A stretch of 32,848 nucleotides of DNA from Alphaproteobacteria bacterium (GTDB lineage Bacteria; Pseudomonadota; Alphaproteobacteria; Thalassobaculales; Thalassobaculaceae), in the NCBI GenBank assembly GCA_013203465.1, contig JABMNR010000114.1, positions 1 through 32,848 of the forward strand, given 5' to 3'. Positions 1-32,848 of the stretch are shown piece after piece (the stretch's first letter is position 1; each line of letters opens with the position of its first letter). The notes under the pieces were generated by a model that saw only the letters and a program-made list of their open reading frames with translations, made no database searches and was not told the DNA's origin. Both the position numbers and the translations under genes were made by a program.

Positions 1-118
1 CGCCGAGGGACAAGGCAATGGGTATCACGCCGTCAGGCGGTTCAAGCCCGCCCAGCAATGCCCGCAACCGGTCGAATGAATAATCACCGACCGCATCCAA
101 CCGGTCATTCAGCGGCAT
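1..118 (-). CDS. N-terminal fragment of a DapC-like PLP aminotransferase (succinyldiaminopimelate aminotransferase type)
   Basis: The minus strand reads from an ATG at 116-118 out through the left edge of the window, giving 39 codons with no stop. The peptide contains DYSFDRLRALLGGL followed by IPIALSLG. This is the usual N-terminus of alphaproteobacterial DapC-type class I aminotransferases (short helix with F-x-RLRALL, then a proline-rich turn and the LSIGEP segment). The family is pyridoxal-phosphate dependent and acts in the lysine and meso-diaminopimelate pathway. A purine-rich GGGGCGGA lies about 8 bases before the ATG. The PLP lysine and most of the protein are outside the window, so the exact substrate cannot be decided; another class I aminotransferase is possible. 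Confidence 0.7.
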   Translation of the reverse strand, partial: MPLNDRLDAVGDYSFDRLRALLGGLEPPDGVIPIALSLG

Positions 119-273
119 CCGATGTCCGCCCCTGTTTCTGTCTTGCTGCCGTTCATATGCCCCGAAGCTTCAAGCCCGCGCTCCCGCCCATCGACCCGCC
201 ATCTGCCGGGATGAGAACAAATCATAAAAACACAGTCACCGGATTGCGTCAGCAGGTTCCGGCCTGTTGCTTA

Positions 274-338
274 GATTCTACATGATCATGGGCAGCTAAG
301 ATACTGGTCTACAAGGGGTGGCGTGATTCGTTTGATTC
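274..338. promoter_or_regulatory. Cluster of three GANTC (CcrM-type) methylation sites
   Basis: GATTC occurs at 274-278, 325-329 and 334-338, about 156 to 220 bases upstream of the aminotransferase start. GANTC is the recognition sequence of CcrM, which is encoded in this window. At this base composition about one site per 300 bases is expected. A role in regulation is inference; the sites themselves are seen. Confidence 0.35.
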
Positions 339-453
339 CGGCTTCGTAACGAACATTCCGGGAACATACCTAAGTGGTATTCTATCTATCCCTTGTTTAT
401 CAGGGAGATAGGCGCTTCACCGCGATGCGCATCTACTCCCGGCGGGGGCGATG

Positions 454-482
454 AAAAACCGCCCCGCAGGGCGGCGGGGCGG
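454..482 (-). terminator. Rho-independent terminator for glnK-amtB
   Basis: On the minus strand a perfect 9-bp stem (CCGCCCCGC pairing with GCGGGGCGG, arms at 474-482 and 459-467) with a 6-base loop runs directly into TTTTT (458-454). This is the classic intrinsic terminator shape. It lies about 185 bases beyond the amtB stop codon on the same strand, with no gene between. Confidence 0.8.
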
Positions 483-553
483 CTGTCTCTCCTCTCGCAG
501 CGGGAGAAAGTGCGGCGCATGTCGGCAGATGTGCGTCGCATCTGGTCGTAGTC

Positions 554-593
554 GCCGGAGACCGAACGGATGGCAGTGCGTCCGGTCTCCGGC
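554..593. repeat. Inverted repeat in the amtB 3' untranslated region
   Basis: GCCGGAGACCG at 554-564 is the exact reverse complement of CGGTCTCCGGC at 583-593, with an 18-base loop. No T-run follows on either strand, so it is not an intrinsic terminator. It would form a strong hairpin in the glnK-amtB transcript between the amtB stop and the terminator at 454-482; a 3'-end stabilising structure is one possible role. Confidence 0.5.
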
Positions 594-665
594 TAGTGAC
601 CACCCCGGCGTGGCGCGCCTAAGGGTGGAATACTCTGGTGGCGATCTAGAGCGGCGCTGGCCGCC

Positions 666-1988
666 CTACGAGCCCCGTCCGAACTCTGGATATGCTTCCA
701 TTCCCAGTTCGGATGTATCGAGACCTGCCATTTCGGCTTCTTCGTCAACGCGGATGCCGATCGTCGCTTTCAGGATCAGCCAGACAATCAGGCTGGTGAT
801 GAACACGAAGGCGCCGATCGCAACAATTCCGATGAACTGGGTGACGATCGCGCCGGATCCGAAGATTCCGACGGCGAGCGTGCCCCAGATGCCGCAGACA
901 AGATGGGCCGAGATTGCGCCGACGACGTCGTCGATCTTCAGCTTGTCGATCAGCGGAACCGCAATCACCACCAACGCGCCGCCGATGCCGCCGATAATGA
1001 TGGCGTAAGCATGCTGCTGGAGATCCGGACCCGCCGTGATGGCGACAAGACCGCCGATGGCGCCGTTCAGAACCAGCGTGAGATCCATCTTCTTGAACAT
1101 CAGCTGGGTCAGAATCATTGCGACCACCACGCCGGCCGCGGCCGCGAGATTGGTGTTCACATAGACGATGGCGATGGCCGAGACGTCAGCCGCCGACCCG
1201 AGCGCCAGCTGCGAGCCGCCGTTGAAGCCGAACCAGCCCATCCACAGCACGAAGGTGCCCAACGTGGCCAACGGCAGGTTGGCGCCGGGCATCGGGTTGA
1301 CCGACCCGTCGGCGCTGTACTTGCCCTTGCGCGCGCCGAGGATGATCGCGCCCGTCAAGGCCGCCCAACCGCCCACCGAGTGCACGATGGTCGAGCCGGC
1401 GAAGTCGCTGAAGCCCATTTCCGACAACCAACCACCACCCCAGGTCCAGGAGCCTTGGATCGGGTACAGCACCCCGGTCAGGACCGCCGTGAAGATCAGG
1501 AACGGCAACAGCTTGATCCGCTCGGCCAGGGTGCCCGAGACGATCGAGGCGGCGGTGGCGACGAACACCATCTGGAAAAACCAGTCCGAGGCGCCGCTGT
1601 AGCTTGGGTCACCATCGTCGTTCAGGAAGGCTTTCTCACCTTCCAGAACGTCGGCAGCCGACCACGGCATCGGCGTGCCGATCCAGCTCGCGACATCCAT
1701 GTACATGAGGTTGTAGCCGACGGCCCAGTACATCAGCCCGGCGATCGAATAGAGCGCGATGTTCTTGGTCAGCTGCATCGTGGTGTTCTTGGAGCGGACC
1801 AAGCCGGCCTCGAGCATCGAGAAGCCGGCGGCCATCCACATCACCAGGACACCGTGGAACAGGAACGAGAAGGTGTTGAAGATAAACGCCGTCTCGACCG
1901 AAACCTCCGCCGACGCCGCCGTGGTGAAACCAATCGTGGCGACGCCCGTGGCCACAGCCAACAGGCTGCAGGTGATAAATGTCTTCAT
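666..1988 (-). CDS. amtB: Ammonium transporter AmtB
   Basis: Inner-membrane channel of the Amt/Mep/Rh family that takes up ammonium. The 440-residue product has a cleavable signal-like segment (about residues 1-27, ending AASA) followed by eleven or so hydrophobic helices. The conserved pore histidines are visible as H203 (HSVGG) and H362 (SAHLVCG), and the family segment GGSTIVH-like is present as FAGSTIVHSVGGWAAL. I chose the ATG at 1988 because a GGGAG Shine-Dalgarno stands about 8 bases before it and it starts the signal peptide directly; an ATG six codons upstream (2006) is the alternative. It follows glnK by about 21 bases, the standard pairing in which GlnK plugs the AmtB trimer under nitrogen sufficiency. 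A terminator lies downstream. Confidence 0.95.
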   Translation of the reverse strand: MKTFITCSLLAVATGVATIGFTTAASAEVSVETAFIFNTFSFLFHGVLVMWMAAGFSMLEAGLVRSKNTTMQLTKNIALYSIAGLMYWAVGYNLMYMDVASWIGTPMPWSAADVLEGEKAFLNDDGDPSYSGASDWFFQMVFVATAASIVSGTLAERIKLLPFLIFTAVLTGVLYPIQGSWTWGGGWLSEMGFSDFAGSTIVHSVGGWAALTGAIILGARKGKYSADGSVNPMPGANLPLATLGTFVLWMGWFGFNGGSQLALGSAADVSAIAIVYVNTNLAAAAGVVVAMILTQLMFKKMDLTLVLNGAIGGLVAITAGPDLQQHAYAIIIGGIGGALVVIAVPLIDKLKIDDVVGAISAHLVCGIWGTLAVGIFGSGAIVTQFIGIVAIGAFVFITSLIVWLILKATIGIRVDEEAEMAGLDTSELGMEAYPEFGRGS

Positions 1989-2009
1989 CGTGCGATCTCC
2001 CGCCATGAT

Positions 2010-2696
<687 letters not shown>

Positions 2697-3923
2697 ATGA
2701 GGAATGGGACGGCCACCGCCCGTGACGCGGTGATCCTGGGTGCCGGCCTGTCGGGGTTGACCACGGCGCTGGCTTTGGCCGAGGGCGGATTGACCGTGAG
2801 CCTGGTCGACCAAATCGATCCTCGCACCGCAGCCGGTGGCCAAAGCGATGTTCGGACCACGGCGATCTCGCTGTCATCGCGCCGTCTGCTGACCACACTC
2901 GGCGCCTGGGACGCGGTCGCCAGCGATGCCGAACCCATCCTGGACATTCGGGTGTCGGATTTCGAGTCGCCATTTTACCTGCATTACGACCACCGCGCGG
3001 CCGGTGACGAGCCGATGGGCCATATCGTCGGCAACACCGCGCTGAAGGCCTCGTTGCTTGACCGGCTTGCCGCCCACGGCGACCGGGTCTCGATCATCGC
3101 TCCCGGCATCGCGGCGGCGCTGAGGCGTCAAGCCGGTGGCGCCACTTTGACGTTGGACGACGGACAAACCTTGACGGCGCCGGTGATCCTGGGCGCCGAC
3201 GGCCGGCGATCGCGGTTGCGCGATCTGGCGGGTATCCGGGTGACCACCACCGATTACCGACAGTCGAGTATCGTCGACACCATCGCGCATGAACGACCGC
3301 ATCATAATCTGGCGCATGAACGGTTCCTGCCGGGGGGGCCGATCGCCCTGCTGCCGTTGCGCCACCAACGCTCGGCGCTGGTCTGGACCGAACGGACCAA
3401 GGTCGCGAACCACATCGCCCAACTGGACGACGCGACGTTCGGCGCCGCCTTGCAAGAGCGGGTCGGCGATTCGCTGGGCCGGCTCACCCCGCTCGGGCCA
3501 CGCCAGGTCTATCCGCTGTCGTTAGTCGTGGCCGAGGCCTATGTGGCGGAACGGGTCGCCCTGGTCGGCGACGCCGCGCACGCCATTCACCCGATCGCCG
3601 GTCAGGGCTTCAACCTCGGCCTGCGTGACGTGGCGGCCCTGGCCGAAGTATTGACTGACGCCAGCCGGCTGGGTCTCGACCTCGGGAGCGCGACGGTGCT
3701 ACGCGATTACCAACGCCGCCGGCGCTTCGACACCATGACCCTGGTGGCCGCGACCGACGGGCTGACCCGGTTGTTTTCCAACGATATCGCCCCGTTGCGG
3801 ACGGTGCGAGGGCTGGGATTGGGGTTGGTCGAGAGGATCCCGGCATTCAAGCGGGCGGCGATCCGTCACGCCATGGGGACGCTGGGCTCCCTTCCCCGGC
3901 TGCTGCGCGGCGAACCGCTCTAA
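2697..3923 (+). CDS. UbiH/UbiF/COQ6-family FAD-dependent monooxygenase (ubiquinone ring hydroxylase)
   Basis: Flavin hydroxylase expected to hydroxylate the aromatic ring of a ubiquinone precursor at the membrane. The 408-residue product has the N-terminal FAD dinucleotide motif GAGLSGL, an internal GADGRRSRLRD segment, and the diagnostic second FAD motif GDAAHAIHPIAGQGFNLGLRD at about residues 291-311. Length and motif spacing fit the family. The ATG at 2697 is preceded by TAAGGAG. It is divergent from glnK and convergent with the DUF971 gene, 15 bases away. Which ring position is modified (C5, C6 or C1) cannot be read from the sequence, since alphaproteobacteria use several related hydroxylases (UbiH, UbiF, UbiL, UbiM). 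Confidence 0.88.
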   Translation: MRNGTATARDAVILGAGLSGLTTALALAEGGLTVSLVDQIDPRTAAGGQSDVRTTAISLSSRRLLTTLGAWDAVASDAEPILDIRVSDFESPFYLHYDHRAAGDEPMGHIVGNTALKASLLDRLAAHGDRVSIIAPGIAAALRRQAGGATLTLDDGQTLTAPVILGADGRRSRLRDLAGIRVTTTDYRQSSIVDTIAHERPHHNLAHERFLPGGPIALLPLRHQRSALVWTERTKVANHIAQLDDATFGAALQERVGDSLGRLTPLGPRQVYPLSLVVAEAYVAERVALVGDAAHAIHPIAGQGFNLGLRDVAALAEVLTDASRLGLDLGSATVLRDYQRRRRFDTMTLVAATDGLTRLFSNDIAPLRTVRGLGLGLVERIPAFKRAAIRHAMGTLGSLPRLLRGEPL

Positions 3924-3938
3924 AAGCCGGTTCGGGTA

Positions 3939-4295
3939 TCAGCCATCGCGCGACAGGCCCGCTTGAGCCAGCGCGTGCTCGTAGACAACGAGCATCGCCG
4001 GCCCTTCGGCCGCCAGTTTCGCCAGATAGGGCCAAGTGTAGATACCGGTCGAGTGGCCATCATCGAAGCCGATACGCACCGCGTAGTTGCCAACCGGCTC
4101 GATGCTTTGAATGGTGACGCCCCGCTTGCCCGCCACCAGCGTCTTTTGACCGGCGCCGTGCCCTTGCACCTCTGCCGAGGGACTCTCGATCCGCAGCAGT
4201 TCGGCGGAAATCGCTCCCCCATCCCCGGAGTCATCGCCAAGGGTCAAGGTGCGTCGGTCCTTCGAGACCCGAAGTTCGCTTGGACGCGCGGTCAT
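3939..4295 (-). CDS. DUF971 domain protein (gamma-butyrobetaine hydroxylase-like N-terminal fold)
   Basis: A 118-residue protein made almost entirely of one DUF971 domain: [12 protein letters not shown] at the start, then [17 protein letters not shown], and the family end pattern [24 protein letters not shown]. This fold occurs alone in bacteria and at the N-terminus of gamma-butyrobetaine hydroxylases, and is often linked to iron-sulfur or iron handling; no specific activity is established here. Its ATG overlaps the stop codon of the Trm112-like gene by four bases (ATGA), showing translational coupling. It is the last gene of a run of four minus-strand genes (cnoX, LON, Trm112-like, DUF971). 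Confidence 0.85.
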
Positions 4296-4555
4296 AGAAG
4301 ATCCTCCGGCGCCGCGTCACCAACTGACGGCTCGATCACCGGTTCCTCATCCAACCGGCGGGCCTCCTCGACCAGCATGATCGGTACACCCGCGCGGATG
4401 GGAAACGCCAACCCGGCCGCCTCGCTGATCAGCTCTCCCCGCGCACGATCATAACTCAACGGCCGCTTGGTGATCGGGCAAACCAGGATCTCCAACAGCT
4501 TGGGGTCGACGGCCGTCACTGTCTCGGATCCGATGGCGGTGTCAGTGCCGGGCAT
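4292..4555 (-). CDS. Trm112-family protein (YcaR/UPF0434 type)
   Basis: An 87-residue protein with the Trm112 core [17 protein letters not shown], then [21 protein letters not shown]. Eukaryotic and archaeal Trm112 activates several methyltransferases through a small zinc-binding fold; bacterial copies are thought to act as small partners. Here only one cysteine is present (CPIT instead of CPxC), so the zinc site is absent. A 13-residue extension precedes the core; a later start cannot be excluded. The gene overlaps the LON-domain gene by 14 bases upstream and DUF971 by 4 bases downstream, so the three are almost surely one transcript. Confidence 0.85.
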
Positions 4556-5204
4556 GGTCGCCTCCCTTTTCGCCCAAGGTCGCCATGTCCAGCAACGTTG
4601 CCAGCACGGTCGACCGGGCTTTCAGATCATCCGCCTCAAGCAGAGCCTGCTTCTCGTTCGGCGCGAACGGGCACACCATTGCCAAAGTGGTCATCAGCCG
4701 CTCATTCGGGGTGTCGCGAATGGTATCCCAATCGGCGGTAATGTCATGGGCATCGAAATAAAGCCGCAGCCGCCGGGTCAGCGCCTCCCGGTCCAAGCCG
4801 GTGCCGCCCTCGGCGGTGAAATCGGATTCGAACCTGCTCCAATCGGCGACCACGCGCCGATAGCCACGCATTGACGTCACTTCCTGATCCACGGTGAACC
4901 GGCACACCCCGGTCAGCGTGATCAGGAGCCGGTCGTCGTCGGTCTCGGCAAATTCGGTGATCCGGCCGGCGCACCCGACCCGGTAGAGCGCCGGTTCGGC
5001 CGCACCATCAGCCTCGGGGAGGGGTTGGATCATGCCAATCAGCCGGCCGGCGCCCAACGCATCCCGGACCATGTTCAGATACCGTGGCTCGAAGATGTTG
5101 AGCGGCAGACGCCCGCGCGGCAACAACAGCACGCCAGCCAATGGGAACACCGGTATGGTGTTGGGCAGCTCCTCGAAACGGTGGGCGAATGGGCTGTCGG
5201 TCAT
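4542..5204 (-). CDS. LON peptidase substrate-binding domain protein (stand-alone)
   Basis: A 220-residue protein carrying only the N-terminal substrate-recognition domain of Lon protease, without the AAA+ or peptidase parts. Visible family features are [26 protein letters not shown] near residues 18-43, GRLIGMIQP, and the [30 protein letters not shown] strand run. Such single-domain proteins are common in alphaproteobacteria and are presumed to bind unfolded or marked proteins; direct function is unknown. It sits 16 bases after the thioredoxin-fold chaperedoxin gene and overlaps the Trm112-like gene, hinting at a shared protein-quality or maturation role. Confidence 0.88.
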
Positions 5205-5220
5205 CGGCGCGCGGATCAGG

Positions 5221-6141
5221 TCACGCGAACAGGATCGAGGACAACCGGCGGCGTGCGTCCACGGTCACCGGATCGGTCGGCCCCAGAGCCTCGAAATACT
5301 TCAACAACGCCTTGCGAGCGGCTTCGTCCTGCCACTTGCGGTCGAGGCGAATGCTCTCCAATAACTGCGCGACGGCGCCCTCGGAGTCGCCCGCGGCATA
5401 CAGCGCCGCCGCCAAATCAATGCGGGATTGGTGATCTTTGGGGTTGGCGTCGATCTTGGCCTGTAGCTCGGTAACGGCGCCAGCCGCCGCCGCGCCCTGT
5501 TCTGCCAGCTCAAGCTGCGTGGCGATGGCCTGGATGGCCTTATCGGCGGCCATTTTTTCCGACGCCTGCGCGAGAGCCGCACGCGCCTCGTCGGCCCGGT
5601 CGGTGGCGATGAGGCTTTTCAGCAATCCGGCGAAGGCCGGAACGTTCTCCGGATCATGCTGAAGGATTTGTTGGAAAATGCCGCCCGCGCCGTGGTGATC
5701 GCCGGCGTCCAGCAACTGCTCCGCCTGGTCGAGCGCCTGGGCGATCGGCGACTCCTTGGAGGCGCCGCCGGAAATCCGATCGACCAGCTCCTGGATTTGG
5801 CTCTCCGGGACCGCTCCCTGGAATCCGTCCACCGGCTGGCCGTTCTTGAACGCGTAGACTGTCGGGATCGACTGAATCCGCAGTTGCTGGGCGATCTCCG
5901 GGCTCTCGTCGATGTTGATCTTGACCAGTCGGACCGCGCCGGCCGCGCGCCGAACCACCGCTTCCAGCGCCGGTGTGAGCTGCTTGCACGGCCCGCACCA
6001 CGGCGCCCAGAAGTCGACCAACACCGGCACGTCCTGCGAGGCGTCGATCACGTCCGCCACGAAGGTTGCGGTGGTCGCGTCCTTGATCGGATTCGGCCCG
6101 CCGGCGACCGGCGCGCCTTCCATGCCCAAGATCGAGTTCAT
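5221..6141 (-). CDS. cnoX: Thioredoxin-TPR chaperedoxin CnoX (YbbN family)
   Basis: A 306-residue protein with an N-terminal thioredoxin fold (about residues 20-130; active site WCGPCK with C49 and C52, then the cis-proline segment SIPTVYAF) and a C-terminal helical TPR-like region (about 150-300). E. coli CnoX is a holdase that delivers substrates to GroEL and protects them from oxidation; its own CxxC is degraded, whereas this copy keeps CGPC and should be redox active. The ATG at 6141 has GGGGAAAG just upstream; a TTG codon immediately before it is an alternative. It heads the run cnoX, LON, Trm112-like, DUF971, with a 16-base gap to the next gene. Confidence 0.9.
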   Translation of the reverse strand: MNSILGMEGAPVAGGPNPIKDATTATFVADVIDASQDVPVLVDFWAPWCGPCKQLTPALEAVVRRAAGAVRLVKINIDESPEIAQQLRIQSIPTVYAFKNGQPVDGFQGAVPESQIQELVDRISGGASKESPIAQALDQAEQLLDAGDHHGAGGIFQQILQHDPENVPAFAGLLKSLIATDRADEARAALAQASEKMAADKAIQAIATQLELAEQGAAAAGAVTELQAKIDANPKDHQSRIDLAAALYAAGDSEGAVAQLLESIRLDRKWQDEAARKALLKYFEALGPTDPVTVDARRRLSSILFA

Positions 6142-6217
6142 CAATCTTTCCCCATTCTTTGGTAAGCAAATCTAAGATCAGTCGTCGGTCCGACAAGACC
6201 CACGAGCCAAATGATCA

Positions 6218-6754
6218 TCATGCCGGCGCCAGATCGTCCACGCTTTCAACGCGGATCGGGTGTCCACAGGCCTCAATGAAGCGCACGAGATCCTCCGGCT
6301 GGACGGCGATGGTCGCCTCGTTGGTCAGTGGATGATAGTTGAGCGGCCGATGCTCCAGCATCCCGCGATCCAGCACCACGGTCACGGCACACTCGGTGTC
6401 GTTGATCAAGGCAAACGGCGACACCGCCCCCGGAGCCACCCCCAACACCCGCAGCAACCGGTCGGCGCTGCCGAAGGACAGCCGCGCGCCGCCGAGCCGG
6501 TCGCCCAGTGCCTTCAGGTCAATCCGACGATCCTCAAGACAGACCACCAGCCACATCGCCCCCTTTTTGTCCCGCAGGAACAAATTCTTGCAGTGCCCGC
6601 CGGGAAGATCGCCGCGCAGCGCCTTGGAGTCCTCGACCGTGAACAACGGCGGATGATCATGCCGGGCATAGGCAATGCCGAGCGCGTCAAGACGCGCCAA
6701 CAGAGCCTCCGGGCTGGTGGGCATGGCTTGCCCGTCGAGATCAACATCCGTCAT
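6218..6754 (-). CDS. YbaK/ProX-type aminoacyl-tRNA editing domain protein (prolyl-tRNA deacylase, PrdX-like)
   Basis: A 178-residue single-domain protein. Members of this family hydrolyse mischarged tRNA such as Ala-tRNA(Pro). Visible features are FTVEDSKALRG, GGHCKNLFLRDKKG with the conserved lysine, the GVAPGAVSPFAL loop (G-x-x-PG), and LNYHPLTNEATI near the C-terminus. These match the free-standing PrdX/ProXp-ala group better than YbaK, which deacylates Cys-tRNA(Pro). I chose the ATG at 6754 because family similarity begins just after it; the frame extends upstream without resemblance. It is separate from cnoX by 76 bases and divergent from the molybdopterin-fold gene. Confidence 0.87.
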   Translation of the reverse strand: MTDVDLDGQAMPTSPEALLARLDALGIAYARHDHPPLFTVEDSKALRGDLPGGHCKNLFLRDKKGAMWLVVCLEDRRIDLKALGDRLGGARLSFGSADRLLRVLGVAPGAVSPFALINDTECAVTVVLDRGMLEHRPLNYHPLTNEATIAVQPEDLVRFIEACGHPIRVESVDDLAPA

Positions 6755-6914
6755 CGCTTGAGTTCTAGCCCAGAGACGGCCCTGGCTCAAAGAGCCAAGC
6801 GATGACCGTCGGATGACGCCTTCCCCGCGTCGGCGCTCTCGACCTGCCATGTCATGATGCTAACATCCTCAAACGCTTCACCACGCCTGTCATCTAGCCA
6901 GTCGGAGACCCGTC

Positions 6915-7484
6915 ATGAGCCGACTTCTTGCGCCGTTCGCCGCTATGCTCATCACCCTGAGCCTCATAGTGCCGGCGGCATCCCCGGCCCTTGCCCAGCA
7001 GGGTGAGCCGGTCCTGCTGACGGTCACCGGCGCCATCAAGACCACGAACCGCGGTCCGTTCGACCCGTTCCGGGACAGTTTGTTCGAGACGCTGAAAGAG
7101 ACTTTCAAGGCCGCCTTCGCCTTTGACCGCGCGGCCTTGTTGGCCTTGCCGCAGGCGACGATAACCACGAAATACCCGAACTGGCCAACTAAAGTCACGG
7201 CGCGCGGCCCGTTGTTGAAGGATGTTCTGGCCGCCGTTGGTGCCGACGGAAACCGGGTGCGGGTTCAGGCGCTCGACGGTTACGCGCCGGAATTCACGAT
7301 GGCGGACATCACCGCAGGCACCGTCGTGCTGGCGTTGGAGGCCGACGGTCAGCCGTTGTCCATCGGCGGGCGCGGCCCGCTCTGGCTGGTCTTCCCGCCA
7401 AACAGCATCGCCGGTCAATCGACCGAGGATGATAGTGGCCTCGCCTGGGCAGTGTTTCACCTTGCTGTCGATTCCAGCAAATGA
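6915..7484 (+). CDS. Exported molybdopterin-dependent oxidoreductase-fold protein
   Basis: A 189-residue protein with a clear Sec signal peptide (MSRLLAPFAAMLITLSLIVPAASPALAQ, cut after about residue 28). The mature part resembles the oxidoreductase molybdopterin-binding (sulfite oxidase) fold: LPQATITTKYP, a GPLLKDVLAAVGA segment, ALDGYAPEFTMADI and GRGPLWLVFP. The characteristic cofactor-ligating cysteine of true enzymes is not seen; the only residues here look structural, so it may be a non-catalytic, ligand-binding relative. Such short periplasmic proteins are common in alphaproteobacteria, often near signalling genes. GGAGAC lies shortly before the ATG. It is followed by tRNA-Gly. Confidence 0.72.
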   Translation: MSRLLAPFAAMLITLSLIVPAASPALAQQGEPVLLTVTGAIKTTNRGPFDPFRDSLFETLKETFKAAFAFDRAALLALPQATITTKYPNWPTKVTARGPLLKDVLAAVGADGNRVRVQALDGYAPEFTMADITAGTVVLALEADGQPLSIGGRGPLWLVFPPNSIAGQSTEDDSGLAWAVFHLAVDSSK

Positions 7485-7530
7485 GTTGCGGCATAAATTG
7501 CTGAAATAAAAAGAATTTTAACTCCCGAAG

Positions 7531-7551
7531 CAGCGCCTCACCGCGGCGCTG
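7531..7551 (+). terminator. Weak hairpin after the molybdopterin-fold gene, possible terminator
   Basis: CAGCGCC (7531-7537) pairs with GGCGCTG (7545-7551) around a 7-base loop, 46 bases after the stop codon. No T-run follows, so it would be at most a factor-dependent terminator or a 3'-end stabiliser. Confidence 0.25.
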
Positions 7552-7570
7552 AGAATCCCGAACAGAGCCC

Positions 7571-7598
7571 TTGCATTCGGCGTTCTCGCGGGTATTAT
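7571..7598 (+). promoter_or_regulatory. Sigma-70-type promoter for tRNA-Gly
   Basis: TTGCAT (7571-7576) and TATTAT (7593-7598) are separated by 16 bases and followed by a G+C-rich discriminator (CCGCGACC), as is usual for stable-RNA promoters. Transcription would start near 7605, about 34 bases before the tRNA. Confidence 0.55.
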
Positions 7599-7638
7599 CC
7601 GCGACCTCGACGGCACCCCTCAACAGGTGCATCGGAGC

Positions 7639-7713
7639 GCGGGCGTAGCTCAGGGGTAGAGCATAACCTTGCCAAGGTTAGGGTCGTGAGTTCGAATCTC
7701 ATCGCCCGCTCCA
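7639..7713 (+). tRNA. tRNA-Gly (anticodon GCC)
   Basis: Full cloverleaf: acceptor arm GCGGGCG (7639-7645) pairs with CGCCCGC (7703-7709); anticodon stem TAACC/GGTTA encloses TTGCCAA with anticodon GCC at 7671-7673; the T arm contains GTTCGAATC. The CCA end is encoded (7711-7713). It reads glycine codons GGC and GGU. A promoter candidate lies at 7571-7598. Confidence 0.97.
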
Positions 7714-7830
7714 ACTTACGAGGCGTGCAAAGAAGACTTTGGCGACCGTTTGCCGGTACGCCAGCCGTGTGCACGAACGGTATGAAATCCCTATTATTCC
7801 ACCGCTTTCGCGTGATTCCGCTTTACGATA

Positions 7831-7882
7831 CCCTCCTCTCGGGCGCGCGTCACGACGCGTGAGGCCCGAGGCGCGGGGAGGG
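7831..7882 (+). promoter_or_regulatory. Leader hairpin that can sequester the glutamate dehydrogenase ribosome-binding site
   Basis: CCCTCC (7831-7836) is perfectly complementary to GGAGGG (7877-7882), the Shine-Dalgarno of the following gene. Inside it, CTCGGGC (7838-7844) pairs with GCCCGAG (7864-7870), and a central palindrome (7846-7859) can extend the stem. The whole forms a long G+C-rich hairpin ending four bases before the ATG. It would hide the ribosome-binding site if the transcript starts upstream of 7831. Pairing is seen; a regulatory role is inference. Confidence 0.45.
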
Positions 7883-7886
7883 ACCA

Positions 7887-10800
7887 ATGCGGACTCGCAT
7901 GGAAACGCTGAAAAGCGAGAAGATCGACGCCGTGGCCGCGCTGGTGCGCGATCGGCTGCAAAACACCAAGGCGCAAACGGCCGAACGGTTCCTACGGCAG
8001 TTCTACGCCAACGTCGCCCCCCAGGACCTTACCCACAAGGAAACCGAGGATCTCTTCGGCGCCGCGATCACCATGTGGACCCTCGGCCGGGAACGGCCGG
8101 CCAAGACCCCGAAGATTAGGGCCTACAACCCGCGGTTCGAAGAAATTGGCTGGCAATCGCCGCACACGGTAATCGAGATCGTCAACGACGACATGCCGTT
8201 CCTGGTCGACAGCGTTACCGCCGCGCTGAGCCAGAAGGAGCTTACCGTTCACCTGGTGATCCACCCGATCCTGAGGGTCAGGCGCGACGCCAAGGGGACG
8301 GCGACCGAGTTGCTGAACGCCGAGGGGGACGAGGCCGACGCGATCGGCGAGTCCTATATGCATCTTCAGATCTCGGAGCAGACCTCGCAGGACGCGTTGC
8401 GGGATATCGAGAAGACCCTGGCCCAGGTGCTGTCCGATGTGCGCGCCGCGGTCGAGGACTGGCGCACCATGCGCAAGACCATGGTCGACGTGATTGCCGG
8501 CATCGACAAGGCGCCGCCATCCACGATGGCGAAAGAAGACGTGGATGAGGTCTGCGCCTTCCTGCGCTGGATCGAGGCCAACCACTTCACCTTCCTGGGA
8601 TACCGAGCCTACGACTATGTCGGCGCCGGGACCAAGGCCAAGATGGCCATCGTCGACGGCTCCGGCCTTGGTATTCTGCGATCGCCGGAGGTCAGCGTGT
8701 TCGACGGCCTGCGCGAACTCGGCACACTCCCGGAGGACGTGCGCGGCTTCCTGCTGGCGCCGACCTCGTTGCTGATCATGAAGGCCAACAAGATCTCCAC
8801 GGTGCACCGGCCGGTGCCGCTCGACTCGATCAGCGTCAAGAAAATCGACAAAAAAGGTAAGGTGGTCGGCGAGCACCGTTTCATCGGCCTGTTCACCTCG
8901 GTCGCTTACAATCAGAGTCCCAAGGAAATCCCGCTGCTGCGCCGCCGGGTCGACAAAATCGTCGAGCGGGCGGGGTTCCGGCCCGCCAGCCACGACGGCA
9001 AGGCGCTGGTCAATATCCTGGAAACCTATCCGCGCGACGAGCTGTTCCAGGCGACCGAAGACGAGTTGTTCGAAATCACCATCGGCATCCTGCATCTCCA
9101 GGAACGCCAGAAGACCTCGTTGTTCGTTCGCCATGACGCGTTTGAACGGTTCGTCTCGGCGCTCGTGTTCGTGCCACGCGACCATTTCAACACGCAGTTG
9201 CGGCAAATCTTTCAGGGTATTCTGGAATCCGCCTTCAACGGCCAGGTCACTGCGTTCTACACTCAGATGTCCGACTCGGCGTTGGCGCGGCTGCACTTCA
9301 TCATCAAGACCACACGGGGTGAAGTGCCCGCTGTCGACCCGGTCGAGCTTGAGGAGCGTTTGATCGAGGCCGGTCGGAGTTGGACCGACAAACTGCATGA
9401 GGCCTTGGTCGAGGATAAGGGTGAGGAAACCGCCAACAAGCTGCTTCGCACGTACGGCGCCGCTTTCCCGACGGCCTATCGCGAAAGCTTCACCGCCCAC
9501 GCCGCCATCTTCGACATCGAGCGCATGGAAGAGCTGCGCGCGCATGGCGATCTGGGCATGAATTTGTTCCGTCCGGTCGGCACCGACGACGACGTCCTGC
9601 ATCTGAAACTGTTCCATTGCGGCTCGCCGGTTCCGCTGTCCGACGTCATGCCGATGCTTGAGAACATGGGCGTGAAGGTGCTGGCCGAAGTGCCGTTCGA
9701 AATCGGCGGCAAGGCGCTGAACAACCCCATCTGGGCCCATGATTTCGAGATGCGCCTGCGCGATGGCTCCGATGTCGACCTGGCCGCGATCAAGCAACCG
9801 TTCCAGGACGCGTTCGCCGCCGTCTGGAACAACCAGATGGACGATGACGGGTTCAACGGTCTGGTGCTGGGCGCCGGATTGACCTGGCGCGAGGTGACGG
9901 TGCTGCGTGCCTACGCCAAATACCTGCGACAGGCCGCCTTTACCTTCTCCCAGGACTACATGGAGGAGACCCTTCAGACCTATGCCGGCATCGCGCGGTT
10001 GTTGGTCGACCTGTTCACCGCTCGTTTCGACCCCGAACTGACATCGGGACGCGAGGAAAAATGCGCCACGCTGACGTCGAAAATCGAGGCGGCGCTGGAC
10101 GCGGTCGTCAATCTGGACCAGGACCGAATTCTACGGCGGTTCCTGAACCTGATCCAATCGACCCTGCGGACGAATTTCTACCAGCCGGCGGCGGATGGGC
10201 GCCCGAAGAGCTATACGTCGTTCAAGCTTGATAGTCAGGCGATCGAGGAGCTGCCGTTGCCCCGCCCGCTGGTTGAGATCTGGGTCTATTCGCCCCGGGT
10301 CGAGGCGGTGCATCTGCGCGGCGGCAAGGTGGCGCGCGGCGGCATCCGGTGGTCCGATCGACGCGAGGACTTCCGCACCGAGATTCTCGGGCTGATGAAG
10401 GCGCAGCAGGTCAAGAACGCGGTCATCGTGCCGGTCGGCTCGAAAGGCGGTTTCGTGGTCAAGCACCCTCCGGTTGGCGGTAGCCGCGAGGACGCCCTGG
10501 CCGAAGGCATCGAGTGCTACAAGATCTTGATGCGCGGGATGCTGGACATCACCGACAACATTGTCGGCCCCGACATCATCCCGCCACGGGCGGTGGTGCG
10601 TTACGACGACGACGATCCCTATCTGGTGGTCGCCGCCGACAAGGGCACGGCGACCTTTTCCGACATCGCCAACAGTGTCTCGCAGGACTATGGATTCTGG
10701 CTGGATGACGCCTTCGCGTCTGGTGGGTCGGCCGGGTACGACCATAAGAAAATGGCCATCACCGCCCGGGGCGCGTGGGAATCGGTCAAGCGCCATTTCC

Positions 10801-12755
10801 GTGAGCTTGGCCACGACACCCAGTCCCAGGATTTCACCGTGGTTGGCTGCGGTGACATGTCGGGCGACGTGTTCGGCAACGGCATGCTGCTGTCCAAGCA
10901 CATCCGATTGGTCGGCGCGTTCAACCACATGCACATTTTTATCGACCCAAACCCGGACGGCCCCAAGAGCATCACTGAGCGCAAGCGGTTGTTCGAGCTG
11001 CCGCGTTCCTCCTGGGCCGATTATGACGCCAGCAAGATTTCCAAAGGTGGCGGCGTGTTCGAACGCGCCGCCAAGTCGATCAAGCTGACACCGGAGATCA
11101 AGAGCCGGTTCGGCCTGTCCACGGATACGATCACCCCGAACGGGCTGATCCGGCACATGCTCCGCGCCGAGGCTGATCTGTTATGGTTCGGCGGCATCGG
11201 CACCTATGTGAAGTCGACCCGCGAGAGCAACGCCGAGGTCGGCGACCGGGCGAACGATGCCGTGCGCATCGATTCGACTGAAATCGGCGCCAAGGTGGTT
11301 GGCGAGGGCGCCAACCTGGGCGTCACCCAGCGCGGGCGGATCGAGGCCGCCCTGCGCGGCGTGCGGCTCAACACCGACGCCATCGACAACTCGGCCGGCG
11401 TCGACTGCTCGGACCACGAGGTCAACATCAAGATCCTGTTGGGCTCGATCGTGCAGAACGGCGACATGACCTTGAAACAGCGCGACACGCTGCTCGAGGC
11501 CATGACCGACGAGGTCGCGGATCTGGTCCTGGCCGATAACTACGACCAGACCCTGGCGCTGACCATTGCCGCCGCCCAAGGGGTATTGCTGCTGGATGCT
11601 CAAACCCGGTTGATGCGCGAGCTTGAACGCAGCCACATCCGGCTCAATCGGGCAATCGAGTACCTGCCGGACGACGAGACCTTGGCCGACCGGGCCAGCA
11701 GTGGCACCGGGCTGGCCCGGCCGGAACTGGCGGTGCTTCTAGCCTACGTGAAGATGGCACTATACGACGAGTTGCTGGAGAGCGACCTGCCGGACGATCC
11801 GCGACTGCTCGACGATCTGTCACTGTATTTTCCCGAGCGACTGCGCGCGAAATACACGAAGCCGATCGCCAACCATCGATTGCGGCGCGAGATCATCGCC
11901 ACCTCGGTCACCAACTCGATGATCAACCGGGTGGGGGCCACCTTTATCAATTCACTACGCGATCAGACAGGGGCCACGGCACCCGACATCGCCCGGGCCT
12001 ACACCATAGTCCGCGACGTGTTCGGTCTTCGGTCCTTGTGGGAAGCGATCGAGGCGCTGGACAACAAGGCGCCGGCGGCGTTGCAGACGGCAATGCTGCG
12101 GGAAGTTCAGCAGCTGGTGGAACGCGAGACCATTTGGTTCCTGCGCAATGGCCGGCAACCGCTTGATGTGGCCTCTCACGTTGACGAGTTCGCGCCGGGC
12201 GTTGCCGCCCTGAAGGAATGCCTCGTCGACGTACTGGGCGAGCATGACAGGAAAGCGCTCGCCGCCCAGGCTAAGACCTTCACCGACCAAGGGGTTCCGA
12301 AAGATCTGGCACATCAGGTTGCCGCTCTCGATGCACTGGCCTCCGGTTGCGACGTGGTGCGCTTGGCGGCGGCCTCGGGTGGCGTTGTCGAGCCGGTGGC
12401 ACGGGTCTATTTCGGCGTCGGCGCGCGTTTCGCGCTGGATTGGCTGCGGGATCGGGCCGTTGCCTTGGTGGCCGAAACCCACTGGCAGAAAATGGCGGTC
12501 TCGGCCCTGGTCGATGATTTCTACGGCCACCAAAATATGCTCGCGCAGGACGTGTTGACCGTCAATGGCGGCTCGAAAAAGACCGCGGCCAAAGGTACGA
12601 AGATGGACGGCGCGATCGGTGCCTGGGCCGATACCCGGCGCGACGCCGTCGCCCGGACTGAACGACTGCTGGCCGACCTCAAGGCGACCGACGCTGTCGA
12701 TTTGGCCATGCTGGCGGTCGCCAACGGCCAGATGCGCACGTTGTCGACGCGATGA
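7887..12755 (+). CDS. Large NAD-specific glutamate dehydrogenase (GDH-180 class)
   Basis: Catabolic enzyme converting glutamate plus NAD to 2-oxoglutarate, ammonium and NADH. At 1622 residues it has the length of the 180-kDa class known from Caulobacter, Pseudomonas and Streptomyces. The N-terminal 700 or so residues are the regulatory ACT-like part (for example IVNDDMPFLVDSVTAAL near residue 95). The catalytic part begins around residue 800 with HLRGGKVARGGIRWSDRREDFRTE, then PVGSKGGF with the catalytic-type lysine (about 852), and GCGDMSGDVFGNGMLL for dinucleotide binding. GGGGAGGG precedes the ATG at 7887; a second ATG five codons later is possible. The ribosome-binding site lies in a strong hairpin (7831-7882). 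It is followed after 28 bases by a transporter gene. Confidence 0.96.
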   Translation: MRTRMETLKSEKIDAVAALVRDRLQNTKAQTAERFLRQFYANVAPQDLTHKETEDLFGAAITMWTLGRERPAKTPKIRAYNPRFEEIGWQSPHTVIEIVNDDMPFLVDSVTAALSQKELTVHLVIHPILRVRRDAKGTATELLNAEGDEADAIGESYMHLQISEQTSQDALRDIEKTLAQVLSDVRAAVEDWRTMRKTMVDVIAGIDKAPPSTMAKEDVDEVCAFLRWIEANHFTFLGYRAYDYVGAGTKAKMAIVDGSGLGILRSPEVSVFDGLRELGTLPEDVRGFLLAPTSLLIMKANKISTVHRPVPLDSISVKKIDKKGKVVGEHRFIGLFTSVAYNQSPKEIPLLRRRVDKIVERAGFRPASHDGKALVNILETYPRDELFQATEDELFEITIGILHLQERQKTSLFVRHDAFERFVSALVFVPRDHFNTQLRQIFQGILESAFNGQVTAFYTQMSDSALARLHFIIKTTRGEVPAVDPVELEERLIEAGRSWTDKLHEALVEDKGEETANKLLRTYGAAFPTAYRESFTAHAAIFDIERMEELRAHGDLGMNLFRPVGTDDDVLHLKLFHCGSPVPLSDVMPMLENMGVKVLAEVPFEIGGKALNNPIWAHDFEMRLRDGSDVDLAAIKQPFQDAFAAVWNNQMDDDGFNGLVLGAGLTWREVTVLRAYAKYLRQAAFTFSQDYMEETLQTYAGIARLLVDLFTARFDPELTSGREEKCATLTSKIEAALDAVVNLDQDRILRRFLNLIQSTLRTNFYQPAADGRPKSYTSFKLDSQAIEELPLPRPLVEIWVYSPRVEAVHLRGGKVARGGIRWSDRREDFRTEILGLMKAQQVKNAVIVPVGSKGGFVVKHPPVGGSREDALAEGIECYKILMRGMLDITDNIVGPDIIPPRAVVRYDDDDPYLVVAADKGTATFSDIANSVSQDYGFWLDDAFASGGSAGYDHKKMAITARGAWESVKRHFRELGHDTQSQDFTVVGCGDMSGDVFGNGMLLSKHIRLVGAFNHMHIFIDPNPDGPKSITERKRLFELPRSSWADYDASKISKGGGVFERAAKSIKLTPEIKSRFGLSTDTITPNGLIRHMLRAEADLLWFGGIGTYVKSTRESNAEVGDRANDAVRIDSTEIGAKVVGEGANLGVTQRGRIEAALRGVRLNTDAIDNSAGVDCSDHEVNIKILLGSIVQNGDMTLKQRDTLLEAMTDEVADLVLADNYDQTLALTIAAAQGVLLLDAQTRLMRELERSHIRLNRAIEYLPDDETLADRASSGTGLARPELAVLLAYVKMALYDELLESDLPDDPRLLDDLSLYFPERLRAKYTKPIANHRLRREIIATSVTNSMINRVGATFINSLRDQTGATAPDIARAYTIVRDVFGLRSLWEAIEALDNKAPAALQTAMLREVQQLVERETIWFLRNGRQPLDVASHVDEFAPGVAALKECLVDVLGEHDRKALAAQAKTFTDQGVPKDLAHQVAALDALASGCDVVRLAAASGGVVEPVARVYFGVGARFALDWLRDRAVALVAETHWQKMAVSALVDDFYGHQNMLAQDVLTVNGGSKKTAAKGTKMDGAIGAWADTRRDAVARTERLLADLKATDAVDLAMLAVANGQMRTLSTR

Positions 12756-12783
12756 CGTCGGCTCTGGTGGGGCGGTCTTCGGC

Positions 12784-15272
<2,489 letters not shown>

Positions 15273-15276
15273 GTCT

Positions 15277-15948
15277 TTACCCCCCTCCTGTTCCACGATT
15301 GTGCCTGGCGACGCGGACCGGCGCGAAGCTGCGGCGGTGGTGTGGAGTGACACCGTGCGCGATCAGCGCCGCACGATGTTCGGCCGTGCCGTAGCCGGCG
15401 TTGCGCTCCCAACCGTAGTCCGAGTATCGAACGGCCAAGCCAGCCATCTCCGCATCCCGGGCCTGTTTGGCGGCGATCGCCGCAACCGCGATCGACAGAC
15501 AGCGGGCATCACCCTTGACCACGGCCCTGGCAGCATACGGCCAGTCGGGGAGGCGGTTGCCGTCCACCAGCACCAGTGCCGGCGGGCCGACGTCCAGTTG
15601 CGCGAGCAAGGCATCAACGGCGCGATGCATGGCGAGAAGCGACGCGTTCAGGATGTTCAACGCGTCGATCTCCGCAACCTCGGCCCGTCCAAGCGCGAGG
15701 GTGGCGTAGGGACCGACCGCCACGAGAACCGCCGCGCGTCGGGCCGGCGAAAGCGCCTTGGAATCGGCGATACCGGCGGCGATTGCCTCTGGTAGACGGG
15801 CGAGGTCGAGAACGGCGGCTCCGGCGACGACCGGTCCCGCGAGCGGCCCCCGCCCCACCTCGTCGACCCCGATCACCAGCGCGCCTCGCGTGGCGCCGGC
15901 ATCGAGTTCCAGGGAGGCGGAAGGTCGGGTCGGCGGGGTTGCGGCCAT
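15277..15948 (-). CDS. rnhB: Ribonuclease HII
   Basis: Endonuclease that cuts RNA in RNA-DNA hybrids, including single ribonucleotides in DNA. The 223-residue product shows all four metal-binding acidic residues: D29 and E30 in [15 protein letters not shown]129 in [10 protein letters not shown], and D165 in [11 protein letters not shown]. The C-terminal block [18 protein letters not shown] and the final HHRRSFAPV are also typical. The gene precedes ccrM on the same strand, a neighbour pair common in alphaproteobacteria. The 162-base region upstream (15949-16110) is A+T-rich, has one more GANTC (15976-15980) and presumably contains the promoter. Confidence 0.95.
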
Positions 15949-16110
15949 CTGGTGTAGTCTAGAGAAGTTCAGCGCGATTCCCAGGCTAGGAGTGCATCCC
16001 GTAACCCGGTTCGCGGTTTCGCATTACAATTACGGCAATACCTTTAATTCTAAGTTATATCAATTAGATATGACCGGTAGTTATTAAACTGTTAGAACAA
16101 AAAGCCTCGG

Positions 16111-17232
16111 TTAGTCATCAAACAGCGACATTTGTCCTCGATCCGGTCGTGGCGTCGCGAATCGGGTCGTGTCGAGTCCGACCGTTCGTCGCGTGAGTCC
16201 AAGGCGTTGGCAGGCCAATCTCACGCGCTGAGCAATCATCTGGGCGTAGGGTCCCTCGCCGGTCATGCGCTTGCCCCAGGCCGGTTCGTACAACGCCCCG
16301 CCTCGGGTCTGGCGCACCAGGGACAGAACCCGGTCGGCGCGATCGGGAAAATGCGCGCACAGAAACTCCTCAACCAGATCCTTGATCTCCAACGGCAAGC
16401 GCAACAGCACCCACCCGGCCGACGTGGCCCCAGCCTCGGCCGCCGCCTCCAAGATGGCCTCGATCTCGGAATCGTTGATCGCCGGGATCACCGGCGCGAC
16501 CAGCACGCTCACCGGCACCCCGGCCTCGGCGCAAGCGCGAATGGCGGCCAGGCGTTTGTCCGGCCGTGGCGCCCGCGGTTCCAGCGTGCGGGCGAGCCCG
16601 CGGTCGAGGGTGGTGACCGACAGCGCCACCGTGGCCAAATCCTTTGCGGCCATGGATCTCAGAATATCCAGGTCGCGGATGATCAAGTCCGATTTGGTGA
16701 CGATCATCACCGGGTGCTCGTGCTCGGCCAGCACTTCAAGGATGCCGCGGGTGATCCGCCGATCGCGTTCGATCGGCTGATAGGGATCGGTATTGGTGCC
16801 CAAGGCCAACGTATCGCAGACATAGCCGGGGCGCGCGAGCTCACGCCGCAGCAGGGTAGGCGCGTCGGGCTTGGCGAACAGCCGGGTTTCGAAATCCAAC
16901 CCCGGCGACAGCCCGAGATAGGCGTGGGTCGGCCGAGCGAAACAGTAGACGCAGCCATGCTCGCAACCACGATACGGATTGACCGATCGATCGAACGGCA
17001 CGTCGGGAGATTGGTTGCGAGCGATGACGGTGCGGCTGGCGTCAATGCCAACGGTGGTGCGCAACCGGGGTGGGTCATTACGCTCCGGGTCGTCCCACCC
17101 GTCGTCGACCCTCTCACCCGAGAGCGCCTCGAACCGGCCGACGTGATTGGACACGGCTCCCCGCCCCTTGATAGGCCGATCCGGCAGCCGCTCGTCAATG
17201 ATATCGTAAGCAGATGGATCGGTGTCGACCAT
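16111..17232 (-). CDS. PA0069-family radical SAM protein (SplB-like)
   Basis: A 373-residue radical SAM enzyme. The cluster motif C90-x3-C94-x2-C97 lies in NPYRGCEHGCVYCFARPTH, preceded by the family segment GIDASRTVIARNQSPDVPFDRSVNPYRG. DTLALGTNTDPYQPIE, PVMIVTKS and LLRLPLEIKDL follow, and the protein ends QMSLFDD, as in PA0069 proteins. The group is related by sequence to spore photoproduct lyase, but its substrate is not established. The ATG at 17232 lies 24 bases from a GAAC-N7-GAAC element matching the alphaproteobacterial LexA site, which suggests a DNA-damage role. It follows the DUF4169 gene after 50 bases. Confidence 0.9.
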   Translation of the reverse strand: MVDTDPSAYDIIDERLPDRPIKGRGAVSNHVGRFEALSGERVDDGWDDPERNDPPRLRTTVGIDASRTVIARNQSPDVPFDRSVNPYRGCEHGCVYCFARPTHAYLGLSPGLDFETRLFAKPDAPTLLRRELARPGYVCDTLALGTNTDPYQPIERDRRITRGILEVLAEHEHPVMIVTKSDLIIRDLDILRSMAAKDLATVALSVTTLDRGLARTLEPRAPRPDKRLAAIRACAEAGVPVSVLVAPVIPAINDSEIEAILEAAAEAGATSAGWVLLRLPLEIKDLVEEFLCAHFPDRADRVLSLVRQTRGGALYEPAWGKRMTGEGPYAQMIAQRVRLACQRLGLTRRTVGLDTTRFATPRPDRGQMSLFDD

Positions 17233-17255
17233 GGGCCGAGGTTAACCAAATCATA

Positions 17256-17270
17256 GAACAAATCAAGAAC
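17256..17270 (-). promoter_or_regulatory. LexA-type operator in front of the radical SAM gene
   Basis: The minus strand reads GTTC-TTGATTT-GTTC, an exact match to the direct-repeat LexA site GTTC-N7-GTTC described for alphaproteobacteria, with a T-rich spacer as is common. It stands within the 50-base gap before the radical SAM start codon (17232). About one such match is expected by chance in a window this long, counting both strands, so position is the main support. Confidence 0.55.
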
Positions 17271-17282
17271 ATTTAACGCTGC

Positions 17283-17477
17283 TCAACCGTCCGGCGGCGA
17301 GTCCTCAAGCTTGCGGTCATCAAGCTGTTTCCGCGCCCTGGTTTCCTCGTCGACGTCGCGGTGTTTTTCGGCTTTGGTGCGGCCATGACGACTCCGGTTC
17401 CCGGCCGCGCGCTCTTCTTTTGCGGCCCGCGACTTGCGCTTACGCGCGGCGTTCAGATTGATGATCTCGGCGCTCAC
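17283..17477 (-). CDS. DUF4169 family small basic protein
   Basis: A 64-residue, highly charged protein starting VSAEIINLNAARKRKSRAAKEERAAGNR and continuing SRHGRTKAEKHRD. This EIINLNxARK ... NRxxxGRTKAE pattern is the DUF4169 signature, found in many alphaproteobacteria with no known function. The start is a GTG at 17477, preceded by AGAGGAG about 8 bases before. The GTGA at 17474-17477 overlaps the stop codon of the upstream kinase-like gene, so the two are translationally coupled. Confidence 0.83.
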   Translation of the reverse strand: MSAEIINLNAARKRKSRAAKEERAAGNRSRHGRTKAEKHRDVDEETRARKQLDDRKLEDSPPDG

Positions 17478-18532
17478 GGGATCAACTCCTCTGGTTCGAA
17501 GGCATCCGGCCCGCGCCAACCAGCGCGCGCTATCTCCATCATCGCTGGATCAACGAACCGTGCAAGCCTGCGGACCAAACCGGCGGTCGCCGGCTCTTCG
17601 GAGGCGAGCGCCGCCATCCGATCATGGCGCGCCGCCCACGCGCACGCCCAGCTGGTGGTGCGCAGCCATACCAGCCGCCGATAGGCAATCGCCCACGGTC
17701 GCGTCGACCGCGCCAAATCCGGCGGCACGGCGGCGGTCCAGGCTCGGTGAAAAGCGACGATGTCGGCGCGGCCAGCGGCACCGATCACCACGGGATCCCA
17801 GTGCAGCGAGGTTGGCAGGCTGGCGTGGGCGAGATCGAGGGCCGGGCTATCGACCACCGGGCGTTCGACATCGAGCAGGATTGCGGTGCCATCGTCCCGT
17901 ATGCGGAAATTTCCGGGGTGAGTATCGGCCATGACCAGCCGCGCCGGTGGCCGTGGATGGTCGGTCGCGGCCAGCGCTTCGGCCCAGGCGAGCTCCTCGT
18001 CGAGGATCGCTCGGGCTGCCTCCGGCAAGCGCTCCCGCACACTGGCGAGCTGGTTGTGAGCCACGGCGATCAAATAGCCGATCGGGTCTTCGGGTTCGAG
18101 AAACGGTCGGTGCCTGGCAGGCAGGGGCAAGCGATGGATCGCACCAAGGGCCCGCGCTACCGCCGGCAGATCATCCGGCAGGCGCGGCGGTCGGCCAGCA
18201 ATCCAATCAACCAACAGAGCGCCCCAAGGCATGGCCGCCGACACCCGCGCCACCCGATGTAGGCGTGGAGTGGCGCCGCTGGCCGACGTCGTGCGGAACG
18301 CGGTCGCCAGATAGATCAGATTGGCGCGTGGTGTGAGCCCGAGGTGGCTCATGCGCGGTACCCGCGCAATCACGCAGCCGAACTCGGGATGGCTCATGCG
18401 CCAATGACGGTGCACGCGGCCATCGATCGGCGTGGGATCGACCGCCTCGACCGGCACGTCGAACGCGGCGGCGAGCGCGGTGATTTCGGCCACGCCGCTG
18501 GACGCGCGCGGTGGGATCGGATCGTCTACCAT
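17474..18532 (-). CDS. Aminoglycoside-phosphotransferase-fold (APH) kinase-like protein
   Basis: A 352-residue protein with the APH/choline-kinase catalytic region around 196-235: RLVMADTHPGNFRI followed by AILLDVERPVVDSPALDLAH. The catalytic aspartate (D203), the asparagine (N208) and the metal aspartate (D221) are present. The usual histidine two residues before the catalytic aspartate (HGD) is methionine (M201-A-D). The substrate is unknown; bacterial members phosphorylate sugars, choline, homoserine or antibiotics, and nothing nearby points to resistance. GGGGAGGAGA stands directly before the ATG. It is divergent from the glycosyltransferase gene with only 34 bases between the two start codons, and shares a GTGA overlap with the DUF4169 gene. 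Confidence 0.75.
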   Translation of the reverse strand: MVDDPIPPRASSGVAEITALAAAFDVPVEAVDPTPIDGRVHRHWRMSHPEFGCVIARVPRMSHLGLTPRANLIYLATAFRTTSASGATPRLHRVARVSAAMPWGALLVDWIAGRPPRLPDDLPAVARALGAIHRLPLPARHRPFLEPEDPIGYLIAVAHNQLASVRERLPEAARAILDEELAWAEALAATDHPRPPARLVMADTHPGNFRIRDDGTAILLDVERPVVDSPALDLAHASLPTSLHWDPVVIGAAGRADIVAFHRAWTAAVPPDLARSTRPWAIAYRRLVWLRTTSWACAWAARHDRMAALASEEPATAGLVRRLARFVDPAMMEIARAGWRGPDAFEPEELIP

Positions 18533-18566
18533 TCTCCTCCCCTATCACAGTCGTCAACGTCTAGGC

Positions 18567-19319
18567 ATGCGCCGTCCACGCCCCCTTCGTACTGATGCCG
18601 CCGCCGCAGTCGGTCCTCCCGGCTCCCGTCGGCTGTCGGCCAGCGTGGTGATCCCGACCTTGAACGACGGTGACCGGCTCGCCCGATGTCTTGCCCCCCT
18701 GGCAAGCGGGCCGCGCCGCGGGCTGAACCTGGAGGTTTTGGTGGTCGATGGCGGCTCGACCGACGACACCGCTACGATCGCCGAGGCGCACGGCGCCCGA
18801 GTACTGGCCCAACCCGGCCCTCGGGGAGCGCGATTCGCCACCGGTGCCAAGGCGGCGATCGGAGAATGGTTGATCCTGCTGCGACCGGAGACCGCCCTGG
18901 AACCCGGCTGGGACGCCACCCTGATGGTATTCGCCAGCGAGGAGCGCAACCGCGAGCGCGGAGCGGTTTACAGCTTTACGGTCGAGGCGGATGCCGTCGA
19001 TCAGGCGGCGGCGCGGCGGGCCCAGCGGTGGATGCGGATCCGCAATCGCTGGCTTGGCCTGCCGTCAGGTGCTCAAGGCATGGTGATCCGGCGTCGGTTT
19101 CTCGTGCATCTGGGAGGAATTCCACCGCTCGACTGGGGCGAGGATTTGGTGCTGGCGCGTCGGCTGGGACTTGGCCGGCTGAGCCTGTTCGACGTCGGCG
19201 CCCGGGTCCGGTTAGCGGATCGGCCATACGGGTTGACCGCCCGGTTTCTCGGCGCTCTTCGGCTTATGCTGTTCCTTCTGCGGGTGCCGCCGCGCTGGCT
19301 GCGGCACCTCGGCGGCTAG
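18567..19319 (+). CDS. Family 2 glycosyltransferase-like protein (TIGR04283-like)
   Basis: A 250-residue GT-A fold protein with SVVIPTLNDGDRLARCLAPL near residue 27, the nucleotide-binding LEVLVVDGGSTDDTATIAEAHGARVL, and PRGARFATGAKAAIGEWLILLRPETALEPGWD. The overall plan matches small glycosyltransferases of the type linked to radical SAM/seleno loci. The DxD metal motif usually found after the GxxL strand is replaced by RPETAL, so catalysis is uncertain. The C-terminus (LTARFLGALRLMLFLLRVPPRW) is hydrophobic and basic, probably membrane-associated. The ATG at 18567 has no strong Shine-Dalgarno. It is convergent with moaB. Confidence 0.75.
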   Translation: MRRPRPLRTDAAAAVGPPGSRRLSASVVIPTLNDGDRLARCLAPLASGPRRGLNLEVLVVDGGSTDDTATIAEAHGARVLAQPGPRGARFATGAKAAIGEWLILLRPETALEPGWDATLMVFASEERNRERGAVYSFTVEADAVDQAAARRAQRWMRIRNRWLGLPSGAQGMVIRRRFLVHLGGIPPLDWGEDLVLARRLGLGRLSLFDVGARVRLADRPYGLTARFLGALRLMLFLLRVPPRWLRHLGG

Positions 19320-19335
19320 CGCGATCGATATTGAA

Positions 19336-19893
19336 TCAAGCCTTAGCCTTCGCGCGGGCCAACTCATGCTCGCGCAGACGCGGCAGGATCTCGACGAAAT
19401 TGCACGGCCGGTACCGGACGTCGAGCTGGTGGACCAGGATGTCATCCCACGCGTCCTTGCACGCCCCGGTCGAGCCCGGCAGCGCGAACAGATACGTGCC
19501 CCGCGCCACCCCGGCGGTCGCCCGCGACTGGATGGTGGAGGTGCCGATCTTCTGAAAACTGAGCCAACGGAACATCTCGCCGAAGCCGTCGATGCGCTTC
19601 TCGTAGACGCTTTCGAAGGCCTCGGGTGTCACGTCCCGGCCGGTCAAGCCTGTGCCCCCGGTGGCGATCACCACCTCGATCTGATCATCCGCGATCCAGG
19701 CACGCAACCGGGCGGTGATGGCGTCGACCTCGTCGACCACGATGGCGCGGTCAGTCAACTCATGCCCGGCGGCGGTCAACCGTTGGACCAGGGTGTCGCC
19801 GGACCGGTCACTCTCCAGATCACGGGTATCGGAGATGGTCAGGACCGCGATCCGGACGGGGATGAAGGGACGGCTGTCGTCAATACCGGGCAT
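19336..19893 (-). CDS. moaB: Molybdenum cofactor biosynthesis protein MoaB
   Basis: A 185-residue MogA/MoaB-type protein that binds and adenylylates molybdopterin. Visible family features are [15 protein letters not shown], the core [61 protein letters not shown], and C-terminal [14 protein letters not shown]. Length and the [11 protein letters not shown] ending fit MoaB rather than MogA. The ATG at 19893 lies inside the 3' end of the lytic transglycosylase gene (14-base overlap), so it is likely cotranslated with it. A molybdopterin-fold protein is encoded elsewhere in the window (6915-7484). Confidence 0.92.
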
Positions 19894-21823
19894 GGCGCAC
19901 CACGAAACCTGTCTTTTGATCGACGGAATCGTAGCGCGCCCAGTCGCCCGCCGCCACCCTATCGAGCGACGGCGACGGCTGGCCGAGCCGCTGGCGGTAG
20001 ATCCAAATATTGGCCAGGACCCGTTCAATAAACTGGCGGGTTTCACGCGATGGGATTGATTCGATGAACAACAGCGGATCGTCCTGGAAGTCGGTCTGTC
20101 GCTTCCATTTGGCGAGGTTGCCTGGTCCCGCGTTATAGCCGACCAACAATCGGAACAGGTCGCCCTCGACCCGGTCCAGTTCAAGCAAGTGGGTGACGTA
20201 GCGCTGTCCCAACGCCATGTTGAGCTCCGGCTGGTAGAGCTCATGGCGGTGATCCAGCTCGTCATTCTCGTCCACGGCGTTGGCGGTGCGCGGCATCAGC
20301 TGCATCAGCCCACGGGCGCCCTGGCCCGAGCGGGCGCGGGGATCGAACCCGGATTCCTGCCGGATAATGCCGTAGATCAACGCCCGGTCGACGCTAAACC
20401 CACCATCGGGCGCCCAAGATGGGACCGGATAGAGGGCGGCATGATAGGTCCGGCCGCTGGACAACCGGACAATCCCGGCGAGCCGGATCGCCAGGCCCGG
20501 CATGTTGTGCTGCGTCGCGAGGGTCATCAGCGGCTCACGCAACGCCGGCTCGAGCCGTGGAAACAGCGTCCGCCATTCCCGCTCGGCCCGATCGCTCTCG
20601 CCAACCTGCATCAGCGCCAGAGCGCGGCGCCCGCCCGGATGCCCCATCAACGCCGACAGCCGCTGGTCGGACAGCCTCGGCAACGACCAGTCGAACGGCA
20701 CCTCCACCCCCAACGCACGGCGGCCGAGTAGCCCGTAGAAGGTCAACGGATAGTGCGCGGCCCGAGCCAGCCAACGGGTCGCGTCGGCTGGTCGGCGTTC
20801 CTTCAACGCGGCGCGCGACGCCCAATACGCGCCCGCGGCGCGAGCAGCGCGGGACGCACGTTCCGACAAGGCCAAGATGCCAAAATGTTCGCTAGCGACG
20901 GCGATATCGCCCATCCGCCAGGCCGCCAATCCCGCCGTCCAGTGCGCGGTCGGCACCTGATCACCAGCCTCAGCGGCGCTTTTAGCAGCCAACCGTAACG
21001 CCTCGGCGTCCTTGCCGAAGATGAAATAGCCATGGGCGATGCGCGCGCGCGCCTCGGCGAACTCAACGGGATCGAGAATCGCCCGCGCGGGGGCACCATC
21101 GAGAATTTTAAGCGCGCCCGAAGGCCAACCCTGCCAAATACGACGGCGAATCTCGTTCTTGATCTGCCGCAGCGCCTTCAATTGGCCATCGGAGCGATTT
21201 CGCGGAGACACATAGAGCGTCACATCAACCACCGCGTCGGCACCGCTCCCGCCAAGATACCCCTTGATCGGCGCGCGGGGCGCCTTGCCGCCGCTTGGCT
21301 TGCGACGAAGCGCCAGACGATAAATGTTTTTTGCGCCCGGGTGGTCGGCATACCGGTCTAGCCACGCCGACAATTCCTTCCACGACGAGCGGTATGCCGT
21401 CGGGTGCAGATACCGTTGCGCCTGCACGTGGCCAAGCAGCAGCGGGTCGGCGAGTTCGCGAATCAACGCATCGGCCTGTTTCCATTGGCCATCGCGTTGA
21501 AGCTTGAAAATGCTGCGGTACCGGTCTGCGTCCGCGGTCGTCAGCACCCGGGGCAACGGCCGCACGTTGTCGACCAGCTCATCGTACAGCGCCGTCGGCG
21601 GCAGCAAAGCGGTCTCCTCGGCCACTTCCTGGGCCACAGAAGACGTCGCCACCATCAACAGGGCAAATATGATCGCCAGACAATCACCAAGCCGCCAAAC
21701 ACCCGACCACCAAGCGCCCGGCCCTGTTCCCAAACCATGCGGGAACCTCCGGCTAATCCGTGCTTGCCCATCAGTGGCGACCCGGAAGGTGGGCGCATTA
21801 TGGCTAAATTGTGGCAGGAGCAT
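19880..21823 (-). CDS. Soluble-type lytic transglycosylase (Slt family)
   Basis: Periplasmic murein lytic transglycosylase that cleaves the MurNAc-GlcNAc bond with 1,6-anhydro product formation. The C-terminal SLT domain (from about residue 480) has the catalytic glutamate in [29 protein letters not shown], then [11 protein letters not shown] and [14 protein letters not shown]. The N-terminal part is a long helical, superhelix-like region as in Slt70. A signal peptide core ([18 protein letters not shown]) lies about 45-60 residues after the ATG at 21823. That ATG is poorly supported: it has no Shine-Dalgarno and would give an unusually long pre-sequence. A TTG near 21720, with GGAGG upstream, may be the true start. 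The gene is downstream of a UDG gene and overlaps moaB. Confidence 0.88.
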
Positions 21824-21888
21824 AGAATCAGCAATAAGCGAAGCTCTGGGGCGGGGCAAGCGCAAGACAGCGCCATCGACACGGTTTC

Positions 21889-21897
21889 TGTGGATAA
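21889..21897 (-). promoter_or_regulatory. Perfect DnaA box in the slt leader
   Basis: The minus strand reads TTATCCACA, the exact high-affinity DnaA box. It is embedded in two small inverted repeats (GGTTT...AAACC and GTGG...CCAC) and lies about 35-45 bases downstream of the predicted slt start point. Only this one perfect box was noticed in the window. Confidence 0.45.
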
Positions 21898-21938
21898 ACC
21901 ACTACCGAAGGGCTACCAAACGCAGCTTGCGCATGATA

Positions 21939-21968
21939 ATTATAAAAAATAAACTCAAATAGTGATAA
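21939..21968 (-). promoter_or_regulatory. Sigma-70-type promoter for the lytic transglycosylase gene
   Basis: On the minus strand TTATCA (21968-21963; 4 of 6 to TTGACA) and a perfect TATAAT (21944-21939) are 18 bases apart, in the most A+T-rich stretch of the region. Transcription would start near 21932, about 110 bases before the ATG at 21823, with the DnaA box in the leader. Confidence 0.45.
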
Positions 21969-21994
21969 AATTACAAAAAATACGCCTTTGTTGA

Positions 21995-22864
21995 TCAATC
22001 CGAACAAAGCTTAATATATCGTTGCTTTAGTGTGACTAAGTCTTTCCAGGCATTGGCTTTTTGAGCCGGGCTGCGGAGCAGGAAAGCCGGATGGTACGTT
22101 GAAATCGTCGGGATCGGCGCACCGCCGGACGGCCCGGTCCACTCGAACCAGCGCCCTCGAAGCCGCATGATCCCCTCACGTCGGTCGAGCAATGTCTTCG
22201 CCGATGTGCCGCCGATCAACACCAAGATCTTTGGCGCGGCCAGCTCGATGTGTCGTTGCACGAACGGCAGGCACACCGCGACCTCAGCCGGGGTCGGCTG
22301 TCGGTTACCTGGCGGCCTCCAGGGCAAAATATTGGCGATGTAGGCGTTTTTAGCCCGGTCGAAACCGATGCTGGCCAACATTTGATCCAACAGACGCCCG
22401 CTTACCCCGACGAACGGCTTGCCCTCGCGGTCCTCGTCGGCGCCAGGCGCCTCGCCAACAAACATCACCGGCGCCCCCGGTGTGCCGTCGGCGAACACCG
22501 TGTTGGTGGCCGTCACCTTCAACGGACATCCTTCGAAACCGCGCAGGATTTCCTCCAGCTCATCCAGGTCCCGTGCCGCCAGCGCAAGCTTTCGCGCCGC
22601 ACTGGCCGCCTCGATCAAAGGTGTATCCGCAGCCGGCGGCTCCATACTGATTGGTTGGCGACTGATTGGGTCGCGCGGGTGCGCCTCAGCCGGCGCCGGA
22701 TTGGCGGCGCGCGTAACGACCGCCGGTGGTCGCGCCACGGGACGCGGCTGGGTCCGGTCGACCGCCTCGGCCAGGATGGCTTCGTCCACGCCGGCGTCCA
22801 AATACCAAGACAGAACGGCCCGCGCGACGGCGCGTTCCGGCGCATCCTCTGGATCACGGTTCAT
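21995..22864 (-). CDS. Family 4-type uracil-DNA glycosylase
   Basis: Base-excision repair enzyme removing uracil from DNA. The 289-residue product has a poorly conserved N-terminal 100 residues, then the catalytic core: NTVFADGTPGAPVMFVGEAPGADEDREGKPFVGVSGRLLD (motif 1, GEAPG), ILPWRPPGNRQPT, and the second motif STYHPAFLLR (H258). The family usually ligates a 4Fe-4S cluster with four cysteines. Here C113 and C198 remain, but the other two positions are F110 and W182, so the cluster is probably absent. The ATG at 22864 begins MNRDPEDA. It is divergent from the ETF-QO gene (84 bases) and upstream of slt and moaB. Confidence 0.9.
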   Translation of the reverse strand: MNRDPEDAPERAVARAVLSWYLDAGVDEAILAEAVDRTQPRPVARPPAVVTRAANPAPAEAHPRDPISRQPISMEPPAADTPLIEAASAARKLALAARDLDELEEILRGFEGCPLKVTATNTVFADGTPGAPVMFVGEAPGADEDREGKPFVGVSGRLLDQMLASIGFDRAKNAYIANILPWRPPGNRQPTPAEVAVCLPFVQRHIELAAPKILVLIGGTSAKTLLDRREGIMRLRGRWFEWTGPSGGAPIPTISTYHPAFLLRSPAQKANAWKDLVTLKQRYIKLCSD

Positions 22865-22948
22865 GCCTGATATATGACAGGTTTGGTCGGGAGCGGCCAC
22901 CGCCGCACGGCGGACCGTCGGCGATCGGATTGGGAGCGGGAGCGAGGC

Positions 22949-24589
22949 ATGGAACGCGAGGCCATGGAATGCGATGTCGTGATCGTCGGCGCGGGCCCCG
23001 CGGGGTTGTCCGCCGCGATCAAGCTGAAACAGCTCTGCACCGAGAACGGCACCGATCTATCGGTGGTGGTACTGGAGAAGGGCGCCGAGGTCGGAGCGCA
23101 CATCCTGTCGGGCGCGGTCATCGAACCACGGGCGCTGAATGAGCTGATCCCTGATTGGAAGGATAAAGGCGCGCCGCTGGTGACGGAGGCGCGCGAGGAT
23201 CGGTTCCTATACCTCACCAAACGATCATCGTTCCGCCTGCCGACCCCGCCACAGATGAACAACCACGGCAACTATATCGTCAGCCTGGGTAATGTGTGTC
23301 GCTGGCTGGGGCAACAGGCCGAGGAATTGGGTGTCGAGATTTACCCGGGTTTCGCCGCTTCCGAAGTGCTGTTCCACGAGGATGGCAGCGTCAAGGGCGT
23401 CGCCACCGGCGACATGGGCATCGGCAAGGACGGCGAGAAGACCGCCAACTATCAGCCCGGCATGGAGCTGCACGCCAAGCTCACCCTGTTCGGTGAGGGT
23501 TGCCGGGGCTCGTTGTCCCAGGAGCTGATGGCACGCTTCGATCTCCGCGCCGAGAGCGATCCACAGACCTACGCGATCGGTATCAAGGAATTGTGGGAGG
23601 TCGACCCCGAAAAGCACCACCCGGGCCGCATCGTTCACACCGTCGGCTGGCCGGTAACGGGCGACGTCTACGGTGGCTCTTTCCTCTATCATCTGGAGGA
23701 AAATCAAGTCGCGGTCGGTTTCGTCGTTGGGCTCGACTACACAAACCCGCATCTGTCGCCGTTCGAGGAATTTCAGCGCTTCAAGCAGCACCCCGACATT
23801 CGTCCGACTTTCGAGGGCGGGCGGCGCATCGCCTACGGCGCGCGAGCGTTAAACGAGGGCGGATTCCAGGCCATTCCCAAGCTAACCTTCCCGGGCGGTG
23901 TGCTGATCGGCTGTTCGGCCGGTTTCTTGAACGTGCCCAAGATCAAGGGCAGCCACAACGCCATGAAGTCCGGCATGACGGCGGCTGAAGCGGCGTTCGA
24001 CGCCCTGAGGGGCGGCGATGCGCCCATGGGGTTGGAATTGACCACCTATCCGGAGAAGCTGAAGCAGACCTGGGTCTGGGAGGAGTTGCATCAGGTTCGC
24101 AACATTCGCCCAGCCTTCCGCCTCGGTCTCTTGGGCGGCATCGGCTACTCGGCGCTCGACACCTATGTGCTGCGCGGCCGAGCGCCGTGGACGCTGCACC
24201 ATCACCCCGATCATGAGTCGTTGAAGCCGGCGGCCCATTGCCCGACGATCGACTACCCGAAACCCGATGGGGAGGTCAGCTTCGACCGTCTGTCCTCGGT
24301 ATTCTTATCAAACACCAATCACGAGGAAAACCAGCCGGCGCACCTAACTTTACGCGACGCGTCGGTGCCGGTGGAGCATAATCTGCGGCTCTACGACGCG
24401 CCGGAACAGCGGTATTGTCCAGCTGGAGTCTACGAAATCGTCCGCGATGACCATGGCGGCAATCCAAGGCTGCAGATCAACGCGCAAAACTGTGTGCATT
24501 GTAAGACCTGCGATATCAAGGACCCGACGCAGAATATTCACTGGGTGGTGCCGGAAGGCGGGGGCGGACCGGTCTACCCCAACATGTGA
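22949..24589 (+). CDS. Electron transfer flavoprotein-ubiquinone oxidoreductase (ETF-QO)
   Basis: Membrane-associated iron-sulfur flavoenzyme that passes electrons from ETF, mainly from fatty acid and amino acid oxidation, to ubiquinone. The 546-residue product has the FAD motif [10 protein letters not shown] (14-23), [12 protein letters not shown], the mid-region [17 protein letters not shown] and [39 protein letters not shown], all typical. The C-terminal 4Fe-4S cluster ligands are C490 (CPAGVYE) and C515, C518, C521 (CVHCKTC). Length matches bacterial ETF-QO. The ATG at 22949 follows a GGGAGCGGGAGCGAGG purine run. The next gene starts 7 bases after the stop. Confidence 0.96.
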
Positions 24590-24596
24590 GGTCGCC

Positions 24597-26363
24597 TTGC
24601 GGAATTCCACGCCGCGCCGACGGACCGTAGGTCTGCTCGCCGTCGGGTTGCTCATTGGCCTGATGTTGCCGGGCTGCGTGACGATGCCGAACAGCGATAA
24701 CGGTACGGCCGCCGGATCAATTGAGCGCTTTGACTCGGTCCTCGGCAACTATCTGGCCGCCCGTCATGCTGCCCGCATCAAGGATGTTGAGCGAGCCCGT
24801 CATTACTATGACCAAGTGCTGGCCGCCGCACCGACAAATCTGGCCCTGCAGCGTCAGGCCTTTTTGATGCGGCTCCAAGACGGGCGATTCGAGTCGGCCA
24901 AGGAGTTGGCCGGCCCGCTGATCGACGAATTGGATGGCGGCGCACCGGTCGCCAAGCTGTTTTTTGCCGTCGAAGCCACCCGGGACGGCCGCTTCGACGA
25001 TGCCATCATGCACGTTAAGGAGCTGCCCGACAGCCGACTCAACCGGATTCTCGGGCCGCTGCTGGAGACCTGGATCGCGGTCGGCCGCGGCCGTGCCGAC
25101 GACGCACGCAACGCGCTGACCGCTCTTAACGCTCTTGACGGGTTCGATGGGCTTCAAGCGCTTCACACCGCGCTGGCGGCCGATGCGCTCGGCGAGATCG
25201 ACGACGCGCGCCGTGGCTACGACAAGGCTCTGGCGTTGCGGGCGCAACCGCCGTTGCGGCTGCGCTTGATCGCGGCATCCTTTTTCGCGCGTACGGGGGA
25301 TGTTGAGCGTGCGCTGACCCTCGTTCGGGATGGCGATGAACGCGCAAGCGCGCCGGAGACGCTGGAGGCGCTCATCCGTCGGATCGCCGCCGACCCGTCG
25401 ACGGTGCCGCCGACCGCAACCGAAGGCATGGCCGAAGGGTTTTTCGATCTCGCCAGCGCCTTGCAACGGGATCGGGGCGCCGACATGGCGCTGGTGTTCG
25501 CGCGCTTTGCATTGCGGCTCAACCCGCGGTTCGACTTGGCCGCCTTGTTGATCGCTGAGATCCTGGACGATCGTGGACAGTATGAGGCCGCCCTACACAT
25601 CTACGACACGATCTCGTCCGATTCTCCCTACCGGTTAATGGCGACCCTACGCGCGATCGGCAGCCTGGAGGATTTGAACCGTTTTGAGGACGCCGCCTTG
25701 TCGCTCGACGGTCTCGCCACCGCCTACCCGGATCGGATCGACCCCTTGGTACGGTTGGGAGACTTGTATCGCGGACGCGAGGCCTGGGACAAGGCGATCG
25801 CTGCCTACGATCGCGCCGCGAGCCGCCTCGGCGAACCGGAACCGAGGTATTGGTCGCTGTTCTACTCCCGTGGCATCGCATTGGAACGCAACGACCGCTG
25901 GGCCGAGGCGGAGGCTGATTTTCTCAAGGCGCTAGCGTTGCGGCCGGACCAGCCCTACGTCCTGAACTACCTCGGATATTTCTGGGTGGATCAAGGTATT
26001 AACCTGGATCGGGCGCGGAGCATGATCGAGAAGGCGGTCGAGCTGCGCCCGAACGACGGCTACATTGTCGACAGTCTCGGCTGGGCGCTGTACCGCATGG
26101 GCCAGTTCTCCTCCGCCGTCACGACCTTGGAGCGAGCCGTTGAGCTGCGCCCGACCGATCCAACGATCAACGATCACCTGGGTGACGCCTATTGGCGGGT
26201 CGGCCGCCGCGCCGAGGCGCGATTCCAATGGCGCCGGGCCCTGGGCTTCGAGCCAGGTGTCGAACTCGAACCGGTGTTGCACAAGAAGCTGCGTCAAGGT
26301 CTGGGCGACAGCGAGGCGCGCCGCGTCAACGTCGAGCCCTCGGCGGGAGCAAGCGGCGGCTGA
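24597..26363 (+). CDS. TPR-repeat lipoprotein
   Basis: A 588-residue exported protein. The N-terminus is a lipoprotein signal (RRRTVGLLAVGLLIGLMLPGC; lipobox LPGC with C27), so the mature form should be tethered to a membrane. The rest is a chain of tetratricopeptide repeats, clearest from about residue 390 on (RGIALERNDRWAEAEADFLKALALRPDQPYVLNYLGY, and two further copies with AVELRPNDGYIVDSLGWALYRMG and AVELRPTDPTINDHLGDAYWRVG). The start is most likely the TTG at 24597, since no ATG or GTG lies before the signal; GAGG precedes it. It lies between ETF-QO and ispE in one tight run. Such proteins act as scaffolds, but no partner can be named. Confidence 0.85.
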   Translation: MRNSTPRRRTVGLLAVGLLIGLMLPGCVTMPNSDNGTAAGSIERFDSVLGNYLAARHAARIKDVERARHYYDQVLAAAPTNLALQRQAFLMRLQDGRFESAKELAGPLIDELDGGAPVAKLFFAVEATRDGRFDDAIMHVKELPDSRLNRILGPLLETWIAVGRGRADDARNALTALNALDGFDGLQALHTALAADALGEIDDARRGYDKALALRAQPPLRLRLIAASFFARTGDVERALTLVRDGDERASAPETLEALIRRIAADPSTVPPTATEGMAEGFFDLASALQRDRGADMALVFARFALRLNPRFDLAALLIAEILDDRGQYEAALHIYDTISSDSPYRLMATLRAIGSLEDLNRFEDAALSLDGLATAYPDRIDPLVRLGDLYRGREAWDKAIAAYDRAASRLGEPEPRYWSLFYSRGIALERNDRWAEAEADFLKALALRPDQPYVLNYLGYFWVDQGINLDRARSMIEKAVELRPNDGYIVDSLGWALYRMGQFSSAVTTLERAVELRPTDPTINDHLGDAYWRVGRRAEARFQWRRALGFEPGVELEPVLHKKLRQGLGDSEARRVNVEPSAGASGG

Positions 26364-26364
26364 C

Positions 26365-27288
26365 ATGCCGCCAACCAACCATGCCGGACTGATTGCCCGC
26401 GCCCCCGCCAAGGTCAATCTCTGTCTCCACGTGATCGGTCGCCGTCCCGACGGCTATCACGAACTGGATAGCCTGGTGGCGTTCGCCGACATCGGGGATC
26501 TATTGACCTTGGTGTTGGACGAAACACGCCATTCCTTGCAGGTGCTCTGCAGGGAATCTCCCGTGCCCTCACTCTCCAAGACAGAGGTAGTGCCCACTGG
26601 GGTGGACAACCTCGCCTGGCGCGCCGTGGCCATGGCCGGACGCATTATCGGCGATCTGGACGGGTTTCGGTTGATGCTGGAAAAAACCTTGCCCTCGGGT
26701 GCCGGGCTTGGCGGCGGATCGAGCGACGCGGCGGCGGTCCTCGATCTCGTCGCTCGCGTCACCAACACCGATCCGGCGACAATGGCAGGATCAGCAGTAC
26801 TCGGCGCCGATGTTCCGGTGTGCCGCGTGCCAAGACCTTGGCGAATCAGTGGTTTTGGCGATCGTCTCATGCCCGTCGAGCTGGCGCGCCCATTGCCGGT
26901 GGTCATCGTGTGGCCCGGCGTTGGCCTATCGACCGCCACGGTGTTCGCCCGGCGGACGGGTGCCTTCGGCGCGGCCATCCCAAATGAGGCGATTCAGCGT
27001 TTGGCAACCGATCCGATCGCCGCACTGGCGGATCTTCGAAACGATTTAGCGACCGCCGCCGCAGCCCTTGAACCCGGTATCAGCAAAGCACTACACGCCC
27101 TTGAATCTACCCGGGAGTGCGCCCTCGCCCGCATGTCCGGCAGCGGTTCAACCGTGTTCGGCCTGTACCCAACCGACGCTGCGGCAGAGAGTGCCGCCGA
27201 GCAGCTGCAGACCCTACATCCATCGTGGTGGATACGCTCAACGGTTCTGCATAACGAACCGATTGATCGCTTTTTTATAGATAGTTAA
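26365..27288 (+). CDS. ispE: 4-diphosphocytidyl-2-C-methyl-D-erythritol kinase IspE
   Basis: GHMP kinase of the MEP isoprenoid pathway. The 307-residue product shows ARAPAKVNLCLHVIGRRPDGYHELDSLVAF at the N-terminus (with the substrate-binding lysine K16), the ATP loop LPSGAGLGGGSSDAAAVL, LGADVPVC with the catalytic aspartate, and the C-terminal GHMP motif ARMSGSGSTVFGLY. The ATG at 26365 begins one base after the TGA of the TPR gene, so the two genes are probably cotranslated. It ends 5 bases before the end of the convergent PodJ-like gene, with no visible terminator between. Confidence 0.96.
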   Translation: MPPTNHAGLIARAPAKVNLCLHVIGRRPDGYHELDSLVAFADIGDLLTLVLDETRHSLQVLCRESPVPSLSKTEVVPTGVDNLAWRAVAMAGRIIGDLDGFRLMLEKTLPSGAGLGGGSSDAAAVLDLVARVTNTDPATMAGSAVLGADVPVCRVPRPWRISGFGDRLMPVELARPLPVVIVWPGVGLSTATVFARRTGAFGAAIPNEAIQRLATDPIAALADLRNDLATAAAALEPGISKALHALESTRECALARMSGSGSTVFGLYPTDAAAESAAEQLQTLHPSWWIRSTVLHNEPIDRFFIDS

Positions 27289-27293
27289 CTAGA

Positions 27294-29357
27294 TCACCCC
27301 CGGAGACGTGCGATCAAGGCCACCGATGGTAAGCCTGTCACCGGCAGGCCCTCGGTGGCTTGATACCGGCTAATCGCGGCGCGCGTTCGGGGCCCGGCGA
27401 TGCCATCAACGACCCCATCATAGAGACCACGATCAAGCAATCGCTGCTGAATGTCGGCAATACCTTCCGCGCCCAACGCTCCATCCACCGCCGTTGTCGT
27501 CTCGGTATCCGCCAACGCGGGAACGCCACCGACGGTGCCGGCGCCCTGGGTCTTAAGCCATGCCCGCGCCTTATCATGATCAAGCGCCGCCGCGCGGCGA
27601 AACAGTTGCTCGGCTTCCGCTTGGTCAGCCGGGCGGCCCAACCCTTCGTGGGCAAAGACCGCGAGGTTGTACAGCGCACCAGGAACACCGCGGTCGGCCG
27701 CGCGGCGGAACCAGCGCCCGGCCTCGGCGTAGGACTGCGGAATTCCGCGCCCGGCGGCGTACAACACACCGAGATTGTATTGTGCCAGCGGATGTCCCTG
27801 TTCGGCGGCGCTGTGATACCACAGCAAAGCACGGGTGGCGTCCGCCGGCACGCCGGTACCGGTCTCGTGCAGGACCCCAAGATTATACTGCGCGTTCGCG
27901 ACACCGTTGATCGCCGCTTCCCGGAACCACACCGCCGCCTCGGCATAGTCTGGCACCGCGTTATTGGCGAGCGCTACGGCGAGATCGTGCTGTGCCTTAA
28001 AATCACCCGCGCGGGCCCGTGCCAGCAGAGCCTCGCGCTCGGACACAGCCGGAACCTCATTCGGCGCCGATGAACCCGCCACCACAGGTGGGGCTAATCT
28101 CGGTGAGATCGGTGGCGCCGTATCATCATCGCTTGTTTGCGCCGCTACCTTCGCTGCCGATGCCGGCGGCGTGTGGATTGCCGCAATGCTTGGCGCGCTC
28201 GGCAAGGGCGTCAGCCCCCGATCAACGGTTTCAAGCATCTGATCGGGCGCGGCATCAGGCTCTGCACCGGGCGCAACAATAATTGGCACAGGTGGCGCGG
28301 TTCGCGGACTGGGTAGAGACGCCACCGGCGATACCGGACGAGGACTGGGCGCCATGGCCGCATCGCCTTCCGCCTCAGGCTCGATGAGACGCTGAATCTC
28401 GGTCCAAATCTCAACGGTCCAGGCATCGATCTCGGTCCACGCCGCCTGCCCAGCCGCCCGCATACTATGCCCAATTTCGGTAATCTTGCGCTCCAGCGTC
28501 GGTCGATCGAGGCGCCCATCCATGCCGGACCAGACCGCGCCCAGCAACACGACCGCGAGCAGAGCCAGCGCCGACAGCGCCCATAGCCAGCCGCGCCATC
28601 GCCGGACGCGGCGAGCCGGACGAACATTGGCCGCGTTCCCGATCCGCTTGGGGCCAACCCGCTGGGCCGTCACGGGGATGGATTGCTCAAACCCGGATGG
28701 CCTCTCATCCAACGGGGGGTCAAGCGATCCTGCGGTGAACGGCTCCGGTTCCATATCGGTGGTCGGCGGCACCGGTGCCAAGCGTACGTCGGCCGGCCGG
28801 GGCACGCCGGCGTCTCGGCGCAAGGCCTCGGCATCGAGCTCGGGCTCCGGAGACCAGTCGACCGGGGGGCCGTCAGGCGTGGGTGATTGATCAACTGGCC
28901 CGCCATGGACAGGCAGCAAAGCCGGATCTTGGTCCTCAACCCCTCGTGGGCCCGCCTGTTGCGTCCCGGGCAAGGTTAAGCGAGCCGTGGCCCGGGGCCG
29001 CTTTTCAATCGCCACCAGACGTTCCGCCACGTCGCGCAATCCATAGGCGATGGGGCGCAAGGTCGCGTCGAACCGAGCATCGGTGTCATCAAGACGGTGA
29101 AACACCGCTTCCAAGGTCTCAGGGCGAAGGCCCATGGTCGGCGCGGCATGGCGCAGGCCACCAGACGTCCCGACCTCGGTATCGGTATTAGCAGGATGGG
29201 TTGGTGCGCCCCCGCTCCGCGCGCCGGCATCAGCCCGGATCGCGTGATCGATCCATTCACCAATCGTCATGCCCGCCGCCTGCGCGGCACGACGAGCGAT
29301 GTCGCGCGTTGCCTGATCGACGCCCTTTACACTCCAGGCAGATCCGTGACGCGCCAC
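27294..29357 (-). CDS. PodJ-like polarity protein: WSVKG motif, one transmembrane helix, Sel1 repeats, peptidoglycan-binding domain
   Basis: A 687-residue bitopic protein with the architecture of Caulobacter PodJ. It has an N-terminal element (residues 6-40: WSVKGVD, GMTIGEW), a short helical segment (72-120), a long Pro/acidic cytoplasmic stretch, one membrane helix (256-277) after a basic RRVRRWR, a periplasmic Pro/Ala linker (330-440), Sel1-type TPRs (about 450-603; for example AQYNLGVLHETGTGVPADATRALLWYHSAAEQG), and a peptidoglycan-binding domain (630-687; IQQRLLDRGLYDGVVDGIAGPRTRAAI). PodJ organises the flagellar/stalk pole in Caulobacter; the coiled-coil cytoplasmic part is much shorter here. 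The start is a GTG at 29357 with GGAGG just before. The two genes upstream encode proteins with the same N-terminal element. Confidence 0.8.
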   Translation of the reverse strand: MARHGSAWSVKGVDQATRDIARRAAQAAGMTIGEWIDHAIRADAGARSGGAPTHPANTDTEVGTSGGLRHAAPTMGLRPETLEAVFHRLDDTDARFDATLRPIAYGLRDVAERLVAIEKRPRATARLTLPGTQQAGPRGVEDQDPALLPVHGGPVDQSPTPDGPPVDWSPEPELDAEALRRDAGVPRPADVRLAPVPPTTDMEPEPFTAGSLDPPLDERPSGFEQSIPVTAQRVGPKRIGNAANVRPARRVRRWRGWLWALSALALLAVVLLGAVWSGMDGRLDRPTLERKITEIGHSMRAAGQAAWTEIDAWTVEIWTEIQRLIEPEAEGDAAMAPSPRPVSPVASLPSPRTAPPVPIIVAPGAEPDAAPDQMLETVDRGLTPLPSAPSIAAIHTPPASAAKVAAQTSDDDTAPPISPRLAPPVVAGSSAPNEVPAVSEREALLARARAGDFKAQHDLAVALANNAVPDYAEAAVWFREAAINGVANAQYNLGVLHETGTGVPADATRALLWYHSAAEQGHPLAQYNLGVLYAAGRGIPQSYAEAGRWFRRAADRGVPGALYNLAVFAHEGLGRPADQAEAEQLFRRAAALDHDKARAWLKTQGAGTVGGVPALADTETTTAVDGALGAEGIADIQQRLLDRGLYDGVVDGIAGPRTRAAISRYQATEGLPVTGLPSVALIARLRG

Positions 29358-29423
29358 GAGGCCTCCGAAATCAATACGGTAGCGCTCGTAGTATAACCGG
29401 GTAGCGCTCTGGAGAAAAGAGGG

Positions 29424-30224
29424 TCAGCGACGGCGAAACAACCGTGAGAAAAAGCCACCGCCGGAGTTGGCGGATGGGAGTGTGATCTCCTCAACCCGCT
29501 GCAATCGCTCCGACAAACGCATCACCGCCCGCTCGATCGGCGCGGTCGTCGGGCCGCTATCGGTGTCCGACCCGTCACCCACAGGTCTCTCCTCGAGCGC
29601 CCGCAAGGAGTCTGTTAGCGTTTCAACGCGACTGTCCATCGCCGAGGAACGCGCTTCTAGTCGCGTATCCAACGCCTCAATCCGCTGGGCCAACGCATCA
29701 AGGCGCTCGGCAAGATCAGCAATTTTCGTATCCAGCCCGACAGTCATGGCCAGCTTCTTCCGCAAGGCCGTCAGTTCTCCGTCGCGGGCGCGAAGCTCGG
29801 TGACCCGCTGCTCCAAATCGTTCAGGCGACGCGGATCAACCGACGGAGCCGCCGCTCGAGACGCGGTCACCGCGGGCGGCGGCGGCGCTTCATGATAGTT
29901 AGGTCGTTGATTGTCGACGAGCCCGGTCCGCCAGGGCGTCAGAGCCGGCCCTCCTTGCGGCGCTAAATGTCCCGCCTGGATCGCCTGCTCGGCTTGCCGC
30001 CACTGTCCTGGACCAAAGCCGAATCGTCCCGCGGACACATCCTGCTCCGGTGCCTCGGCGAAGGGCGCGCGCTCGGTTTGGCGGCCTCCGTTCTGCGCCG
30101 CCTCGCGAATGCGTTGCGTCAGCCACGCGCCAATCGGCACGCCGGCGCGCCGTGCCGCCTGTTTGACCAGCTCGCGCTCCTGCAAGGCGATTCCCTTTAC
30201 ACTCCAAGGCGACGGTCCGGACAT
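29424..30224 (-). CDS. Coiled-coil protein sharing the PodJ N-terminal WSVKG motif
   Basis: A 266-residue soluble protein not recognised as a named family. Residues 6-40 (PWSVKGI ... RRAGVPIGAWLTQRIREA) repeat the N-terminal element of the PodJ-like protein. A Pro/Gln-rich linker follows (45-130), then a long coiled coil (132-212; LNDLEQRVTELRARDGELTALRKK, then LAERLDALAQRIEALDTRLEARS), a short second helix (228-247), and a tail ending FFSRLFRRR, an amphipathic basic end that could touch membrane or nucleic acid. There is no membrane helix. The ATG at 30224 has GGAGG 5 bases upstream. It is 66 bases from the PodJ-like gene. A 14-base run coding the WSVKG core (30193-30206) is identical in both genes (29323-29336). 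Confidence 0.7.
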   Translation of the reverse strand: MSGPSPWSVKGIALQERELVKQAARRAGVPIGAWLTQRIREAAQNGGRQTERAPFAEAPEQDVSAGRFGFGPGQWRQAEQAIQAGHLAPQGGPALTPWRTGLVDNQRPNYHEAPPPPAVTASRAAAPSVDPRRLNDLEQRVTELRARDGELTALRKKLAMTVGLDTKIADLAERLDALAQRIEALDTRLEARSSAMDSRVETLTDSLRALEERPVGDGSDTDSGPTTAPIERAVMRLSERLQRVEEITLPSANSGGGFFSRLFRRR

Positions 30225-30281
30225 GTGTCCTCCGGTGGTTCGAACCGGCGATAACAGGCGCTCCGGATCGGAAGTACCGAT

Positions 30282-30299
30282 AGTATGACACGGCATACT
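30282..30299. repeat. Operator-like inverted repeat at the predicted start site of the coiled-coil gene
   Basis: AGTATG (30282-30287) and CATACT (30294-30299) form a perfect 6-bp dyad with a 6-base centre, overlapping the expected transcription start near 30297. The size suits a dimeric repressor; no regulator is known. Confidence 0.4.
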
Positions 30300-30303
30300 T
30301 AAG

Positions 30304-30331
30304 AGTGTATTAAATTTAACTGAATTGTCCA
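30304..30331 (-). promoter_or_regulatory. Sigma-70-type promoter for the middle WSVKG gene
   Basis: On the minus strand TGGACA (30331-30326; 5 of 6 to TTGACA) and TACACT (30309-30304; 4 of 6 to TATAAT) are 16 bases apart in an A+T-rich gap. Transcription would start near 30297. This would let the two downstream genes be expressed apart from the 134-residue gene. Confidence 0.42.
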
Positions 30332-30343
30332 GTAATAGGCAAG

Positions 30344-30365
30344 AGACCAAACATTTTATTGGTCT
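30344..30365. repeat. Inverted repeat between the two small WSVKG genes
   Basis: AGACCAA (30344-30350) pairs with TTGGTCT (30359-30365) around 8 A+T-rich bases. It lies just upstream of the promoter candidate at 30304-30331. It is too A+T-rich and lacks a T-tail for a terminator, so a protein-binding dyad is as likely. Confidence 0.3.
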
Positions 30366-30426
30366 ACTTGCTGAATCTCGTGACGAAACGAGAAACTACG
30401 TGGTCATTCGTCCGGCTCGGAAACGG

Positions 30427-30831
30427 TCATAGCACATCGTCGTCCGCCGACCGCGCCTCAACACGTTGTTCGAGGCGATCAAGGCGATCGGCAAGGCGCC
30501 CGACAATCTCGTCCAACACGGCCAGAACATCTAGAATACGGGTCTCACTGCGCTCGATTCGCTCGGAGATCAACTCGGTCAAGGCCGCATCATCCAACAG
30601 CTCCGTGGCTGGTTCTTGCCAACCAGACATGTTCACACCGCTTGATGGCCGTGATGCCGGAACCAGGGGCCGGCCGGCGGCCTCGGCGGCGCCGACCCGG
30701 CGAATCACGTCGCTCAACCAATCGCCCATGGTGCTGTTCCGGTCGCTCGCCGCGACCTTGGCTAACTCCCGGGTATCCCCGCCAACACCCTTGACGCTCC
30801 ACGGCATACGCGCCTTACCACGTGCGGCCAT
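30427..30831 (-). CDS. Short protein with the PodJ N-terminal WSVKG motif and a C-terminal coiled coil
   Basis: A 134-residue protein without a named family. Residues 10-46 (PWSVKGVGGDTRELAKVAASDRN, then MGDWLSDVIRRV) repeat the N-terminal element of the next two genes. A Pro/Ser linker (50-75) and one helical coiled-coil segment (76-127; AALTELISERIERSETRI, then LADRLDRLEQRVEARS) complete it. There is no signal peptide or membrane helix. The ATG at 30831 has GGGAG 5-6 bases before; an ATG at 30807, directly before PWSVKG, is an alternative. It is the first of three same-strand genes with this element, and three GANTC sites lie just upstream. Confidence 0.7.
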   Translation of the reverse strand: MAARGKARMPWSVKGVGGDTRELAKVAASDRNSTMGDWLSDVIRRVGAAEAAGRPLVPASRPSSGVNMSGWQEPATELLDDAALTELISERIERSETRILDVLAVLDEIVGRLADRLDRLEQRVEARSADDDVL

Positions 30832-30866
30832 AACGTCTCCCAGCAAACCCATCCCACCGGCGGGGC

Positions 30867-30931
30867 GAATCACCCCAACCCGCTAACTGTACTCGTTTCG
30901 CTGCGATTCTGCACGATTACGCCCGCGAATC
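30867..30931 (-). promoter_or_regulatory. Three GANTC sites upstream of the PodJ-motif gene array
   Basis: GAATC at 30867-30871, GATTC at 30905-30909 and GAATC at 30927-30931 lie 36 to 100 bases before the first WSVKG gene, with about 0.2 expected. A further GAATC (30373-30377) lies before the second gene. GANTC near promoters is the mark of GcrA-CcrM control in alphaproteobacteria; its action here is inferred. Confidence 0.5.
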
Positions 30932-31006
30932 GGCGGCATATTCGCGGTATCGCGATGTGATCTCTTGCTCTCGGTGCGGACGATTGCTAATGGTCCGCTC
31001 GCGCGA

Positions 31007-31067
<61 letters not shown>

Positions 31068-31081
<14 letters not shown>

Positions 31082-31109
31082 CGCCGCCCCAGCCACGCCG
31101 CCCCAGCCA
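31068..31109 (+). repeat. Three tandem copies of a 14-bp unit made from the tRNA-Gln 3' end
   Basis: The last 14 bases of the tRNA including CCA (31068-31081) are followed head-to-tail by two identical copies of CGCCGCCCCAGCCA (31082-31095 and 31096-31109). The first copy differs only at its first base (T for C). A partial fourth copy of five bases (CGCCG) follows. The array lies between the tRNA and the end of the convergent cyclase gene. Confidence 0.9.
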
Positions 31110-31132
31110 CGCCGGGTCGAGACAGCCCACCG

Positions 31133-32542
31133 TTAGACAAACGCGACAAGGTCAACCGGCTCGTCGAGTCCGGCCACGCGGCGTCCTGGTCGATTCTCGA
31201 TCGCTCGTTTTGGCTTCCAGCCTTGGCGTAACGCGGCCTGCCGGGTCGCCTCGTCAGTCAGACCGGCTACCGCCTCGACCTTGGTGTGCTTCTCCAGCTT
31301 AGCCGCGAGATTCACCGCCGATCCAATCACCGTGTACTCTAGGCGCGAGGCGTCACCCACGGCGCCGAACACAATGGGTCCCGCCGCCGCCGCCACGCCG
31401 ATTCGGGGCGCCGGCACGTCACGGGCGGCCCGCTCCTCGCGCCAGAGGGCGGCGGCCTCGATCACCGCCTCGGTTGCCAACAGGGCATCGGACGCGGCGG
31501 TATCGGACACGCGCGTGGCCCCGAAAGTGGCCAGAATCCCATCACCCAGGAATTTGTCGATGCCGCCTCCGTGGCTCTGCAGCACGGGAACGATGGTTTT
31601 CTGGTATTCGGCAAGGATCTGCATCAGCTCGTCGGGCGTAATCTGAGTCGCCAGTTGCGAGAACCCGCGGATGTCGACCATGACCACGGCAGCCTCGCGC
31701 ATCTCACCGTGTCCAGCCTCGATCTTCAGGTCGAGATCGGTGATTCGATCGGCCACGTCTTGGGCGAAGAAGCGTGATAGCTCCTGATTGGCGAGGCTGT
31801 CGCGAACCGCCTCGACCAGCAATCGACGGGCGCGGACGATGGCAACCGCCAGGATCGCCGTCACCATGAGAATCGAGATGATCTTGTCGAACTCGGCGCC
31901 GATCAACACGGCGTTGCTGGTCAGGTAGAAGACATAGTCACGGGTAATCGGCGCCGCCATCGGGTCGAACAACAGCGCATAGGCGACCATGCATACCCAC
32001 CCCACGGCCGATGCCACGCCCGCCAGAACCACGTAGGCGGGCTCGAAACGCAGGGTTCGCAGGGCGATGAAGATGAACAGATACAGCAGGGTCGGCGCCT
32101 TCAGATAGAAAGCCGCCGGTTGCATGTACTGCAGGTGGAAGCTCCAGATCGTGCCGAGCAACAGCGCCACGTCCACCACCACCGACAACGCCAGGAACAA
32201 TCGGGTCAAACCACGGCGATAAGCCAACACCAGCCGCGCGATCGTGAACACCACGTAGGCGCCCAAGACCCAGGGAATCGGAGCGAACTCGACCTCGGGC
32301 GGAAACGCTTTGGGCGAAATCGCGTAGAGTGTGCCGAAGGCACCCACCACCGCCAACTGCACCCAGCCGATCAGGATTTCGCTCCGATCCTGATGCGCAC
32401 GCATCGCGTCGCGCACCCGCTTTGGCAGGTCCGCCGTCACGCGGTCCCCGGCCGGCCGGTCGTTACGCGCCGGTTCGATCGCCGGCGGCGCGGCGGTCGG
32501 CGGCCGCTCGGAAGAGTGGGTTGTTGTGTTCACGTCGGGCAT
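31133..32542 (-). CDS. Membrane-bound class III adenylate/guanylate cyclase
   Basis: A 469-residue protein predicted to make cAMP at the inner membrane. After a Pro-rich cytoplasmic start there are about six hydrophobic helices (between residues 55 and 236), then NQELSRFFAQDVADRI linking to a C-terminal cyclase domain (about 283-469). Metal-binding aspartates D290 (VVMVDIRGFSQL) and D334 (FLGDGILATFG) are present. K330 and T404 (EYTVIG) fit adenine selection. N411 of the transition-state motif is present, but the usual arginine four residues later is K415 (NLAAKLE). This substitution may lower activity. The ATG at 32542 begins MPDVNTT. It follows the methyltransferase gene after 27 bases. Confidence 0.87.
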   Translation of the reverse strand: MPDVNTTTHSSERPPTAAPPAIEPARNDRPAGDRVTADLPKRVRDAMRAHQDRSEILIGWVQLAVVGAFGTLYAISPKAFPPEVEFAPIPWVLGAYVVFTIARLVLAYRRGLTRLFLALSVVVDVALLLGTIWSFHLQYMQPAAFYLKAPTLLYLFIFIALRTLRFEPAYVVLAGVASAVGWVCMVAYALLFDPMAAPITRDYVFYLTSNAVLIGAEFDKIISILMVTAILAVAIVRARRLLVEAVRDSLANQELSRFFAQDVADRITDLDLKIEAGHGEMREAAVVMVDIRGFSQLATQITPDELMQILAEYQKTIVPVLQSHGGGIDKFLGDGILATFGATRVSDTAASDALLATEAVIEAAALWREERAARDVPAPRIGVAAAAGPIVFGAVGDASRLEYTVIGSAVNLAAKLEKHTKVEAVAGLTDEATRQAALRQGWKPKRAIENRPGRRVAGLDEPVDLVAFV

Positions 32543-32569
32543 ATGGGCTCTTCGCCGACCGTGTTCCGC

Positions 32570-32848
32570 TCAGTTCTTCGTGATCGATGACGCGGTCGTG
32601 GATTCCGTGGTCTTGATCGCCCACAGGCTGCTCTCCAACGCGCCCGCCCGCACCGGGATCCGGCGCGCCGCACCAGCCGCCACGGCGTCGGCCATGCGGG
32701 TTCGAACATAGTGGCTGGCGAATACCGGCTCTAGCCCACCGGACGCCAGCCAGGCCGCGACCATCATCTGCTCGCCGTAGCCCCGCCAAGTCCAGCTTTC
32801 GGGATAGCCATCCGGCAAGAACACGTCGTGCACATGCACTAAAACACC
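32570..32848 (-). CDS. C-terminal part of a class I SAM-dependent methyltransferase
   Basis: The frame is open to the right edge and ends at a TGA (32570-32572), giving the last 92 residues. They begin GVLVHVHDVFLPDGYPESW and continue RGYGEQMMVAAWLASGG. The (V/I)HDxFLPxxYPxxW and EQxxxAAxL pattern is typical of the C-terminal half of class I methyltransferases of the Methyltransf_24 type, often found with surface-polysaccharide genes. The SAM-binding motifs are outside the window. The protein ends SSLWAIKTTESTTASSITKN. Confidence 0.65.
   Translation of the reverse strand, partial: GVLVHVHDVFLPDGYPESWTWRGYGEQMMVAAWLASGGLEPVFASHYVRTRMADAVAAGAARRIPVRAGALESSLWAIKTTESTTASSITKN

Follow-up and report, generated by a model that had tools for sequence, protein, structure and literature searches.

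A conserved three-gene array encoding a PodJ-like protein and two soluble proteins that share a possible ribbon–helix–helix head

The window, i.e. the whole 32 848-nucleotide stretch analysed, contains three adjacent genes on the minus strand, here called S, M and L, with products of 134, 266 and 687 residues. All three products open with the same N-terminal element of ∼37 residues (the head), as the preliminary description had reported and as the open reading frames, pairwise BLASTP and a genome search with the M head bear out. The array lies between a tRNA-Gln gene and a convergent gene for a GHMP kinase, which we take to be ispE. The features are listed below; each head is itself a row of the profile (A1) that locates it.

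31007–31081, plus strand: tRNA-Gln(TTG), next to S and conserved in this place
30427–30831, minus strand: gene S, 134 residues; RHH-like head, linker and long C-terminal helix (ORF and AlphaFold model)
30697–30804, minus strand: head of S (profile A1, E = 1.2e-16)
29424–30224, minus strand: gene M, 266 residues; head, coiled coil and conserved C-terminal module (ORF)
30099–30209, minus strand: head of M (profile A1, E = 3.0e-17)
29427–29546, minus strand: C-terminal module of M, APIERAVMRLSERLQRVEE ... GGFFSRLFRRR (by eye)
27294–29357, minus strand: gene L, 687 residues, GTG start, PodJ-like (ORF list and Pfam)
29229–29339, minus strand: head of L (profile A1, E = 1.5e-19)
28530–28586, minus strand: membrane-helix-like segment of L, about residues 258–276 (hydropathy only)
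27576–27899, minus strand: three Sel1 repeats of L (Pfam, E = 6e-28)
27306–27467, minus strand: PG_binding_1 of L, residues 631–684 (Pfam, E = 2e-11)
26365–27288, plus strand: GHMP kinase gene, read as ispE with the start assumed (Pfam and tblastn); next to L, convergent with it and conserved in this place

The heads of S and M share 21 of 45 residues (E = 5e-8) and those of M and L 21 of 51 (E = 2e-7) in pairwise BLASTP, and S aligns with residues 8–123 of L without gaps (33 of 116 identical, E = 4e-10). A search of the window's genome with the M head returns the three genes at E values of 7.7e-28, 3.5e-6 and 7.4e-5, with the next match at 0.27. The 14-base run TGGAGTGTAAAGGG, noted earlier as common to two of the genes, is indeed identical in M (30193–30206) and L (29323–29336) and absent from the rest of the window. 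However, none of 24 other loci of the window's family has it in any head; thus, it looks like incidental codon choice and was dropped as a conserved feature.

In L, the head is followed by a linker, the membrane helix, the Sel1 repeats and the peptidoglycan-binding domain, and the last three elements are confined to this protein, in agreement with the initial reading. The AlphaFold model of S places its long C-terminal helix at residues 81–133. M proteins from other families end similarly to the C-terminal module of M, as judged by eye. In an NCBIfam scan, S- and M-type proteins all remained below the model cut-offs, with weak coil-type matches only, and L and PodJ-type proteins matched models of the Sel1 and peptidoglycan-binding type far below cut-off. 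A search of a plasmid collection gave no match.

Multi-gene arrays of this kind recur, as had been anticipated: the order S–M–L is kept in the window's family and in at least nine others (40 class loci hand-picked from 100 genomes with a match), mostly adjoining tRNA-Gln and ispE across families. Loci L141 and L151 have an L protein without the head. In a tree of 99 heads over 46 columns, in which 61 of 96 inner branches are open, the heads cluster by gene and not by genome (nine changes, compared with 52.6 in shuffles). S, M and L are therefore old paralogues, and their heads form old, separate groups on these few columns. The array and its conserved place, like the shared head and the link to PodJ described below, are direct results of these computations.

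PodJ is a model polarity scaffold, and the preliminary description had equated the element with the N-terminus of this protein. This holds: the head is present in the 974-residue PodJ of Caulobacter vibrioides DSM 9893, where the head profile, of which PodJ is not a row, finds it at E = 4.2e-16, and it occurs once in that genome. The literature gives PodJL as residues 1–974 (PMC8980812) and PodJ as having six coiled coils (PMC9684454, PMC10127582). PodJ and L are alike in their N-terminal head, one membrane helix and periplasmic Sel1 repeats and PG_binding_1. In contrast, PodJ is one long protein with its membrane helix at about residue 643, compared with about 258 in L, and the long coiled-coil-rich cytoplasmic part of PodJ (CC1–6) has no equivalent in L according to a crude heptad proxy, which assigns no coil residues ahead of the membrane helix of L and 176 in C. 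vibrioides PodJ, and which also gives fewer than 50 in six of 17 single PodJs. Neither is the genomic neighbourhood shared. ispE adjoins the S–M–L array; none was found by tblastn at three Caulobacter podJ loci (L213, L194 and L210), and no head was found near C. vibrioides ispE, podJ being located elsewhere. According to PMC8980812, the cytoplasmic part of Caulobacter PodJ needs residues 1–249, described as coiled coil, to accumulate at the pole and is diffuse or patchy when they are removed; the periplasmic part can reach the pole by itself and an N-terminal YFP fusion leaves PodJ regulation intact.

Several comparisons suggest that the head of S, M, L and PodJ adopts a ribbon–helix–helix (RHH)-like fold, although the scores are weak. 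In a panel of 31 heads judged by Pfam E values (matches at E ≤ 10), matches fell into seven families, of which five are RHH: TacA1 (five members), NikA-like (three), PSK_trans_fac (two), HicB (two) and FitA-like_RHH (one). At most 13 of the 31 heads match an RHH family, with a best RHH E value of 0.0022; the best single value in the panel (0.0011) belongs to RuvA_C, which is not an RHH family. S of locus L071 matches PSK_trans_fac over residues 10–38 (E = 0.0026), and its RHH scores are below the curated cut-offs (19.1 versus 28.3 bits and 14.3 versus 21 bits). For the three proteins of the window itself, Pfam gives no RHH match at E ≤ 1; one of 14 further scanned proteins has RHH matches, below cut-off, and no score among the heads and proteins scanned exceeds a curated RHH cut-off. 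The AlphaFold monomer of S shows an extended stretch followed by helices 18–30 and 35–51; DSSP assigns no strand in it, as expected of a monomer, which is no confirmation of the fold. The eight best VIA-align structural rows are all RHH proteins: KacA (Z = 6.1), AtaR (twice), TacA2, AtaR2, Arc (5.4), CdbA (5.2) and TacA3 (4.6). The superpositions (Z = 4.6–6.1) have r.m.s.d. values of 1.9–3.8 over 45–49 residues, the best rows covering model residues 5–55, and the program cautions that Z below 8 may reflect a common arrangement. Foldseek gave E values of 0.69 or worse for the heads, and for the PodJ head unrelated folds score equally (H-NOX beside 1myl). PDB sequence searches found no relative of the head. 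On the Pfam panel, the AlphaFold model and the structural rows, a wholly unknown fold was set aside in favour of RHH. The preliminary description had set a DNA-binding fold unlinked to PodJ against its reading; the head does resemble a DNA-binding-type fold, but the link to PodJ is present.

The head resembles RHH antitoxins and repressors (TacA, AtaR, KacA, FitA and Arc) in size and secondary-structure order, whereas the heads here carry coils or a membrane anchor and no toxin gene was recognized between tRNA-Gln and ispE. MatP (Z = 3.6) and CdbA, RHH proteins of chromosome organization, are also among the structural rows. MatP, like S, has a C-terminal coiled coil but differs in an extra N-terminal four-helix bundle, as PMC12756933 describes. 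A further difference is that the tandem site described below is found at a single place in each genome that has it and not at many.

Upstream of L and M, the following elements are found.

29400–29409, minus strand: operator-like site 1, GAGCGCTACC, L promoter
29390–29395, minus strand: TATACT, −10-like hexamer of L between sites 1 and 2 (by eye)
29378–29387, minus strand: operator-like site 2, GAGCGCTACC, L promoter, 22 bp from site 1
30304–30331, minus strand: sigma-70-like match upstream of M, TGGACA-16-TACACT (promoter scan)

The L promoter thus has tandem GCGCTACC sites with a 22 bp period flanking the −10 hexamer, which is not among the matches of the promoter scan. The pattern GCGCTACC-N14-GCGCTACC occurs four times in 36 genomes, once per genome in four of them and always just upstream of L; since the reversed control likewise occurs four times in 36 genomes, it is the position and not the number that counts as evidence. 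Candidate operator-like sites upstream of L are conserved in the window's family. Related half-sites are present in nine of its ten genera, and CTACCG in all nine genera tested, with no 6-mer above seven in 100 first-order resamplings. Of 25 family loci, 19 have RCTACC or its complement in the 120 bp preceding L, compared with 15 of 235 other genes, and strict close pairs precede L in nine of the 25, with eight more pairs elsewhere. Outside the family such sites are patchy (four of 21 loci), and there are none in the 200 bp ahead of eight Caulobacterales podJ genes. The sigma-70-like match upstream of M is at chance level (one, compared with 0.8 in shuffles), and the S–M gap contains no conserved motif above resampling. 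An inverted repeat, AGTATG-N6-CATACT, is visible by eye upstream of M at this locus (30282–30299).

Our preferred reading, which we hold tentatively at close to an even chance, is an old S–M–L set in which a PodJ-like envelope scaffold (L) and two soluble partners (S and M) pair through RHH heads, with putative binding at the L promoter. The RHH-like head and linker of L would be cytoplasmic and, beyond its one membrane helix, the Sel1 and peptidoglycan-binding end periplasmic. S and M would be soluble partners with the same head and one coiled coil each, M having in addition its conserved C-terminal module with an aromatic–basic tip. The heads would most likely dimerize like RHH folds, allowing S, M and L to self-pair or cross-pair, and it is plausible that the head is a shared assembly module of the three. 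L would anchor the assembly to the envelope, the coils and the M tip would link it to other proteins or the membrane, and we infer a polar location. Binding of the tandem sites by at least one head is also probable and would limit L synthesis; our guess is the S head, because some genera without M retain the sites. A stronger version, in which the RHH head of PodJ-type proteins is functional in DNA binding and mixed dimers of S or M with it switch the L promoter through the GCGCTACC sites, is unlikely in our estimate; if it were true, a polar scaffold anchored in membrane and peptidoglycan could itself touch DNA and envelope polarity would be tied to chromosome or transcription within one protein family.

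The heads may instead be RHH folds that have lost DNA binding and are retained purely for dimerization or assembly, in which case the L-promoter sites would serve an unlinked regulator. We regard this as somewhat unlikely. It would agree with the placement of the heads on scaffold-type proteins, with the replacement of the strand lysine by Asp in two PodJs (family f147) and with the scarcity of the sites outside the family and their absence before podJ. However, most heads otherwise retain the strand-face Ser and Lys, and the restriction of the tandem site to the L promoter in all four genomes fits a dedicated local regulator.

The division of the PodJ coiled coils among three proteins, with the element as a polar targeting tag, had been the original proposal, and we now consider it very improbable. 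L in the arrays does have a short cytoplasmic part that is almost coil-free by the crude proxy, some members of the window's own family gain coil from S and M, and summed cytoplasmic lengths are similar (medians of 649, range 317–892, in arrays and 667, range 472–936, in single PodJs). Yet the old, separate head groups argue against a recently split PodJ; M carries a module of its own; the array keeps its place over many families; and total coil is not conserved by this crude proxy (medians of 28 residues in 19 arrays and 116 in 17 single PodJs). A further possibility, that S corresponds to a shortened, soluble version of the front part of L and acts as its antagonist or capping partner, with M the true adapter, seems quite improbable. 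The ungapped S–L alignment speaks for it, as does the colinearity of the parts after the head in a profile comparison (P = 4e-6), but S against the M coil gives P = 7e-6 in the same comparison, so the similarity is possibly one of coil composition alone.

Titles and abstract openings, with bioRxiv and most subscription journals outside their scope, contained no mention of an RHH head in PodJ or of the S–M–L array; one paper mentions both PodJ and ribbon–helix–helix, in separate contexts, and no match was found for a podJ promoter with autoregulation or a DNA-binding domain. Should the first 40 residues of PodJ form an RHH head, point mutations could test how the protein assembles and localizes. 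The old locus by ispE presents the head module in another form than PodJ, together with a clear candidate operator and two co-travelling protein families that neither Pfam nor NCBIfam models cover. Relatives of the Caulobacter-like head come mostly from Brevundimonas and Caulobacter, with a few otherwise titled MAGs, among the best 80 of 585 that were confirmed. The window's genome also encodes a protein of PF10691 (DUF2497), the PopZ family; among 14 control genomes, C. vibrioides alone has one.

The preliminary description placed three adjacent genes with a common N-terminal element in this region, and the same coordinates were recovered here:

30427–30831, minus strand, gene S (134 residues)
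29424–30224, minus strand, gene M (266 residues)
27294–29357, minus strand, gene L (687 residues, PodJ-like)

The element (hereafter the head) comprises 37 residues, and its W, S, K, G, R, G and W are invariant across 31 heads of the family. The only significant head matches in the genome of the window are S, M and L. A membrane helix, Sel1 repeats and a PG_binding_1 domain are present in L, alone of the three, as had been described.

The proposed tie of the element to PodJ is borne out by Caulobacter vibrioides DSM 9893, in which the head opens a 974-residue protein with a helix near residue 643, Sel1 repeats (E = 8e-27) and PG_binding_1 (E = 2e-14); the PodJ and PleC paper gives PodJL as residues 1–974 (PMC8980812). 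This genome contains one head, the next match having an E value of 0.35. When named genomes were searched with a narrower alignment of heads, most of the best 80 of 585 confirmed loci belonged to Brevundimonas and Caulobacter.

Among 31 heads scanned, the Pfam matches at E ≤ 10 belonged to seven families (TacA1, NikA-like, PSK_trans_fac, HicB, FitA-like_RHH, RuvA_C and Ycf15), with the best single value for RuvA_C (E = 0.0011); full-length S, M and L of the window matched none of the seven at E ≤ 1. TacA1, NikA-like, PSK_trans_fac, HicB and FitA-like_RHH are ribbon-helix-helix (RHH) families. The AlphaFold model of S (mean pLDDT 79.9) contains helices at residues 18–30, 35–51 and 81–133, and its VIA-align comparison with 74 chains ranked by Foldseek placed RHH proteins in rows 1–8 (Z = 4.6–6.1), the first unrelated row having a Z of 4.3. 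The C. vibrioides PodJ head model (pLDDT 68) has helices at 13–25 and 30–41 in fragment numbering. Its first Foldseek match is 1myl, an Arc variant (r.m.s.d. of 1.7 over 35 residues, E = 1.6), followed by an unrelated H-NOX at equal E; the list, all at E > 1, repeatedly includes chains of Arc, VapB, MatP and CopG, mixed with other folds. On an Arc-like reading, the strand residues S and K point towards the DNA. Counting only heads that have a letter at these positions, the K is kept in 20/26 S, 22/27 M, 28/30 L and 10/12 PodJ-type heads and the S in 23/26, 24/27, 25/30 and 12/12, respectively.

Multi-gene arrays recur. M and S each match 26 of the 36 family genomes at E ≤ 0.001, some matches being to a sister head; neither matches G022 and G023 (1.5 Mb genomes, genus g10) or G001 and G002 (normal size, genus g2). 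The family is represented by 26 loci, that of the window plus 25 fetched ones. At least three heads are present in 18 of them and two in seven, and the remaining locus, cut by a contig end, has a single head. The heads lie on one strand in 25/25 multi-head loci, and the membrane helix is restricted to the last gene in 23/25, the exceptions being L068 and L090 (its L truncated by a contig end). Across the class, 100/387 genomes (98/378 of high quality) contain a head. The 40 loci that we chose from these 100 genomes carry at least three heads in 14 cases, two in ten and one in 16; the multi-head loci are on one strand in 24/24, with the helix restricted to the last gene in 18/24 (exceptions L124, L136, L138, L147, L160 and L161). 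In L136, L138 and L147 a PodJ-size gene precedes an M-like gene. The single-head loci comprise eight with one PodJ-like protein (772–1148 residues), one with a protein of 682 residues and seven with short proteins (104–312 residues). In a phylum sample, 50/397 genomes matched, 11 of them outside the class; six of the latter, when inspected, encode proteins of 85–135 residues with a weaker head (24–32 bits). These short proteins (L251–L256, outside Alphaproteobacteria) have a head-like start (e.g. PWTIRDI) and a coil-like end, and are possibly distant relatives.

In L141 (5328–8397) and L151 (5719–8093) the head is kept in M, and the adjoining L-type gene (membrane helix, Sel1, PG-binding) begins without one, in L141 spread over two overlapping frames. 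The L genes of L068 (4347–7343) and L124 (4534–5070) lack a detectable membrane helix or Sel1, which same-genus relatives have, possibly owing to a frameshift or assembly fault. Loci L083, L084, L086, L087 and L089, of genera g3 and g12, have two genes, the larger of which encodes a short protein (349–383 residues) and is separated from ispE by 570–785 bp; another gene may therefore lie there, or the tail may have been lost.

The arrays occupy a conserved place. The ispE gene (a GHMP kinase in Pfam) was found by tblastn in 23/25 fetched family loci, the two misses being short contigs, and in 26/40 class loci (14/14 with at least three heads, 7/10 with two and 5/16 with one); the 14 represent nine families besides that of the window. 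It is convergent with the head genes in 49/49 loci and starts within 400 bp of the last one in 37/49, the rest being 411–3378 bp away, with one overlapping. All scanned loci except that of C. vibrioides podJ contain a tRNA-Gln (19/20), and a search of 9.5 kb around C. vibrioides ispE revealed no head. Adjoining the tRNA-Gln of the window, the product of 31133–32542 contains an adenylate/guanylate cyclase domain (E = 1e-9 in Pfam); its relatives in array loci L067–L072, L076, L080, L081, L090, L122 and L123 are 55–72% identical to it.

The heads of S, M and L are read as old paralogues: nine S/M/L/PodJ label changes suffice on a tree of 99 heads, versus 52.6 in shuffles (as low in 0/200), although with 46 columns the tree is poorly resolved and the labels were assigned from gene order; PodJ heads are not separated from L. 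By eye, the M C-termini are alike across many families (A-P-x-E-R-A...R-L-x-E-R-L, then an aromatic-basic tip). Median cytoplasmic lengths are similar for 17 single PodJs (667) and for S, M and L summed in 19 arrays (649), but coil residues by a crude heptad proxy number 116 versus 28, with a median of 0 for cytoplasmic L. Labour may therefore be divided among S, M and L, but total coiled-coil length is not conserved.

L would be a PodJ-like scaffold anchored in the envelope; S and M would act as its soluble partners, pairing through RHH heads. For Caulobacter, the PodJ and PleC paper (PMC8980812) describes PodJ 1–635 as polar and 250–635 as diffuse or patchy. It also reports that the periplasmic part can reach the pole by itself and that PodJ's regulation is undisturbed by an N-terminal YFP. 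The head falls within the deleted part, which is larger than the head itself and without which the cytoplasmic piece no longer forms polar foci. PodJ CC4–6 binds PopZ, according to a further paper (PMC10127582).

Autoregulation through tandem sites would be the most straightforward role for an RHH head at the L promoter. In 24 gaps before L from nine of the ten family genera (g9, with a gap of >1 kb, was left out), CTACCG occurs in 9/9 genera, CGCTACC in seven and GCGCTACC in six, against maxima of 7, 6 and 4 for 6-mers, 7-mers and 8-mers in 100 resamplings; no motif in the S–M gap exceeded resampling. Among 36 genomes, the pattern GCGCTACC-N12..16-GCGCTACC has four occurrences, a single one in each of G000, G028, G029 and G030; every one lies upstream of L, its two sites having a 22 bp period and flanking a −10-like hexamer. 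Its reversed control is equally frequent (four occurrences in four genomes), so the evidence lies in place and not in number. Within 120 bp upstream in family loci, RCTACC or its complement precedes L in 19/25 (at least two copies in 15), M in 8/18, S in 0/25 and other genes in 15/235 (at least two copies in two). Outside the family the counts are 4/21 for L (genera g127 and g148 only), 4/16 for M, 4/21 for S, 1/1 for the sole single-head locus included and 5/136 for other genes. Counting against an operator role, the 17 strict close pairs in 25 family loci comprise nine upstream of L and eight elsewhere, with one more in 22 other loci, and the site is absent from eight Caulobacterales podJ upstream regions. 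An inverted repeat, AGTATG-N6-CATACT, lies upstream of M at 30282–30299 of the window.
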